NCBI RefSeq assembly: GCF_002742335.1
Contig: NZ_MDGR01000007.1
Coordinates: 3,848,501-3,912,500, forward strand
Length of the DNA: 64,000 bases
Direction: 5' to 3'
DNA from: Reichenbachiella sp. 5M10
GTDB taxonomy: Bacteria; Bacteroidota; Bacteroidia; Cytophagales; Cyclobacteriaceae
The notes beneath the pieces are model-generated. The model searched no databases and was not told where the DNA came from. It saw nothing but the letters and a program-made list of their open reading frames with translations. The first letter of the stretch is position 1, and each line of letters starts with the position of its first letter. The position numbers and the translations under genes were made by a program. Of this stretch, positions 1 to 64,000 are shown piece by piece.

Positions 1-556
1 TAAAAACACCCACCATCAAGCTTAAGTCATCATTCAATGCAAAATCTGCTTTCAAACCAGTATGAGAGAACGGGCCATATGAGAACATGTATGAAGTAGA
101 GTAGTTGAAGTTAGCCGTTGGAGAAATCACCTCATAACCCAAGAAAGTATTGAAGTTACCAAAACTCAAAGTTGTCACATCAGACACATTCCAGTACACA
201 TACAATTGGTTGACAATAGCACTGTTGGAAGGATCGCCAGAAGGGTCAACTGAACCAAAAACTGCAGCATCTCCTCTTGGACCGAATACCAAGTCAGCTA
301 CAAACCCAGTCTTTTCTCCTTCTAACCCAACGATTAAGTTGGCCATACCCAGCGCAAACCCGTTTTGATTAGCAAAAGAAGACCCTGGTGCTGAACCAGT
401 CCCGTCATTTGCAGAGTTCAAATTTACCCTGTAATATGCGTCCACACTACCTGAAATCGAAAGCGCTGGTTTAGAAGACTCTTCTTCGTCCTGAGCATTC
501 GCTGCAAATGAAGCTACCAACAAAGCAGCCAATAAAATTTTTGTAAATTTTTTCAT
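1..556 (-). CDS. Outer-membrane porin-like beta-barrel protein, N-terminal part (runs off window)
   Basis: The frame opens at ATG 556 on the minus strand and stays open to base 1, so about 185 N-terminal residues are visible and the C-terminus is missing. Residues 1-21 are a signal peptide (lysines, a Leu/Ala-rich core, then FAANAQ). The mature start is acidic (DEEE). The rest alternates aromatic, Gly and polar residues and contains NQLYVYWNVSD and NFNTFLGYEVISP, which resemble Bacteroidota outer-membrane porins of the BBP2 type. It lies downstream of the ammonium channel on the same strand. A porin next to amt is a known Bacteroidota arrangement, so a role in passage of small nitrogen solutes across the outer membrane is inferred. 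The family call is by resemblance. Confidence 0.7.
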   Translation of the reverse strand, partial: MKKFTKILLAALLVASFAANAQDEEESSKPALSISGSVDAYYRVNLNSANDGTGSAPGSSFANQNGFALGMANLIVGLEGEKTGFVADLVFGPRGDAAVFGSVDPSGDPSNSAIVNQLYVYWNVSDVTTLSFGNFNTFLGYEVISPTANFNYSTSYMFSYGPFSHTGLKADFALNDDLSLMVGVF

Positions 557-594
557 TATTACCTTATTTAGAGTTGAAATTTAAAGTTGAAGAA

Positions 595-639
595 AAAGAC
601 CTGTTTACTGTGTTCGCACCACAGTGCAAACAGGTCTTT
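595..639 (-). terminator. Strong hairpin between amt and the porin gene
   Basis: An 18-base arm at 595-612 pairs with 620-639 around loop 613-619, with a small bulge at GC 626-627. On the minus strand it is followed by a T-rich stretch, so it reads as the intrinsic terminator of amt. It sits only 38 bp upstream of the porin ATG with no room for a promoter between, so it may act as a partial terminator that lowers porin expression relative to amt. Confidence 0.8.
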
Positions 640-659
640 CTTTATTTTATGAGAATGAA

Positions 660-1952
660 TTACTCGTCGAATATGATCGTGTAACCTCTGATACCGTGCT
701 CGTGGCTATCAAGGCCTTCGGTCTCATGTTGTTCAGATACTCTTACCCCTGTAGTTTTCTTCAAGATGAAGAACAACAAGAAAGCGATTGGGAAAGCAGC
801 TCCTGCGTAACACAATACTCCGATCAATTGAGTCATGAAAGAGAACTCACCAATACCGAATATACCTACAGCCAATGTCCCCCAGATACCACATGTCAAG
901 TGAACCGAAACAGCACCAACAACATCATCCAATTTGAATTTGTCCAAAGTCACTGCAGACAATACAACCAAGATTCCGGCTACTGCTCCGATGATCAATG
1001 AAGAAGTCACTGACACTACGTCTGCTCCAGCAGTGATTCCTACTAGACCTGCAAGGATACCATTGAGCACCATGCCCAAGTCCATTCTTTTGAAAATAAC
1101 TTTAGCTGTAAAGAAGCCAAACAACCCACCTGTACATGCAGCCATACAAGTTGTCACCAATACGTAAGAAACTAGATCTGGATCAGCAGACAGTACAGAA
1201 CCGCCATTGAAACCAAACCATCCCAACCACAGCAAGAATACTCCGATCACTGCCAACGGCACAGAAGCTCCTGGCTTGTCAATTACTTTTCCATCTACGT
1301 ATTTGCCAAGACGTGGCCCGATGATGATGATACCAGCCAATGCGCCCCATCCACCTACAGAGTGAACCAAAGTAGAACCAGCAAAATCATAGAATCCCAT
1401 TTCATCAAGGAATCCTCCGCCCCATTTCCATGAGCCCAAGATTGGGTAAACCAACCCTACATAAACCACAGTGAAGATCATGTAAGCTGATACTTTCACA
1501 CGCTCAGCAATCGCACCAGACACGATAGTGGCAGCAGTCGCAGCAAACATCCCTTGGAACAAGAAATCTGTCCAGTATGTATAACCTGCTCCAGCATAAT
1601 CAATAGAAGCGCCATCAGTAGCTGCATCGAAACCGATACCCGGTCCAGCAAATCCTAAAACGCCAGAGATGTACTGAAACTCGCCAGGATACATCAAGTT
1701 GAATCCACAGATCAAATAAGTCAATAGACCGATGATCGGTGTAATAGTATTTTTGAACAGGATGTTCACTGTGTTTTTGGATTGTCCAAAACCAGCCTCC
1801 ACACCTGCAAAGCCCAAGTGCATAATAAACACCAAAGCTGTAGCCAACATCATCCAGATGTTGTTTGCCGTAAAAAGCGCAACAGCTCCTTCAGAAGCCT
1901 GTGCGGCCGCCTCAGTAGTCATTTCACTCATTACATTAGTCAAAATTGTCAT
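660..1952 (-). CDS. amt: Ammonium channel/transporter (Amt family)
   Basis: This is a 430-residue Amt/MEP/Rh protein that carries ammonium across the inner membrane. About eleven hydrophobic helices are visible. The twin pore histidines are His197 in AGSTLVHSVGG and His351 in SVHLTCGIWG. The conserved Asp precedes the first one (FYDFAG). The cytoplasmic tail has the family's EGLDSHEHG motif, where P-II proteins act in characterised homologues. The N-terminus carries an Ala/Thr/Glu-rich extension before the first helix; start ATG 1952 is used, with an alternative Met eight residues in. No glnK/P-II gene is visible nearby, though one could lie beyond the window edge. The porin gene follows on the same strand after a hairpin. 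Confidence 0.95.
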   Translation of the reverse strand: MTILTNVMSEMTTEAAAQASEGAVALFTANNIWMMLATALVFIMHLGFAGVEAGFGQSKNTVNILFKNTITPIIGLLTYLICGFNLMYPGEFQYISGVLGFAGPGIGFDAATDGASIDYAGAGYTYWTDFLFQGMFAATAATIVSGAIAERVKVSAYMIFTVVYVGLVYPILGSWKWGGGFLDEMGFYDFAGSTLVHSVGGWGALAGIIIIGPRLGKYVDGKVIDKPGASVPLAVIGVFLLWLGWFGFNGGSVLSADPDLVSYVLVTTCMAACTGGLFGFFTAKVIFKRMDLGMVLNGILAGLVGITAGADVVSVTSSLIIGAVAGILVVLSAVTLDKFKLDDVVGAVSVHLTCGIWGTLAVGIFGIGEFSFMTQLIGVLCYAGAAFPIAFLLFFILKKTTGVRVSEQHETEGLDSHEHGIRGYTIIFDE

Positions 1953-2447
1953 AGCAATAATTTTAAGTTTAAAATAAATTTATAGTCCTAATCAGCAGAT
2001 GATTTGCCCTTGCTGCAAAGCACAAATCGCCGAATTAAAATGCTAAAGTTTACCCTCTCTTGTATTCTCTATTCTCTCATCAAAACAAGAGTGGGTTTTG
2101 AAGTTTTTCATATCCCTCAGCTGCTAAAGTAACAAAACCACGTAGAACTACTTAGTTGAAGTGCAGAAATCGAACTGATTTACATGATATTTATAGTATT
2201 TTCAATTTTTCAGTATTTTGATTGTAATTATTCAAACGTCAATGACAAAACCAGTCATACATTGACATATTATCAAAAAAAAGACCCATATTTTGATTTA
2301 AACCTCTCTAATATGCGGTCATTACATTTATTTTACTGCGTTATGGCAGGTTTATTACTTGGAAGTATTTAAGTATTGAAGAAATACTGAGTTTTGATTT
2401 TACGTAAATACTTAAGTACATTAGTAGACAACATTTGCCTCACACAC
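1953..2447. other. Divergent intergenic region between amt and yraN
   Basis: This roughly 0.5-kb AT-rich stretch holds the upstream regions of amt (minus) and yraN (plus). I found no clear TAnnTTTG box with a spaced TTG and no convincing hairpin. A 62-codon open frame at 2184-2372 has no recognisable protein character and is not called. Confidence 0.5.
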
Positions 2448-2792
2448 TTGACAAACACTAAAAACACTGGAAATCAAGCAGAAGAACTCATCGCCCAACA
2501 TCTCATGACATTGGGTTACCGTATTTTGGCAAGAAACTATAGGTACAAAAGAGCAGAGATAGACATGATAGTAAGCACAGAGGATTTACTGCTTTTTGTA
2601 GAGGTGAAATATCGCAAAAGCGAGAGATATGGACATCCCGAAGCATTTGTCTCCCCCAATCAACAGTCTTTGATCCTATCAGCAGCTGCCCATTACTTAG
2701 AAGAGACACGTTGGCCAAAAGCCATACGATTTGATGTGTTTTCGGTCAATGCAGAGAACAAAATCACCCATTTCGAGGATGCCTTTCACTAG
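2448..2792 (+). CDS. yraN: YraN/UPF0102 family endonuclease-like protein
   Basis: This is a 114-residue member of the YraN (UPF0102) family of restriction-endonuclease-fold proteins; the cellular role is not settled. The N-terminal GNQAEELIAQHL...RNYR segment is typical. The nuclease core shows Glu37-x-Asp39 (AEIDMIV) and Glu52-x-Lys54 (FVEVKYRK), the D-ExK pattern. There is no in-frame ATG before the conserved domain: a stop lies at 2388-2390, and the only usual start codons are TTG at 2394 and TTG at 2448. The second gives the normal family length and is preferred; the first would add 18 residues. The gene converges on the acyl-CoA synthetase with a 6-bp gap. Confidence 0.85.
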   Translation: MTNTKNTGNQAEELIAQHLMTLGYRILARNYRYKRAEIDMIVSTEDLLLFVEVKYRKSERYGHPEAFVSPNQQSLILSAAAHYLEETRWPKAIRFDVFSVNAENKITHFEDAFH

Positions 2793-2798
2793 GCTCTG

Positions 2799-4562
2799 TC
2801 ATGACTCGTATATCTTTCGAATCAACTCCGCGTACCGCGTCTTGATTACACGACGCTTGAGTTTGAGCGTAGGTGTCAACTCTCCCGTATCCACACCCCA
2901 CTCATCCTCCACAAGCTCATATTTCTTGACTTGTTCCCAGTGACCAAAACCAGTATTGTACTTATCGATCTGAGATTGGATCAAAGTAGCGACCTGCGGA
3001 TGTTTGAGTAGCTCACTCGTGCGAGAAAAAACCACCCCATGATGAGTACACCAATCCGTAAGTGCCAACACATTGGGCACAATGATCGCCGCTGGAAACT
3101 TCTGCCCCTCACCTATGACCATAATTTGTTCTATAAAAGGAGATTCTTTGAATCGGTTTTCCATTCGCTGTGGAGCGATATACTTTCCTCCTGAAGTTTT
3201 AAACATCTCCTTCTTCCGATCAGTAATTTTGAGAAAATTGTCCTCCAGCTCACCGATATCTCCTGTATGTAACCATCCCTCTTGAATAATCTCTGCTGTT
3301 AGTTCTGGAGCCTTGTAATAGCCAAGCATCACATTTGGACCTTGACAAAGAATCTCTCCATCCTCTGCAATCTTGACTTGAATCCTGTCCAATACACGAC
3401 CTACGGTACCGACTCGCACTCCTCCTTCAAAGGGCACATTAAAAGCAATACCTGGAGAGGTCTCTGTCAGTCCATACCCCTCACAAACAGGAATCCCCGC
3501 GGCCCAAAATACGCGTGCCAACCGAGGCTGTAGCGCAGCGGCTCCCACCAAGACATAACTCAGGTTGCCTCCGAGAGCTTCTATCCATTTCGTGAAGATC
3601 AACCTACGGGCAATTTTCAGCTGGACCGTGTACCATACCCCCTGATACGCATAGGGTTCAAATTTCAAACCCAACCTCACCGCCCAAAAAAACAGTTTAC
3701 GCTTCACCCATGACAACTCATAACCTTTGGCCACAATACGATCATACACCTTTTCCAACAAACGAGGTACCGTTGTAAACATTAGCGGTTTGACCTCCTT
3801 GAGATTATCTGCCAAGGTATCCATGCTCTCTGCATAATAGATCGATACACTCCTGAAAAAATAAAAAGAAATTGCCGTCCTCTCCAGAATATGACACAGT
3901 GGCAAAAAACTCAAAGCAGACCCTCCGTGATCAAACAATTCCCTAAGAGCTACTTTGACCGCTCGGGCATTGCTGACGACATTGTCATGTGACAGCATGA
4001 CCCCTTTGGGTTTGCCTGTAGTACCTGAAGTATAAATGATAGTAAACAAGTCCTCGGGTCGAATAGTCGACTTGATTTGCTCTACACGCGCACAGTCCCC
4101 ATTGGGGTCCAAACTCAACACCTGTTTCCAATTGGGACACTCCTCGACATCCTCAAACGAATAGATATGTTGCACACTTGTAGTCTTTGAAGCCTCTTGC
4201 ACCTTGCCTACCAACTCCTGATCCGCTGCAAAGACCACCTTGACCTCTGCGTGCTCAAAAATATATCGGTAATCCTCTACAGTGATGGTCGGATACATCG
4301 GAACAGACACAGCACCTATTTCGCTGCATGCCTGGTCTACGAAATTCCACTCAGCCCGATTGGGCGATATGATGGCCACCTTATCTCCTGGTCCTACCCC
4401 TAGTTTGAGCAGACCGAGACTCAGTTTGGCTGAGATATCCAGCACTTCTCCCGTTGAGTAGGCACGCCAATTCCCTTGTTCCTTTTGACTCAAACACACC
4501 TCGAGAGGGTGTGTAGCCAATTGATAATGGAGAAAATCAAATACACGTGTCGGACTATTCAT
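2799..4562 (-). CDS. Long-chain acyl-CoA synthetase (AMP-forming)
   Basis: This 587-residue ANL-superfamily enzyme activates fatty acids to acyl-CoA through an acyl-adenylate. The P-loop-like motif YTSGTTGKPKGVML is at residues 177-190. Further on are GYGLTETSPG (adenine/acyl site), LHTGDIGEL and the hinge region ITDRKKEMFKTSGGKY with the catalytic Lys. The sequence most resembles the FAA1/long-chain (FadD15-like) subgroup. Start ATG 4562 is preferred over a TTG two codons upstream. It is the last gene of a minus-strand run and lies 76 bp after the nucleoside phosphorylase gene. Substrate chain length cannot be read from sequence. Confidence 0.92.
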   Translation of the reverse strand: MNSPTRVFDFLHYQLATHPLEVCLSQKEQGNWRAYSTGEVLDISAKLSLGLLKLGVGPGDKVAIISPNRAEWNFVDQACSEIGAVSVPMYPTITVEDYRYIFEHAEVKVVFAADQELVGKVQEASKTTSVQHIYSFEDVEECPNWKQVLSLDPNGDCARVEQIKSTIRPEDLFTIIYTSGTTGKPKGVMLSHDNVVSNARAVKVALRELFDHGGSALSFLPLCHILERTAISFYFFRSVSIYYAESMDTLADNLKEVKPLMFTTVPRLLEKVYDRIVAKGYELSWVKRKLFFWAVRLGLKFEPYAYQGVWYTVQLKIARRLIFTKWIEALGGNLSYVLVGAAALQPRLARVFWAAGIPVCEGYGLTETSPGIAFNVPFEGGVRVGTVGRVLDRIQVKIAEDGEILCQGPNVMLGYYKAPELTAEIIQEGWLHTGDIGELEDNFLKITDRKKEMFKTSGGKYIAPQRMENRFKESPFIEQIMVIGEGQKFPAAIIVPNVLALTDWCTHHGVVFSRTSELLKHPQVATLIQSQIDKYNTGFGHWEQVKKYELVEDEWGVDTGELTPTLKLKRRVIKTRYAELIRKIYES

Positions 4563-4638
4563 AATCAAGTATTAGTCATCAAGATAATCAATTCAAAAGG
4601 AAATATCCTCCATGTTTGGCCCCCGAACAAAGACCTCA

Positions 4639-5496
4639 CTACAATCTATCCAGCACCTTGCGGATCAAGGAATCAATTACCTTGTCGGGGTCTTTAGAAA
4701 ACTTATTTTTTGCTCGGTTGGCAATAATAGCATTGAGGCTAAGCATCTCGTGTCCCATGAGCCGACCAAGGGCATAATATCCCGCCGTCTCCATTTCGAA
4801 ATTTGTCAACCAAAAGTCGTCGACGTGAAAATACATCAAGTCCTCCATCAAATGCGGATATTTCACATCCAATCGAATGTTTCGCCCTTGTGGGGCATAG
4901 AACCCTGGACAAGTTACGGTATTGCCTCGTAACATATCAAAAGCGAATTTCTCTCTCAATGTAACGGACCCTTCCACACAATACGGCTTGAATGGCAAAT
5001 CGATGTACTGTTTGAGTTTATTGGTCAGGGTGTTTTCAAACCCTGTCTGCCTGAGGTTGTAAAACATCATCAAAGTATCCAGCCCTATCCCAAAATCAGA
5101 CACCAAGTGAGTTCCCAGTCGCAAATCCTCCTGCAACCCCCCAGAGGTCCCTATTCGAATGATATTCAGCTTACGCTTTTTCTCTTTGACTTGACGTGTC
5201 TCCAAATCGATATTAGCCAATGCATCCAACTCCGTCATGAATATCTCGACATTGTCAGTCCCCATACCTGTACTGATCACTGTCACTTTTTTCCCTTTGT
5301 AGCTTCCTTTGTGCGTGATAAACTCGCGACGATTCATCTCAAAATCAATCTTATCAAAGTACTGACTGACTCGAAACACACGACTTGGATCACCTACTGT
5401 GATGATCGTATCACTGATATTCTCAGGTTTGAGATTGAGATGATAGACACTACCATCTTGATTGAGGATGAGATCCGTTTCTAAGATTGTTTGCAT
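4639..5496 (-). CDS. Nucleoside phosphorylase (uridine phosphorylase-like)
   Basis: This 285-residue PNP/UDP-family phosphorylase cleaves a nucleoside with phosphate to a free base and ribose-1-phosphate. Motifs: GDPSRV at residues 35-40 (phosphate/ribose loop), ISTGMGTDNVEIF, RIGTSGGLQ (phosphate binding) and NFEMETAGYYAL, whose Glu-Met-Glu contacts ribose in the family. The overall pattern is closest to uridine phosphorylases, but purine nucleosides cannot be excluded. It lies in the minus-strand run between the NeuD-like acetyltransferase and the acyl-CoA synthetase, with an 87-bp gap upstream holding an inverted repeat and a palindrome. Confidence 0.88.
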   Translation of the reverse strand: MQTILETDLILNQDGSVYHLNLKPENISDTIITVGDPSRVFRVSQYFDKIDFEMNRREFITHKGSYKGKKVTVISTGMGTDNVEIFMTELDALANIDLETRQVKEKKRKLNIIRIGTSGGLQEDLRLGTHLVSDFGIGLDTLMMFYNLRQTGFENTLTNKLKQYIDLPFKPYCVEGSVTLREKFAFDMLRGNTVTCPGFYAPQGRNIRLDVKYPHLMEDLMYFHVDDFWLTNFEMETAGYYALGRLMGHEMLSLNAIIANRAKNKFSKDPDKVIDSLIRKVLDRL

Positions 5497-5547
5497 GAAG
5501 ACATTGGCTCAAAGGACTATTTCAAGATAATGAAAAGTTTGAGAAAT

Positions 5548-5577
5548 CTAGACATTGCGAGTGTCTAGCATCGATGC
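5548..5577. repeat. Hairpin and adjacent palindrome upstream of the nucleoside phosphorylase
   Basis: CTAGACA at 5548-5554 pairs with TGTCTAG at 5562-5568 around a 7-base loop. The perfect 10-bp palindrome GCATCGATGC (5568-5577) follows at once. The pair lies between the NeuD-like gene and the phosphorylase. No long T-run follows on the minus strand, so this may be a weak terminator, a processing site or an operator. Confidence 0.45.
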
Positions 5578-5583
5578 GACACA

Positions 5584-6222
5584 CTATTTCTTGACTTCTA
5601 CAGCTGGGTTGCCAAACACAGTCTTGCCAGCAGCCACATCCGCTACGACCACAGATCCAGCTCCTACTCGAGCATTCTTGCCCAATTTGACACCTGAGAC
5701 GATGGTAGATCCAGAACCTATAAATGCCCCTTCGCCTATCTCTGCATTTGCCCCTATAATGGCTCCAGCACCTACTTGCACAAAGTCTCCCAGCTTAGCA
5801 GAATGATCGACAATCGCACCAGAGTGTAGTAGACAATGACTGCCTATCTCTGTTCCTGCTCCTAAAATCACACCTGCATTGACAAAATTACCGTGACCAA
5901 TGACACATGACTTGGAGATATGGGCTCCATTATGGATCGCATTGACGGGCATTTTCTTTCGCTTGTCGGTGATCATTTTTGCCAAGCTCTTTTTCTCCTT
6001 GTTGTCATCCGTTGCAACAAACACCTCACACTTTTTTCCGATCAATTTCAAAAAACCATCGTCATCCGTGCTTCCCAAAACAGGGATATTGTCAATTTCT
6101 GTGGCATGTAGATCTTTGTTATCATCCAAAAAACCATAGATGACATTGCCATTCGATTCGAAAATCTCAAGAGCGGCTCTTCCCAAACCTCCTGCTCCAA
6201 ATATTATTACTGGGTTATCCAT
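5584..6222 (-). CDS. NeuD/PglD-family sugar O- or N-acetyltransferase
   Basis: This 212-residue protein has the NeuD/PglD layout. Residues 1-85 form a Rossmann-like sugar-nucleotide-binding domain beginning VIIFGAGGLGRAALEIF. Residues about 90-205 form a left-handed beta-helix of hexapeptide repeats (GAGTEIGSHCLL, GAGAIIGANAEIG, GSGSTIVSGVKLG) that binds acetyl-CoA. The His in the IVDHSAKLGD turn is the likely general base. Such enzymes acetylate UDP-sugars or sialic acid-like sugars for surface glycans. Its upstream neighbour is an EpsG-like membrane protein 32 bp away, which fits an envelope-polysaccharide role. The exact sugar is unknown. Confidence 0.85.
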   Translation of the reverse strand: MDNPVIIFGAGGLGRAALEIFESNGNVIYGFLDDNKDLHATEIDNIPVLGSTDDDGFLKLIGKKCEVFVATDDNKEKKSLAKMITDKRKKMPVNAIHNGAHISKSCVIGHGNFVNAGVILGAGTEIGSHCLLHSGAIVDHSAKLGDFVQVGAGAIIGANAEIGEGAFIGSGSTIVSGVKLGKNARVGAGSVVVADVAAGKTVFGNPAVEVKK

Positions 6223-6254
6223 ACCGCGAAGTTATCGATTATCCGTAGACAATC

Positions 6255-7490
6255 TCACGTCTTGCTTTTCAAAAAAGGGAGATAAACAGGGATATTGAGA
6301 ATTAAAAACAAAAGGAGTGGCATGTAATACACCTTGTATCGGGCGATCGTTCCAAGATTGGGCACACTATAACTCAACAGCACCGCACAACACACCACAA
6401 ACGCCACCAGACTCCAAATTTCTATCAAGTATTGCCTATTCACACTAAATCGTCTCGTCACTGCATATATACAGTAAACCAACAAAGCAAAATTCTCTAG
6501 GGCACTCCACACTTGAGGAAAGGACCATGTCTCCCCTAGCATCGGGCGAAAAATACCGGACACAAGAAAATATAACAGATTGATTGCCCATTCGATCATT
6601 CCTCCCCCCACCGACCAAGTGCTAATTTGGCTGAAGGAATCACTCTGCTTTAGAATCATGTCATGATTTTGCTGAATCACACCCCACAATTGGCCCCAAT
6701 GAAAATTGGGACTAAGCCAATACAAAAAAAGATATCCAGGCACAAGCCATAACAAACCAACCCGTACCACACGACTCCAGACACCCCCTTGAGGAAACCA
6801 ACGTCCCATCACATGGCACGTCATCAAAAACACCACAGCCGGAAACAGTAACGCCGCGATGTAGTATTTAATGACCACCAATACTACAGCTCCCAATATC
6901 AACACAGCTCCATCCAATAAACGGATAACTCGTCTGGATCGATACGACGCATAAAACCCGAGCACGAACAGCAATGCAGCATAAGCCAAACTCTCTTTGA
7001 GCAAACCAGAACTCCAAAACACTACCGATGGAAAAAAAAGAAACGATATAACTGCTGGCCATTGGAAGGACTCGTTCCACTCCGAGAAACGAACAACAGC
7101 ATATATTCCCGCACAAAAACTAAACAATGAAAAATACATCCCACACAACCAGTAATCCACATGCCAAACATAAATCCCTACCGCCACCAACCTCGTGAAC
7201 CAAATCGCTCTTACAGCCTGACTACTCTCCGGCGCTTCACTGATCTCTGACCAAAATGATTCCCAATCCAACTGTGCCAAGCCCCACGCTTGATCAAAAT
7301 AAAACCATGTATCTCCTCCTTGATAATGGTACATATACAGCAATCCCAGAAGCAGACCACAGCACAATTTGAACACGAAAGCCACCCAAAACACAGCCGG
7401 ATGCAACCCCGCACCAATCCCACGACGAATCAAAAGCACTCCTCCTGCCAAGAACAGCAGGTTCAACACGTACACTATGATGTTTTGCAA
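6255..7490 (-). CDS. Multi-spanning membrane protein, EpsG/polymerase-like
   Basis: This 411-residue protein has about ten or more hydrophobic helices and no signal peptide. Near residue 57 a loop reads YHYQGGDTWFYF, and a second conserved-looking stretch is WSSGLLKESLAY. This kind of Asp-bearing first loop and KES motif is seen in Bacteroidota membrane proteins related to EpsG and O-antigen polymerases or membrane glycosyltransferases. That is resemblance only. No ATG is usable: the gene starts at TTG 7490 (or ATT 7493), two bases after the DUF2851 stop, so translation is probably coupled. The NeuD-like gene follows, which supports a surface-glycan role. Confidence 0.7.
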   Translation of the reverse strand: MQNIIVYVLNLLFLAGGVLLIRRGIGAGLHPAVFWVAFVFKLCCGLLLGLLYMYHYQGGDTWFYFDQAWGLAQLDWESFWSEISEAPESSQAVRAIWFTRLVAVGIYVWHVDYWLCGMYFSLFSFCAGIYAVVRFSEWNESFQWPAVISFLFFPSVVFWSSGLLKESLAYAALLFVLGFYASYRSRRVIRLLDGAVLILGAVVLVVIKYYIAALLFPAVVFLMTCHVMGRWFPQGGVWSRVVRVGLLWLVPGYLFLYWLSPNFHWGQLWGVIQQNHDMILKQSDSFSQISTWSVGGGMIEWAINLLYFLVSGIFRPMLGETWSFPQVWSALENFALLVYCIYAVTRRFSVNRQYLIEIWSLVAFVVCCAVLLSYSVPNLGTIARYKVYYMPLLLFLILNIPVYLPFLKSKT

Positions 7491-7492
7491 AA

Positions 7493-8770
7493 TCAGTCTG
7501 AGATCAGTTTGATCCCAATTTTACAGGAAAGACACTTCTTTTTCAAACAAAACTCATTCTTCAATTCGATCAAAGCCTGACTATCGAAAGCCGACTTAGC
7601 CCTGATCCCCAAATACTCCCACCTATCTAGAATATGGTTCTGCTCTGGCTTCAGGCTTTGCAAAAGCTGCACTGCACGATCCATATAGGACTCCTGCCTC
7701 ACATGCTGACTATATGCAGCAAGGATGGGCGCCACACTATTGATTAGCATGACCTCTAAACTCCCTGACCCCAAGCCACCAAACTTACGGGCTGACTCCT
7801 TGTCAAAATCATAGTGGCTTTGCCAATATTCAGAAGGGGGATGAACAAACATTTTCTTGAGTTCGGTAATCGACTCGTGATTCAGTATTCGATCAAAAAA
7901 TTTGGCATTGTCTGTAAAAAAAGAGGCCAACTGAGCCAAACGAATTGTCGGGAAATTCCATGGACGCATCCTCAAAAACTCCCATTCCACACGTAGCATA
8001 CCACGCCCCTTCAAATTGTACTTTTGGGACAGGTACTGGTAGCGATCTGCTAACCTCTGATGATACCCATCTTCGATGTCTCCTTCCAAAAAGCCCGCAA
8101 CTCCATACACCAGTGCTTCGATATCAACGATGTTATGCAGATGCTTGAGAAGAATTTTGTGGGTAAGGACATTTGACAACTTCAACATAGATTCAGCATT
8201 CTTCTTGAAACCAAAGTTCTGCGCGATGGTCTGATAGGCCGTATCTTCCCAAGACCCTTTGTTTTGTTCCAACCGCTCTAGTATTTCTTTGGACTTTCGC
8301 CGAAGACGCTCTACCCCGACCTGATCACACATCGAGACCTTATCGATAGTTCGCACTTGATCCAATTGACTTTGGCAAGGGATTTCGGCGGGTTGATTGA
8401 TCAGGTTTTTGTAGCGAGACACGAAGCTTTCGCTCACCCTACTTTTCAACTCCAAAACAGGAAGAACCTCACCATCCTCTCGACGACACTCTCGGTCGTC
8501 GTGCCATACGACATGCAAGATGACTGTATTGTATTTGGGGTCTTTGTGGTGCTGATGATGCTCCCAATCAGAGGAGTTGACATGTATCTCCACACTGCCA
8601 AACCATTGAATACCGTCAATCTTCAGCTTGGATTGTAGGAAATCCGGCCCTCCCTCTGTATTGTGGTGACCGGTAGCAAAAACATCGACAACTCCACCGT
8701 TTGTCGTTTGCAGCCCTTGCGTATCATAGTGCTGATACTGCCAAACGAAATGTAAAAAAGATTCTTGCAC
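7493..8770 (-). CDS. DUF2851 family protein
   Basis: This 425-residue protein is recognisable as DUF2851, a conserved Bacteroidota family of unknown function. Near the N-terminus are HHNTEGGPDFLQSKLKIDG and GSVEIHVNSSDWEHHQHH; these acidic and His-rich motifs look like a nuclease-type metal site, though that is inference. The C-terminus has a Cys cluster (CLKKKCLSCKIG) that could bind zinc. The start is GTG 8770; the preceding sequence gives no better choice. It sits between the LOG-family gene (72 bp upstream) and the EpsG-like gene (2 bp downstream). Confidence 0.88.
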   Translation of the reverse strand: MQESFLHFVWQYQHYDTQGLQTTNGGVVDVFATGHHNTEGGPDFLQSKLKIDGIQWFGSVEIHVNSSDWEHHQHHKDPKYNTVILHVVWHDDRECRREDGEVLPVLELKSRVSESFVSRYKNLINQPAEIPCQSQLDQVRTIDKVSMCDQVGVERLRRKSKEILERLEQNKGSWEDTAYQTIAQNFGFKKNAESMLKLSNVLTHKILLKHLHNIVDIEALVYGVAGFLEGDIEDGYHQRLADRYQYLSQKYNLKGRGMLRVEWEFLRMRPWNFPTIRLAQLASFFTDNAKFFDRILNHESITELKKMFVHPPSEYWQSHYDFDKESARKFGGLGSGSLEVMLINSVAPILAAYSQHVRQESYMDRAVQLLQSLKPEQNHILDRWEYLGIRAKSAFDSQALIELKNEFCLKKKCLSCKIGIKLISD

Positions 8771-8842
8771 AGTTTTCCGAAGCTACTCTCAAAAAAACTA
8801 CTGCTACCAAATAAACGAAAATGTAACGAGCTATCCAAAAAA

Positions 8843-9424
8843 TCAGGTCAATCCGAGTTTTTGTCGATGATCAGTCTTGCTGACTTCAAATGACTCCATG
8901 TCTTCCAAGAGTTCTTTGACATTGTCCCGAATCACAAACAAACTGAGATGATCTTCTCGAATCAATTCGTTCTTTAGCATGTGGTCCATGAAAATCATCA
9001 GCGGGTCATAATACCCGTTGACATTCAAGATCCCAATGGGTTTTTGCACCAACCCCAGTTGACCCCAAGTCAAGATCTCCGCCAGCTCCTCCAAAGTTCC
9101 AAAGCCGCCAGGCATCGCGATAAATCCCTCCGCTCGCTCGGCCATCTCTGTTTTTCGCTGATGCATGGACTCGGTCCGAATGATCTCTGTAACCCCTTTG
9201 TGCGTAATCTCTACCGTATCTAGAAAACCCGGAATCACCCCGATAACCCGGCCTCCCTTAGCTAGACATGCGTCTGCAAGCACACCCATCAGGCCTATAC
9301 TGGCTCCCCCATAAACCAAGCTAACCTGCCTCTCTGCCAGCTCCTGTCCCAGTTCTGCAGCCACTTCTTTCATCGCAGGATTATTTCCCATCGACGAACC
9401 ACAATACACACAAATACTTTTCAT
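8843..9424 (-). CDS. LOG family protein (cytokinin riboside 5'-monophosphate phosphoribohydrolase type)
   Basis: This 193-residue LOG/TIGR00730-family Rossmann protein removes the ribose-5-phosphate from nucleoside monophosphates in characterised homologues. The signature PGGFGTLEE is present, preceded by ESMHQRKTEMAE with the conserved Arg/Lys. YGGASIGLMG near residue 39 is the nucleotide-binding loop. In non-plant-associated bacteria the physiological substrate is often AMP or related damaged nucleotides. It heads the minus-strand run ending with the acyl-CoA synthetase. Its promoter (9436-9469) lies back to back with that of the ABC exporter gene. Confidence 0.9.
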   Translation of the reverse strand: MKSICVYCGSSMGNNPAMKEVAAELGQELAERQVSLVYGGASIGLMGVLADACLAKGGRVIGVIPGFLDTVEITHKGVTEIIRTESMHQRKTEMAERAEGFIAMPGGFGTLEELAEILTWGQLGLVQKPIGILNVNGYYDPLMIFMDHMLKNELIREDHLSLFVIRDNVKELLEDMESFEVSKTDHRQKLGLT

Positions 9425-9435
9425 GTCTTTTTGTT

Positions 9436-9469
9436 CAAATCTAGCAATCCTATTGACAATAGTTCCAAA
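9436..9469 (-). promoter_or_regulatory. Bacteroidota-type promoter for the LOG-headed operon
   Basis: On the minus strand TAGATTTG (9436-9443) matches the TAnnTTTG -7 box. TTTG at 9466-9469 lies 22 bp upstream as the -33 element. The start codon is 12 bp further down. Confidence 0.65.
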
Positions 9470-9482
9470 TTAACAAGATCGA

Positions 9483-9513
9483 TTGGTCGGTAAAAATTAG
9501 AAGCTTACTTTTG
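9483..9513 (+). promoter_or_regulatory. Bacteroidota-type promoter of the ABC exporter gene
   Basis: TACTTTTG at 9506-9513 matches TAnnTTTG. TTG at 9483-9485 is spaced 20 bp upstream. The ATG at 9533 follows 19 bp after the -7 box. Confidence 0.72.
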
Positions 9514-9532
9514 CGCAAATATTAGGACACAA

Positions 9533-11320
9533 ATGGCAAGAGAGAAGTTGAAGGAAGAGGACAAGAGGAAGCTCAATGGCGAAAATTTCAAAAAGCTATA
9601 CGGCATCTTTCAATACTTGATCCCATACAAATCAAAGTTTATCGTAGGGCTTATTTTCTTAGTCATTGGTAGCTTTTTACTATTGGCCTTCCCCCTCGTA
9701 GCAGGCAAGCTCATCGACGCAGCGAGTGGCGACCAAAGCTGGATACTCACAGACATCACACAGATCGCTTTATTTCTACTTGGCATTCTATTTCTACAAG
9801 CCATCATCTCTTACTTTCGCGTGTACCTGTTTGCACAAGTCAGCGAAAACGCGATGGCTGACATCCGCAACGGCCTCTACAAAAGAATCATTCAACTGCC
9901 TATTTCATTTTTTGACAAAAACCGGACAGGCGACCTGATGAGCCGCATGACCGCCGATGTGAGCATGTTGCAAACGACCTTCTCCACCACACTCGCAGAG
10001 CTTATCCGCCAGATCATCACACTGATCGTAGGCTTGACACTGATTTTCGTCACGACGCCTGCTCTGAGTGTATTCATGCTCTGCGTGCTGCCCATTTTGA
10101 TTTTTGTCGCGATGATTTTTGGAAAAAAAATCCGCAAATTGTCCCGTATCTCTCAGGACGAACTAGCCGCCTCATCCACTATCGCTGAAGAGACCTTCCA
10201 ATCTATACTGGCAGTCAAATCCTTCACCAACGAGACCTACGAACAAAATCGATTCTTTGGATCACTCAGTAGAGTAGTAGATGCAGCCATCGGAGCAGCC
10301 AAATACCGAGCAGGTTTCATTTCATTTATCATCTTTGCACTACTCGGTGCGATGGTAGCCATCATTTGGTATGGAGCAGTTCTCCTCCAAAATGGAGAAA
10401 TGAGTATCGGAGACTTGATTTCATTTGTCCTCTACACCTCCTTCATCGGAGGATCCATCGCAGGTCTCGGAGACCTATTTGGGCAATTGCAACGAGCCAT
10501 TGGTGCCTCAGAGCGTGTCTTAGAGATTCAGAATGAAGCGCCCGAAGAGCTTGAAGAGCAAGTAGCCCCAATAGCCAAAGTAAATGGCAACATTTCATTT
10601 GACAAGGTCTCGTTTGCCTACGAAAGCCGCAAAGACATCCAAGTCCTCAATCAGCTCTCACTGGAGATCAAGGCAGGAGAAAAAGTCGCCTTGGTCGGCA
10701 AAAGTGGCGCAGGCAAAACAACCATTACCCAGCTACTGCTAAGGCTATACCAAGGACATCAAGGCAGCATCAAAATTGACAACACCAACATCGAAGCTTT
10801 CGATATCGCAACCCTACGAGGCAACATCGGTATCGTCCCGCAAGAAATCATCCTATTTGGTGGATCTATCCGAGAAAACATCGCCTACGGCAAGCCCGGC
10901 GCAACCGAAGCTGAGATACTCGATGCGGCACAAAAAGCACACGCTATGGAGTTCATAGACAGCTTCCCTGAAGGACTTGACACGCTCGTAGGCGAACGGG
11001 GCATCAAGCTCTCTGGTGGCCAACGTCAACGCATCGCCATTGCCCGGACGATACTCAAAAACCCCGCCATCCTCATCCTAGACGAAGCGACCAGCTCATT
11101 GGATTCGGAATCAGAAAACCAAGTACAGCAGGCATTCAACGAACTGATGAAAGACCGTACAACACTAATCATAGCGCATCGATTGGCTACTATCAAAACT
11201 GCCGACAAGATCTTCGTATTGGAACATGGGCAAATCATAGAGTCCGGCAACCATGACAATCTTGTCAATCAAACCAATAGTACATACAGCCACATGGTCA
11301 ATCTACAATTGGTCGAATAA
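9533..11320 (+). CDS. ABC exporter, fused permease/ATPase (MsbA/LmrA type)
   Basis: This is a 595-residue half-transporter. A charged cytoplasmic lead and six transmembrane helices occupy about residues 30-330, and the nucleotide-binding domain about 350-595. Walker A is GKSGAGKTT near residue 388, the signature LSGGQRQR near 493, and Walker B with D-loop is ILDEATSSLD. It works as a dimer to export lipids, drugs or peptides; the substrate cannot be told. It has its own promoter and is followed by terC after 135 bp. A second exporter of the same class lies at 56672. Confidence 0.92.
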   Translation: MAREKLKEEDKRKLNGENFKKLYGIFQYLIPYKSKFIVGLIFLVIGSFLLLAFPLVAGKLIDAASGDQSWILTDITQIALFLLGILFLQAIISYFRVYLFAQVSENAMADIRNGLYKRIIQLPISFFDKNRTGDLMSRMTADVSMLQTTFSTTLAELIRQIITLIVGLTLIFVTTPALSVFMLCVLPILIFVAMIFGKKIRKLSRISQDELAASSTIAEETFQSILAVKSFTNETYEQNRFFGSLSRVVDAAIGAAKYRAGFISFIIFALLGAMVAIIWYGAVLLQNGEMSIGDLISFVLYTSFIGGSIAGLGDLFGQLQRAIGASERVLEIQNEAPEELEEQVAPIAKVNGNISFDKVSFAYESRKDIQVLNQLSLEIKAGEKVALVGKSGAGKTTITQLLLRLYQGHQGSIKIDNTNIEAFDIATLRGNIGIVPQEIILFGGSIRENIAYGKPGATEAEILDAAQKAHAMEFIDSFPEGLDTLVGERGIKLSGGQRQRIAIARTILKNPAILILDEATSSLDSESENQVQQAFNELMKDRTTLIIAHRLATIKTADKIFVLEHGQIIESGNHDNLVNQTNSTYSHMVNLQLVE

Positions 11321-11455
11321 TCTTACACATTGAACCCGTAGATTGTAGCACTGATCTAAAGCACCCAAAAGAGTTGAGTATTATATCCTGTTTATATTAT
11401 ATTCTGCTTTCTTTTGCGGTTAGCCCGACCTAGGACACCAAATAACATTGAAGGA

Positions 11456-12481
11456 ATGAACTTGATACTTACTAATCTCTTTTCTGGAACCAACGAAGGC
11501 CTATTGTTTGGCATATTCGGGGTGGTCATCGTGCTATTCCTAGTGGTAGACTTGGGACTGGTCCATAAAGGACCCAAGAAGATTTCCCAAAAAGATGCCT
11601 TGATGCAAACCATCTTTTGGATTGTAGTATCTGCAATCTTTGGAGGACTCATCTACTATTTTGGTGGCGGGTCTCAAGATGCCTTGGAGTTCTTTTCGGC
11701 ATATGTCACAGAAAAGGCCCTCTCAGTAGACAATATCTTCGTCATCCTTTTGATCCTTCGGTACTTCAAAGTCAAAGACGAATATTACCATGACATCCTT
11801 TTTTGGGGTATCCTAGGAGCCATCGTATTCCGTGCCATTTTCATCTTCCTTGGGGCATTGCTGATTGGTGAGTTCCACTGGATCTTGTACATCTTCGGTG
11901 TGTTTTTGATTTATTCGGGCATCAAAATATTCAACGAAGACGAAGAAATGGATGTCAATCCAGAAAAAAACATCCTTACGAAATGGGCGAGAAAATTTCT
12001 CCCCATCTCCAAAGACGAAAAAGGAGGAAAATTCGCCTTTCGAGAAAATGGAAAGTTTTGGTTTACCCCCCTATTTCTCGTCATCCTATTGATCGAATCT
12101 ACAGATTTGATCTTTGCAGTGGATTCTATTCCCGCAGCTTTTGCCATCAGTCAAAACGAGTTCATCATCTACACTTCCAATATTTTCGCAGTGATGGGCT
12201 TGAGAGCTATGTTCTTTCTTTTAGCCAATATTTTGGACAAGTTCTACCTTCTTCAAAAGGGTCTTTCGGTAGTACTTATCTTTATAGGCGCAAAAATGCT
12301 CCTAGAGTGGGACATCCTACAGCGTGGCTTTGAATGGATCGGCATAGGACATCTACACATACCTGTGATCTGGTCATTTATCGTTATCATCTTGGCACTG
12401 ACACTATCCATTGTGCTCTCGATTCTTTTCCCGCAGTCTCCAGAGGCCGTGGAAACTGTCGAACAAGCCGACACAAAGTAA
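11456..12481 (+). CDS. TerC/Alx family integral membrane protein
   Basis: This 341-residue TerC-family protein has about nine hydrophobic helices. Acidic residues sit within them: VDLGLVHKG, the pair EKALSVDNIFVI and ESTDLIFAVDSIPA are the family hallmarks. Members are linked to tellurite resistance and, in recent work on Alx/TerC, to manganese export and metallation of secreted proteins. A linker of about 40 residues between helices is Lys/Glu-rich. ATG 11456 is preferred to a TTG 14 codons upstream because the extension is not family-like. Confidence 0.9.
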   Translation: MNLILTNLFSGTNEGLLFGIFGVVIVLFLVVDLGLVHKGPKKISQKDALMQTIFWIVVSAIFGGLIYYFGGGSQDALEFFSAYVTEKALSVDNIFVILLILRYFKVKDEYYHDILFWGILGAIVFRAIFIFLGALLIGEFHWILYIFGVFLIYSGIKIFNEDEEMDVNPEKNILTKWARKFLPISKDEKGGKFAFRENGKFWFTPLFLVILLIESTDLIFAVDSIPAAFAISQNEFIIYTSNIFAVMGLRAMFFLLANILDKFYLLQKGLSVVLIFIGAKMLLEWDILQRGFEWIGIGHLHIPVIWSFIVIILALTLSIVLSILFPQSPEAVETVEQADTK

Positions 12482-12532
12482 GTGTAGCCTTTTTCTTTCT
12501 TTTTCGTAAATCTAAAATAAAAACGTACAAGA

Positions 12533-13015
12533 ATGATAGTTCCCTTTGACCAAATGCCCGAATCGGCAAGAGTATGGATATACCAAGCCAATAAATCATT
12601 TGAGCCACAAGACTTGAGGCTCATTCAAGAGGAAGCCACACAATTTTTAACAGGATGGGCAGCACATGGTGCCCCGCTCAAGAGCGCATTCAAAGTCCTT
12701 CACGATAAATTTTTGATTTTGTCTGTCGACGAAAGTTTAAACCAAGCCAGCGGCTGTTCGATTGATGCGTCCGTAGGTCTAGTTCGCAACTTAGCCCAAA
12801 AGCTCAACGTGGATTTTTTTGACCGTACCCAGGTTTGCTTTATACTCCAGGATGAAATTTTCGAAAGCCCTATTTCTGAGCTCAAAACCCATATCGAAAA
12901 TGGGAAAATCAAAAAAGACACCTTGACCTTCAACCACTTGGTCCCGACCATCCAAGAGCTCAATGCATCGTGGATAGTGCCCGCACAAGACAGCTGGATC
13001 AAAAGATATTTCTAA
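12533..13015 (+). CDS. Conserved Bacteroidota protein of unknown function
   Basis: This 160-residue soluble protein begins MIVPFDQMPESARVWIYQA. It resembles a Bacteroidota family often labelled 'ABC transporter ATPase' in databases, but there is no Walker A, Walker B or signature motif here, so that label would be wrong. Visible features are FLTGWAAHGAPLKS and SVDESLNQASGCSID, a compact alpha/beta pattern. The gene lies 51 bp after terC and 31 bp before the PorE-like lipoprotein gene, so it could be cotranscribed with them. No function is assigned. Confidence 0.75.
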   Translation: MIVPFDQMPESARVWIYQANKSFEPQDLRLIQEEATQFLTGWAAHGAPLKSAFKVLHDKFLILSVDESLNQASGCSIDASVGLVRNLAQKLNVDFFDRTQVCFILQDEIFESPISELKTHIENGKIKKDTLTFNHLVPTIQELNASWIVPAQDSWIKRYF

Positions 13016-13046
13016 GCTCATTTTCTTTTATTAGATTACTCATTAG

Positions 13047-15077
13047 ATGAAAATGTTTAATCGATACCTCATTTCCGCTCTGCTCCTAGTAGTCGCCAGT
13101 TGTAGCCCTCTCAAAAAAGCCAACAAGAGTTTCGACAAGGGGGAATACAGTACGGCCATCCATCAATACAAGAAAGCACTCAAAGCAGACGACCCCCTAT
13201 CTAACTATGCCCTAGCAGAAGCCTACCGCAAATCCAACAACCTCAAAAAATCAGAACCCTACTATAAGGCTGCCATCGACCATGGCACGAAAGAAGAAAA
13301 AGCTTACTATTACTATGCTTTGGCCCTCAAAAGCAACCAAAAAGAAGAGGAAGAAAAGAAAATTCTCCGGGAGTACTTGGCCAAAGCCGAAGACGAAGAT
13401 GTCATCATATGGGCACAAAACGAGTTGGACAATCTGTACAAACTAGATGACTTACGCGCAAAAGTCAACTACTTCCGAGTAAAGAATCTAGACGAAATCA
13501 ATACCCCTGCAGCAGAATACTCCCCCGTATACAACAATGGCTACCTTTACTTCACATCCAATCGAGACGGGGGCAAGACCTACAAAGGAACCGGCACCCC
13601 CTTTACCGACATCTACCGTGCACGTACCAAAGGTGCCAAGGTGGACCTTTCAAGCCTAGAGGCACTCGACGACAACATCAACGACCCAGACATCAACGAA
13701 GGCACTATCACCATGTCAGCCAACGGGAAAACCGTGATTTTCGCGAAAGCAAACAACGGGAAATCCAACGGGACAAATGAAGTCAACCTCTACTTCACTC
13801 GCTACCGAAACGGGCAATGGAGCGAAGCGCGTCCACTCTCTATCAACGGCAAGAACTCTTGGGACTCCACCCCTGCACTCACTGCAGATGGCACAACACT
13901 GTACTTCTCCTCCAACAGAGAGGGAGGCTATGGCGGACTAGACATCTACATCGCTAAACTCAACAGAAGAGGTCGATGGGTAGACATTCGCAACATGGGG
14001 CCACACATCAATACCCCTGGCAATGAAATATTTCCCTATGTGGGCGGGACCGGCATGCTGTACTTCTCATCAGACGGGCAGGCAGGATTCGGTGGGCTCG
14101 ATATTTTCCAAGCCACAAGAGATGGAGGACAGGTAGTCGTCGAAAACCTTGGACTCCCTATCAATTCTCCTGCCGATGATTTTGGCCTATTCTTGTTCAA
14201 CCCTTCTCGTGGGTTCTTTACATCCAACAGAAAAGGAGGCAAAGGAGATGATGACATATACACCTTCGTCAATGATGACCCGAACCTCAAAATCGTCAAT
14301 TATTTCCTCTCAGGCACCACACTGACCCCAGACCAACAAGGAATCATGCAACCACTATCCAATACCAAAGTCGTGCTCGTGGACGAAGAAGACGGCATCA
14401 TAGACGAGGTATTCACCAAGTCCGATGGGCAATACGAGTTTCGTGTGTATGCTGAAGAGAACTACTACCTCATCGCCGAAAAAGAAAACTACTTCACGAC
14501 CAGAATCGATTTTTCTACGATCGGAAAATCCCTCGACAAAACCACCTTAAAAGAAATGGTCACTAACGTCAATTTCGAGATCGATCTCCCTCTCAACCAG
14601 ATCGTCATCGAAAAACCTATCGTACTCAACAACATCTACTACGATCTAGATAAATCAGACATCAAAGAAGAGGCTGCCAAGGAACTGGACAAACTAGTAG
14701 TGATCATGCGTGACAATCCCGAGATCACCATCGAACTGAGTTCGCATACTGATGTCCGTGCAGATGAAAAATATAACCAACAGCTTTCACAGCGTAGAGC
14801 ACAATCTGCAGTAGACTACATCATCGCCCAAGGGATAGATAGCAAGCGAATCACAGCCAAAGGCTATGGAGAGTCCAAACTCATCATCGAAAATGCAGAC
14901 TCCGAAATCGAACACCAACAAAACCGTCGTACGGAATTTAAAGTGATCAAGTACAACCCCAAAGATACAAGTGATGAAGAAGGGGATTTCGAACAAGGCG
15001 AAGAAGGGGATGAAGATTCTGAACAAGATGATAGTGATCGTTTCTTTTCGGATTTGGACGAAGACACCGAAAACTAA
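13047..15077 (+). CDS. PorE-like OmpA-family lipoprotein (TPR, PD40 propeller, CRD, OmpA_C)
   Basis: This is a 676-residue outer-membrane lipoprotein with lipobox VVASC and Cys19 as the lipidated residue. Domains in order: TPR helices at about 22-145; WD40/PD40 beta-propeller repeats at about 150-420 (repeated YFSSNREGGYGGLDIY-type blades); a carboxypeptidase-regulatory-like beta domain at about 430-515; and a peptidoglycan-binding OmpA C-terminal domain at about 522-636 (SSHTDVRADEKYN, LSQRRA). The order and length match PorE, the type IX secretion component that anchors the complex to peptidoglycan. Cytophagales carry several such paralogues, so the equivalence is tentative. After the OmpA domain comes an unusual Asp/Glu-rich tail of nearly 40 residues. 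Confidence 0.85.
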   Translation: MKMFNRYLISALLLVVASCSPLKKANKSFDKGEYSTAIHQYKKALKADDPLSNYALAEAYRKSNNLKKSEPYYKAAIDHGTKEEKAYYYYALALKSNQKEEEEKKILREYLAKAEDEDVIIWAQNELDNLYKLDDLRAKVNYFRVKNLDEINTPAAEYSPVYNNGYLYFTSNRDGGKTYKGTGTPFTDIYRARTKGAKVDLSSLEALDDNINDPDINEGTITMSANGKTVIFAKANNGKSNGTNEVNLYFTRYRNGQWSEARPLSINGKNSWDSTPALTADGTTLYFSSNREGGYGGLDIYIAKLNRRGRWVDIRNMGPHINTPGNEIFPYVGGTGMLYFSSDGQAGFGGLDIFQATRDGGQVVVENLGLPINSPADDFGLFLFNPSRGFFTSNRKGGKGDDDIYTFVNDDPNLKIVNYFLSGTTLTPDQQGIMQPLSNTKVVLVDEEDGIIDEVFTKSDGQYEFRVYAEENYYLIAEKENYFTTRIDFSTIGKSLDKTTLKEMVTNVNFEIDLPLNQIVIEKPIVLNNIYYDLDKSDIKEEAAKELDKLVVIMRDNPEITIELSSHTDVRADEKYNQQLSQRRAQSAVDYIIAQGIDSKRITAKGYGESKLIIENADSEIEHQQNRRTEFKVIKYNPKDTSDEEGDFEQGEEGDEDSEQDDSDRFFSDLDEDTEN

Positions 15078-15281
15078 TCCTTGGTTTTCTAAGAATTTTT
15101 CCTAATTTGTAACTCTACTCGTCGAGTTGAGAAAAGTTCTACTCGCCACAAGCAGCAAGAACAGCCCTACGAACTTATTTATGGCATATCTACTTAAAAT
15201 TTATTTTTAGGGGATTCGCTTATTTTATAAGTGCTAGGAATTTTTCATTTTTGATAACGAAGAAAAATAGATTGAATTCAC

Positions 15282-15704
15282 ATGAAAGGATTTTTTATAA
15301 GAGCCACTAGAATCACACCATCGATATATTTCAATCCACAAAAGGGGTTGCTTGACATCAGGGGGAAATCAAGCCCAGAAAATCCATTGGCATTTTACAA
15401 ACACTTGCACGAGAGCATTGATCAGTTTGGCAGTACAGACACCCCTACGTTGACGCTCAATATTGCCTATGAGTATTTCAACACGAGTTCGTCAAAATGC
15501 ATCTATATCCTATTCAAGAAAGTCAATGACCTGAGAATCGATAAAGGCAAAAATGTCAAAGTAAACTGGTACTTCGAAGACGGTGACGAAGACATGCAAG
15601 AAGCCGGTGAAGATTTGAGTTCGTTCTTCAACTATGAATTCAACTATGTAGAAATCCCAGAAATCAACGTCTTGGGTGAGATGAGAAAAGAAGAAGAAAA
15701 TTAA
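15282..15704 (+). CDS. SiaC-family (DUF1987) regulatory phosphoprotein
   Basis: This 140-residue DUF1987 protein starts MKGFFIRATRITPSIYFNP. In Pseudomonas, SiaC is phosphorylated on Thr68 by SiaB, dephosphorylated by SiaA, and when unmodified activates the diguanylate cyclase SiaD. Here residue 68 is also a Thr, in YFNTSSSK, so the switch site appears conserved. No SiaA-, SiaB- or cyclase-like gene is nearby. It has its own upstream gap of about 200 bp after the PorE-like gene and ends at a strong terminator. A role in c-di-GMP control of surface behaviour is inferred from the family. Confidence 0.85.
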   Translation: MKGFFIRATRITPSIYFNPQKGLLDIRGKSSPENPLAFYKHLHESIDQFGSTDTPTLTLNIAYEYFNTSSSKCIYILFKKVNDLRIDKGKNVKVNWYFEDGDEDMQEAGEDLSSFFNYEFNYVEIPEINVLGEMRKEEEN

Positions 15705-15718
15705 TACAGCCACCAAGA

Positions 15719-15759
15719 CACAAAAAAAGCACTGCGTATCCTGCAGTGCTTTTTTTGTG
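15719..15759. terminator. Bidirectional intrinsic terminator
   Basis: A 17-bp perfect stem (15719-15735 with 15743-15759, loop 15736-15742) contains an A7 tract on one side and a T7 tract on the other. It therefore serves both the SiaC-like gene (plus) and the DinB-like gene (minus), which converge here. Confidence 0.92.
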
Positions 15760-15771
15760 CCTCACCCCGCA

Positions 15772-16290
15772 TTACATCTGTCCACTCCACGGAGGAGTCA
15801 CTCCGATAAACCGAGCATAGGTGACAAACTGACCTTTGTGCTCGGAACAATGGGAATTGCAGATGGACATGATCGCTCTTTTGGTGTACTTGCCAAATGG
15901 CAATTCAACCTCAGTCTCTAGATCATTTTTCTTAATTGCCGCAGAAGCTGCAGTCACATAATCGAATGAATCATTGATGGCTTTGAGCAAGTCCTCTTTC
16001 GACTTGAGTGTCTTTTCAAAACTCTGCGCGTCCACACCAACAGCAGGCGCTGCTCCCAAGAAGCCCCCAAACATATAGTTGGCCGCAGCGATGTGAGCGA
16101 CCACTTCTGAGATGGTTCTGACATCGGTATTAGGCTTCCAACCAAGCATATCATCTGGGATAATCTCCAGCAGTTGAACGATGTGTCCTTTGTTGAAGGA
16201 AGCTCCTCCAGCAAACTCTTGTTGTACAGTAGGTGCTTGTCCCCACGCTAGCATCGGGACAAAAACGAAAAGGTAGATTAGTTTTTTCAT
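15772..16290 (-). CDS. Exported DinB-superfamily protein
   Basis: This 172-residue protein has a signal peptide (residues 1-17, MKKLIYLFVFVPMLAWG) followed by a DinB-like four-helix bundle. Candidate metal-binding His residues occur in NKGHIVQLL, VVAHIAAANYMF and CNSHCSEHKGQ, the usual three-His spacing of DinB/YfiT-type metalloproteins. Most relatives are thiol-dependent transferases, but the reaction of this one is unknown. It has an extra Cys next to the last His pair. The gene starts 59 bp after the radA stop and ends at the shared terminator. Confidence 0.82.
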   Translation of the reverse strand: MKKLIYLFVFVPMLAWGQAPTVQQEFAGGASFNKGHIVQLLEIIPDDMLGWKPNTDVRTISEVVAHIAAANYMFGGFLGAAPAVGVDAQSFEKTLKSKEDLLKAINDSFDYVTAASAAIKKNDLETEVELPFGKYTKRAIMSICNSHCSEHKGQFVTYARFIGVTPPWSGQM

Positions 16291-16349
16291 ATCTATTATA
16301 GTGTTTGGTTTCTAAACCCTGTACGGGCTAATGAACATGGTGTTCTATT

Positions 16350-17735
16350 TCACTCTGACGAAAGTTGCTTAAATACCTCGACAATATTAGCGACAAAGTG
16401 AATCTTTATTCGAAATTTGGATGGATCCAAAGATTTTTGATTCACTTGAGAAATGTAAATATCTGAAAAGCCCAATTTTTCAGCCTCAGAAACTCGATTT
16501 TCGATGCGATTGACTGCTCTCACCTCTCCGCCCAGCCCCACTTCACCTGCAAAGCAAATGTCGGACGATATCACCTGATCTTCATGTGAGGACACCACCG
16601 ATACGCAGATACTCAAATCGAGTGCTGGATCGTCTATTTTCAATCCTCCAGCAATGTTGAGAAAAACGTCTTGATTGCCAAGCCGAAGACCTCCTCGTTT
16701 TTCGAGTACGGCGAGGAGCATATTGAGACGCTTGGCATCATAGCCTGTCGTAGATCGCTGTGGTGTGCCATACGCCGAGGTGCTCACCAGAGCTTGAGTC
16801 TCTATAAGCAAGGGACGGTTGCCCTCAATCGAAGCACCTATAGTCACTCCACTGAGTTGGTTGTCCTTATTAGAAATCAAAATCTCAGACGGGTTGGTCA
16901 CTTGTCGCATCCCATTGCCCAACATCTCATACAAACCAATCTCCGAGGTAGAACCAAAGCGATTTTTGGTCGTACGTAAAATCCGATAACTCAAATGACG
17001 ATCCCCCTCGAACTGTAAGACCGTATCCACCATGTGCTCCAACACCTTCGGACCTGCTATACTTCCTTCTTTGGTGATGTGTCCAATCATGAATACCGGT
17101 ACCCCTGAAGTCTTGGCAAACTGCAGCAACTCCCCGGTACACTCGCGTACCTGACTCACGCTCCCCGCCGAACTGTCAATTTTGGCACTGTAGAGCGTTT
17201 GTATCGAATCGATGACCAACACATCAGGCTGTACCTGAAGGACCTGTTGAAAAATCTGGCTCACAGAGGTCTCCGCTAGCAAAAAACAATTGTCCGAAGA
17301 CAAAGGGGCCATTCGCTCAGCCCGCATCTTGATCTGCTGAGGGCTCTCCTCTCCTGACACATAGAGCACCTTGCGGTCATTCATTTTCAAGGCCATCTGC
17401 AAAAAAAGTGTCGATTTCCCAATACCAGGCTCTCCCCCCACCAGTACCAAAGACCCCGCTACGATGCCTCCACCAAGGACACGGTCCAGCTCCTGGTCGT
17501 GAGTCGTGACACGCTCACTTTTCTCGGATTGTACCTCCTTGATTTTCACTGGCCGGTTAGGGACCTTCTTTTGCGGCTCTTGAGAACTCCATATTTTGAC
17601 ATTTTTCTCAGAAGTAGATTCAATCACTTCTTCTACATAGGAATTCCACTCGCCACAGCTGTTGCACTTGCCAACCCATTTGGCAGATTGTGCGCCACAG
17701 TTTTGACAAAAAAATACAGTTTTTGCTTTCGCCAT
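16350..17735 (-). CDS. radA: DNA repair protein RadA (Sms)
   Basis: This 461-residue protein has every RadA landmark. An N-terminal zinc finger (CQNCGAQSAKW, CNSCGEWN) is followed by a RecA-like ATPase with Walker A GGEPGIGKST, the RadA-specific TTKNRFGST motif, and a Lon-like C-terminal domain from about residue 290. RadA is a hexameric helicase that drives branch migration during recombination and restart of damaged forks. It is transcribed divergently from feoA. The minus strand carries a TAGATTTG box at 17766-17773, but without a well-spaced -33 element. Confidence 0.97.
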   Translation of the reverse strand: MAKAKTVFFCQNCGAQSAKWVGKCNSCGEWNSYVEEVIESTSEKNVKIWSSQEPQKKVPNRPVKIKEVQSEKSERVTTHDQELDRVLGGGIVAGSLVLVGGEPGIGKSTLFLQMALKMNDRKVLYVSGEESPQQIKMRAERMAPLSSDNCFLLAETSVSQIFQQVLQVQPDVLVIDSIQTLYSAKIDSSAGSVSQVRECTGELLQFAKTSGVPVFMIGHITKEGSIAGPKVLEHMVDTVLQFEGDRHLSYRILRTTKNRFGSTSEIGLYEMLGNGMRQVTNPSEILISNKDNQLSGVTIGASIEGNRPLLIETQALVSTSAYGTPQRSTTGYDAKRLNMLLAVLEKRGGLRLGNQDVFLNIAGGLKIDDPALDLSICVSVVSSHEDQVISSDICFAGEVGLGGEVRAVNRIENRVSEAEKLGFSDIYISQVNQKSLDPSKFRIKIHFVANIVEVFKQLSSE

Positions 17736-17823
17736 AAGTACATGATTCTAAGGATACGAAATTAACAAATCTAAAATCGGTTTAACCCAAAAAGTAGAAC
17801 ATGAGACATCTCACCTCCGCATA

Positions 17824-17855
17824 TTTGCACCCCTAGGACAAAAGGAATAGATTTG
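17824..17855 (+). promoter_or_regulatory. Bacteroidota-type promoter of feoAB-mutS2-like operon
   Basis: TAGATTTG at 17848-17855 matches TAnnTTTG. TTTG at 17824-17827 is 20 bp upstream. The feoA ATG lies 31 bp downstream. I see no obvious Fur-like palindrome over it. Confidence 0.75.
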
Positions 17856-17886
17856 CCCTTATTTTAAAAGATTCTAAATAACGCAA

Positions 17887-18108
17887 ATGGAAAAATCAGC
17901 AGCTGATTTGACTCCAGGTCAAAAGGGCATGGTCAAAGATTTCACCGACGAGTATATCTCTCTCAAGTTGTTGGAAATGGGTGTGCTCCCGGGCACAGAA
18001 ATCCTCATGAAGTTTGCTGCTCCACTTGGTGATCCGATTTGTGTCGAAGTGTCGGGCTATGCACTCTCCTTGAGAGTCGAAGAAGCCAAGACTATCATCC
18101 TCTCATAA
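17887..18108 (+). CDS. feoA: Ferrous iron transport protein A
   Basis: This 73-residue SH3-like FeoA begins at ATG 17887 and ends 7 bp before feoB. It shows the typical LTPGQKGMVKDF start, the KLLEMGVLPGTEI core and the CVEVSGYALSLR end. FeoA is a small cytoplasmic partner needed for FeoB-mediated Fe(II) uptake. In some Bacteroidota FeoA is fused to FeoB; here it is separate. No feoC follows. Confidence 0.94.
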   Translation: MEKSAADLTPGQKGMVKDFTDEYISLKLLEMGVLPGTEILMKFAAPLGDPICVEVSGYALSLRVEEAKTIILS

Positions 18109-18115
18109 CCCTCGC

Positions 18116-20224
18116 ATGAAAAAAGCTATCAACGTCGCACTCGTCGGCAATCCTAACGCAGGAAAAACGTCGGTATTCAACCTGCTCACGGGTATGAACC
18201 AAAAAGTCGGAAACTTCCCTGGAGTCACCATGGACAAAGTTTCCGGCACCTACCTGCATCAAGAGGCGCTCACCAACGTCCTTGACCTCCCTGGCACCTA
18301 CAGTATCTACCCACGGTCTATGGACGAACGAGTCGTGTTCGATTTCCTCAGCGACGAAAATGCTCACGACTATCCGGACAAAATCATCGCGGTAGCCGAT
18401 GCCTCCAACCTCGAAAGGAACTTACTCCTTTTCTCCGAAATCATCGATCTCGGGCAGCCTACGATCCTCGTACTCACCATGCTGGATATCGCCAACAAAC
18501 AAGGCATCAACATCGATATCACTGCCCTTGAGAAAGAATTCAACACCAAGGTCATCCCCATCAACGGACGAAATGGCGAAGGGCTAGGAGAACTCAAAGA
18601 CGAGATACTCAATGAAACAAGCCAAGACTACAAGCCCTTCTATGACACCAATACATTGTCGCCTGAGATCATACCTGTGATCCGTGACAAGTTCAACCTC
18701 AAAAACGACTATGTAGCGTACCAATACGCACAGCAGACCTACAGCAAATCTTTTTTGAGCAACGAAGAGAAGCAATTTATAGCAGACGCTAAAGTCAAGT
18801 ACAACTTCTGTGACCGGCAGTTTCAGACCACAGAAACTGTCGAACGGTACAAAATCATCCGCAACAAACTCCGTGATGTCGTCACCAAAACCGTCGAAAC
18901 GGAGGTCAAAACCCGAACAAGTCAACTTGATCGTATTCTGACGCACAAAATCTACGGCTACCTCATTTTCATGGCAGTATTGCTTGTGATGTTTCAAGCC
19001 ATCTTCGAATGGGCCAACCCCTTCATGGACTGGATCGACATGGGATTCGCAGAGCTCAGCGCTCTAGCCAACGAATACCTGCCATCAGGCATCCTCACCG
19101 ATCTCATCGCAGAGGGCATCATCCCTGGTCTAGGAGGTGTGGTGATCTTTATCCCTCAAATCGCATTGTTGTTTTGTTTCATTGCGATCTTGGAGGAATC
19201 TGGATACATGGCTCGTGTCGTATTTTTGACCGACAAAATCATGCGTAAATTTGGACTCAACGGTAAGTCCATTGTCCCCCTAATCTCTGGGGTCGCTTGT
19301 GCCATCCCTGCCATCATGGCTACCCGAAACATCGAAAGTTGGAAGGATCGTATCATTACCATCTTTGTCACTCCCTTTATGAGCTGTTCGGCAAGACTCC
19401 CCGTCTATGCCATCTTAATCTCACTTGTGATCCCAGAGCAAAAAGTCCTCGGCATCTTCAACCTACAAGGCTTGACTCTGATGTTCTTGTATCTACTTGG
19501 TTTTTTCGGAGCGATTTTCTCTGCATTAATCTTGCAAAAAATCCTCAAAGTCAAAGAACGCAGCTACTTCATCATGGAACTCCCTCTCTACCGTATGCCC
19601 AAATGGAGAAATGTTTGGATTACTATTTTCTCCAAAAGCAAGACCTTTGTGTTCGAAGCAGGGAAAATCATCTTGGCGATCTCCATCATACTATGGGTGC
19701 TGGCATCCTATGGACCAGGTGATCAGTTCGAAAATGCAGAGGCTCTCGTAGCACAGACACACCCCGAACTGTCCAATGATGTAGAGGCCTTGGATCACGC
19801 GGTGGCTTCATATCGCCTCGAAAACTCCTACGCAGGCATCCTTGGCAAGTCCATCGAACCAATGATTCGACCTCTCGGGTACGATTGGAAAATAGGTATC
19901 GCACTCATCACTTCATTCGCGGCTCGTGAAGTATTCGTAGGTACAATCGCTACGATCTACAGTGTAGGCGCTGACGAAGAAAATGAAAGCACCATCAAAG
20001 ACAAACTCCGTGCAGAAGTCAACCCCATCACCGGTGGACCGATGTACACTTTTGCACTTGGCCTCTCACTCATGATCTTCTACGCCTTTGCAATGCAGTG
20101 CATGAGTACCCTCGCGGTAGTATACCGAGAGACCAAGTCGCTCAAATGGCCTATTTTGCAATTGATTTACATGTCAGGTCTAGCCTACGTGTGTGCATTG
20201 ATAGCCTACCAAGTCTTCAAATAA
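18116..20224 (+). CDS. feoB: Ferrous iron transporter FeoB
   Basis: This 702-residue FeoB has an N-terminal G domain (1-170), a helical guanine-dissociation-inhibitor-like region, and two Gate-type membrane halves from about residue 280. G1 is GNPNAGKTS (11-19), G2 lies around the NFPGVT loop, and G3 is DLPG (57-60). G4 is unusual: TMLD at 121-124 replaces the NxxD that gives guanine specificity. Membrane-core motifs include CAIPAIMATR and CSARLPVY with the conserved Cys, and FAAREVFVG in the second Gate. The protein imports Fe(II) across the inner membrane. The stop codon directly abuts the ATG of the next gene. Confidence 0.95.
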   Translation: MKKAINVALVGNPNAGKTSVFNLLTGMNQKVGNFPGVTMDKVSGTYLHQEALTNVLDLPGTYSIYPRSMDERVVFDFLSDENAHDYPDKIIAVADASNLERNLLLFSEIIDLGQPTILVLTMLDIANKQGINIDITALEKEFNTKVIPINGRNGEGLGELKDEILNETSQDYKPFYDTNTLSPEIIPVIRDKFNLKNDYVAYQYAQQTYSKSFLSNEEKQFIADAKVKYNFCDRQFQTTETVERYKIIRNKLRDVVTKTVETEVKTRTSQLDRILTHKIYGYLIFMAVLLVMFQAIFEWANPFMDWIDMGFAELSALANEYLPSGILTDLIAEGIIPGLGGVVIFIPQIALLFCFIAILEESGYMARVVFLTDKIMRKFGLNGKSIVPLISGVACAIPAIMATRNIESWKDRIITIFVTPFMSCSARLPVYAILISLVIPEQKVLGIFNLQGLTLMFLYLLGFFGAIFSALILQKILKVKERSYFIMELPLYRMPKWRNVWITIFSKSKTFVFEAGKIILAISIILWVLASYGPGDQFENAEALVAQTHPELSNDVEALDHAVASYRLENSYAGILGKSIEPMIRPLGYDWKIGIALITSFAAREVFVGTIATIYSVGADEENESTIKDKLRAEVNPITGGPMYTFALGLSLMIFYAFAMQCMSTLAVVYRETKSLKWPILQLIYMSGLAYVCALIAYQVFK

Positions 20225-22027
20225 ATGAGTCACAACGACAAAAAACAGTATTTCGAATCGCGCAGAGATCAATTCTATCAGGAGTATCTATCTAAAAAAA
20301 GACAGGCTTCTGTACTCGGATGGGTACGGTTCATCAGCTTTGTGATCGTGGCATATGTCATTTATCTGTTGTTCCAAAATCGTGAAACAGCCTTTGCCTT
20401 ATTCACTTTTATACTCTATGTTCCTTGCTTTGGTTTGTTGATCAATCGACACAATCGCAAAAATTTTGAGCTCCAACTTGCCAAGAGTTTGACACAAGTC
20501 AACGATGAAGAAATCCTGCGCATCGACCGACAACTCAAAACCTTCCCAGATGGGAATTCTTACTTGCATAGTGGTCATCCCTACGCTCCAGACTTAGACA
20601 TCTTTGGCAAACACTCGTTGTTTCAGTTGCTCAACAGGAGTCGCTTTGTTGGCAGTCAAGACACCCTCGCTGCTTGGCTTTCTAGCCCCGCTACAACGGA
20701 GGAAATAAATGCACGTCAAGCAGCCATACGCGAGCTCAGCGAAGACTTAGACTGGAATCAAAAACACACCGCTTACAGTTTGGTCCATGTAGCCAACAAA
20801 GAGGAAGAAAAACTTGATTTGACTGAATTCGTCCAAGGACTAGAGTCAGACACCCAAGTCCCCCTGCCCGCGCTATGGTCTGTCGCTCAAATCGCACTCC
20901 CCCTCGCTACACTCAGTCTCATCATTAGCATAGAGATCTTTGCAATCCCCTTTCAATGGATCTTCCTTGCTGTAGGAATCAACTTCCTACTTTTGAGAGT
21001 AGTTTTCCAGCCCTTGCTCAACCTGACCAAAAACCTAAGCGCCTTCAACCGTCTACTCAAAGGCTATGAGTTGCTCATTCGTGATATCGAAACCCGTGAT
21101 TTTGAAAGCCCTCACCTCACTCAACTCAAGGACAAGTTCGGAAAAAACCACGCTGCTTCATCAGCCATCCGACAACTCCGCATCTCACTAGATTTCCTCA
21201 CCAATCGAGGCAACATGATTTACCAAATCATCAACTCCCTTCTTTTGACCGATCTCATGATCATACACCGCATCAAGCGCTGGCACCAACACCATAGCCC
21301 TTTGGTTCTACAATGGTTTTCCGCTGTAGATCAAGTCGTCGCACTATCGGACTTGGCGACATACACCTTTGTTGAATCAAGCTACAGCTTTCCACGAGTA
21401 GAAGACCAACCTTGCCAATTTGCGACCCAAAAGATGAGACATCCCTTGTTGCTCCCGACAAAATCAGTCTCCAATGATTTTTCTCTTTCGGGAAAAGGAA
21501 AACTCGCTCTCGTCACTGGCTCCAACATGTCAGGCAAGAGTACTTTTCTCCGTACCCTAGGCATCAACCTCGTACTGGCACAGGCCGGTGCCCCCGTAGC
21601 AGCTGAGACACTTTCCTTCTCACCCATTCGGATCTTCACGAGTATGCGGACTCAGGACAACCTCGAAGAAAGCGTCAGTTCATTCTACGCCGAAATCCGA
21701 CGCATCAAACAGCTCCTCGATGAGCTGAGCGAAGAACAGCCAACTCTCTACCTGCTCGACGAAATCCTCAAAGGCACCAACACGAAAGACAGGCATACAG
21801 GAGCTATCGCACTCATCGGTCAACTCACGAACAGCAACTGCATGGGACTAATATCTACTCACGATGTAGAACTCGCCGAACTGCGCAACCCACTGATGAA
21901 TAACTTCAGCTTCAACAGTACACTAGAAAATGGAGAAATCCACTTCGACTACCAACTCACACCTGGTCCCTGTCGCAGTTTCAACGCCAGCGCCCTCATG
22001 GAAAAGATGGGAATTATCAAAAAATAG
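20225..22027 (+). CDS. Membrane-anchored MutS-like ATPase
   Basis: This 600-residue protein has a MutS-type C-terminal ATPase: Walker A SNMSGKST near residue 433, then LDEILKGTN and STHDVELAEL. The N-terminal part lacks MutS mismatch-binding domain I. Instead residues about 34-72 form two transmembrane helices, with another hydrophobic pair around 218-260. A conserved DLDIFGKHSLFQLLNR segment opens the core/lever part. Such proteins are widespread in Bacteroidota and often labelled 'DNA mismatch repair protein MutS', but a membrane anchor makes classic mismatch repair unlikely. Its ATG immediately follows the feoB stop, so it is cotranscribed with and probably translationally coupled to feoB. 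Function unknown. Confidence 0.88.
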   Translation: MSHNDKKQYFESRRDQFYQEYLSKKRQASVLGWVRFISFVIVAYVIYLLFQNRETAFALFTFILYVPCFGLLINRHNRKNFELQLAKSLTQVNDEEILRIDRQLKTFPDGNSYLHSGHPYAPDLDIFGKHSLFQLLNRSRFVGSQDTLAAWLSSPATTEEINARQAAIRELSEDLDWNQKHTAYSLVHVANKEEEKLDLTEFVQGLESDTQVPLPALWSVAQIALPLATLSLIISIEIFAIPFQWIFLAVGINFLLLRVVFQPLLNLTKNLSAFNRLLKGYELLIRDIETRDFESPHLTQLKDKFGKNHAASSAIRQLRISLDFLTNRGNMIYQIINSLLLTDLMIIHRIKRWHQHHSPLVLQWFSAVDQVVALSDLATYTFVESSYSFPRVEDQPCQFATQKMRHPLLLPTKSVSNDFSLSGKGKLALVTGSNMSGKSTFLRTLGINLVLAQAGAPVAAETLSFSPIRIFTSMRTQDNLEESVSSFYAEIRRIKQLLDELSEEQPTLYLLDEILKGTNTKDRHTGAIALIGQLTNSNCMGLISTHDVELAELRNPLMNNFSFNSTLENGEIHFDYQLTPGPCRSFNASALMEKMGIIKK

Positions 22028-22033
22028 AAATAC

Positions 22034-22065
22034 TTGCTCTACTTAGACCGGGTCGCTTATTTTTG
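22034..22065 (+). promoter_or_regulatory. Bacteroidota-type promoter of purKE
   Basis: TATTTTTG at 22058-22065 matches TAnnTTTG. TTG at 22034-22036 is 21 bp upstream. The purK ATG is at 22089. Confidence 0.72.
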
Positions 22066-22088
22066 CGCTTTCATTCTAATATTGCTCT

Positions 22089-23225
22089 ATGACTTTTGAT
22101 CCTAGTATTTCTATTGGTGTTTTGGGTGGTGGACAGTTGGGTCGCATGATGATCCAGTCTGCCATGGACCTCAACTTAGAGATTTCGTGTATTGACCCGG
22201 ACCCCAACGCTCCTTGTAAAAACCTCGCAAGCCACTTCGTCAACGGAGACATCACCAACTACGATGAAGTCCTCGCTTTCGGAGACCCCTGTGATGTAAT
22301 CACAGTAGAAATCGAAAATGTCAATGTCGAAGCGCTCGAAGAACTCGAAAGGCGAGGCAAGAAAGTTTTTCCGCAACCCTCCGTCCTGAGAACTATCAAG
22401 GACAAGGGACTCCAAAAACAATTCTATCTAGATCATGACATTCCTACCTCAGAGTTTGTGTTCATCCACCAAAAGGAAGACCTGCAGGACTATACCGACA
22501 TGCTCCCTGCCGCCAACAAACTCCGCACAGACGGGTATGATGGGCGAGGTGTACAGATCATCAAAACAGCAGAACAACTGGATAAAGGGTTTGAAGCCCC
22601 CTCTATTTTGGAGAAGTTCGTTGACTACCAAAAAGAAATATCGGTCATCGTAGCACGCAACGAAAACGGAGACATGACTACCTTCCCTGTCGTAGAACTC
22701 GAGTATCATCCAGAGCAAAATCTCGTAGAATTTCTTTTTTCCCCTTCAGAGATTGATCTCGACATACGCAACAGAGCACGAGAACTAGCTGAAACCGTGA
22801 TATCAAAATTTGATATGGTGGGATTACTGGCCGTAGAAATGTTCGTCACCAAGGATGGCAATCTCATGGTCAACGAATGCGCACCTCGTACGCACAACAG
22901 TGGACATCACACCATTGAGGGCAACATCACTTCGCAGTTTGAGCAGCATATCCGTGCCATCCTCAACCTACCTCTAGGTGATACCGACACCAAAGGCAGT
23001 GCGGTGATGATCAATCTGCTCGGGCACCCTGACCATACAGGCCTTGCAAAATACGAAGGGATCGATCAGGCCATGGGAATCAAAGGCATGCACGTCCACT
23101 TGTACGGCAAAAAACACACCAAGCCGTATCGAAAGATGGGCCATGTGACACTGGTAGGCAAAGACCTCCAAACCTTGAAACAAACCGCAAGAAAACTCAA
23201 AGAAAGCATCAAAATAATCGCATAA
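22089..23225 (+). CDS. purK: 5-(carboxyamino)imidazole ribonucleotide synthase
   Basis: This 378-residue ATP-grasp enzyme makes N5-CAIR from AIR, bicarbonate and ATP in purine synthesis. It shows the N-terminal [13 protein letters not shown] loop, the ATP-grasp segments [13 protein letters not shown] and [14 protein letters not shown], and the metal-binding [10 protein letters not shown]...[13 protein letters not shown]. Length and motifs are those of normal PurK. The purE gene follows after 4 bp, and the pair has its own promoter. Confidence 0.96.
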
Positions 23226-23229
23226 TACT

Positions 23230-23712
23230 ATGACAGCACAAGTAGGAATCATCATGGGTAGTAAGTCTGACCTCAACATCATGAACCAGGCAGCACAAGT
23301 ACTCGAAGAACTCGGTGTAGCCTACGAGCTCACCATCGTCTCGGCCCACCGAACCCCCCACCGAATGGTAGAATATGCAGAATCCGCCAAAGATAAAGGC
23401 CTCAAAGTAATCATTGCAGGAGCAGGAGGAGCCGCACATCTGCCCGGCATGGTCGCTTCACTGACGACACTACCTGTCATAGGAGTCCCTGTCAAATCAA
23501 GTAACTCAATTGACGGTTGGGACTCAATACTCTCGATATTGCAAATGCCTGGTGGTGTACCTGTAGCGACTGTTGCTCTAGATGGTGCCAAAAATGCAGG
23601 CATCTTGGCAGCACAAATCATTGGGAGCCATGACACTCAAATCGGTAATAATCTAGCCAAATACAAGTTAGACATGAAACAAAAAGTGGAAGATTCTATT
23701 AAGGAATTGTAG
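23230..23712 (+). CDS. purE: N5-CAIR mutase
   Basis: This 160-residue class I PurE converts N5-CAIR to CAIR. It shows GSKSDLNIM at residues 11-19, [10 protein letters not shown] with the catalytic His, and [14 protein letters not shown]. Presence with purK indicates the two-step microbial route rather than the direct AIR carboxylase. It is the second gene of the purKE operon. No clear terminator hairpin is seen in the 152 bp that follow. Confidence 0.96.
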
Positions 23713-23864
23713 TATTTGGATTTAATCCTGTGCTCCTGCAATAATTGCCAGATCGAACGTTTAAGAGTAGGTTTATTTTACGATTTTACATTCATAAACC
23801 ATTTCATCATCAGCTAGTGGATCTATTTTGGACGCCTAAATGTGTGATATAACTCCGAATAAAC

Positions 23865-25499
23865 TTGAAACATCTTAACCGACAAAAACCCCACCTGTTT
23901 TCGTCTTTCCTATTTGCCTCTCTTGCATTCTTTGGATGCAACACCGACCAATTGGATTTTGACAATATAGAGCTCCCCAATTATACAGGTACGGTAGTAG
24001 CTCCACTGGGCAACACAACATATACCGCTGGAGAACTCATCGAGGACCTACAAGACGAACAGTTGGAGGTAGATACCACTCAAGCCGGCATACTATCGCT
24101 AATCTACCGTGACACCACGGAATTCACTGATGTAGACCAGATTGTAGTCATCGATGACAACAGCAACGAAGGACAAATCGAGTCTCCAGCAGAAATCACC
24201 AACGCCTCGCCCATCGAAGCGGGAGATTTGAATTTTTCTCAAAACCTAGAGTTCATTTACCCCATCGAAGATGGCGAAGAACTAGACTCTCTCCTCTACA
24301 ACGGAGGAACAATCACCATCACCTACGAATCGACCTTTGATGTAGATCTCGAATTTGAGATGGTAATCAACGACATAATCGACCGCAATACTGGTCTCCC
24401 CATCGTCCTCAACGCTAACGTAGCACCAAACGGGACAGGTAATCAAAGCCAAACCCTCTCAGGGCACATCACCGAAACCACAAAAAACAGTACCAACGAA
24501 AACGTATTTACAGGTGTTTTTAACGGCACATTGAAAATACCCGAAGGTGGCAGTGTGTATGCCACTGATGTATTTCAGTACCGCATTGATATCACCGATG
24601 CTACATTCGAAACAATCTATGGGTATTTTGGAGAAAAGAACTTATCCATTGATTCCCAAGTCATCGAAATGGACTTCTTTGACGAACTAGATGGAGACAT
24701 TAAATTCAACAACCCAGAGGTTCGGTTGACCATAGACAACTCCTTTGGGGTCACCATGGGTCTAGAACTCAATCAAATCGTGTCCACCAATGCAGATGGT
24801 GACCAAGTCACTCTTTCGGGCAGCATCACCGAGTCTCCACAATTTGTCAATGCCCCAGACATCTATTCTGTAGGATCAACGACAAGTTCCACCATCCGGA
24901 TCAACAATAGCAATTCCAATATTGGTGAGCTATTTAGCAATGCTCCCAACCGCTTAGACTTTGCGATCAATGCCCTAAGCAACTACAGCAACAGCAACAA
25001 CATCGTACCTATCGAGGACCGTAACTTTGTCGACCAAAACAGCAGTGCTACGACAATCATGGAAATAGAACTTCCTCTCGAACTACAGATCAGCAACATT
25101 GCCAGAAACATAGACTACAGCTTAGAAGACATCGATTTTGAAGAGGCGGACTCCCTATTCCTCCGAATCAAGACACTCAACCGACTCCCTCTCAGCGGCA
25201 CGATTGATCTCCAATTTTTAGACATAGACAGTGCGGTGGTCTACCAATTAGATCAAGTCACTGTATTTAATTCCCCGGAGGTTCCCTCCAACGGTAAAGT
25301 ACAAGACCCTTCTGAAAACATCAGTTTCGTCAAAATATATGGAGAGGGCATCGAGGCGCTCAACAACGAACCAACACTACGTCTGTTGCTCAACATCGAC
25401 AGTTATGATGCGATAAATGACACCTACGTCAAAATATACGCAGACTACGAATTAGAAATTATTTTGGGAGTGCAAGCCACTCTAGACATAGAACTATAA
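23865..25499 (+). CDS. Large lipoprotein of unknown function
   Basis: This 544-residue protein has a signal peptide ending in a lipobox (LAFFGC, Cys25). The mature part is acidic and beta-rich, with many Asp/Asn/Thr and no recognised domain. It resembles the surface or outer-membrane-associated lipoproteins common in Cytophagales. No in-frame ATG or GTG exists between the upstream stop (23850-23852) and the signal peptide, so TTG 23865 is the start. The next gene, a DUF5723 barrel, begins 4 bp after its stop, also at a TTG, so the two are very likely translated together and may work as a lipoprotein-barrel pair. Confidence 0.78.
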   Translation: MKHLNRQKPHLFSSFLFASLAFFGCNTDQLDFDNIELPNYTGTVVAPLGNTTYTAGELIEDLQDEQLEVDTTQAGILSLIYRDTTEFTDVDQIVVIDDNSNEGQIESPAEITNASPIEAGDLNFSQNLEFIYPIEDGEELDSLLYNGGTITITYESTFDVDLEFEMVINDIIDRNTGLPIVLNANVAPNGTGNQSQTLSGHITETTKNSTNENVFTGVFNGTLKIPEGGSVYATDVFQYRIDITDATFETIYGYFGEKNLSIDSQVIEMDFFDELDGDIKFNNPEVRLTIDNSFGVTMGLELNQIVSTNADGDQVTLSGSITESPQFVNAPDIYSVGSTTSSTIRINNSNSNIGELFSNAPNRLDFAINALSNYSNSNNIVPIEDRNFVDQNSSATTIMEIELPLELQISNIARNIDYSLEDIDFEEADSLFLRIKTLNRLPLSGTIDLQFLDIDSAVVYQLDQVTVFNSPEVPSNGKVQDPSENISFVKIYGEGIEALNNEPTLRLLLNIDSYDAINDTYVKIYADYELEIILGVQATLDIEL

Positions 25500-25503
25500 A
25501 GCA

Positions 25504-26970
25504 TTGAAAGCAAATCTAACCCTCACCACCTTGCTCCTGTTCTGCATCAATTTTGCGGCAAACGCCCAATCGGGTCTATCCCTATACCATCTTGGCAACA
25601 GAACCTTCCAAGGCAACAACATGAACGCATCCTATGTCCCTGAGGCAAAAGTGTTTTTTGGATTGCCTCTCATGTCTGGGCTGGCTGTAGACGTCAACTC
25701 ACGTGTCAGCTACAATGACATGGTCACTATGGACGAAGATGGCAACAAGGTCTATGATTTTGACAACTTTGTCAATCAATCCCAAGAGCACAATTATCTA
25801 GGCGTCGTAGCTGAAATCTCCACCTTCTATTTGGGCATCAAACCCAACAACAATACCGCCATATCTATATTTGTCCGGGAACGAATTTCTACCAAGTCCT
25901 TTTACAGTCATGATCTCGTAGACTTTGCCTGGAACGGAAACGAATCCTATATCGGCAAGACATTGGATTTGACCAACACCTTGACAGACTCAAGGTACTA
26001 CCGTGAATATGGCCTAGGCCTTTGGAAAAAATTCCCCAAACAAAAACTAGAAGTGGGCATCAGAGGCAAGTTCTTGAATGGAATGGTCAGTGCCATTTCT
26101 GACACTCAATTTTCGGGATCGGTGACCATAGACGATGACTATCAACACCAACTCCAAATCAAAAACACGGCGGTAAACACCTCAGGACTCAACATCTTGG
26201 AAGATGGCTCAAACGAAGAAATCCAAGAATACTTCACCTACAACGACAACTTAGGCTTTGGGATAGATCTAGGTGCCAACTGGCGTATCAACGATAAGTT
26301 CAGTACCTCTGTAGCAATCAACGACCTAGGATTCATCAACTGGAAGGCTGATCCTCGCAATTATATTGTCGCCGACACCACTATCAACTTTGGTGACTTC
26401 AGCTTCAAAGATGCCGACAACATCGAAGACATCATCAGTGACTCACTCCTCAATAAGCTAGATGACTCGGTGACTTACAAGTCCTACCGATCAGGCCTCA
26501 ACACCAGCGTGTATGCTAGTGGCATGTACCATCTCAGTCCAAAGGACAAAGTCACGGCTACTGTCTCGTCACGAATCGTCCAAGGCTCTTGGCGCATGCT
26601 CTATGCTGTCGGTTATACCAGACAACTGGGCAATATATTCTCCGTATCAGGAAATATCATCAAAAAACCACAACAAGGGATAGATCTCGGGCTAGCAGCA
26701 GAGGTCACGCTAGGCGCACTGCAACTCTACATCGCTAGTGACCAAGTTCTCAAATCTTGGGATGTACCCAACATGAAATCTTTCGACATACAGTTTGGCA
26801 TCAACTTCATTTTCGGAAGGAATAAGGTCAGTGCTTCCAAAACACAAAAGGACTCGCAAAAAGATCTAGAGCATCCGCTAGAATATGGAGAAGGGCGAAA
26901 AGTAGAAAAAAGTGACGGACTCTACTTCATCGTACCTAAGCAAAAAAGGCGCCCTATCTACAACGAATAG
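25504..26970 (+). CDS. DUF5723-like outer-membrane beta-barrel protein
   Basis: This 488-residue exported protein has a signal peptide (residues 1-21, ending FAANAQ). The mature N-terminus LGNRTFQGNNMNASYVPEAK with FFGLPLMSGL is typical of the Bacteroidota DUF5723 family of predicted outer-membrane barrels. The rest has alternating beta-strand patterns (GLGLWKKFPKQKLEVGIRGK, FGIDLGANWRINDKFSTS). The last 45 residues are Lys/Glu-rich and probably periplasmic. The start is TTG 25504. It is paired with the preceding lipoprotein gene. Function is unknown. Confidence 0.8.
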   Translation: MKANLTLTTLLLFCINFAANAQSGLSLYHLGNRTFQGNNMNASYVPEAKVFFGLPLMSGLAVDVNSRVSYNDMVTMDEDGNKVYDFDNFVNQSQEHNYLGVVAEISTFYLGIKPNNNTAISIFVRERISTKSFYSHDLVDFAWNGNESYIGKTLDLTNTLTDSRYYREYGLGLWKKFPKQKLEVGIRGKFLNGMVSAISDTQFSGSVTIDDDYQHQLQIKNTAVNTSGLNILEDGSNEEIQEYFTYNDNLGFGIDLGANWRINDKFSTSVAINDLGFINWKADPRNYIVADTTINFGDFSFKDADNIEDIISDSLLNKLDDSVTYKSYRSGLNTSVYASGMYHLSPKDKVTATVSSRIVQGSWRMLYAVGYTRQLGNIFSVSGNIIKKPQQGIDLGLAAEVTLGALQLYIASDQVLKSWDVPNMKSFDIQFGINFIFGRNKVSASKTQKDSQKDLEHPLEYGEGRKVEKSDGLYFIVPKQKRRPIYNE

Positions 26971-26999
26971 GACGCTCTCAGCGCACGAGAGAGAGCGTC
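26971..26999. terminator. Hairpin between convergent genes
   Basis: GACGCTCTC (26971-26979) pairs with GAGAGCGTC (26991-26999) right after the DUF5723 stop codon. It lies before the end of the HisA-like gene on the other strand. There is no strong T-run on either side, so it is a probable but not classical terminator. Confidence 0.55.
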
Positions 27000-27009
27000 A
27001 TCCTCTACT

Positions 27010-27732
27010 CTAGCTCGCACATAGTTTTTCGATTTGCTTGAGCGTCAAGTGCCCTTCATAAAAAGCTTTGCCAAATATTACGCCATGTACCCCAAGAGCT
27101 TTGAGTTGTATGATATCTTCTTCCCCCCTGATCCCTCCACTCGCAAACAAGAAAATCCCGGGGTAGTGATGTAGAATGTCTTTATAAAGATCCACCGAGG
27201 GGCCTGACAAGACTCCTTCTCTAGATATATCGGTTGTTTTAAGATACTTCAATCCACGGTCATAAAAATAGGCGATATGTGAGTGCACATCAATTTTGGT
27301 ATCTTTTTGCCAGCCCCCGACGCGAATCTGTCCATCCAAACTATCTGCAGCCATGGCGATTTTCTCTCTCCCATAAGACATAATCCATGAGGCAAACACA
27401 TCCGGAGAGTACACTGCCATCGTCGCACAAGTCACACTCTCTGCACCACACTCGAGGACTTTCATGATGTCACCATCTGTATGTACACCACCAGAAAAAT
27501 TGATGGCCAAATCAGTATAGCCTGCGACGGCTTCCAAAATATTGTAATTGATAACCTTCCCCTTTTTGGCCCCATCTAGATCAACCATGTGCAGCCTAGT
27601 GACTCCATGATCTTGAAACTGCTGGGCCAAATCAATCGGATTTTGGTCGTAGATAGTTGCCTTCGAAAAATCACCTTTAGTCACACGGGCGACTTTTCCA
27701 TCTTTGATGGCAATGGACGGGACGAGTTGCAT
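27010..27732 (-). CDS. HisA/HisF-related TIM-barrel protein with altered active site
   Basis: This 240-residue protein is clearly related to HisA, the ProFAR isomerase of histidine synthesis. It retains the phosphate loops (FSGGVHTDGD, ASGGIRGEED), Asp130 in the strand-5 position (IAMAADSLDG), and TTDISREGVLSGPS. At the strand-1 position where HisA has PAIDL, this protein has PSIAI, so the catalytic Asp (position 8) is Ala. No other his gene is nearby. It is therefore either a specialised paralogue or an inactive or altered isomerase rather than the pathway HisA. It lies 59 bp downstream of the two-component genes on the same strand, separated by an inverted repeat. Confidence 0.85.
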   Translation of the reverse strand: MQLVPSIAIKDGKVARVTKGDFSKATIYDQNPIDLAQQFQDHGVTRLHMVDLDGAKKGKVINYNILEAVAGYTDLAINFSGGVHTDGDIMKVLECGAESVTCATMAVYSPDVFASWIMSYGREKIAMAADSLDGQIRVGGWQKDTKIDVHSHIAYFYDRGLKYLKTTDISREGVLSGPSVDLYKDILHHYPGIFLFASGGIRGEEDIIQLKALGVHGVIFGKAFYEGHLTLKQIEKLCAS

Positions 27733-27750
27733 ATTGGGCTGTGGTTTAAT

Positions 27751-27771
27751 GTTTTACTCTGTAAAACAGAG
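27751..27771. repeat. Overlapping inverted repeats before the HisA-like gene
   Basis: GTTTTAC (27751-27757) / GTAAAAC (27761-27767) and CTCTGT (27757-27762) / ACAGAG (27766-27771) overlap, giving two alternative hairpins. They lie between the response-regulator stop and the HisA-like start. They could form a terminator for the regulator gene or a switchable leader structure. Confidence 0.45.
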
Positions 27772-27791
27772 ATAGCAAAAAAATACGATAA

Positions 27792-28481
27792 TTACTCTAC
27801 TTTGACAAGCTTAAATCCCTGACCGTGTATGGTCAAGATGTGAATTTGCTCTTCTTCCTTGATGTACTTTCGCAATTTTGCAATATACACATCCATACTC
27901 CGAGCATTGAAATAACTGTCATCCTTCCAGATGGCATTGAGTGCCGCTGTTCTCTCCATGGTCTGATTCATGTTGTCACATAGCATTTTGAACAGCTCAT
28001 TCTCACGTGAGGTCAACTTCACGTCCCCCGATGGGCGTACCAACAGACTCTTATCATAATAAAACGTCAAAGATCCCAGCTCAAACTTACTCACTAGTGT
28101 AGCACTATTGGATAGCCCACCACTCCGCTTGAGAATAGCCTGAATACGTAAAATAAGCTCTTCCATGCTAAAAGGCTTGGTCAAATAATCATCCGCACCG
28201 ATCTTTAGTCCTGCGATGGTATCCTCTTTCATCGACTTGGCCGTCAAAAAAATCAACGGAATGTTGCGGTCGACCTCTCGAATTTCCTGTGCCAGAGTAA
28301 AGCCATCTTTCTTGGGCATCATCACATCCAAAATGCAAAAATCAAACGACTCACGCTTGAACACCTCAAACCCCTCTTCACCATCTTTGCACAGCACTGT
28401 CTCATAGCCCTTGAGCTGCAAGTATTCGTTGAGAATTTGTCCCAAATTCGGGTCATCTTCTACCACCAATATTTTAGTCAT
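27792..28481 (-). CDS. OmpR/PhoB-family response regulator
   Basis: This 229-residue DNA-binding response regulator has a receiver domain with Asp9-Asp10, phospho-acceptor Asp52 (CILDVMMPKKDG), the conserved Thr of FLTAKS and the Lys of LTKPFS. A winged-helix domain occupies about residues 130-229 (LTSRENELFKML, DVYIAKLRKYI, ILTIHGQGFKL). Its start overlaps the stop of the histidine kinase by 4 bp (ATGA), so the two form a coupled pair resembling Bacteroides RprXY. Target genes are not evident. Confidence 0.94.
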   Translation of the reverse strand: MTKILVVEDDPNLGQILNEYLQLKGYETVLCKDGEEGFEVFKRESFDFCILDVMMPKKDGFTLAQEIREVDRNIPLIFLTAKSMKEDTIAGLKIGADDYLTKPFSMEELILRIQAILKRSGGLSNSATLVSKFELGSLTFYYDKSLLVRPSGDVKLTSRENELFKMLCDNMNQTMERTAALNAIWKDDSYFNARSMDVYIAKLRKYIKEEEQIHILTIHGQGFKLVKVE

Positions 28482-30088
28482 ACTGTTTTATTTTTGTTTT
28501 CATACGGGAAATACACCTTGAACTCACTCCCCTTTTTTAATTCGCTCTGTACACTGATCTCACCGCCATGCGCCTCGACCATACTCTTGACATAGGACAA
28601 CCCCAAGCCAAACCCCTTGACATCATGCAAATTACCTGTCGGTATCCTATAAAATTTCTCAAAAACTCGCTTGATTCCATCCCGAGACATCCCAATGCCA
28701 TGATCACGCACTTTGATCACGATTCCTTCGGCGGTATCCTCAGTCATCACACAGATCTCTGGAGTTCCCTGCGAGTATTTTGCAGCATTGTCCAGTAGAT
28801 TAAAAATAATATTGGTTAGATGCACACGGTCTGCCACCAACTCCTGTTTGATGGCATTCAACTCTTTAGAAACCCGTCCTCCTCGGCTCGATACTTGAAT
28901 CAAGCTCTTATCCAAGGCATTTTCAATGATCGAATGAATATTGATCGTCTCCAGTTTGAGTTCGAAATCATTCCGGTCTATCACCGCCATTTGTAGTACT
29001 TTCTCAACCTGCATCCCTAGACGGCTGTTCTCATCTTGTATGATGCCCAGATACCTGTCCTTTAGCGATGCGGTACTCTGAATCTCAGGATCACGCAAAG
29101 CCTCACTTGCCAAAGCCACCGTAGAGATCGGTGTCTTAAGCTCATGTGTCATATTGTTGATAAAATCGTTTTTGATTTCTGATAGTTGCTTTTGTTTGTG
29201 AATTGTATGTACTGCGAAACTAAAACAAAACAAAACGATCAAAATAAAAAACAACGACGACAAAAGGGTCATCCACACTTGCCCCAAAATATACCTTTTC
29301 TGATGAGGAAAGCGGACATACAAATACCCTACTTCTCCAATGATATCATTGGGGTAGAGGCTAATCTTCAAGTCGGACTCCAACACTTTTTCGCCATCCT
29401 TGTCATGCATCACCACGCCTTCGAGTGGGTCATATACCGCATAATCAAACTCCAGATAGACTCCCTTGTCCGCCAAGCTACTTGCAATCAACGAGTCCAA
29501 ATCTTCCGTATTCAGTCTATCTACAAGTTTCCTCTTGCCCGAAAACAGCTCGCGCAACGCCAACTGCACATACTCAGTCTTCTTGGCCACATGCCTCAAC
29601 CGCTTCTCGTACTCCCTTTTGGTTGTCCGGACGGTATCTGGGTCTTCACCCAAATAAATGACCTTGTTATCATTCCCATTCAGGTCCTCCGAGAGTTTCA
29701 CTTCTGTACTTTTGAGTCCTTCTTCACCCGTTTCCGAATTGAAATAAAAGCTCATCCATTCTGGGCGATTGGTCGAATCTTTCACCAGATCTTGAATGTC
29801 AATGATTTTTTTCTCAAAGGTGCTCTCAATCAACTCTACATGACTGCTGTCTACATTGGAGAGGCTCTTGTACATGAAATCCGTATGAAAATTGTCTACC
29901 GTCACTTCCAATGCCTCCCGTTTCTCGAGTTTGGATGCGACACTTTCCATGGCACTCTGGACGTTCATCTTGAACGCCTGTTCGTTGGAGCCAATGACAT
30001 TGTCCAACCAAGCGATCTGAAAGACCACCAAGCCAACTAAAGCCCCACCCATCGCCAAGACTAGCCATCTAATTTTGATTCGCGCCAT
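28478..30088 (-). CDS. Membrane sensor histidine kinase (RprX-like)
   Basis: This 536-residue kinase has two transmembrane helices (about residues 9-29 and 271-293) flanking a periplasmic sensor region of about 240 residues. The HisKA box is NMTHELKTPISTVA with the phospho-acceptor His. The ATPase domain has N (NIIFNLLDNAAKYS), G1 (DHGIGMS), F and G2 (GFGLGLSYVKSM) boxes. No clear HAMP or PAS domain is visible. The periplasmic part is charged and has no recognised fold. It is the first gene of the two-component pair; the downstream regulator overlaps by 4 bp. Confidence 0.94.
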   Translation of the reverse strand: MARIKIRWLVLAMGGALVGLVVFQIAWLDNVIGSNEQAFKMNVQSAMESVASKLEKREALEVTVDNFHTDFMYKSLSNVDSSHVELIESTFEKKIIDIQDLVKDSTNRPEWMSFYFNSETGEEGLKSTEVKLSEDLNGNDNKVIYLGEDPDTVRTTKREYEKRLRHVAKKTEYVQLALRELFSGKRKLVDRLNTEDLDSLIASSLADKGVYLEFDYAVYDPLEGVVMHDKDGEKVLESDLKISLYPNDIIGEVGYLYVRFPHQKRYILGQVWMTLLSSLFFILIVLFCFSFAVHTIHKQKQLSEIKNDFINNMTHELKTPISTVALASEALRDPEIQSTASLKDRYLGIIQDENSRLGMQVEKVLQMAVIDRNDFELKLETINIHSIIENALDKSLIQVSSRGGRVSKELNAIKQELVADRVHLTNIIFNLLDNAAKYSQGTPEICVMTEDTAEGIVIKVRDHGIGMSRDGIKRVFEKFYRIPTGNLHDVKGFGLGLSYVKSMVEAHGGEISVQSELKKGSEFKVYFPYENKNKTV

Positions 30089-30168
30089 TGATCAAATTTA
30101 CGCTTTTAGCCTTTGGCGACTCCTCTTTTAACTATTTTTAACGAGCCCCACAAGCTCTTGCTCATCGA

Positions 30169-30879
30169 TTAGAGAATACCCAGCAACTCGTCTAGCTGTT
30201 GAATCTCATGAGTTACTTCTTCTTGGTGCGGCTTTCGCTCTGGATTGAAATACACCTGATCCATACCATAGTCACGCGCTCCTTTGATATCCGTGTCTAG
30301 GTTGTCTCCGATCATGATAGACTCTTCTGCATTTGCACCTGACCATTTCATGGCGTAATTAAATATCCCCGCAAATGGCTTTTTGAACCCGGCCTTCTCA
30401 GAAGTAATGATTCGATCAAAATATCCATCAATTTTGGAGTTTTCCATCTTGATGGACTGTACCTCTTCGAATCCATTGGTAATGATGAATAAAGGATATT
30501 TGGTATGGAGATAGTTCAAAACTTCTATCGTTCCAGGCATGAGTCGATTTTGCTTTGGATTTCCTTGGAGAAACTGTTTGTTAAACTCCTTCAAAAACGA
30601 CTCGCTGATTAGAGACATCAAAGCCCCCGCATTTTCAAACACCAACCTGAAACGCTGATTACGCAGATAGAACTTGTCTATCTCACCCACATTGTACTGG
30701 GCCCACAACGCATCATTGGTCTCAAAAAACCGCTCGATGAAGTGCTCCGATGAGACGACCCCTAGTCTAGCCAAATCATGCAACTCGTAGAGATCCCTGA
30801 GCACTTGCTTGGCATTGCCATCAAAATCCCACAAGGTATGATCCAAATCAAAGAATATGTATTTGTACGTTTTACTCAA
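30169..30879 (-). CDS. yjjG: HAD-family pyrimidine nucleotidase YjjG
   Basis: This 236-residue HAD phosphatase has motif I DLDHTLWDFDGN, motif II Thr in PLFIITNGFEE, the Lys of KAGFKKPFAGIF, and motif IV GDNLDTDIKGARD. The pattern matches the YjjG/TIGR02254 group, which dephosphorylates noncanonical pyrimidine nucleotides as house-cleaning. It starts at TTG 30879, overlapping the ArsR gene's end by 8 bp, with no ATG available before motif I. It is therefore expressed with the ArsR-type regulator. Confidence 0.9.
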   Translation of the reverse strand: MSKTYKYIFFDLDHTLWDFDGNAKQVLRDLYELHDLARLGVVSSEHFIERFFETNDALWAQYNVGEIDKFYLRNQRFRLVFENAGALMSLISESFLKEFNKQFLQGNPKQNRLMPGTIEVLNYLHTKYPLFIITNGFEEVQSIKMENSKIDGYFDRIITSEKAGFKKPFAGIFNYAMKWSGANAEESIMIGDNLDTDIKGARDYGMDQVYFNPERKPHQEEVTHEIQQLDELLGIL

Positions 30880-31249
30880 ATCTGTTTTGTCTTTTGTTCA
30901 TCGCCAATTCCCGATTGGACCTTAGTACTTGATACACCTCATCGTCCTTCTGAAGCTGTACATCCTTATCCAAATATTTGAATATTTGAGACACCAACCC
31001 CATCACTTCCTCCTTGATCTCATAAAACACCCATTGGTCATCCTTTCTGGAGTTCAACAAGCCAGCATTTTTTAGATATGAAATATGTCGAGAAGTTTTC
31101 GTCTGCGTAAAATCCAAAATATGCTCAATATCTGAAATACATAGCTCCTCATGATTGAACAATAACGAAAGAATTCGAATTCTCGCCTCATCCGAAAAGG
31201 ATTTGAATATCTGAGAACCATATTGAATATTAAAATGTTTAAGTTTCAT
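30872..31249 (-). CDS. ArsR-family winged-helix regulator
   Basis: This 125-residue DNA-binding protein has an ArsR-type helix-turn-helix: FKSFSDEARIRILSLLF, then CISDIEHIL and the recognition helix TKTSRHISYLKNAGLL. The usual ELCVC metal motif is reduced to ELCIS, with a single Cys, so metal sensing by that site is doubtful. The C-terminal 35 residues are Lys/Arg/Gln-rich. It is followed by yjjG with an 8-bp overlap, an unusual partner for an ArsR regulator. Confidence 0.88.
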   Translation of the reverse strand: MKLKHFNIQYGSQIFKSFSDEARIRILSLLFNHEELCISDIEHILDFTQTKTSRHISYLKNAGLLNSRKDDQWVFYEIKEEVMGLVSQIFKYLDKDVQLQKDDEVYQVLRSNRELAMNKRQNRFE

Positions 31250-31367
31250 AGAAGACGACTTTTGGAAGGGCAGCCGACACTACCTCCACGCATTTCGCTA
31301 TTATTTAGTATTTTTACACTATTGGAAAACTTTCTTACGCAAATTAGCATTAAATAAAACAAAACCC

Positions 31368-32003
31368 TTGAAGCTTTTTACCGCTACGATATTGACCACT
31401 GTACTACTGACTCTGATGTCGGTAGATTCCTTTGCCCAACAAGACAGAAAGGTCATCCAATTTTCGGGAATTATCGTGGATGCAGAGTCAGAAATGGGCA
31501 TCCCTGGGGTCCATCTCTATGCACCAAAAGGAGGGCGAGGCACTACCACCAATCCCTACGGATATTTCTCCATGGCTGTACTAGAAGGCGATAGCCTCAT
31601 CGTCAGTGCCGTTAGTTTTGTCAAAGAAAATTTCACTGTACCAGTACTAGTCAGCGACAGAGACAACCTCACGGTAGTAATTTCCCTCAAGCGTGACACT
31701 ACGTACCTCGAAGAACTGGAAGTCTTCGCTTTCCCTAGCGAAGAAATGTTTAAGGAGGCCGTATTAGCCCTGCAGCTACCCAATCAATACGATCTCAACA
31801 ATATGCAACGCAACGTTGATCAACGAATGCTCAACCGTATGTCTGGCGACCTGACTATGGGATCAAGTGGCAACTACGAATACTACATGGAGCAACAGGC
31901 CAATGCCTACAGCCTACAATATCAACCCAACTCGATCTCCTTGCTCAACCCATTTGCATGGAATCGTTTCATCAAGTCTTTGAAAAAAAGACAACAAGAG
32001 TAA
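31368..32003 (+). CDS. Exported protein with carboxypeptidase-regulatory-like domain
   Basis: This 211-residue protein has a signal peptide (residues 1-23, ending SVDSFAQ). A single CarboxypepD_reg-like beta-sandwich follows (about 27-115; FSGIIVDAESEMGIPGVHLY, GRGTTTNPYGYFSM). This module is common at the N-terminus of TonB-dependent receptors, but here no receptor follows. The C-terminal 90 residues are Met/Gln/Asn/Leu-rich with no recognised domain. Start TTG 31368 is required for the signal peptide. It lies 14 bp before the lipB start. Confidence 0.75.
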   Translation: MKLFTATILTTVLLTLMSVDSFAQQDRKVIQFSGIIVDAESEMGIPGVHLYAPKGGRGTTTNPYGYFSMAVLEGDSLIVSAVSFVKENFTVPVLVSDRDNLTVVISLKRDTTYLEELEVFAFPSEEMFKEAVLALQLPNQYDLNNMQRNVDQRMLNRMSGDLTMGSSGNYEYYMEQQANAYSLQYQPNSISLLNPFAWNRFIKSLKKRQQE

Positions 32004-32017
32004 CTCTCCTCCCACGT

Positions 32018-32734
32018 ATGAATCACATCATCAACAAGGAAACCCAGTTCATCCATCTGGGTTTGATTGACTATCAAGAAGCTTGGGATTACCAAGAGAA
32101 ATTATTCAAAGAGGCCGTAGATATCAAAATTGCTAACCGGCAACTACCTTCAGCACAACACTCCCTTACTCCAAACCGTCTGGTGTTTTGCCAGCACCCC
32201 CATGTCTATACATTGGGTAAATCTGGCAAAGAAGAAAATCTGCTCCTAGACGAATCAGGTTTGCAGGCCAAAGAAGCCTCTTACTATAAAATCAATAGAG
32301 GTGGAGACATTACCTATCACGGACCAGGACAAATCGTCGGCTACCCGATTCTAGACTTGGACAACTTCTTCACCGACATACACAAATATCTCCGCCTCCT
32401 CGAAGAAGCCATCATCCTCACCTGTGCTGACTATGGCATCTCAGCTGGGCGTATCGACGGACTCACTGGTGTTTGGATAGATTACAAAAACGAAAAACGT
32501 GCCCGAAAAATATGTGCCATGGGCGTCAAAGCTAGCCGATGGGTCACCATGCACGGGTTCGCGTTCAACATCAATACCGACCTCCACTACTTCGGCAACA
32601 TCGTGCCTTGTGGGATCGATGACAAAGCTGTCACATCTCTAGAAAAAGAACTGGGCAAGAAACAAGACCTCACAGCTGTGGAGCTCAAGCTCAAACGACA
32701 CCTAGGCGAGCTGTTTGCTTTTGAATGGGTATAA
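32018..32734 (+). CDS. lipB: Lipoyl(octanoyl) transferase
   Basis: This 238-residue LipB moves octanoate from acyl-carrier protein to lipoate-dependent enzymes. Motifs: RGGDITYHGPGQIVGYPI, the catalytic Lys in CAMGVKASRWVTMHG and the catalytic Cys in FGNIVPCGI. A longer frame from ATG 31958 would overlap the upstream gene and add 20 residues outside the family; ATG 32018 is preferred. No lipA is adjacent. It converges on nfu. Confidence 0.95.
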   Translation: MNHIINKETQFIHLGLIDYQEAWDYQEKLFKEAVDIKIANRQLPSAQHSLTPNRLVFCQHPHVYTLGKSGKEENLLLDESGLQAKEASYYKINRGGDITYHGPGQIVGYPILDLDNFFTDIHKYLRLLEEAIILTCADYGISAGRIDGLTGVWIDYKNEKRARKICAMGVKASRWVTMHGFAFNINTDLHYFGNIVPCGIDDKAVTSLEKELGKKQDLTAVELKLKRHLGELFAFEWV

Positions 32735-32755
32735 AAAAAGCCCTTGCTCAGGGCT
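32732..32755 (-). terminator. Intrinsic terminator of nfu
   Basis: AGCCCT (32739-32744) pairs with AGGGCT (32750-32755) around a 5-base loop. On the minus strand it is followed by a run of seven T. It overlaps the lipB stop codon, so it serves mainly the minus-strand nfu gene. Confidence 0.82.
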
Positions 32756-32782
32756 CTTCATATTCTTCGGTGACAACTAGTA

Positions 32783-33382
32783 CTACCCGTTGATCGCCTC
32801 TACTTCTTTCACCTCTGGCACCATTCTTTTCAGTAGGTTTTCAATCCCCGCTTTGAGCGTCAATGTCGACGATGGGCACCCGCTACATGATCCTTGCAAG
32901 ACCACTTTGACCACTCCATCTTCAAACGAATGAAAGCTGATGGCACCCCCATCCTGCTCGACCGCAGGACGAATATACTCATCAAGAATTCCTTTGATGT
33001 TTTCGTCCATGTCCGAAACTGGTGCTGTAGTTTTTTGTTCCTCATGCGCTTGTTCATAGGCCTTGGATAGGTCAACAGCTGGCTGTCCTGAATCCAAATA
33101 TCCCTTGATGTGATCTCTAATTCCATTTTGTACTTCGGCCCAGTCTGTCTCAGCATCCTTGGTCACTGTCACGAAGTTGCTCATCACGAACACTCCCTTG
33201 ACGAATGGAAAGGTAAACAACTCCTGCGCCAAAGTAGAATTGGTCGCAGACTCCACTGTCGGGTAGTCAAAATTCATCCCCTCAGGAATCAAAAAATAAT
33301 TGACCACAAACTTGAGCGTGTTTGGGTTTGGGTTGGACTCTAAATATATCGTTGCTGGTGCGTTTTTTACTCCGTCTTCCAT
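32783..33382 (-). CDS. NifU/Nfu-type iron-sulfur cluster carrier
   Basis: This 199-residue protein has an N-terminal Nfu_N domain (about 8-95; YLESNPNPNTLKFV). The C-terminal NifU-like domain (about 115-195) carries the cluster-binding Cys pair in GSCSGCPSST. Nfu proteins accept Fe-S clusters from SUF/ISC scaffolds and pass them to target enzymes such as lipoate synthase, so the neighbouring lipB is suggestive though the genes converge. The minus strand has a TAGTTTTG box at 33405-33412, 23 bp before the ATG, with no clear -33 element. Confidence 0.93.
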   Translation of the reverse strand: MEDGVKNAPATIYLESNPNPNTLKFVVNYFLIPEGMNFDYPTVESATNSTLAQELFTFPFVKGVFVMSNFVTVTKDAETDWAEVQNGIRDHIKGYLDSGQPAVDLSKAYEQAHEEQKTTAPVSDMDENIKGILDEYIRPAVEQDGGAISFHSFEDGVVKVVLQGSCSGCPSSTLTLKAGIENLLKRMVPEVKEVEAING

Positions 33383-33466
33383 GATTGTATCTTTTCTTCT
33401 TTTACAAAACTAGTGGAATTGCTCCACATCACTTAGGACGTGAAGCATATAAATTGGTTGGGATGA

Positions 33467-34876
33467 TTAGGAATACTTTTCTAACTCCCCTTCAGATTTT
33501 GCAATCAACGAACAAACCGTAGCGTCTCCAGTCACATTGACCACTGTACGACACATGTCCAAAATACGGTCAACTGGAAAAATAATCGCCACCCAAGCAG
33601 GGTTCAAACCTACAGACTGAAGCACTATGATCATCATCACCAGACCTGCACTCGGCGTGGCTGCTGCTCCGATAGATGCCAAGGTTGCCGTCAATACTAT
33701 TGTCAACTGTTGAGCAAAAGTCAAATCCACCATATGCAACTGTGCCAAGAACACAACCGCCACCGCCTGGTACAAACTGGTCCCATCCATATTGACCGTT
33801 GCGCCGATTGGCAGTACAAAACTCGTCACGTTTCGAGGCACTCCCATGTTCTCCTCGACGCACTCCATAGTGACAGGCAAAGTAGCCGCACTTGAGCTAG
33901 TCGAAAATGCCAAGAACTGAGCAGGGCTAATGTTTTTGATAAACTCCTGATACTTGATTTTCTTGACGAATAGTTTGAGGAGCATCGGATAAAACACAAA
34001 GACCATAAATGCTAGCCCCACAAACAAAGTCACCGAATAGGACCCCAAACCTAGAAAAATCTCCAAAACCTCCCTCGGGGTATCTGCCATCTTGGCGATC
34101 ACCCCTGCTAGCAAAGCAAAGACAAAGAATGGGGCTGCTTTCATTACATTGTCAACCATTTTGAGAAAGATCACGTTGACCCCCTCGATAAAATCCACTA
34201 CCGGTTTGGACTTGTCTCGAGGCACTATCACGATCGTCACTCCAAAAAAGATGGCAAAGAAAATCACTTGCAACATCAACCGGTTGTCAGAAACCGACAA
34301 AAAAACGTTCTCAGGCACCATCTCTACAACAAATTGTAGGGGACTCGCCTCCTTCTGAGCTTTGGCTAGAGCCATTTTCTTTTCTACCTCCTTGAGGTCT
34401 TCCGCAGCAATCTCTTCGTTCATTGCCTGATTCATCAAATGAGCATTTTCAGGCATATTGATAAACCATTTACCATCTTTTGGGGCTCCCATACCATTGT
34501 CCTTGAGCCACAATTCATAGGAGACACGGTTCTTAGTTCGCTGTTCATCATCCATGAACGTGCCCGGCTTGACCATGTTGACCAGCAACAAGCCAATCCC
34601 TACTGCCACGATAGTTGTCACAAGGTAAGCTCCTAATGTCTTGCCACCAAGGCGCCCCAACTTACTCACATCGCTCAGTCCTGCCACCCCGCTGATGATC
34701 GAAAACAACACCAACGGCACGGCAATAAACTTAAGCAATCGAATGAATATCGTGCCGAACGGGTCAATCCATGTAATGGTAAATTCATTCCAACCTAAGG
34801 CACTTGACACCAAGGCCCATATGACACCTGCCACGAGGCCTAAAATGATTTTGACATGTAGTGGTAATTTTTTCAT
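33467..34876 (-). CDS. Dicarboxylate/amino acid:cation symporter (DAACS family)
   Basis: This 469-residue GltP/GltT-type secondary transporter imports glutamate, aspartate or C4-dicarboxylates with H+ or Na+. The Ser-rich hairpin motif is AFSTSSSAATLPVT and the NMDGT motif is in ATVNMDGTSLYQ. The last helices contain MCRTVVNVTGDA with the conserved Arg, Asn and Asp; an Arg at that spot is typical for acidic substrates. About 75 residues between helices 3 and 4 form an enlarged hydrophilic insert, longer than in bacterial GltPh-like proteins. Confidence 0.93.
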   Translation of the reverse strand: MKKLPLHVKIILGLVAGVIWALVSSALGWNEFTITWIDPFGTIFIRLLKFIAVPLVLFSIISGVAGLSDVSKLGRLGGKTLGAYLVTTIVAVGIGLLLVNMVKPGTFMDDEQRTKNRVSYELWLKDNGMGAPKDGKWFINMPENAHLMNQAMNEEIAAEDLKEVEKKMALAKAQKEASPLQFVVEMVPENVFLSVSDNRLMLQVIFFAIFFGVTIVIVPRDKSKPVVDFIEGVNVIFLKMVDNVMKAAPFFVFALLAGVIAKMADTPREVLEIFLGLGSYSVTLFVGLAFMVFVFYPMLLKLFVKKIKYQEFIKNISPAQFLAFSTSSSAATLPVTMECVEENMGVPRNVTSFVLPIGATVNMDGTSLYQAVAVVFLAQLHMVDLTFAQQLTIVLTATLASIGAAATPSAGLVMMIIVLQSVGLNPAWVAIIFPVDRILDMCRTVVNVTGDATVCSLIAKSEGELEKYS

Positions 34877-34952
34877 CTTTTGGGTAATTGATTAATTCCG
34901 AATGATCACCATCGGATGTACAACAAATTATTTTGGGGTTGTTTAAAAAACA

Positions 34953-34984
34953 AAGCGGAAACTTAACAAATTAAGTTTCCGCTT
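34953..34984. terminator. Perfect 14-bp hairpin terminator
   Basis: AAGCGGAAACTTAA (34953-34966) pairs with TTAAGTTTCCGCTT (34971-34984), loop CAAA. On the minus strand it is followed by T-rich sequence. It ends the STAS-like gene and insulates the downstream symporter gene. Confidence 0.88.
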
Positions 34985-35009
34985 GATAATCTATGTTAGA
35001 AAAATATTC

Positions 35010-35408
35010 TCAGTACCCTGCTGCCAATTCTTTTGCTGCCTCCAAATCTTGTGCTTCAAACATATCAAACGAAAAGGGGGAACTCGTTTTGACCCACTTT
35101 TTTGAAGCCAGTTTTGTAATCGCACTACTCGGCAAAATAGTCACAGCCACCTTGAGTCCGTGCTCAGAAAATGCAGGAAACAAAACTGTCTCGAACCACT
35201 TTTGTCTCTCTTGGGTGGGTACACCCACCGCATCTGACACGTCAAGATACATGCGTACAATTCCATTTTTGACCTGCTCAATCTGAGCCAAACAACACGC
35301 TTCAATCACAGCGTCATTGGATAGCTTTGCCCATTTGATGTGCATCGATTTATCACTAAGGTCTAGATGGGTCGTGACGAAGCCTTCATTTTCGTAAAAG
35401 GAACTCAT
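35010..35408 (-). CDS. Small STAS/SpoIIAA-like protein
   Basis: This 132-residue soluble protein begins MSSFYENEGFVTTHLD and ends DMFEAQDLEAAKEL. The pattern of strand, helix and MYLDVSDAVG loop resembles the SpoIIAA-like/STAS-like fold seen in many Bacteroidota proteins of unknown function. There is no catalytic motif. ATG 35408 is preferred over a TTG ten codons upstream, because a well-formed promoter (35436-35467) overlaps that upstream TTG. Confidence 0.72.
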   Translation of the reverse strand: MSSFYENEGFVTTHLDLSDKSMHIKWAKLSNDAVIEACCLAQIEQVKNGIVRMYLDVSDAVGVPTQERQKWFETVLFPAFSEHGLKVAVTILPSSAITKLASKKWVKTSSPFSFDMFEAQDLEAAKELAAGY

Positions 35409-35435
35409 AGTCTTTTGGTTTAAATTCAAAAAGAA

Positions 35436-35467
35436 CAAAGTTAACCTTCCTCTCTCAGCTAATTCAA
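35436..35467 (-). promoter_or_regulatory. Bacteroidota-type promoter of the STAS-like gene
   Basis: On the minus strand TAACTTTG (35436-35443) matches TAnnTTTG. TTG (35465-35467) lies 21 bp upstream. The position places the start site between the two candidate start codons and supports ATG 35408. Confidence 0.7.
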
Positions 35468-35494
35468 TCCGCTATTTCACCTAATTTGAAGTCC

Positions 35495-36571
35495 CTAAAG
35501 CTGCGTAGTTTTTTGCAACAGGTAAAAGTCTAGGATCGTCAAGGCTGCCATGGCTTCTACGATCGGCACGGCTCTTGGCACGACACATGGATCATGTCGG
35601 CCTTTACCCGACACTGTCACCGATTCACCATGGATATCGATGGACTCCTGATCTCTCATGATGGTTGCGACAGGCTTGAATGCCACATTGAAATAGATAT
35701 CCTCTCCATTGGAAATCCCTCCTTGAATCCCCCCTGACAGGTTGGTGCGGGTCGTGACTTTTCCACCTTCGCTATCAAAAATATCGTTGTGCTCAGAACC
35801 ACGCATCTTGGCTCCCTCAAAGCCACTACCATACTCAAAGCCCTTGACGGCATTGATGCCTAACATAGCGGCTCCCAATCTTGCATGCAGTTTGTCAAAC
35901 ACAGGCTCACCCAACCCGACAGGCGTGCCCTTGATCACACAGCTCACCACTCCCCCGATAGTATCCCCTGCTTTGCGAACACTATCGATGAGTGCGATCA
36001 TCTGATCCGCCACCTCACCGTCAGGGCATCTCACGATGTTGGACTCGGTGAGCGACAAATCTAGCTCATGGTATGCCTTATCCGTCTTGATGGTGCCGGC
36101 TTGAGACACGTAAGCCTGTACTGCTATTCCGAGCTGCTGGAGTGCCAGTTTGGCCACAGCTCCGGCTGCTACACGCGCCGCTGTCTCCCGAGCCGAACTA
36201 CGTCCTCCTCCACGATAGTCTCGGATGCCGTATTTTTCTTGGTACGTAAAATCAGCATGTGAAGGACGATATGATTCAGCGATATGCGAGTAATCTTTGC
36301 TTTTCTGATCAGTATTGAATATCACCATGGCCATAGGTGTACCAGTGGTTTTGCCCTCAAACACCCCACTCAATATCTCAAACGAATCGGGCTCCTTGCG
36401 CTGTGTAGTGATTTTGGATTGGCCTGGTTTCCTTCTTGCCAGTTCATCTTGTATGAAAGCCATATCTAACTCTATGCCCGCTGGACAACCATCGATGGTC
36501 ACGCCTAAAGCTCTACCGTGTGATTCTCCGAAAGTAGTGATCTTGAATACAGATCCAAATGAATTGCTCAT
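35495..36571 (-). CDS. aroC: Chorismate synthase
   Basis: This 358-residue AroC makes chorismate from EPSP using reduced FMN. Signatures present: [19 protein letters not shown] at residues 14-32, [35 protein letters not shown] and [16 protein letters not shown]. All catalytic His and Arg residues appear intact. It stands alone; aroK is 20 kb away on the same strand. No clear promoter box is seen directly upstream. Confidence 0.97.
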
Positions 36572-36651
36572 CTAATAAATTTTATCTGGAATCGACCTCC
36601 GACTCCACCGTGTAGTACTTGAAATGGGCTGTTGTCTACGGCTATAGATGG

Positions 36652-38106
36652 CTACTTCTTAAACATGAGAGCCATCGATATCCCTATGAGCGCAAAAATA
36701 ACAAGATTGACGATAGTTCGCAGGTTTTTACGACTATCTAGCGATATCAATGTATTGTCTTCCAACTCGATCCCATCATAAAACGACCCCATATCGTTGG
36801 ACAAGATGGATTCATTCTTCTTGCTTTCCCCTGTCACATGTAGCACGATTTCGGATTTGAGCGTGTCATAAGTCTCCGTTTTGGTATTGAAGTAGATCCA
36901 ATGGAAGTACTCACCCATATCAAAATCACCTGGCTCATTGGGTATACCATAAAAGCTAAACGACTTCCTTCCTCTTACTTTACCATTGCTTCGGCTGATA
37001 TCCTGTTTGATATTGGGCGCGAACAAATCGAAATTCTCATCGCTATTCAGTTCCAACTCATTGATTGCTGAGATATTTCCCTCTCCCACTATACTAAAGT
37101 CATAGCTGAAACTTTCACCTGTCCGCAGCTCTTCGGCGCTTATCTTTTCCTTGAGAGTGTAGTTACCCACCGCTACACTTTCTTTGAGCGGGTGTTCGGG
37201 CATTTCTTTGATGGTCACCTTCTTCGGCTTGGTATAAAACATCACCAACTCCTCCTTTTTGTTTCTACCAAAGTAGGTCCTGTTTTTTGCCACTTGGTAT
37301 TTGATGAGTTCCAAGCCCACTTTCGGTATCTCTATCGTCTCTTCATTGAGAGGATAATAGGTCGCTTGGTATATTTTAAATTGATTGTACTCTTCGCCAT
37401 TGATCTTGACTGGCTCAGCGGTGATACTTTCTATATTGAAATTCTCCTCCCAGCAGTTGGTCGGTTTTATTTTTTTTATAATATCCTCAAGTTGCTCACC
37501 CAACTGATGAAAACGCATCTCTGCACGGTTCTTTTGAGAAACATAAAAGGCCAACGTCATCGTAAACCCTTCGCCTGGATATACCGAAGATTTGTCTGTC
37601 GTCAAAGCCAAAAAAGCATCTGCCTCCACATCGATAAATTCCTGCGGCTGGTTGCGGTTGCGCTGACCAAACAGCTCTTCGAACGGATCATACCCAAACG
37701 GGTCAGCAGAGTTCCGGCGCTGTTGCTGTTGCATGGCTGGCCCTACTTTGATGAGCTGCCCTTCGGATGTATACGATTGGCCATTGATGGTCATCCTAAA
37801 CGGGTGCAGACGGTGCTCTCCCTCTGATACTGGCAAGTAATTTTGCGTCAAGCTCTGGGTAGAACTGCGCACCCCATTGATAAAATTCGTAGAAGAGGAC
37901 GAAGATGTGCCTCGCTTCTGAAAACCCTCTATTTCTGGGAAACCACCATAGTTTTGCAACCTAGCGTTCTCGACTTTGATCGTGATCGTAAACATCTGAT
38001 TGAGGGCAATATCGGTCTGTCCCAGCTCAATAGAAACGTCTTGAGCTGACAAAACAGAACCAAAAACCATCCATAAAATAACGAAGGAAAAACCTACTTT
38101 ACTCAT
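36652..38106 (-). CDS. batD: BatD-like oxygen-tolerance protein
   Basis: This 484-residue protein has a signal peptide (to about residue 21, ending SVLSAQ). Ig-like domains follow with the BatD hallmarks (DVSIELGQTDIALNQMFTI, GFQKRGTSSSSSTNF) and a low-complexity MQQQQRRN linker near residue 130. A C-terminal membrane helix (about 462-481) ends in FKK. BatD normally belongs to the moxR-batABCDE operon; here no other bat gene is adjacent. ATG 38106 is preferred to TTG 38133 because it places the signal peptide at the very N-terminus. Confidence 0.88.
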   Translation of the reverse strand: MSKVGFSFVILWMVFGSVLSAQDVSIELGQTDIALNQMFTITIKVENARLQNYGGFPEIEGFQKRGTSSSSSTNFINGVRSSTQSLTQNYLPVSEGEHRLHPFRMTINGQSYTSEGQLIKVGPAMQQQQRRNSADPFGYDPFEELFGQRNRNQPQEFIDVEADAFLALTTDKSSVYPGEGFTMTLAFYVSQKNRAEMRFHQLGEQLEDIIKKIKPTNCWEENFNIESITAEPVKINGEEYNQFKIYQATYYPLNEETIEIPKVGLELIKYQVAKNRTYFGRNKKEELVMFYTKPKKVTIKEMPEHPLKESVAVGNYTLKEKISAEELRTGESFSYDFSIVGEGNISAINELELNSDENFDLFAPNIKQDISRSNGKVRGRKSFSFYGIPNEPGDFDMGEYFHWIYFNTKTETYDTLKSEIVLHVTGESKKNESILSNDMGSFYDGIELEDNTLISLDSRKNLRTIVNLVIFALIGISMALMFKK

Positions 38107-38227
38107 AGCCGTATTTACTTTGACAAATTGCAAATGTAATCGATTATTCTTATATTGATCATTGCTATTTGGCTGCTAGACGAGCAGTGTACACAATAGT
38201 CTTTATTTTCTAAAAACCCACCGCAAA

Positions 38228-38413
38228 ATGTTAGAATACTCCAAAACGATTTTGTCGAAAGTAAGTTTCGACAGGTCACTGTTCGAAAAAGAGCTCACCA
38301 AAGCCATCGCCTCTGTAGGCGAGCATATCGAAAAGCTAAGGTCATGGTGCTACGAAAAATTTGGACACCTTTACCCCAAGATTCTTGACAAACATTTTAA
38401 ATTATCCCACTAA
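38228..38413 (+). CDS. Small conserved-looking 61-residue protein
   Basis: The frame from ATG 38228 encodes a small charged helical protein (MLEYSKTILSKVSFDRSLF..., with EKLRSWCYEKFG near the end). It ends at TAA 38411-38413, five bases before a clear intrinsic terminator. That position supports a real short transcription unit. The LEYSKTILSKVSFD pattern resembles small uncharacterised Bacteroidota proteins. No signal peptide or known motif. Function unknown. Confidence 0.7.
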   Translation: MLEYSKTILSKVSFDRSLFEKELTKAIASVGEHIEKLRSWCYEKFGHLYPKILDKHFKLSH

Positions 38414-38417
38414 ATTG

Positions 38418-38440
38418 AGCCACTTAATTGTGGCTTTTTT
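38418..38440 (+). terminator. Intrinsic terminator between the 61-aa gene and the esterase gene
   Basis: AGCCAC (38418-38423) pairs with GTGGCT (38430-38435) around a 6-base loop and is followed by a T-run to 38440. The esterase ATG is at 38448, only seven bases later, so transcription of the esterase must depend on read-through or on a start within the terminator. Confidence 0.85.
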
Positions 38441-38447
38441 GTGTCTT

Positions 38448-39359
38448 ATGAAAACGAACTATTTACTACTACTCGCTCTGCTCACATGTGTGGCATGTCA
38501 CCCTCCTACCCCTAGTCCCGAAAGACTCGAAACAATCCCATACATCAGTGACACAGATCAATCCGAACGCAACTACTACCTCTACATACCCAAAGGGTAC
38601 GACAGTGAGGACAAAGACTGGCCTGTGATTTTATTTTTGCATGGCAATGGCGAACGAGGAAACGGACAAGAAGAACTCGCCTATACCATGGCACATGGCC
38701 CCATCTACGAAGCATGGGTGCAACGCCGCGACCTCCCCTTCCTGATGATCATGCCCCAGCTCCACATGTTTGGGCTGGACACTTTGGGCATACCCTATCT
38801 GCAAAATAGAGACCTCAACAAGGCTCCTAAGCGACTAAAGTCTGGAACCCCTCAGCGAGAAGCTTTTTTTACAACTCACTCCCCGATGAATGGTCAAGTA
38901 GCCAACGACTCCTTCCCCTACCAGCAATACGGCCCGATGCGAGGTTGGGAAATGGTCGAAAAGGATTTGCTCCATATGATCGCACAGGTCAAAGATGAAT
39001 ACCGGGTGGATGAAAGTAAGATCTACCTCTCGGGGCTGAGCTATGGAGGATTCGGAACCTGGTACATGGGTAGCAAACACCCCGACCTTTTTGCGGCCAT
39101 ACACCCTGTAGTGGGATGGGGTCATCCAGACTTGATGCCCTCCTTGGCGCATCACCAAACACCAATCTGGTGCTTTGCAGGAGGCAGAGATGAAGTCATC
39201 AAGGTAGAATACTTCTACCCTGGCATGAATGCACTCGACTCGTTGGGTCATCGTCAATTCAAATTCACCACAGAAGAAGACCTTGGACATGACACCTGGA
39301 AAAGGGTCTATGCTGGAGAGGATATTTACAACTGGATGCTCTCACAGAGCAAACAATAA
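38448..39359 (+). CDS. Lipoprotein alpha/beta-hydrolase (PHB-depolymerase/esterase-like)
   Basis: This 303-residue protein has a lipoprotein signal (LLTCVAC, Cys15). The hydrolase fold shows the oxyanion-hole strand ILFLHGNGERGNG, the nucleophile elbow GLSYGGFGTW (Ser) and the likely acid/base pair in AGGRDEVI and DLGHDTW. It most resembles the putative esterase / PHB depolymerase / feruloyl-esterase-like group of Bacteroidota; the substrate is unknown. ATG 38448 is chosen because it starts the lipoprotein signal; a TTG 29 codons upstream lies inside the preceding gene. The gene directly follows a terminator. Confidence 0.88.
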   Translation: MKTNYLLLLALLTCVACHPPTPSPERLETIPYISDTDQSERNYYLYIPKGYDSEDKDWPVILFLHGNGERGNGQEELAYTMAHGPIYEAWVQRRDLPFLMIMPQLHMFGLDTLGIPYLQNRDLNKAPKRLKSGTPQREAFFTTHSPMNGQVANDSFPYQQYGPMRGWEMVEKDLLHMIAQVKDEYRVDESKIYLSGLSYGGFGTWYMGSKHPDLFAAIHPVVGWGHPDLMPSLAHHQTPIWCFAGGRDEVIKVEYFYPGMNALDSLGHRQFKFTTEEDLGHDTWKRVYAGEDIYNWMLSQSKQ

Positions 39360-39363
39360 TTTC

Positions 39364-39371
39364 TAATTTTG
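39364..39371 (+). promoter_or_regulatory. Candidate -7 box for the MscS-like gene
   Basis: TAATTTTG matches TAnnTTTG and lies 25 bp before the ATG at 39397. No TTG is seen at the expected distance upstream. Confidence 0.45.
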
Positions 39372-39396
39372 CTACAGCAACATACTACTTGACTTC

Positions 39397-41028
39397 ATGA
39401 AGAAATCACTACTTGTCCTATTTCTAGCCGTATCATTCTCTTCGCTTGCTCGTGTGCAGCAAGACACAATCACCTCACGCTTAGAGTCTCCCTACGAAGC
39501 ACTACAAACCTTCGTTACCAACACAGAAGGAGAAGAAGAAAACCTGTCTGCCGCATCCATCTTGTTCAACAACTACAAGATGAAAACCGAAGAAAAAATA
39601 GAATATACCAAAAAACTAGAGCAAATTCTAGAAGGTGCTGGCATCTACATCTTCTTTGACAAGGTTCCCAAGGAGCAGGACTATTTTGATTCGCTGACCA
39701 ATGAGCATCGATACGCCTTCATGGAAGAATACCCCGACGTATTTCTCCTGCGAAAGAATGGGCGTTGGCAAATCCAACCGCCAGAAATGGCTCAAATCGA
39801 CACGGTACATAAAAAGCTTTTCAAGTTTGGCACAGACTTCATCCTCAGTGAAGAAGCCAAAGAAGACAAACTAGGGGCCTACTTTCTCGGGCTAAAGATC
39901 TGGCAATGGATCGGCATTGTGGCCATCTTCGTCTTCAGCTACCTTGTTCGTGCGCTCTTTTCTCTAGTCTTTGAAAAGCTCATCGTACGAGTCCTTGACA
40001 AAGTCTCCCATAGAGAGGTTGGCAATAGATACATTTTACCAGTAGCCAAACCCATCGGTACCATGGCTGTATTCTTAAGTTTGGCAGTGGTCTATCCGAT
40101 GCTACAGCTCCCCAAGGAGGTCGGCTACTATGTCATGTTGGCTATCAAAGGGCTCGTGCCTTTCTTTGGAATGATTGCCTTTTTGCGACTGATCAATATC
40201 GTAGAAATTTTCATGCTGCGATGGGTCAGCAAAACAGAAAGTTCACTAGATGACCAACTGGTCCCTCTACTCAAACGAATCCTTCGTATCTGTGTCGTCA
40301 TTGTTGGTGGTCTTTTGATTTTGGACAATCTGAGCATTCCGATTCTGCCTCTTCTCACAGGTCTATCCATAGGAGGTTTAGCGTTTGCCTTGGCCGCCCA
40401 AGACACCATCAAAAACTTCTTCGGTTCGCTCATGATATTCGTTGACAAACCCTTTCAGATAGGCGATTGGATCACTACTGGAGAAATAGACGGCACGGTA
40501 GAAGAAGTGGGCTTTCGCTCCACACGTATACGTACCTTTCGCAACTCGCTGATCTATATACCCAACGGCCAGTTAGCCGACAGTACCATCGACAACAACG
40601 GTCTACGACAATATCGACGATTCAAAACTACACTAGCCATCAAGTATGATACTCCTCCAGAACGCATCGAAGTGTTCGTCGAAGGCTTGAAAAAAATCCA
40701 CAATGTTCACCCCAACACCCACAAAGACCGCTTCGAAATTCATCTCAATGACATGGGTGCTTCGTCACTAGACATTTTGTTCTATATCTTCTTCGAAGCA
40801 CCGACTTGGTCAGACGAGCTGAAATTCAGACAAGAGATCATCCTCGAAATCCTCAAACTAGGACGTCTATTGAGTGTTCATTTTGCCTTCCCAACGCAAA
40901 CCCTACACGTCGAGGATCTACCTGGCCAGCTGAGTCTGTCTCCCGAATACACATTGACCAAAAAGGATCTAAACGAGCGTCTAGACAAGTATTTTATGGA
41001 GAAGCAGGACGTAGAAGGCGGTAAATAG
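39397..41028 (+). CDS. MscS-family mechanosensitive channel
   Basis: This 543-residue protein has a signal peptide (residues 1-18) and a periplasmic region of about 145 residues. Hydrophobic helices begin near residue 168, and the MscS core starts near 290: the pore helix segment ILPLLTGLSIGGLAFALAAQ, then DTIKNFFGSLMIFVDKPFQIGDW of the beta domain. The C-terminal cytoplasmic vestibule follows. It is longer than E. coli MscS (286 aa) and resembles MscM/YnaI-type channels. Its 3' end overlaps that of the convergent VTT gene by 35 bp. Confidence 0.92.
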   Translation: MKKSLLVLFLAVSFSSLARVQQDTITSRLESPYEALQTFVTNTEGEEENLSAASILFNNYKMKTEEKIEYTKKLEQILEGAGIYIFFDKVPKEQDYFDSLTNEHRYAFMEEYPDVFLLRKNGRWQIQPPEMAQIDTVHKKLFKFGTDFILSEEAKEDKLGAYFLGLKIWQWIGIVAIFVFSYLVRALFSLVFEKLIVRVLDKVSHREVGNRYILPVAKPIGTMAVFLSLAVVYPMLQLPKEVGYYVMLAIKGLVPFFGMIAFLRLINIVEIFMLRWVSKTESSLDDQLVPLLKRILRICVVIVGGLLILDNLSIPILPLLTGLSIGGLAFALAAQDTIKNFFGSLMIFVDKPFQIGDWITTGEIDGTVEEVGFRSTRIRTFRNSLIYIPNGQLADSTIDNNGLRQYRRFKTTLAIKYDTPPERIEVFVEGLKKIHNVHPNTHKDRFEIHLNDMGASSLDILFYIFFEAPTWSDELKFRQEIILEILKLGRLLSVHFAFPTQTLHVEDLPGQLSLSPEYTLTKKDLNERLDKYFMEKQDVEGGK

Positions 41029-41683
41029 CGTACAACACGACAAGTGAAATAAGCAAACTCCAGAGTACTCCTTGATCTTGATACAAGGCGTCCTGGAGTT
41101 CGTGCGCCTTGCTCCCCACCCAAACAAACAAGACGGTACGAGGCAACATCCCGAACAGCCCTCCAAAAAAGAAAGGCACAAACCGAATACCTGACGAGGA
41201 AAGAACGACATTCATCAAAGCAAAAGGCAAAGCCGGTGAAAGACGAGAAAGTACAGTGGTAGCCCACTGTTTTTGGCTGACATTGTCCATATATCCTTTC
41301 GCTTTGGGGTACACCTTGACAAGGTTAGACACAAATCCCTCATTGAGCAGCTTGGCCAGTCCATATCCCAGTACTGAAGCACATTGGTAAGCCACCACCA
41401 CAGCTACGAGGCTTTCCCACCCAAAAAAATAACCACTCAATAGAGCCACATAAGTCGTCGGGGTGATGGCCATCGCCATCGTTACAGCTGTCAAACCGTA
41501 GAGCAACAGCCAAGCGACCATCGTCCACTCTGACATAGCCTCCTCCCTACCCACCAAAAAATACGCACTCAACACCGACGCACTAAGTGGCACAATAGCC
41601 ATCCAGAGCATCAGTATCCCTATGCTTTTGTTTTGTCTAAAAAGTGTAATAAACCGCTGCTGTCCCAATCTGTCAAATGTCAT
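40994..41683 (-). CDS. TVP38/TMEM64 (VTT-domain) membrane protein
   Basis: This 229-residue protein has five to six hydrophobic helices and the VTT/SNARE-associated domain pattern (PTTYVALLSGYFFGW, LSRLSPALPFALMNVVL, FGGLFGMLPRTVLFVW). Bacterial VTT/DedA proteins are membrane proteins linked to lipid scrambling or transport and envelope homeostasis. The C-terminal codons overlap the MscS-like gene on the other strand by 35 bp. It starts 117 bp from the trans-sulfuration gene, which is divergent. Confidence 0.87.
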   Translation of the reverse strand: MTFDRLGQQRFITLFRQNKSIGILMLWMAIVPLSASVLSAYFLVGREEAMSEWTMVAWLLLYGLTAVTMAMAITPTTYVALLSGYFFGWESLVAVVVAYQCASVLGYGLAKLLNEGFVSNLVKVYPKAKGYMDNVSQKQWATTVLSRLSPALPFALMNVVLSSSGIRFVPFFFGGLFGMLPRTVLFVWVGSKAHELQDALYQDQGVLWSLLISLVVLYAIYRLLRPASP

Positions 41684-41716
41684 CGCAAAAAATAAGAGCG
41701 AATATCCGATATTGAT

Positions 41717-41724
41717 TAGTTTTG
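41717..41724 (+). promoter_or_regulatory. Candidate -7 box for the trans-sulfuration gene
   Basis: TAGTTTTG matches TAnnTTTG and lies 76 bp before ATG 41801. No well-spaced -33 TTG is visible. Confidence 0.42.
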
Positions 41725-41800
41725 TTCCTTAAAATCCTCAAAAGAATTATTTAGATTCAATCAGCAGCACCGAGGAAAGAACATAACGAATCCAACTCCT

Positions 41801-42940
41801 ATGAAATTTGGAACAAAAGCCGTACATGCTGGGGTAAAGCCAGACCCCACCACTGGAGCCATCATGACGCCTATTTACCAGACCTCTACCTATGTACAGC
41901 CGTCTCCCGGCAAACACAAAGGGTATGAATACTCTCGTTCGCAAAACCCGACCCGAGACGCATTGCAATCGAACCTGGCCGCTTTGGAGAATGCCAACCA
42001 TGGATTGGTATTTGCATCGGGAATGGCAGCCATTGATTCGGTTCTGAGACTTTTGAAACCTGGCGATGAAGTTCTCAGCTCCAACGATCTCTATGGTGGC
42101 ACCTACCGTTTGTTTACACAAATCTATCAAGAAGCAGGCATCAAATTCCGCTTTGTGAATCTCCTAGACCTGACTCGAGTCTCGGAGCATTTCAACGAAA
42201 ACACTAAAATGGTTTGGATCGAAACTCCCTCCAACCCCATGATGAACATCATCGATATCAAAGGGCTAAGTGGAGTATGCAAAAAATTCAACGCGCTGTT
42301 TTGTGTGGACAATACTTTCGCCACCCCCTACCTACAAAACCCCATCAAACTAGGAGCAGACATCGTCATGCACTCCGTCACCAAATACATCTCAGGACAC
42401 TCAGACGTAGTGATGGGGGCACTCATGCTCAACCGTGACGATCTCCACGAAAAACTTGCCTTCATACAAAACTCAACAGGAGCTGTAGCTGGACCTCAAG
42501 ATTGCTTTCTTGTGCTCAGAGGGGTCAAAACACTGCACATCCGCATGCAGCGACATTGTGAAAACGGACGCCGTATTGCTTTCTTTTTGAAATCACACCC
42601 GAAGGTAAAAGACGTTTTTTGGCCGGGATTTGAAGATCACAAAAATCATGACATAGCCAAGCGGCAAATGTCCGACTTTGGTGGCATGATCTCCTTTGCA
42701 CTCAAATCTGACAAAATCGAAAACGCAATTGCTCTCATGGAAAACCTCAAGCTGTTCTCTCTAGCCGAATCTCTCGGAGGGGTAGAATCACTCGTAGGCC
42801 ACCCTGCCAGCATGACACATGCGACTATCCCACGCGAAGAGCGCCTCAAATCTGGTCTCAAAGATTCGCTTATACGACTAAGTGTCGGGATAGAAGATGC
42901 CGAAGACTTGGTCATTGATTTAGAAAAAGCACTGGGCTAA
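41801..42940 (+). CDS. Trans-sulfuration PLP enzyme (cystathionine gamma-synthase/gamma-lyase type)
   Basis: This 379-residue member of the Cys/Met-metabolism PLP family has YSRSQNPTRDALQ (phosphate loop), SGMAAIDSVLRLL, the cofactor Asp in CVDNTFATPYLQ, and the PLP Lys195 in HSVTKYISGHSD. The end has GGVESLVGHPASMTHA. Synthases and lyases of this group are not separable by eye, so cystathionine gamma-synthase, gamma-lyase or a related lyase are all possible. The next gene, 33 bp downstream, encodes an MTHFR-like protein, suggesting methionine or one-carbon metabolism. Confidence 0.92.
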   Translation: MKFGTKAVHAGVKPDPTTGAIMTPIYQTSTYVQPSPGKHKGYEYSRSQNPTRDALQSNLAALENANHGLVFASGMAAIDSVLRLLKPGDEVLSSNDLYGGTYRLFTQIYQEAGIKFRFVNLLDLTRVSEHFNENTKMVWIETPSNPMMNIIDIKGLSGVCKKFNALFCVDNTFATPYLQNPIKLGADIVMHSVTKYISGHSDVVMGALMLNRDDLHEKLAFIQNSTGAVAGPQDCFLVLRGVKTLHIRMQRHCENGRRIAFFLKSHPKVKDVFWPGFEDHKNHDIAKRQMSDFGGMISFALKSDKIENAIALMENLKLFSLAESLGGVESLVGHPASMTHATIPREERLKSGLKDSLIRLSVGIEDAEDLVIDLEKALG

Positions 42941-42973
42941 TAAAACCATAACCTATCCACCAGAAACAGACGA

Positions 42974-43924
42974 ATGCTAAATAATAAAATTGAACAGAAC
43001 AAAAGTGGTTATTTATTCTATGGCTTGACTCCTCCCAAGGATAACACCGACGAGGAAAAAATCCATGCCATAGCCAGTCGCCAGATCGAAAGACTCAAAA
43101 ACATCAATCTAGACGCCTTAGTTCTGTACGATATACAGGACGAATCTGCTCGAACAGACGTCCCTCGTCCGTTCCCGTTCATGCAGACGCTGGATCCTGG
43201 TGCATACAGTGCCCGCTACTTGCAGGATCTAGACGTACCCAAGATCATATACAAAAGTGTCGGCAAGTTCACCCAAGCGGGGTTTCAAGAGTGGCTGGCT
43301 ACCAACCCCAATCAGATCGAGTACTCAGTATTCGTCGGATCACCTTCTACAGGGCAAGAAGGCCTATCACTCAACGACGCATACGAAATCAAAGAATCGG
43401 CAGATTCCAAGCTCATCATCGGTGGAGTCACCATCCCCGAGCGACATTTCAAAAAACAAGACGAACACTTACGTGTCGTACGCAAAATCGAAAACGGCTG
43501 TCGCTTCTTCATCTCCCAGTGCGTCTATAGTCTCGACAATGCCAAGGATTTCTTGTCCGACTACTACTACCACTGCCAAGACACGAACACACCGCTCGCA
43601 CCCATCATTTTCACCCTCACTCCGTGCGGATCTGTCAAGACGCTGCAGTTCATGGAGTGGCTAGGCATCTATATCCCCAAATGGCTCAAAAACGACCTAG
43701 AGCGTTCGGAGGATATACTCTCACGCTCGCTCGACATCTGCAAAATAGTCGCCAAAGAACTCCTAGAATTTAGCCGAGTGAAAAACATTCCCATTGGGTT
43801 CAATATCGAAAGTGTCGCCATTCGCAAAGCGGAGATAGATGCATCTATCGATCTCTTGCGTGAAGTGGACATGATGCAGCGTGCCTCTGCACTCAAAAAC
43901 GAACTACTCACCAACAAATCCTAG
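42974..43924 (+). CDS. Divergent methylenetetrahydrofolate reductase-like protein
   Basis: This 316-residue protein looks like a diverged MTHFR/MetF TIM barrel. It has GLTPPKDNTDEEK at the N-terminus, ADSKLIIGGVTIPERH in the middle and CRFFISQCVYSLDNAKDFL as the barrel strand-6 region, with GFNIESVAIRKAEID near the C-terminus. In MetF the start reads FEFFPP with a catalytic Glu; the aligned position here is Gly17 (YGLTPP), so normal folate reduction is doubtful. It lies 33 bp after the trans-sulfuration gene and is probably cotranscribed. It may be a paralogue acting on another pterin or flavin substrate. The family call is moderate. Confidence 0.72.
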   Translation: MLNNKIEQNKSGYLFYGLTPPKDNTDEEKIHAIASRQIERLKNINLDALVLYDIQDESARTDVPRPFPFMQTLDPGAYSARYLQDLDVPKIIYKSVGKFTQAGFQEWLATNPNQIEYSVFVGSPSTGQEGLSLNDAYEIKESADSKLIIGGVTIPERHFKKQDEHLRVVRKIENGCRFFISQCVYSLDNAKDFLSDYYYHCQDTNTPLAPIIFTLTPCGSVKTLQFMEWLGIYIPKWLKNDLERSEDILSRSLDICKIVAKELLEFSRVKNIPIGFNIESVAIRKAEIDASIDLLREVDMMQRASALKNELLTNKS

Positions 43925-43961
43925 CCACACGCCAATCCAAGACCTTTAGTTCAATAGACAC

Positions 43962-44005
43962 TAGGTTTTAGACAAAAAAGGCGTTCCGTTTTTGTCTAAA
44001 ACCTA
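43962..44005. repeat. 17-bp perfect inverted repeat
   Basis: Arm 43962-43978 pairs with 43989-44005 around a 10-base loop whose inner GG/CC can extend the stem. The arms carry A5 and T5 tracts next to the loop, but no T-run follows on the plus strand. It lies 37 bp after the MTHFR-like stop. It may be a terminator of unusual form, an mRNA-stabilising hairpin or a small mobile-repeat remnant. Confidence 0.6.
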
Positions 44006-44127
44006 AATACTAGTATCCAGTTGAGGTTTCTGTGAAGTAAAGTAAGATGCGCGAAAGTGCATCGTTTAGTCCCAACAGTTACCAATAAAATTGTGCTACT
44101 CCGTACTTTTATGTAAATTCCATAAAA

Positions 44128-44143
44128 ACTAACGTTTGTTAGT
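44128..44143. promoter_or_regulatory. Small palindrome upstream of phhA
   Basis: ACTAAC (44128-44133) and GTTAGT (44138-44143) flank a 4-base spacer, 26 bp before the phhA ATG. Near it TACTTTTA (44105-44112) is one base off a TAnnTTTG box, so the palindrome could be an operator. Confidence 0.4.
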
Positions 44144-44169
44144 CTTCCTTCACCCCAAAATGATACACC

Positions 44170-44943
44170 ATGTTGGAAAACAGAACACCTTATGCCTTTC
44201 CTACCGAACCGATGCATCAGGATTACAGTCAGTATTCTGAGGAGCATTTTGAGGTTTGGAAACGACTCTATCAAAAGCAAATCACCCTACTGCAAGACCG
44301 TGCTTCGGAGGCCTACTCGCAGGGTTTAGAAGTTTGCGGCTTCACGCCAAAGGAAATCCCAGTCTTAGACTCAATCAACCAAAACCTAGAAACTGCTACG
44401 GGATGGCACATCTATGTCGTCCCTGGCTTGATCGCTGATCAACCCTTTTTCGAGTTTCTGCACAACAAACACTTTCCTGTCACCACGTGGTTGCGCAGAC
44501 TCGACCAACTCGAATACCTCGAGGAGCCAGACATGTTTCACGACGTGTTTGGGCACGTTCCTTTGCTCAGCAACCCGCACTTCAGTGAGTTCATGAAAGG
44601 ACTGGCCGCCATCGCGCTCAAACACATCGATAGTCCACAAGCGATTGAACTGATGAGCAGACTGTATTGGTTTACAGTAGAGTTTGGATTGATCAGAGAG
44701 GATGGAAAAATCAAAATCTATGGCGCAGGCATCGTGTCCTCTCCTGGCGAATCGCTCTATGCCCTAGAAGACCCCAACGTGCCACGCATCCCCTATGATG
44801 TATCTACTGTACTCGACACGCCCTTTTACAAACACGACTTCCAAAAGCAATACTTCGTCATCGACAGCTACCAGACTCTCTTTGATAGCCTGCCCGAGCT
44901 AGAAGTCTGTATAGCTGCAAGAGCTCATTCCTCTTCTCTGTAA
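44170..44943 (+). CDS. phhA: Phenylalanine 4-monooxygenase
   Basis: This 257-residue aromatic amino-acid hydroxylase converts phenylalanine to tyrosine using Fe(II), O2 and a pterin. The iron ligands are His124 and His129 (MFHDVFGHVPLL) and Glu171 (FTVEFGLI). The substrate/pterin loops GLIADQPFFEFL and SSPGESLYAL are normal. There is no N-terminal ACT regulatory domain, as usual in bacteria. No pterin-4a-carbinolamine dehydratase (phhB) is adjacent. Confidence 0.95.
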   Translation: MLENRTPYAFPTEPMHQDYSQYSEEHFEVWKRLYQKQITLLQDRASEAYSQGLEVCGFTPKEIPVLDSINQNLETATGWHIYVVPGLIADQPFFEFLHNKHFPVTTWLRRLDQLEYLEEPDMFHDVFGHVPLLSNPHFSEFMKGLAAIALKHIDSPQAIELMSRLYWFTVEFGLIREDGKIKIYGAGIVSSPGESLYALEDPNVPRIPYDVSTVLDTPFYKHDFQKQYFVIDSYQTLFDSLPELEVCIAARAHSSSL

Positions 44944-45371
44944 CCCAATTATTGAGAGTAATCAGGTTACTCAAGCTCAACACAGTAAAAAACAATTCTT
45001 ACAATAACCAACAGAACCACTTGATACTACCTTGAGTAATCACTTGCCTAGATTTAGTGTAACAATGCCCTCTTGGCTCGAAACCATCTCTAGGAATCGT
45101 TCAACGCTGACTATTTGCCATGTTTTTGATTGTCTTATCAGCTAAAAACAAGCTCTCGAAGGAGAAAATCAACTCGACATGAAAATTAGCCAATTACAAT
45201 TGTCTCAGACCACATAGCTATCAAGACATATTGACAATAAATTTTGCTCCTTAGTTCTACCACGCAGACGCCCTCCCCAAACCTTCACCTGCTCAAATCT
45301 GACCACTCATATAAGTCCCCTGACTTATTGCTGACAAATTTGCGATATTAGCACACATAGATTCTACTATT
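44944..45371. other. 428-bp intergenic region without a gene
   Basis: This AT-rich region holds a GAGTAA/TTACTC inverted repeat at 44956-44972 just after phhA (possible weak terminator). The word GAGTAATCA recurs near 45034. I see no open frame of protein character, no tRNA-like cloverleaf and no clear TAnnTTTG box before the peptidase gene. Confidence 0.5.
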
Positions 45372-46991
45372 ATGCGCTACGTACTACTTTCATTATTGCT
45401 CTTCGCGGCTCAACTGAGCACAGCACAAACCTACGACAGACAAGACAGCCTACGTGGCACGATCACACCGGAGCGTGTCTGGTGGGACCTGACCTACTAC
45501 CACCTGACCGTGGAGGTACTGCCAGAGCGCAAAAGCCTCGTGGGTAGCAACCTGATCCAGTACGAAGTGTTAGAACCGCATCAGGTCATACAGGTCGACC
45601 TACAGCCTCCACTGAAGATCACGCAGGTGACACAGGATGGAAAAGTACTTGATTTCAAATCCGAAGGCAATGCACATTTCATTTCCCTCCAAAAAGAACA
45701 AAAAAAAGGTGCTACAGAGTCCATCGTCGTGACCTATAGCGGCCAACCGAGAGAAGCAGTCCACGCGCCGTGGGATGGCGGCATCAGTTGGAAGAAGGAC
45801 GAAAAAGGCAAGCACTTCATCGCCAGCTCTTGCCAAGGGCTGGGCGCATCGGTCTGGTGGCCATGCAAGGATCACATGTACGACGAAGTGGACAGCATGC
45901 TGATCAGTGTAGAGGTGCCCAAAGGCCTCATCGACGTATCCAACGGACGCCTCGTCAAGACAGAGGAAAACAAAAAGAAAAAAACGAAGACCTATCACTG
46001 GGCAGTCTCCAACCCCATCAACAACTATGGCGTCAACATCAACATCGGCAACTACACCCACTGGCACGAGACCTATGCGGGAGAAAAAGGGACGCTGGAC
46101 ATAGACAACTGGGTACTCCGATACAACGAAAAAAAGGCGCGTGCGCAGTTCAAAGAAAACCACCGCATGCTAGAAGCCTTCGAACACTGGTTCGGCCCCT
46201 ACCCCTTCTACGAGGATGGATTCAAACTCGTAGAAGCGCCCTATCTCGGCATGGAGCACCAAAGCTCCGTTACCTATGGCAATAAATTTGCGAATGGCTA
46301 TCTGGGCAGGGATCTGAGTGGTACAGGCTGGGGACTCAAATTTGATTTCATCATCATCCACGAGTCAGGACACGAGTGGTTTGCCAACAACATCACCCAT
46401 CGTGATGCGGCTGACATGTGGATACACGAGAGTTTCACGGCCTACTCCGAAGGGGTGTTTGTAGAGTATTTCTACGGCACAGATGCGGGCAGGGAGTACA
46501 TCCGCGGCACCCGTGCCAACATCCAGAATCAATACCCTGTAATCGGCGACTATGGCATCAACGCAGAGCATCACGATTCGGACGTGTACTACAAAGGCTC
46601 CAACATGCTCAACACCCTACGCAGCTGGATCAATGATGACGACAAATGGCGTGAAATTCTGCGTGGATTGGGAGAGGAGTTTTACCACCAGACGGTCACC
46701 AGTCAGCAGATCGAGGACTATATCTCTCAACACGCTGGCCTGAACCTAGAAGCCTTTTTTGACCAGTACTTGAGAGATATACGTGTACCGACTTTGGAAT
46801 ATTTCGCAAAGGACGAGAGCCTTTTCTACCGCTGGACCAACACCATTGACACTTTTGACATGCCGGTACAGGTCACCATCGATGGTCAACCTCAATCCCT
46901 CTCTCCACAGCAGGGCAAATGGCAGGAAGTCTCAGGGCATTCGCTGAGCCCTGACAGCAACTACTACATCTCCGTGATGAAAATCAAATGA
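45372..46991 (+). CDS. Exported M1-family metallopeptidase
   Basis: This 539-residue aminopeptidase-N-like zinc protease has a signal peptide (residues 1-19, ending LSTAQ). The N-terminal beta-saddle is followed by the catalytic domain with LGMEHQSSVTYGN, a variant of the GAMEN exopeptidase motif. The zinc site HESGH (330-334) is followed 18 residues later by Glu353 (WIHESFTAYSE). The catalytic Tyr is probably that in DVYYKGSNML. It lacks the long C-terminal helical domain of full aminopeptidase N, so it is a short exported version. Codon use looks slightly more GC-rich than its neighbours. Confidence 0.93.
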   Translation: MRYVLLSLLLFAAQLSTAQTYDRQDSLRGTITPERVWWDLTYYHLTVEVLPERKSLVGSNLIQYEVLEPHQVIQVDLQPPLKITQVTQDGKVLDFKSEGNAHFISLQKEQKKGATESIVVTYSGQPREAVHAPWDGGISWKKDEKGKHFIASSCQGLGASVWWPCKDHMYDEVDSMLISVEVPKGLIDVSNGRLVKTEENKKKKTKTYHWAVSNPINNYGVNINIGNYTHWHETYAGEKGTLDIDNWVLRYNEKKARAQFKENHRMLEAFEHWFGPYPFYEDGFKLVEAPYLGMEHQSSVTYGNKFANGYLGRDLSGTGWGLKFDFIIIHESGHEWFANNITHRDAADMWIHESFTAYSEGVFVEYFYGTDAGREYIRGTRANIQNQYPVIGDYGINAEHHDSDVYYKGSNMLNTLRSWINDDDKWREILRGLGEEFYHQTVTSQQIEDYISQHAGLNLEAFFDQYLRDIRVPTLEYFAKDESLFYRWTNTIDTFDMPVQVTIDGQPQSLSPQQGKWQEVSGHSLSPDSNYYISVMKIK

Positions 46992-47039
46992 GAGGTCGGA
47001 GGCCCATGAAAGATAAAAGAACGGCTCAATAAAAGGGGG

Positions 47040-47654
47040 CTAAATCAGACCGTTGTCTTTGGCGAATTGTACAACTTGGAGACCTTTATTTAGATCTAGC
47101 TTGCGCATGACATTTTTGCGATGGGTCTGCACGGTGAGTTCAGAGATGAACAACCGTTCTCCGATCTCACTGCTGGTCAACCCCTCAGCCATGAGCCGGA
47201 TCACATCGATCTCGCGCTTGCTGAGCTTGTACTGACGCACTTCGTCTTCGGATTTGAATGCTTTCAACTGGTCGTAGTATGGCCTTCCATTCATCACCAT
47301 CGAAATAGCCCCAAGGAGCTCCTTGCCCGTATTACTTTTAAGCAAACAACCATCTATACCAATCTTGACGATCTCCTCGACGAAGGACTTTTGGGCGTAC
47401 ATAGTCAAGATAATTATTTTGATTGCTGGATACGCCTTCTTGAGTTGCTTCGCACAGGTGATGCCGTCCATCACGGGCATGTTGATATCAAGTACTACTA
47501 GATCAACCTCATTGTTTTTGACGAACGCCAAGACCTCCTCTCCGTTGAACACAGAGCCTACAATCTCTACCTCTGCACTTGCACTTAGAATCACTTCCAA
47601 ACCTTCCATTACGATCGCATGATCGTCTGCCAACAACACTTTGATTTCACTCAT
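47040..47654 (-). CDS. NarL/LuxR-family response regulator
   Basis: This 204-residue regulator has a receiver domain (Asp10-Asp11, phospho-acceptor Asp56 in VVLDINMPVMDG, Lys near LLKSN). The LuxR-type helix-turn-helix covers about residues 140-204 (LSKREIDVIRLMAEGLTSSEIGERLFIS, VQTHRKNVMRKL). It overlaps the stop of the upstream kinase gene by 4 bp and is the last gene of a four-gene minus-strand cluster. Target genes are not evident. Confidence 0.95.
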   Translation of the reverse strand: MSEIKVLLADDHAIVMEGLEVILSASAEVEIVGSVFNGEEVLAFVKNNEVDLVVLDINMPVMDGITCAKQLKKAYPAIKIIILTMYAQKSFVEEIVKIGIDGCLLKSNTGKELLGAISMVMNGRPYYDQLKAFKSEDEVRQYKLSKREIDVIRLMAEGLTSSEIGERLFISELTVQTHRKNVMRKLDLNKGLQVVQFAKDNGLI

Positions 47655-48442
47655 ACCGGTATATCAATAATAAACGTAGTTCCCTTTTTTCCTGTTTGTA
47701 AAGTCATTTGACCATCCAAAGTATCAATTCTAGAACGAATACTCTTCAACCCCAAGCCTTTTTCGTGTTCTTCTGGCTTTTCGAACCCCACTCCATTGTC
47801 CTCAAAAATAAGACTGAGATGTCCTTGCGTTTCGGTCAGGTCAATATTGACTTGACTCGCTTTGGCGTGCTTCAAAGTGTTGTTGATCAATTCTTGGATG
47901 ATACGGTAGACATTCAGACTCACTTGACTATCAATATCCCTGTCCAAGTGCACCTCAGTACTCACCGATATGCTGTGTGATTCGTTGAGTGCGTCGGTCA
48001 GTTCATATACCGCTGATTTCAACCCAAAGTGCATCAAAGCCTCGGAGTGCAGGCTGTGAGATATCCTCCGCGTCACTTCCGTGGCTCGTGCAGCTACCTC
48101 ACTGATTTTACCCGCGAGGCGATTGCGAGACTCCTCATCCTTCTTCTTTGGGATAGTGTCAGACAGCATCCCTAGAGTCACTAGCATGCTTCCGAGATTG
48201 TCATGCAGTTCTTCTGCCACTTGTCGGTAGGCTTTATCTTTGCCTTCGAGCATGGCATAGGCAGACTTGAGTTCCTCCCGCTTGAGCAGGTCCTCGATCT
48301 CCTGATACTCCAGTTTTTTCTTGAGCAGTTTGCGCTGATAGAGGTAGATAAACAGGATGATGGATGCCACCAACAGCAGCATCCCACTGGTCCCAAGGAC
48401 TAGGACCATTTCTACATTCAACGGGCTACTCTGGCTCTCCAT
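47651..48442 (-). CDS. NarX-type sensor histidine kinase
   Basis: This 263-residue kinase has one membrane helix (about residues 13-35) and a coiled-coil stretch. The HisKA_3 phospho-acceptor is His80 in EELHDNLGSMLVTLG. A HATPase domain follows (ELINNTLKHAKASQV, EDNGVGFEK, GLGLKSIRSRI). There is no periplasmic sensor domain, so the signal probably comes through a partner. The ATG at 48442 overlaps the end of the upstream membrane-protein gene by 25 bp; Met12 at 48409 would avoid overlap but trims the helix's lead. Confidence 0.92.
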   Translation of the reverse strand: MESQSSPLNVEMVLVLGTSGMLLLVASIILFIYLYQRKLLKKKLEYQEIEDLLKREELKSAYAMLEGKDKAYRQVAEELHDNLGSMLVTLGMLSDTIPKKKDEESRNRLAGKISEVAARATEVTRRISHSLHSEALMHFGLKSAVYELTDALNESHSISVSTEVHLDRDIDSQVSLNVYRIIQELINNTLKHAKASQVNIDLTETQGHLSLIFEDNGVGFEKPEEHEKGLGLKSIRSRIDTLDGQMTLQTGKKGTTFIIDIPV

Positions 48443-49056
48443 AGACCTAAAGCAAAAAAAGCATTCTTCAGAATATTCAACACCATATTAATCATCCATG
48501 AAACCTTGCCTGCCCCAATGAACTCTGCACTCAGTAACCACAAAAAAAGTGTCCCCGATGTATAAAACAAAAAACCGACAATCACCCAAAACAACGGGTT
48601 GCGCTCTATGAATACTTCGGCCTCTTTGGCAAACAATTCATACAAGTACAAAATGCAAAGCCCCAATACCAGTACATTTTTGATAGAAATAGCATCGCTC
48701 CATATCACATGTATACCAAGATGAAAAAGGTAATAGGCTGTAAACGACAGGACGACAAAAAGGCAAAAATAGGCAGCCTTTGCCCTGCTCAATATGGCAC
48801 CAAAAAAGAGAAACACCAAGCAAGTATCGATCAGATTGTAGACATTGAGAATCCAATACGTCGAGTTACCCGTCAGCTTATAATAAGAAAGAGAAATCAA
48901 ATCGGAACTGAATGACAGCAGTACAATTCCAAACAGATAGTACAACTCTTTGGCCTTTATTCTTTGGCTAGACACCCATACGGCCAAAAACAATAAAGGT
49001 GAAAAAGTAGATGTATACTGCGCAACAAGTAGCACTAAGCCTGTATCCAATTTCAT
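48418..49056 (-). CDS. Hydrophobic membrane protein of unknown function
   Basis: This 212-residue protein has six to seven predicted helices and short loops, with no known motif (LLVAQYTSTFSPLLF at the start, ARVAR at the end). It lies immediately before, and overlaps by 25 bp, the single-helix kinase gene that lacks a sensor domain. Similar layouts of a membrane protein followed by a kinase and NarL-type regulator are common in Cytophagales. A role as the signal-sensing partner is inferred from this context only. Confidence 0.8.
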   Translation of the reverse strand: MKLDTGLVLLVAQYTSTFSPLLFLAVWVSSQRIKAKELYYLFGIVLLSFSSDLISLSYYKLTGNSTYWILNVYNLIDTCLVFLFFGAILSRAKAAYFCLFVVLSFTAYYLFHLGIHVIWSDAISIKNVLVLGLCILYLYELFAKEAEVFIERNPLFWVIVGFLFYTSGTLFLWLLSAEFIGAGKVSWMINMVLNILKNAFFALGLWRARVAR

Positions 49057-49077
49057 TTCCCCTTCTTAAACCTACGA

Positions 49078-49710
49078 TTAGTTGCAAACAGGACAAGCCG
49101 TTGTATTGTTGTATCCTGGAGCGCCTGGCTCTCCACGCAACTCCATCACATCATCATCGAAAGTTGGGGCATCTCCACTAGGTAGAAGGACAAGATCAGT
49201 AAAAGATTTTTTACCCCCTCTTGCTCCTGGCTTTGTATAGATGTGCATCCCGACTCCTTGGATAGGCCACTTCGTTGTATCAGTCCCGTACTTCAAGTTG
49301 ACAGCCATATATTGATCAACCATGTCTTGCATCGTCGAGATACCGATATAGAAACTCGAAGACACCGATACAGAGAACCCACTTGGCTGTCTCAATTTTT
49401 TACGAAATTTTTTAAACTGGGGCATTTCCACATTGACTATCGTGTCCTCCTCACTAGTCGTCAAAGCTCGACCCAAGTTTGGATAGATTCTTACATTCTT
49501 TGCAAATATCAGCTCCAGGGAATCCTGCACCTTCAGCTCCTCCAAATACTCCGGGTCATTGTTGTATGCTTTGACGGCATCCAAGCTCTCATATTCCATG
49601 ATTTTCTCTTTCAACGACGCGTTTTCTTCTTTCAGGTCTGACAAGCTTGCCGAGTCCGTACAAGCACTCATCAGCATGACAAACACACCTAACAACATTA
49701 GATTTTTCAT
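49078..49710 (-). CDS. Lipoprotein with coiled coil and C-terminal Cys pair
   Basis: This 210-residue lipoprotein has the signal MLMSAC (Cys17). A short coiled coil (residues about 22-45, SLSDLKEENASLKEKIME) is followed by a beta-rich region without a recognised domain. The last residues are TTACPVCN, a CxxC pair at the very end, which could be redox-active or bind a metal. The gene lies 21 bp upstream of the membrane-protein/kinase/regulator genes and is probably cotranscribed with them. Function unknown. Confidence 0.75.
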   Translation of the reverse strand: MKNLMLLGVFVMLMSACTDSASLSDLKEENASLKEKIMEYESLDAVKAYNNDPEYLEELKVQDSLELIFAKNVRIYPNLGRALTTSEEDTIVNVEMPQFKKFRKKLRQPSGFSVSVSSSFYIGISTMQDMVDQYMAVNLKYGTDTTKWPIQGVGMHIYTKPGARGGKKSFTDLVLLPSGDAPTFDDDVMELRGEPGAPGYNNTTACPVCN

Positions 49711-49847
49711 TTTTCAATAAGTTTAAGTAAATACATATTCCTTGAAAGTAAGGCTAAGGCAGGAGATTTCAAAGTTGTGTAGGATAGCCGTCAAATTAAA
49801 TACCCTGTTTGGGGTATAAGTCAAATTTCATCCATCAATTGGAAGCA

Positions 49848-49880
49848 TAAAAAAGGGCTGAAGATTTCTCCTCAGCCCCC
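49848..49880 (-). terminator. Intrinsic terminator of nfeD-floA
   Basis: GGGCTGA (49855-49861) pairs with TCAGCCC (49872-49878) around a 10-base loop. On the minus strand the stem is followed by a run of T. It lies 26 bp after the floA stop. Confidence 0.85.
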
Positions 49881-49904
49881 ATTTTCTTCACGGCACACAG
49901 GTTG

Positions 49905-50888
49905 TTACCTGTCATCCTTCTTTTTAGTTCCGCTAGACTTTGGTTTGGCGATGGACTCACGCATCTCAGTATCTGCTTTGATATTGTCCATCTTGTAGTA
50001 ATCCATGATCCCAAGGTTACCATCACGAAACGCTTCAGCCATTGCCTTCGGTATCTCGGCTTCCGCCTCGATCACTTTGGCTCGTGCCTCTTGTGCTTTG
50101 GCCTTCATTTCTTGCTCTACAGCAACTGCCATCGCTCTACGCTCCTCTGCTTTGGCCTCTGCCACTTTGAGGTCTGCGGCCGCTTGATCCGTCTGTAGAT
50201 CTGCTCCGATGTTTTTACCCACATCTACATCAGCAATATCAATCGATAAGATTTCAAATGCTGTACCTGCATCCAGCCCTCTTGACAAAACCAACTTCGA
50301 AATCTTATCGGGGTTCTCTAATACATCCTTGTGTGTCACTGCCGAACCTATCGAAGTGACAATCCCTTCTCCTACGCGAGCCAAAATCGTGTCTTCGCCG
50401 GCTCCTCCGACTAGCTGAGTCAAATTGGCACGCACAGTCACTCGCGCTACAGCAATCAACTGTATACCATCAGACGCTACTGCAGCGACTCTTGGTGTGG
50501 TGATTACTTTAGGATTGACCGAAATCTGCACTGCCTCAAACACATCTCTACCTGCTAGATCGATCGCTGCAGCTTGATTAAACTCCAATGCGATGTTCGC
50601 CTTGTCCGCCGAAATCAAAGCCTTGATCACAGACGGCACATGCCCTCCTGCCAAGTAATGTGTCTCCAATTCACTGGAGGTCACATCTAATCCTGCCTTA
50701 GTTGCTGTAATCAATGAGTTGACAATAAGAGACGGAGGCACTTTCCGTATTCTCATAAATACCAAATCAAACAACCCTACTTTCACTCCAGAAAATTGAG
50801 CTGTAATCCACAAGCCCACTGGCACGAAGTACAAGAAGATAAAAAATCCTACAATGATTATCATTGCATAAATGGCATAATACATCAT
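49905..50888 (-). CDS. floA: Flotillin-like protein FloA
   Basis: This 327-residue FloA/UPF0365 protein has an N-terminal membrane anchor (residues about 4-26). A SPFH/band-7-like region follows ([33 protein letters not shown]). The C-terminal Ala/Glu-rich helix ([22 protein letters not shown]... to about residue 290) forms the flotillin coiled coil. FloA organises membrane microdomains and scaffolds signalling and secretion proteins in bacteria. The ATG overlaps the nfeD stop by 4 bp, making a typical nfeD-floA operon. Confidence 0.95.
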
Positions 50889-51406
50889 ATCTTATTCGTT
50901 ATAATTAGTTCCACGTATATTTTATTCCCATCCATCTTGGCAATCTTGATGGCCTTATTTTCTTCAACAAACTGTCCTGAGGAGCGCACCTCTACCACGA
51001 CGTCTCCAAAGTCTGCTTTGCCAATAGGCTTGAGCGAAGAACGAGTGACACCTTCTTGACCTAGTACCAAAGTACTTCCCAAGTTTTCATTGACTTTGGA
51101 TTGGATTGACCCTTTGAGTGCAAATCGACTCCATGTATTGGATTTGAAACTGTAAACTATTGCACACACTCCGACAGTCACCGAAGCAGCAAGCACCCAA
51201 TGTCCTGTCATCGTCCCAAAAAGCTCATAACTGTGATAGATACCATATCCACCCACCAAAAAACCAGCAATACCCACAATCGTCGTGCCTGGCACAAAGA
51301 CGATCTCTATAATAATCAGTCCGATGCCTGCCAATATGAGTAAGCCAATGATGATCCAGTCTATCAAGGTAAAGATTGTTTTATTTTGGGAGCCTAAGAT
51401 AGCCAC
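50885..51406 (-). CDS. NfeD-family membrane protein (short form)
   Basis: This 173-residue short NfeD lacks the N-terminal ClpP-like protease domain. It has three or four hydrophobic helices (about 15-90; [18 protein letters not shown]) and a C-terminal OB-fold (about 100-170; [31 protein letters not shown]). NfeD proteins bind flotillins. The start is GTG 51406; the overlapping ATG at 51408 is out of frame. It is the first gene of the nfeD-floA operon. Confidence 0.92.
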
Positions 51407-51518
51407 ATATCCGCCTCACCACCTAAACCCTATCAAAAAAAATGTCACCGATACCGAAAAATCCCAGCTTACATTTAGCCTCGATTTCTCTCAGTGACAC
51501 TTTGGTATATTTTACTTT

Positions 51519-53003
51519 TTAGTATGCCTTTGCAAAAACAACACGCCCCTTGGATGGTGCTCCAGAATAGACACACTTGCCTTCTTCCTCTGGTTGATCG
51601 ATCGGAATACAACGAATCGTCGCTTTGGTCTCATTCTTGATTTTCTCCTCAGTCTCCGCGGTACCATCCCAATGTGCATAGACAAACCCTCCTTCTTCGC
51701 TATTGATGATAGTCTTGAATTCTTCGTATGTATCTGCCGTAAACGAATGCTCCTCACGATATGCCAGTGCTTTCTTATAAATGGTCTCCTGTATATTGTC
51801 CAAAAGTGCCGAAATATTCTGTGCAAAATCATCATTCAACTGCATGACACTCTTCTCCAACAAATCCCGACGAGCGACTTCTACAGTACCATTCGCAAGG
51901 TCCTTTGGTCCGATAGCAATCCTCACAGGTGTCCCTTTAAGTTCATATTCTGCAAATTTCCACCCTGGCTTATAAGTGTCTCTGTTGTCAAACTTGACCG
52001 ATACTCCCACCTTCTTTAGGTCTGCTTTGATTTTCAATGCTACTTCTGAGATTTCAGCCAATTGCTCCTCTCCCTTAAATATCGGTACGATAACAACTTG
52101 AAAAGGGGCCAATTTAGGAGGCAGTACCAAACCATTGTCATCCGAGTGGGCCATGATCAGCGCTCCCATGAGGCGTGTACTCACTCCCCATGACGTTCCC
52201 CACACATACTCCATTGCTCCGCCTTCTTTGTTGGCAAACTTGACATCAAATGCTTTCGCAAAATTCTGTCCCAAAAAGTGTGACGTACCCGCCTGCAGCG
52301 CTTTGCCATCTTGCATCAGTGCTTCGATACAATAGGTATCTTCTGCTCCAGCAAACCTCTCACTCTCCGTTTTGACTCCTTTGAGTACTGGCAAAGCAAG
52401 ATACTCCTCCGCAAATGTTGCATAGACATTAATCATTTGCACTGTCTCGTCTATCGCCTCTTGTCTGGTAGCATGAGCAGTATGCCCCTCTTGCCACAAA
52501 AACTCAGCTGTCCTCAAAAAGAGCCGTGTTCGCATCTCCCAACGCACCACATTGGCCCACTGATTGATCAACAACGGCAAGTCTCTATACGATTGGATCC
52601 AGTTTTTGTAGGAGTTCCATATCACAGTCTCCGACGTAGGACGCACAATCAACTCCTCTTCCAGTTTGGCTTCTGGATCGACGACTACTCCGTTTCCATT
52701 TTCATCATTTTTTAATCGGTAGTGTGTCACTACGGCACACTCTTTGGCAAAACCTTCTACATGATCAGCCTCTTTGCTCAAATATGACTTGGGTATAAAT
52801 AAAGGAAAGTAAGCATTGCTATGCCCTGTATCCTTAAACATCTCGTCCAGTACCGCTTGCATTTTCTCCCATATAGCGTAACCATACGGCTTGATGACCA
52901 TGCATCCTCGCACCGCCGAATTCTCGGCCAAGTCCGCTCGCTTCACTAATTCATTATACCAGAGCGAATAATCTTCGCTTCTTTTAGGTAATCCTTTACT
53001 CAT
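51519..53003 (-). CDS. proS: Prolyl-tRNA synthetase (short, eukaryote/archaeal-like type)
   Basis: This 494-residue class II synthetase charges tRNA-Pro. It begins [16 protein letters not shown] and shows motif 2-like [24 protein letters not shown] and motif 3 [16 protein letters not shown]. The anticodon-binding domain follows and the C-terminal extension ends [10 protein letters not shown]. The inserted editing domain of E. coli-type ProS is missing, as in archaeal/eukaryotic-like forms common in Bacteroidota. A TATATTTG box on the minus strand (53060-53067) with TTG 24 bp upstream is a likely promoter. Confidence 0.96.
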
Positions 53004-53059
53004 CTTGATTTTTTAATTCTTTGGTATGAAAATTGCAATATTTCCGAAGAGATATGCGG

Positions 53060-53094
53060 CAAATATAATTCTTTGTCGTATAATATAAACTCAA
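53060..53094 (-). promoter_or_regulatory. Candidate promoter of proS
   Basis: TATATTTG on the minus strand (53060-53067) matches TAnnTTTG. TTG (53092-53094) lies 24 bp upstream, slightly longer than usual. The divergent gene's TATAAT-like word (53079-53084) lies inside the same interval. Confidence 0.5.
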
Positions 53095-53110
53095 TGTACC
53101 ATCATTTAGC

Positions 53111-53116
53111 AGGAGG
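53111..53116 (+). promoter_or_regulatory. Canonical Shine-Dalgarno AGGAGG before the Gly/Tyr-Ser/Arg protein
   Basis: AGGAGG lies five bases before ATG 53122, an ideal Shine-Dalgarno position. This is notable because Bacteroidota ribosomes hide the anti-Shine-Dalgarno sequence and other genes in the window lack such a site. It fixes the start and suggests special translational control. Confidence 0.85.
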
Positions 53117-53121
53117 ACTCT

Positions 53122-54552
53122 ATGAAACTACAAATCACTAAAATAATCGGCATCACATCAGCGATCATTCTCTTCGGGAGTGCCGCTCCTACCGTAGCGC
53201 AAGTCTACGATGACATGTACTATACGAGCAAAGATCGTGAGAAAATAGCCGAGAAGGAAGAAGCCAAAGCCAACGATTCGGAAGAGGTCATCACTGCATA
53301 CAACAATGACGCATATAACAATACCTATGCAGACAAGCAAGTCAATCCCGACTACCTCCAAAAATACAAAGACCAGACCAATACGAGTACAGCACAATCT
53401 TACGCTGATGCTCCTATCTATTCCCAATCGGATTATTATGTCGAAGGGTACGACGAGAATACCTCCTCCAACTACAACTCTCAACCCACAGGTACAACCA
53501 TAGTCAACAACTACTATGGCAACACCTCCCCATACTATGGTGCAGCTTACCCTATCTACAGCCCAGCATGGGGCATAGGGTACAACGCTGGCTGGGGCTG
53601 GTCCCTGAGCTTTAACTATGGCTATGGGTATGGATACGGAGGAGGATATGGCTACTATGACCCCTTCTTCTACGACCCCTTTTACAGCCCAATGTACTGC
53701 TACAACCGCTATAGATGGTATGGTGGATACTATGGCTATGGTGGAGGCTACTATCCTAGCTATGGGCACTATCCCGAATACGTCTATTCGAGCAGTTCCG
53801 CTAGAGGCCCTCGTTACAGCAGGGGTTCAACCGTATCCACCAACAACGGAAGGCTGACAAGACTCTCTTCTGTCGAACCTGCACGCAGCAGTGCTTCACG
53901 TAGTTCAAACTCACGTACGAACAGTGTACAAGATCGCACGGCTACCACAGCCAGCAGATCAAGTAGCGCGCGTACCCGCTCTACGGCAGCCACTAGTACG
54001 GCACGCACCCGTTCCAGTCAAAATGAATACATCGCTAGAGACAGATCGTACAGCAGCGCGAACACAAGCATGTCCTCGTCACGTGCTACTCGCAACAATA
54101 GCACGCGCCCAACCCCAACAAGTAATCACACGACGACTTCTTATCAAAGAGCCGCTACATCAAGTAGCTCTAACACCAGAACAAGCGGAACCAGCTCTTC
54201 GACAAACTCAACTCGTACTCGTACACAAAGCACGAACACTAGTCAACGCTCTAACAGCAATACAACACCGCGTAGAACAAGCAATGCGCCAACGCAACGT
54301 TCTAGCTACTCCTCCACTAGCAACTCCACTAGACGATACCAAAGCAGTGGAAACTCATACAACAGTGGGGCTAGCAACAGTGGATCTAGAACCAACTATA
54401 GCAATGGGGCTTCAAGCGGGCGATCAAGCAGCAGCTATTCTAGAAGCTCAAGTGGATCTTCTAGATCATCAGGAAGTAGTAATTCTGGAAGCAGTAGCTC
54501 TGGAAGCCGGTCGTCTGGGTCCTCTTCCTCTTCGAGCAGAAGTAGAAGATAA
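53122..54552 (+). CDS. Secreted low-complexity protein: Gly/Tyr-rich middle, Ser/Arg-rich C-terminus
   Basis: This 476-residue protein has a signal peptide (1-26, ending APTVAQ) and a charged N-terminal part to about 125. Residues about 130-220 are rich in Gly, Tyr, Pro and Trp (GYGYGYGGGYGYYDPFFYDP). Residues about 221-476 consist almost only of Ser, Arg, Thr, Asn and Gly, with SSSARTRS-like runs and no Cys. There is no lipobox and no type IX sorting domain. Composition suggests a disordered, basic, exported polymer-binding or self-associating protein such as a matrix component; function is unknown. The OMPP1 barrel gene follows after 54 bp. The repetitive DNA also opens long false frames. 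Confidence 0.85.
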   Translation: MKLQITKIIGITSAIILFGSAAPTVAQVYDDMYYTSKDREKIAEKEEAKANDSEEVITAYNNDAYNNTYADKQVNPDYLQKYKDQTNTSTAQSYADAPIYSQSDYYVEGYDENTSSNYNSQPTGTTIVNNYYGNTSPYYGAAYPIYSPAWGIGYNAGWGWSLSFNYGYGYGYGGGYGYYDPFFYDPFYSPMYCYNRYRWYGGYYGYGGGYYPSYGHYPEYVYSSSSARGPRYSRGSTVSTNNGRLTRLSSVEPARSSASRSSNSRTNSVQDRTATTASRSSSARTRSTAATSTARTRSSQNEYIARDRSYSSANTSMSSSRATRNNSTRPTPTSNHTTTSYQRAATSSSSNTRTSGTSSSTNSTRTRTQSTNTSQRSNSNTTPRRTSNAPTQRSSYSSTSNSTRRYQSSGNSYNSGASNSGSRTNYSNGASSGRSSSSYSRSSSGSSRSSGSSNSGSSSSGSRSSGSSSSSSRSRR

Positions 54553-54606
54553 CCTTAATCCCAATAGAAAACCTCAATCCCAACTCACGAGAGATACAAC
54601 ATAGCT

Positions 54607-56148
54607 ATGCTCAAGAAAAAAATTATCTCCCTCTCCCTGGTATTACTTAGTACGCTCTCAATTACTTCTGCTCAAGTGGCAGACGGGGCGTTTGGCTACT
54701 ACAATGACGCGTTGCTCTTCAGCAGGACATATGATGGGGGGACAGCACGGATGCAAGGAATCGGTGGAGCGCAAGTATCACTGGGTGGAGATATCAATGC
54801 TGCCTATGCCAATCCCGCTGGACTCGGCTCGATCCGTAGGTCGAGCATGGCTATGACCATGGCCTTAGACTTCAACAACACCCGATCACAGTACTTCGAC
54901 ACTACTACCGACGGCTTCAAAGCAAATTTCAATATTGCCAATTTGGGCATGGCATTTAGCATGCTCAAAGAAGCAAACGAACCCGGAGCATTTAGAGGAG
55001 GAACTTTTGCTATCACAGTTACGAGAAAAAACAATTTCCACAGCAACTATCGCTACGGTGGATACAACGACACAGAGGTTGGCAAATCCTCCATCGTCGA
55101 CTCCTATCTCGATCGTGCTTGGGGCATTCCAGAGGACGATCTTCAGGGTGACCTATTCGATGCATACAACCAATACTTGATCAACCCCTACATCGCGACA
55201 GACTCGCAAACTGGGCAAGATTTCACTGCCTATGACAAATTCATTGGTGACTTTCCTTTCCAAGAAGAAAATGTGCTAACACGCGGTGCCCAGTACGAGT
55301 GGGATTTCTCTGGAGGAGCCAATATCAACGACATCTTCTTTTTTGGCGCAGGTCTGGGCATCAGCACCATCAACTACTATACAGAGAGCACCTATACAGA
55401 GAGTGACTTCCTATACAACGGCCAGCCCGATCATGTTATCGATTTCTACAGTACCCGCAACACCCTACGAGTCAACGGTACAGGGATCAGCGGCAAATTC
55501 GGAATAATCGCTAGGCCAGCACCCTTTGTAAGGTTAGGCGCCACGGTCAACACTCCGACCTATTATGGCATGCGCGAAAAATCCTCGGAGGATTTTTGGA
55601 CCGTGTACAACGAACTTATAGACAATCCAGATTATGAATACTACGACGAGTACCTCTCCAATTCCCGGTATAGCCTCGTCACTCCTTGGAAATTCACCAC
55701 TGGAGCCTCCATCTTCATTGGAAAACGTGGGTTTTTATCTGCTGATGTAGACTTCATCAACTATGCAGAGTCCACACTACAATCCAATGATTTTGAAGTA
55801 GACGCGGACAATACTTCCATTCAAAACCTCTATACCAATACCATCAACTTTAGAATAGGAGGAGAATTTCGCATCAACCAATTTATGCTCCGAGGGGGCT
55901 ATGGAATAGATGGAGATCCTTATATAGACAGTAGTATTGACAACAGCATACAGAGGATATCAGGAGGGATAGGTTACAAAAATGAAGCCTTCTTCATCGA
56001 CTTGTCCGTGGTTCATACGCACTACGATTCACAACGGAGCCCCTACACGATATATAGTTTCGACGACCCTACGGACAACATCAGTCCTGTTGCAACCATA
56101 TCCAACAACAACCTCAATGTAGCTCTCACTGCCGGCTTTTCTTTCTAA
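54607..56148 (+). CDS. OMPP1/FadL-family outer-membrane channel
   Basis: This 513-residue outer-membrane protein has a signal peptide (1-21, ending SITSAQ). The mature N-terminus shows RTYDGGTARMQGIGGAQVSL and DINAAYANPAGLGSIRRSS, the FadL/TodX/OMPP1 pattern of Bacteroidota, often mislabelled hemin receptor. The rest is a long series of amphipathic strands ending NNNLNVALTAGFSF with a terminal Phe. It should pass hydrophobic compounds across the outer membrane; the ligand is unknown. It is 54 bp downstream of the low-complexity secreted protein and converges on aroK with a 10-bp gap. Confidence 0.9.
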   Translation: MLKKKIISLSLVLLSTLSITSAQVADGAFGYYNDALLFSRTYDGGTARMQGIGGAQVSLGGDINAAYANPAGLGSIRRSSMAMTMALDFNNTRSQYFDTTTDGFKANFNIANLGMAFSMLKEANEPGAFRGGTFAITVTRKNNFHSNYRYGGYNDTEVGKSSIVDSYLDRAWGIPEDDLQGDLFDAYNQYLINPYIATDSQTGQDFTAYDKFIGDFPFQEENVLTRGAQYEWDFSGGANINDIFFFGAGLGISTINYYTESTYTESDFLYNGQPDHVIDFYSTRNTLRVNGTGISGKFGIIARPAPFVRLGATVNTPTYYGMREKSSEDFWTVYNELIDNPDYEYYDEYLSNSRYSLVTPWKFTTGASIFIGKRGFLSADVDFINYAESTLQSNDFEVDADNTSIQNLYTNTINFRIGGEFRINQFMLRGGYGIDGDPYIDSSIDNSIQRISGGIGYKNEAFFIDLSVVHTHYDSQRSPYTIYSFDDPTDNISPVATISNNNLNVALTAGFSF

Positions 56149-56158
56149 GAGAAACCTA

Positions 56159-56668
56159 TCACAATGTCTCCAAGTACGCGACCACCTCGTCCATGTTAGA
56201 ATCAGTGGTAAACTTAGCTTGCTGATAAAAAGGCAAGCGATGGTTGTATAGCTTAGTCATATCCGCAATTACCGTTTGATCTGGCATATCATTGACCAAA
56301 GGCCTCGTCGCTTTGTCTTTGAGTACGCGCTTGATAATGATCTCGAGTGGTGTATCCAAAAATATGGTGCAGCCAGCTTCATTCATGAGTTCCAGGTTGG
56401 AATTGAAGCAAGGTGCTCCCCCCCCCGTAGCAATCAAGGCAGGTTCGTTGAGTTGGGTAATCATCCCTAGGGCATAGGTCTCAAACATACGAAACTGATC
56501 CTCTCCTGCATCCGCAAAAATCTCAGGAATCGTCAAACCAGACATCTTTTCAATCTGTTCATCTAGATCAAAAAACTGTCTTCCTAGCTGGTCCGCCAGT
56601 TTTCTTCCAAAGGTGCTTTTGCCCGAGCCGGGCATACCTATTAAGTATATTTTCTTAGGGTAAGCCAA
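56159..56668 (-). CDS. aroK: Shikimate kinase
   Basis: This 169-residue shikimate kinase has P-loop GMPGSGKST at residues 11-19, the substrate Asp in FFDLDEQIEKM, Arg60 in EDQFRMFE, the GGG substrate motif (82-84) and the lid Arg in DKATRPLV. It starts at TTG 56668: an in-frame stop lies two codons upstream and the first Met is within the P-loop, so no other choice exists. Three bases separate it from the ABC exporter stop, so it is read from the truA/ABC transcript. A run of nine G encodes the GGG motif. Confidence 0.94.
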   Translation of the reverse strand: MAYPKKIYLIGMPGSGKSTFGRKLADQLGRQFFDLDEQIEKMSGLTIPEIFADAGEDQFRMFETYALGMITQLNEPALIATGGGAPCFNSNLELMNEAGCTIFLDTPLEIIIKRVLKDKATRPLVNDMPDQTVIADMTKLYNHRLPFYQQAKFTTDSNMDEVVAYLETL

Positions 56669-56671
56669 TAG

Positions 56672-58441
56672 TTATTCACTTAATACCACTTCCTTGTATT
56701 GCATTTTGTGAAGCTGCGAATAATAACTGTCTTTCGCAAGTAATTCGTCGTGAGTTCCACTCTCCATGATCCGTCCGTGATCGAGGACGATGATTTTATC
56801 CGCATGCTGGATGGTCGATAGCCTATGCGCAATCACAATAGAGGTTCTCCCCTTCATCATCTTATCAATAGCCTTCTGTATAAGTTCCTCTGTCTCTGTG
56901 TCTACACTGGAAGTAGCTTCATCAAGGACGATGATTTTGGGATCATAAACCATAGCTCTCACAAAGGAGATCAATTGCCTCTGCCCCACCGACAGTGTGG
57001 CTCCTCGTTCCATCACATTGTATTCAAACCCTCCCGGTAGCTTGCTAATGAATTCACGAGCCCCTACTAGATCTGCTGCTTCTATGATTCTTTGGAGAGG
57101 AATATCCGGATTGCCCAACGAAATGTTTGCCTTGATCGTATCAGAAAACAGAAACACGTCCTGCAATACTACCCCTATATGTTGGCGCAAGGACTCCAAA
57201 TCATACTCCTGTAGATCCACACCATCAATGCTTATTGCTCCCTTGTTGATGTCATAAAACCGACTGAGCAAATTGATCACCGACGACTTGCCAGCACCCG
57301 TAGCTCCTACCAGCGCGATAGTTTCTCCAGGTTTAACCTCAAAGCTGATATCCTTCAAGACATAATTTTCGTCGTTGTACGCAAACCACACCTTATCAAA
57401 AATCACTCCTCCTTCAAAATTTTCAGGAACATATGACCCCTCGTTGGGGATGTGCTCCGTACTATCTAGCAGTGTCATGATTCGATTGGAACTCACAATC
57501 CCCATCTGCAGGGTATTGAACTTATCTGCAATCATCCGAATCGGTCTAAAAAACATCATGATATACATGATAAAAGCAATCAACTCGCCAGGTTCGAAGA
57601 CACTGTCGATCATCTGTATAGCACCATACCAGACGACCAAACCGATCCCTACCGCTTGGATCACCTCTGCTACTGGAAAATAAATCGAGTAATACAAAAC
57701 TGATTTGATATTGGCCCGACGATGCTCTCGGTTGATTTCTTTGAATTTCCTCAATTCTTCTTCCTCACTATTGAAGATTTGTACGATGTTCATTCCGGTG
57801 ATATGCTCTTGCACAAAGGAATTGAGATTGGCCACTGCAGCTCTCACATTATTGAAGGAGACTTTGATTTTTTCTTTGAAAATATAGGTCGCAAAAATCA
57901 ATATCGGCAACATTGACAAACTCACAAGAGTGAGCCTCCAATTGGTGTAAAACATGAAACCGAGAATGAATACTAGCTGTAGCAAATCACCAATCATCAT
58001 GGCTATCCCTTGACTAAATACATCCGCCAAGGTTTCTATATCCGACACGTTTCGAGTGACCAATCTACCAATCGGAGTATTGTCAAAAAACTTGAGTTTG
58101 AGTCGCTGAACATGCGCATATAAAGTCGTCCGAATGTCACGAATAATGTGCTGGCCTAGCCAACTCGACAGGTAAGTATGAAAATACTGCACGATCGCCT
58201 GTACCACCAACAAACCAATCAACAGCACAATCATCTCCACCAAACCATCAAAGTCGCCTTGAGCAACATCCGTATCGATGGCGACCTGTATCAAATAGGG
58301 TCTAATCGGCACAAGGATTGCCAGAGCAACAGTCAAAAATATCAACACATTAAACGACAGCATGTAGGGTTTGGCAAAGGCAAACAGCCGCTTGAGCACC
58401 TTAAAATCTACAATGTTTCCACTTGCCTTTTCTTTCTTCAA
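56672..58441 (-). CDS. ABC exporter, fused permease/ATPase
   Basis: This 589-residue half-transporter has six membrane helices (about 25-325). The ATPase domain has Walker A GATGAGKSS, signature LSVGQRQL (a variant of LSGGQ) and Walker B VLDEATSSVD. It belongs to the multidrug/lipid exporter group (MsbA/YheI-like). The start is TTG 58441: the truA stop TAA (58457-58459) is in frame upstream with no ATG between. It lies 15 bp after truA and 3 bp before aroK, so the three form one operon. Confidence 0.92.
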   Translation of the reverse strand: MKKEKASGNIVDFKVLKRLFAFAKPYMLSFNVLIFLTVALAILVPIRPYLIQVAIDTDVAQGDFDGLVEMIVLLIGLLVVQAIVQYFHTYLSSWLGQHIIRDIRTTLYAHVQRLKLKFFDNTPIGRLVTRNVSDIETLADVFSQGIAMMIGDLLQLVFILGFMFYTNWRLTLVSLSMLPILIFATYIFKEKIKVSFNNVRAAVANLNSFVQEHITGMNIVQIFNSEEEELRKFKEINREHRRANIKSVLYYSIYFPVAEVIQAVGIGLVVWYGAIQMIDSVFEPGELIAFIMYIMMFFRPIRMIADKFNTLQMGIVSSNRIMTLLDSTEHIPNEGSYVPENFEGGVIFDKVWFAYNDENYVLKDISFEVKPGETIALVGATGAGKSSVINLLSRFYDINKGAISIDGVDLQEYDLESLRQHIGVVLQDVFLFSDTIKANISLGNPDIPLQRIIEAADLVGAREFISKLPGGFEYNVMERGATLSVGQRQLISFVRAMVYDPKIIVLDEATSSVDTETEELIQKAIDKMMKGRTSIVIAHRLSTIQHADKIIVLDHGRIMESGTHDELLAKDSYYSQLHKMQYKEVVLSE

Positions 58442-58456
58442 AACAGAATATTGAAT

Positions 58457-59200
58457 TTAAATGTACACGTCTTTAGGATAGATGATATCCTTGAGATACA
58501 AGCCACAAGCCGGCACACTACGCCCAGCTCGGGTACGATCTCTACTTTCTAATATCGCGGCAAAAGTATCCAAATTAATCTTTCCCTCACCCACCAAAAG
58601 CATCGTACCCACCATCGCACGAATCATCCCTCGCAAAAATCTATTCGCACTAACGTGAAAATGGAATTCATCGTTGTACTCTTCCCATTTTGCATCAAAT
58701 ATTTCACACTGAAAAGTCTTGACCTCTGTCTGTACTTTGCTCAAACTCTCAAAATCCATCCATTGCTTTACTATTTCACAACTCGCATTCATCGCCTCTA
58801 AATCAACTGGAAATGAATACTGGTAGGAGCGTTTTTCCAAAAACGGGTTTTTGCGCTGATGCATCCGATAAAGGTACGATCGAGACACCGCTGCAAAACG
58901 TGCGCTCGCATCATCCTGTACCCTCCGGATCTCGTTGGCCGAGATATCCCAAGGCAGGAGGCGATTGAGTTTGTAACAAAGGTTCTGTACCTGTACTTCT
59001 GCAGGCAAATCGAAGTGCACTACTTGATTGAGTGCATGGACACCTGTATCTGTCCGCCCACTTCCTATCGTAGAAATCTCTTGACGCAATATCGTAGACA
59101 AGGCATCATTGAGCACCTGTTGCACAGTTGCCGCATTGTTTTGGACCTGCCAGCCGTGGTAAGCCGTGCCATCATATGAGATTTCTAAAAAATAACGCAT
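58457..59200 (-). CDS. truA: tRNA pseudouridine(38-40) synthase
   Basis: This 247-residue TruA isomerises uridines 38-40 in the anticodon arm of tRNAs. It shows YDGTAYHGWQVQ at the start, the catalytic Asp in GSGRTDTGVHALNQ, and FLRGMIRAMVGTMLLVGEG in the C-terminal half. ATG 59200 is preferred to the adjacent TTG 59203. It lies directly after kbl (3-bp gap) and before the ABC exporter. Confidence 0.96.
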   Translation of the reverse strand: MRYFLEISYDGTAYHGWQVQNNAATVQQVLNDALSTILRQEISTIGSGRTDTGVHALNQVVHFDLPAEVQVQNLCYKLNRLLPWDISANEIRRVQDDASARFAAVSRSYLYRMHQRKNPFLEKRSYQYSFPVDLEAMNASCEIVKQWMDFESLSKVQTEVKTFQCEIFDAKWEEYNDEFHFHVSANRFLRGMIRAMVGTMLLVGEGKINLDTFAAILESRDRTRAGRSVPACGLYLKDIIYPKDVYI

Positions 59201-59203
59201 CAA

Positions 59204-60394
59204 TTATTGAATCACTCCGAGTTCTTTGCCAATTTTCGTAAAGGCCGCTATGGCTTGATCCAAATGCGACTGTTCATGCACAGCAGAGAGCTGTACCCTG
59301 ATTCGGGCTTGCCCCTGTGGGACGACAGGATAATAAAACCCAATCACATAGATGCCTTCGTCGAGCAATTTGGCCGCAAACTCCTGCGATAGCACTGCAT
59401 CGTAGAGCATGATAGGTACGATCGCCGAATCTCCTGGTTTGATATCAAAACCCGCCTCTACCATTCCTTTGCGAAAATAGGCCGTGTTACTCTCCAGTTT
59501 GTCACGCAACTCAGTCGTCTCACTGAGCATATCGATCACAGCGATAGATGCCCCGACTATAGAAGGCGCCAACGTATTCGAAAAAAGATACGGACGAGAC
59601 TTCTGTCTCAACATCTCAATGACTTCTTTGGGTCCTGAAGTAAAACCTCCAGAAGCCCCGCCCAGTGCCTTACCCAACGTCCCGGTGATGATATCTACAC
59701 GTCCCATGACGTCTCTGTACTCATGTACACCACGACCTGTCTTGCCCATAAACCCTGTCGAATGACATTCGTCGGACATGACCATCGCATCATACTGCTC
59801 CGCCAGTTCACAGATTTTGTCCAATTGCGCTACGGTACCGTCCATAGAGAACACCCCGTCGGTCACGATGATTTTGCACTTGGCATCCTGTGCTGCTATC
59901 AATTGCTTTTCTAGATCAACCATATCATTGTGCAGATATCTAAACCGCTGCGCCTTACACAGACGCACACCGTCGATGATCGAAGCATGATTGAGTGCGT
60001 CAGAAATGATCGCATCCTCTGGCCCAAGCAAAGGCTCAAAAACCCCTCCATTGGCATCAAACGCAGCAGCATAGAGAATGGTGTCTTCCATGCCTAAAAA
60101 TGCAGATATCTTCTGTTCCAGTTCTTTGTGAATATCCTGTGTCCCACATATAAAACGCACTGAAGACATCCCAAACCCATGACTATCGATCGTAGCTTTG
60201 GCAGCCTCGATCACCTGTGGGTGAGAGGACAGTCCAAGGTAGTTGTTCGCACAAAAATTAATCACTGCTTTGCCCTCAGAGGTCTGGATATCTGCTCCTT
60301 GAGGGGTCGTAATGATTCTTTCCTTTTTGAAAAGCCCTTGCTCTTCGAGCTCACTGAGTGCGACAGTGAGCTTGCTCTTTAATGCTTTGTACAT
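59204..60394 (-). CDS. kbl: Glycine C-acetyltransferase (2-amino-3-ketobutyrate CoA ligase)
   Basis: This 396-residue PLP-dependent alpha-oxoamine synthase fits Kbl closely. It shows [30 protein letters not shown] and [16 protein letters not shown], with the PLP Lys242 in [15 protein letters not shown]. Kbl cleaves 2-amino-3-ketobutyrate with CoA to glycine and acetyl-CoA, the second step of threonine breakdown. ATG 60394 is used, one base after the stop of the 82-aa gene. The divergent gene at 60756 encodes threonine dehydrogenase, which makes its substrate. Confidence 0.95.
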
Positions 60395-60395
60395 A

Positions 60396-60644
60396 TCATT
60401 TTTGGATTTTGGGTTTGAAAATCTTTCTAGGAGATATAGGAGGAGATACACTTGGCTCTTGAGCCAAATATTTTCGTCTCAACGGATTGATTAAAAACAA
60501 CTTTTGCTGAGTAAAACTATCGGGATGCATCTGCTCAAAATCAGACGCTAATGCCTCATAGAGCGACTGCTCTGCCAATTTAAATTTTGCCGAATCAATT
60601 TTTTTCGAAATTAAATACGACTCAAAGCTTTGATGATTTTCCAT
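60396..60644 (-). CDS. Small conserved protein upstream of kbl
   Basis: This 82-residue basic protein starts at ATG 60644 ([20 protein letters not shown]) and has the conserved-looking stretch [20 protein letters not shown] near residues 40-59. It ends with a Pro/Lys-rich tail ([15 protein letters not shown]). It resembles a small uncharacterised Bacteroidota protein. Its stop lies one base before the kbl ATG, so it is cotranscribed with kbl. Function is unknown. Confidence 0.75.
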
Positions 60645-60708
60645 ATCCGTAGACAAACAAATTGAGTTAGTGGGCAATTTATGGCTTTTGACGACCAAAA
60701 TCGCAGTT

Positions 60709-60735
60709 TTTGAAATGGAAATCTTCCTACCTTTG
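60709..60735 (+). promoter_or_regulatory. Candidate promoter of tdh
   Basis: TACCTTTG at 60728-60735 matches TAnnTTTG. TTTG at 60709-60712 is 15 bp upstream, slightly short spacing. The ATG is at 60756. Confidence 0.55.
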
Positions 60736-60755
60736 GCTCACAACATTGAACCCTT

Positions 60756-61685
60756 ATGAACAACATATTAGTGATCGGTGCATGCGGTCAATTGGGCGCA
60801 GAGCTCACCCTCCGTTTGCGTGAGCTGTACGGTGATGATCGTGTCATCGCTACAGACAAAAAAGAACCCTTAGAGGCTCTTCAAAACGGGCCATTCGAAG
60901 TGCTGGACGTCATGGACATGAGCCGTGTCAAAGAAGTCCTCCACAAGTACAAAATCACAGAAGTCTACCATCTGGTAGCACTGCTGTCTGCCACAGCTGA
61001 AGCCAGTCCACGCTTCGCTTGGGAACTTAACATGAACAGCCTTGTCAACATCCTCGACTTGGCAAAAGAGGGGCATTTCAAAAGATTATACTGGCCGAGC
61101 TCCATCGCAGTCTTCGGACCGAGCACTCCCAAACTCAACACGCCCCAAGAGACTTTCATGGATCCCAACTCGATCTATGGCATCAGTAAGCTAGCCGGAG
61201 AACGCTGGTGTGAATACTACCATGAGAAGCATGATGTCGACGTGCGAAGCATCCGCTATCCAGGTCTGATAGGCTACAAATCTCTACCTGGCGGTGGCAC
61301 CACGGATTATGCTGTAGACATCTACCACAAAGCCAAGGCTGGGCTGGACTTTGAATGTTTTCTCAAAGAAGACACTCGTCTACCCATGATGTATATGGAT
61401 GATGCTGTTCGTGCCACCATAGAGCTCATGGATGCACCTGCAAATCGCATATCCGTCAGATCTAGCTACAACCTCTCTGGCATGAGTTTCACGCCAAGTG
61501 AAATCTACGAAGAGATCAAAAAACACTATCCATCCTTCCAAATAAGCTATCGTCCAGACGAACGGCAGCATATCGCCGCATCCTGGCCACAAAGCATCGA
61601 TGACTCTGTGGCCCGTGCCGAATGGGGCTGGGAACCAGCGTACGACCTTCAGCGCATGACTGAAGTGATTTTGGCCAACCTCTAA
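60756..61685 (+). CDS. tdh: L-threonine dehydrogenase (SDR type)
   Basis: This 309-residue NAD-dependent epimerase-like enzyme has the Rossmann motif GACGQLGAE (8-16). The catalytic Ser/Tyr/Lys site includes WPSSIAVFG and YGISKLAGE (Tyr141, Lys145). YPGLIGYKSLPGGGTTDYAV is typical of SDR-type threonine dehydrogenase, distinct from the zinc MDR enzyme of E. coli. It oxidises threonine to 2-amino-3-ketobutyrate. The divergent neighbour kbl completes the pathway, a strong context match. Confidence 0.93.
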   Translation: MNNILVIGACGQLGAELTLRLRELYGDDRVIATDKKEPLEALQNGPFEVLDVMDMSRVKEVLHKYKITEVYHLVALLSATAEASPRFAWELNMNSLVNILDLAKEGHFKRLYWPSSIAVFGPSTPKLNTPQETFMDPNSIYGISKLAGERWCEYYHEKHDVDVRSIRYPGLIGYKSLPGGGTTDYAVDIYHKAKAGLDFECFLKEDTRLPMMYMDDAVRATIELMDAPANRISVRSSYNLSGMSFTPSEIYEEIKKHYPSFQISYRPDERQHIAASWPQSIDDSVARAEWGWEPAYDLQRMTEVILANL

Positions 61686-61788
61686 TCCAACGATAGATGG
61701 TGCCCATGCTGGTAACACAAGCCTAGGCATGAAGCTGACCTGCGGATGATAATTTCTCGCTTAGCTAGTAATTATTGTCCGCATTAAA

Positions 61789-61796
61789 TACATTTG
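61789..61796 (+). promoter_or_regulatory. Candidate -7 box before the enoyl-CoA hydratase
   Basis: TACATTTG matches TAnnTTTG and ends 21 bp before ATG 61818. The nearest upstream TTG (61775-61777) is too close for a normal -33 element. Confidence 0.42.
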
Positions 61797-61817
61797 GCCA
61801 AGCCTTTAATCAAAATA

Positions 61818-62603
61818 ATGGAGGAACTTAAAAACCTACACATCGAAAAACGAGACGAGATTCTAATCGTCACTATCCAAAGAGAACCAGCACTCAACGC
61901 CCTCAATCGCGAGACATTGGATGAACTGGACACGGTGTTTTCAGAGATTGACGATGACCCATCTATCAAAGGAGTCATCCTCACTGGTGCAGGCGAAAAA
62001 GCCTTCGTAGCGGGCGCAGACATCAAAGAGTTTTCTCAAGTCAATGAAGTCAATGGACGCAGTATGGCCGAAAGAGGCCAAGAATTGTTTGAAAAAATCG
62101 AACGCCTCTCCAAACCCGTGATCGCTGCAGTCAATGGTTTCGCCCTTGGTGGGGGGTGTGAGTTGGCGATGGCTTGCCACATCAGGATAGCGGTCAAAAC
62201 TGCCAAATTCGGTCAGCCCGAAATCAATCTGGGTATTATCCCAGGCTATGGCGGCACACAGCGTATGACTCGTCTGGTAGGAAAAGGAAAAGCCATCGAA
62301 CTCCTCCTCACCGCAGACATGATCGACGCAGAAGAAGCCTACCGACTCCGGTTGGTCAACTATGTCTGTGAGTCCAAAGACAGCATGATGGACAAGGCTC
62401 TAGAAATCCTCAACAAAATCAAAGAAAAGGCCCCCATCGCAGTGGGCCTCATCATCGACAGCATCAATGCCGTACATACAAGTGGAGAAAACGGCTACCA
62501 AACAGAAGCCAATGCGTTCAGCAAATGCTGTGGCACCCAAGATTTCAAAGAAGGCACACAAGCTTTCTTAGAGAAAAGGAAGCCCAATTTCATTGGCGAA
62601 TAA
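61818..62603 (+). CDS. Enoyl-CoA hydratase (crotonase family)
   Basis: This 261-residue crotonase hydrates 2-enoyl-CoA. Oxyanion-hole motifs are AGADIKEF and FALGGGCELAMAC. The catalytic Glu pair is in GGGCEL and GQPEINLGIIPGYGG. ATG 61818 is preferred over a TTG eight codons upstream that lies within a TACATTTG promoter-like box (61789-61796). It resembles short-chain enoyl-CoA hydratases of butanoate or beta-oxidation pathways; the exact substrate is not determined. The flippase gene follows after 18 bp. Confidence 0.93.
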   Translation: MEELKNLHIEKRDEILIVTIQREPALNALNRETLDELDTVFSEIDDDPSIKGVILTGAGEKAFVAGADIKEFSQVNEVNGRSMAERGQELFEKIERLSKPVIAAVNGFALGGGCELAMACHIRIAVKTAKFGQPEINLGIIPGYGGTQRMTRLVGKGKAIELLLTADMIDAEEAYRLRLVNYVCESKDSMMDKALEILNKIKEKAPIAVGLIIDSINAVHTSGENGYQTEANAFSKCCGTQDFKEGTQAFLEKRKPNFIGE

Positions 62604-62621
62604 TCTAAATCACAAACTAAC

Positions 62622-64000
62622 ATGGCAGGGCTAAAAGGATTGGCAGGCGATACTGTGTGGTATGGACTCAGTAGTATCATCGGGCGGATGATTACCTATT
62701 TTCTAACCCCCCTTTACACCGCAGTGTTGCTCACCGACGAATTTGGCATCTATACAGAGCTCTACGTCTATGTGGGGTTTCTCTATGCCATCTACACCTA
62801 TGGCATGGAAACTGCCTATTTTCGCTTTGCCTCCAAAGCAGATCAAAGTAGTTCAGAAATCTACAACCTGTCTCTCAGTTCGATTATCTTATCCAGCTTG
62901 ACCCTCTCTGCGATCATCTGCGTATTCGCTCATCCGGTCGCTGCTGTACTGGGCTATGCTGGACACGAAACAGTCATCTACTGGCTGGCAATGATCATCG
63001 CCATAGACGCCATCGTCGCGATCCCCTATGCAAGGCTTCGCCTAGAGAAAAAAGCCAAAAAATTCGCCTTCATTCGGCTCTTCAATGTGATCCTCACAGT
63101 CCTGCTCAACGTGTTTTTCTATGTGATATGCTACCAAATCATACAAGGCACACTCTGGCCTGAACTACAAGACACCGTGGCACGACACTATGACATGACC
63201 TTCAAAGTCAAATATATCTTCTTGTCCAACGTCCTAGCCAATGCAACCGTCCTCATCCTGCTACACAAAGAGCTCCGCGATTTCAAGTTCAAAATAGACC
63301 TTCATAAACTCAAACCGATACTCAGCTACGCCTCACCCTTGCTCATCATGAGTCTCGCAGTTGTCACCAACGAAATGCTATCTCGTGCCATGCTCAAATA
63401 TTGGCTCCCCGAAGGATTTTACCCTGACAAGAGCAACATGGATATACTCGGAATATTTGGCGCATGCTACAAACTGTCTGTATTCATGCTTTTAGGAATC
63501 CAAGCATTCCGCTATGCCGCAGAGCCCTTCTTTTTTTCTAATGCAGAGAGCAAAAACTCTCCCCAACTCTTTGCACGAGTGATGAGCGGATTCGTTGTAT
63601 TCAACTCAGTGGTACTCCTCGCCGTATCAGTCAACCTCCAACCCATCAGCGTGATCTTCTTGACGAACCCTGACTATCGCGAAGCAATCTACATCGTCCC
63701 CATCCTACTACTAGCGTATCTTTTTAGTGGGATCAACTACAACCTATCCGTGTGGTACAAAATCACCGATCGAACCAAATATGGTGCAATCATCACAGGG
63801 TTTGGCGCTCTACTAACTTTCGGGCTCAACTATCTTCTAATCCCGACCATGGGGTACTTTGGAAGTGCTCTCGCTACATTGGCAACCTTTTTTAGCATGA
63901 CTATGATTAGCTATCTGCTGGGACGAAAATACTATCCGATCCCATACGACCTCCCCAAAGCTCTGGAATACCTCCTACTCTCCAGTATAGGTAGTGTCGC
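62622..64000 (+). CDS. Polysaccharide flippase (MOP superfamily), truncated by the window edge
   Basis: The frame from ATG 62622 stays open to the last base, giving 459 residues without an end. It starts MAGLKGLAGDTVWYGLSSI and shows about twelve hydrophobic helices. YFLTPLYTAVL and the EFGIYTELYVYV segment near the start are typical of Wzx-like and oligosaccharide flippases. It should move lipid-linked sugar units across the inner membrane. It is 18 bp after the enoyl-CoA hydratase gene, an odd partner, so the two may simply share a transcript. Confidence 0.9.
   Translation, partial: MAGLKGLAGDTVWYGLSSIIGRMITYFLTPLYTAVLLTDEFGIYTELYVYVGFLYAIYTYGMETAYFRFASKADQSSSEIYNLSLSSIILSSLTLSAIICVFAHPVAAVLGYAGHETVIYWLAMIIAIDAIVAIPYARLRLEKKAKKFAFIRLFNVILTVLLNVFFYVICYQIIQGTLWPELQDTVARHYDMTFKVKYIFLSNVLANATVLILLHKELRDFKFKIDLHKLKPILSYASPLLIMSLAVVTNEMLSRAMLKYWLPEGFYPDKSNMDILGIFGACYKLSVFMLLGIQAFRYAAEPFFFSNAESKNSPQLFARVMSGFVVFNSVVLLAVSVNLQPISVIFLTNPDYREAIYIVPILLLAYLFSGINYNLSVWYKITDRTKYGAIITGFGALLTFGLNYLLIPTMGYFGSALATLATFFSMTMISYLLGRKYYPIPYDLPKALEYLLLSSIGSV

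Follow-up and report, generated by a model that had tools for sequence, protein, structure and literature searches.

FadL-fold barrels are paired with lipoproteins in Bacteroidota, the closest described examples being BamG-BamH and BamG2-BamH2. According to the parts of the papers available to us, BamH is a surface lipoprotein whose tail is wrapped round a FadL-type barrel in the BAM complex (PMC12611786), and the pairing of a barrel with a lipoprotein is a theme of the BAM accessory pairs (PMC12578637). An excerpt of one BAM structure paper gives four FadL paralogues in B. thetaiotaomicron. Flavobacterium johnsoniae also has an adjacent lipoprotein and FadL homologue, Fjoh_4940 and Fjoh_4941. 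In the portion of the source consulted, depletion of TamL, which is linked to outer-membrane lipid composition, raises Fjoh_4940 2.6-fold and Fjoh_4941 5.6-fold in the membranes and lowers Fjoh_4941 in vesicles (0.4), and the authors suggest a functional link (PMC12045153). No other paper naming Fjoh_4940 or Fjoh_4941 was found by a search covering part of the literature.

The window considered here, that is, the whole analysed stretch of 64,000 nucleotides from Reichenbachiella sp. 5M10, encodes an exported protein, labelled SRP, directly ahead of an outer-membrane barrel gene, and the two form a well-supported conserved envelope pair across Bacteroidota. Literature word searches for this type of protein, over part of the literature, gave no match. 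The FadL/TodX family (OMPP1) has the barrel fold that is predicted for the window barrel; however, FadL is, to our knowledge, not known for genomic pairing with a disordered basic partner, whereas the window barrel has such a partner, and its transport role is putative. RcsF-OMP and the Lpp/Pal/OmpA wall tethers likewise contain an outer-membrane lipoprotein or barrel, part of which is disordered or reaches the wall, but SRP has an Arg/Ser tail rather than a folded wall-binding domain, and we know of no sequence relation between SRP and any of them.

Architecture of the SRP gene

The earlier note on this DNA described an exported, low-complexity protein made up of a signal peptide, a stretch rich in Gly, Tyr and Trp and a tail of about 250 residues, followed by an outer-membrane channel gene. 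The layout is as described (Table 1), export and low complexity are borne out, and the next gene indeed begins at the claimed distance and is predicted to encode a FadL-type barrel.

Table 1. Features of the SRP locus in the window
Feature	Position	Strand	Basis or remark
SRP (label used here), exported protein, 476 aa	53122..54552	+	unmatched in Pfam and NCBIfam at E up to 1
Signal peptide, cleavage by eye A26|Q27 (mature N-terminus Gln)	53122..53199	+	sequence; fits the Bacteroidetes Q-rule
Conserved N-terminal motif YDDMYYTSKDR (family form DD-x-Y-[YF])	53206..53238	+	alignment and both structure models
Gly/Tyr/Trp-rich block, residues 129-225	53506..53796	+	composition
Disordered basic tail, residues 227-476	53800..54549	+	composition, charge, pLDDT about 30-46 in both models
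AGGAGG, ribosome-binding-like site ahead of the SRP start codon	53111..53116	+	read from sequence
FadL-superfamily outer-membrane barrel (predicted), 513 aa, 54 bp downstream of SRP	54607..56148	+	synteny, structure prediction, Foldseek
proS (prolyl-tRNA synthetase), divergent neighbour marking the locus in the class	51519..53003	-	family match and synteny

The best 90 aa of the Gly/Tyr/Trp block contain 57.8% G+Y+W, and the mean for this block is 46.5% in 80 relatives, which are the best 80 of 112 from a conserved-motif scan of named genomes. The tail of 250 aa contains 89 Ser, 37 Arg, 37 Thr, 22 Asn, 17 Ala and 14 Gly but no Lys, carries a net charge of +22 over its last 180 aa and ends in SRSRR. 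Its composition is unique in the window, where the best 150-aa segment of SRP reaches 54% S+R and the runner-up 18.7% (53 ORFs of at least 160 aa). Serine is encoded in the tail by 45 AGY and 44 TCN codons, which belong to two unrelated codon boxes, and at least five Ser codons of each box are present in all 80 relatives (again the best 80 of 112); the only repeats in the gene body are two short ones with a 15-bp unit, present in 2.0 and 2.4 copies. Because of this unique composition, the use of both codon boxes and the paucity of repeats, the tail is attributable neither to chance nor to a DNA repeat.

Searched by sequence against the PDB, neither SRP nor the barrel had a match at E up to 1. 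Among 58 SRP members, NCBIfam gave only isolated weak matches (best E 0.0008), which are taken as chance, and no Pfam family was matched. We can conclude that SRP is a real, conserved feature without a name in the libraries searched. In the predicted structures, SRP is disordered, Gly/Tyr block included, except for the signal helix, low-confidence short helices within residues 36-85 and the N-terminal motif. Within the mature protein, both models predict this motif best.

A 237-aa frame at 53891-54604 overlaps the Ser/Arg tail on the same strand in another frame. It was rejected as a gene and is probably a by-product of composition, because a stop-free alternative stretch of at least 200 aa occurs in just one of the 80 relatives. 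Promoter and terminator scans gave chance-level results; the Bacteroidetes-type box TAnnTTTG occurs in the proS-SRP gap on the proS strand only. Most of the gap between the SRP and barrel genes is filled by a 19-bp tandem repeat (54547-54583, 1.9 copies, 88% matches).

The partner barrel

The blocks of the predicted barrel are mostly at pLDDT 90-98, and the top Foldseek matches are the FadL homologues 3dwo (E 1.5e-15) and 3pgs, an E. coli FadL mutant (E 3.6e-15); BamG (9hiv_F) was also matched. The barrel profile matches 3dwo in the PDB at E 2.2e-5. A FadL-superfamily fold is thus predicted for the partner. Such a fold is what would be expected if the pair served Bacteroidota as a FadL-type route for taking up hydrophobic compounds or lipids, with SRP as an accessory for gating or stabilising the barrel or for gathering substrate, and with the tail as a mere spacer. 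The rise of Fjoh_4941 and Fjoh_4940, which are probable counterparts of the barrel and SRP, upon TamL depletion (PMC12045153, in the part available) would also fit. We nevertheless consider this route rather unlikely, as a plain spacer leaves unexplained that nearly all sampled members keep a net positive charge and a basic C-terminus.

The barrel is also homologous to BamG, with an hhalign value of 97.6% (on the BamG side, 13 sequences recovered from 30 loci, the others having been removed by a strand filter). Together with the structural match to 9hiv_F and the common theme of barrel-lipoprotein pairing (PMC12578637, as far as seen), this could suggest an extra accessory pair of the BAM kind, alongside BamG-BamH and BamG2-BamH2, with a helper role in folding or sorting a subset of outer-membrane proteins. 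However, the barrel scores 28.4 bits against the BamG model and 25.9 bits in the genome search, far under the cut-off of 250, and another gene of the same genome scores 388.7 bits as BamG, so that the barrel was rejected as BamG. SRP further differs from BamH in having no predicted folded domain, and its lipoprotein relatives have no two acidic residues near the Cys. The consulted parts of the BAM structure papers (PMC12611786, PMC12578637) list no second FadL-type barrel in the complex, and an assembly role seems quite improbable.

When SRP is predicted with the barrel, the pLDDT of the motif block is 76, compared to 69 for SRP alone; the baselines of the two models differ as well, so this weak docking signal does not settle docking.

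Conservation of the gene pair

Among related genomes, SRP matches were obtained in 39 of 98, and 42 of the 43 matched stretches are free of internal stops; the exception, L021, has one TGA inside and is not recovered by the family profile. At loci L001-L030, 29 of 30 hold SRP by profile, and of these 29 the barrel is present in 26 and proS in 27 (L023, L029 and L026 are without the barrel, L026 without proS as well). In the set of 80 relatives, a proS match lies beside SRP on the opposite strand in every case, cleanly upstream in 76 and with the longest proS frame overlapping the SRP start in four. The FadL-like barrel gene lies downstream on the same strand in 78, and the contig ends in the other two. 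Within the N-terminal motif region, D30, Y33, D38 and R39 are invariant in all 20 rows of the closer-set alignment. In the window, the genes of a flotillin-like protein of the FloA type (E 1.3e-161) and of an NfeD-like protein adjoin each other at 49905-51406, next to proS.

A sequence-only profile search finds SRP in 28 of 295 Bacteroidia genomes, a low count that reflects the fast divergence of SRP, and the distribution was therefore measured from the barrel. The barrel profile matches 259 of the 295 genomes at E up to 1e-10 and, across the phylum, 95 of 148 genomes at E up to 1e-20; some of the weak matches among the 259 (e.g. E 1e-13 to 1e-25) may be paralogues. As low-complexity matches inflate E-values, membership of the SRP family was judged by position, N-terminal motif and layout rather than by similarity of the tails. 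For the same family, an hhalign comparison of the closer-set and class SRP alignments is not evidence, the window protein being in both.

The DNA upstream of 60 class barrels, chosen across families, was read, and 57 are preceded by a gene of the SRP layout on the same strand, which has a signal sequence, a Gly/aromatic block and a low-complexity end of net basic charge; L205, at a contig end, L232 and L236 have none. The DDxYY-type motif is found by a broad regex at the N-terminus of 56 of these 57 (exception L229), and proS is in the stretch read at 53 (of the four others, L235 and L241 are near contig ends). Eight of eight additional class loci also have an SRP-type gene, some with a variant motif (NDGIY). 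Outside the class, an upstream gene is present at 17 of 20 barrel loci, and most encode basic-tailed lipoproteins; those at L322, L333 and L336 are short and weak, and those at L327 and L328 have no basic end. A lipobox followed by Tyr-Thr (CYT; CYTQ in 10) begins 16 of these 17. Over both samples, the barrels without an adjacent SRP are those of L232, L236, L319, L331 and L335.

The homologue search that the earlier note had proposed has thus been run, and both composition and synteny with the FadL/OMPP1-type gene proved conserved (78/80 relatives, 57/60 class loci). The pairing persists without proS next door at L212 and L214, at L378 and L379 and at 14 of 17 loci outside the class, where proS is in the stretch read at only three, so the SRP-barrel link outlives the proS link. 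By its recurrence directly before the barrel gene, SRP looks like one half of a common, unnamed envelope pair and not a one-off secreted polymer.

A 956-aa open frame in G348 (L377) was considered as a natural SRP-barrel fusion and rejected, as the two frames are joined there through a frame shift and an ambiguous base within the repeats of the tail. The CYT starts outside the class (L319-L338) differ from the C-S.. starts common within it. A class consensus (L199-L258), R-x-RRF ... GYYD-x-YYTN-x-Y, lies in or before the Gly/Tyr block and may be a small folded element; it looks degenerate in the family of the window.

Composition and charge of the tail

The last 120 aa are net positive in all 137 SRPs scored (80 relatives and 57 class members) and in 16 of 17 outside the class, compared to a mean charge of -2.9 over the last 120 aa of the 52 other ORFs of the window, five of which reach +4. 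An Arg or Lys is among the last three residues in 74 of 80 relatives and 55 of 57 class members, where about 39% and 37% would be expected. The 80 closer tails contain 2227 Arg and 79 Lys, whereas at the same loci the proS products have 1859 and 3401 and the barrels 1620 and 1040, respectively. Lys is commoner in the 57 class tails (764 Arg, 211 Lys), which makes the strict preference for Arg a feature of the closer set.

Conservation of the tail sequence is poor, and the composition of the tail varies between Ser/Arg and Gly/Arg, with Lys in some members. Such variability would suit a tail that is an unselected low-complexity expansion on a short functional N-terminus. However, its presence at 57 of 60 class loci, the net basic charge throughout the 137, the kept basic C-terminus and the use of both Ser codon boxes make neutral drift very improbable.

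The layout of SRP resembles that of FUS-like Tyr/Arg proteins, and the earlier note had drawn a likeness to eukaryotic low-complexity proteins that self-associate or bind nucleic acid. The number of aromatic residues does not increase with that of Arg residues in the tail (rho 0.02 in 80 relatives, -0.27 in 57 class members), so a Tyr-Arg condensate has no support from covariation, and the comparison gained nothing. General O-glycosylation of the tail was rejected as well: its motif, D[ST][AILVMT], has no site in the window protein, in the 80 closer tails (last 180 aa) or in the 57 class tails (last 120 aa).

Membrane anchoring and orientation

By eye, the SRP of the window has no lipobox. A lipobox regex was matched by 12 of the 61 closer relatives in which the motif was found (L135 doubtful; 19 of 80 unclassed), by 52 of 57 class members (L253 and L254 probably false picks; L229 unclassed) and by 17 of 17 proteins outside the class (L333 at a doubtful Cys). 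Outside the family of the window, SRP thus appears usually to be a lipoprotein, as in about 50 of the 57 class members. The motif follows the lipid Cys by 10-14 residues in 61 of 64 lipobox-regex members, the exceptions being L225 (8 residues), L206 (17) and L254 (30), the last probably a false pick. In 48 of the 49 closer relatives classed as non-lipobox, [AGS]Q stands just ahead of the motif, as expected from the Bacteroidetes Q-rule (PMC5837995, seen in part).

The sidedness of SRP was addressed through two export signals. Pfam and NCBIfam hold models of the type IX C-terminal sorting domain, and no such domain was detected in SRP with either library at E up to 1. The type IX sortase N-domain, searched under a guessed accession, went unmatched in the genome of the window, compared to 28 of 40 overall, and was not used. 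The surface-export signal (LES) of Bacteroidota lipoproteins consists of acidic residues right after the Cys (PMC5080379, in the part consulted). Two or more acidic residues at positions +2 to +6 occur in none of 64 lipobox SRPs, and one occurs in four. As controls, SusD was taken as surface-exposed and BamD as periplasm-facing; at least two acidic residues are found in 16 of 30 SusD proteins (13 of 30 with a first-Cys pick) and in 0 of 29 BamD proteins (29 of 30 scored), 15 of which have one. The LES rule derives from other Bacteroidota, and absence of the signal is no proof of side.

Because the LES is absent in the lipobox relatives and the type IX domain was undetected, we place SRP at the periplasmic face of the outer membrane, as a reasoned prediction with real uncertainty; for the SRP of the window, which lacks the lipobox, this placement would follow from its relatives. 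On the same grounds, the free secretion claimed in the earlier note finds no backing, as the relatives sampled outside the family of the window are mostly lipoproteins that lack this acidic signal. A surface or secreted matrix polymer is likewise not supported, and the idea of a secreted polymer is probably wrong.

If SRP ended up outside, it could be attached to the barrel through the N-terminus while the cationic tail bound anionic polysaccharide, LPS or extracellular DNA, in line with the earlier note. The strong cationic charge and predicted disorder would suit this arrangement, for which BamH outside a FadL-type barrel is a precedent (PMC12611786, in the part seen); the undetected type IX domain and the acidic-residue counts in SRP and SusD argue against it, and we regard it as unlikely on balance.

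A proposed periplasmic tether

On the basis of the charge, the disorder and the predicted side, we tentatively favour, at somewhat less than an even chance, a periplasmic tether in which SRP is docked near the barrel and its cationic tail lies on an anionic envelope polymer. SRP would sit at the periplasmic face of the outer membrane, held by a lipid anchor in most sampled lineages; in the family of the window, where the anchor is mostly missing, the DDxY[YF] motif would take over by docking at or next to the FadL-like barrel. Both the Gly/Tyr block and the disordered cationic tail of 250 aa could extend into the periplasm, where the tail would bind, through many weak charge contacts, most likely peptidoglycan, as we infer, or otherwise lipid A phosphates. 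The pair would thereby fasten or arrange the outer membrane over the wall and set the position of the barrel. Linkage, Cys-motif geometry, tail charge, the basic C-terminus and the missing LES count for the tether, whereas the weak docking pLDDT, the window SRP without lipobox, the barrels without adjacent SRP and the three short, weak upstream genes count against it.

Implications

In broader terms, it is possible, though doubtful, that the pair represents an unnamed core Bacteroidota complex of a FadL-type barrel and an anchored protein with a disordered Arg-rich tail, conserved by composition rather than sequence, and that this complex links the outer membrane with the wall, or else organises the periplasm, by multivalent charge contacts. 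The 80 closer loci, the 57 and 8 class loci and the 17 loci outside the class form a natural series for charge-conserved disordered tails. The occurrence of the barrel in 259 of 295 Bacteroidia genomes, weak matches included, beside a neighbour without a Pfam family points to a likely housekeeping part of the envelope. Bacteroidota are a major gut and environmental phylum, and the SRP pair would offer a testable answer to the question of how they hold their outer membrane.
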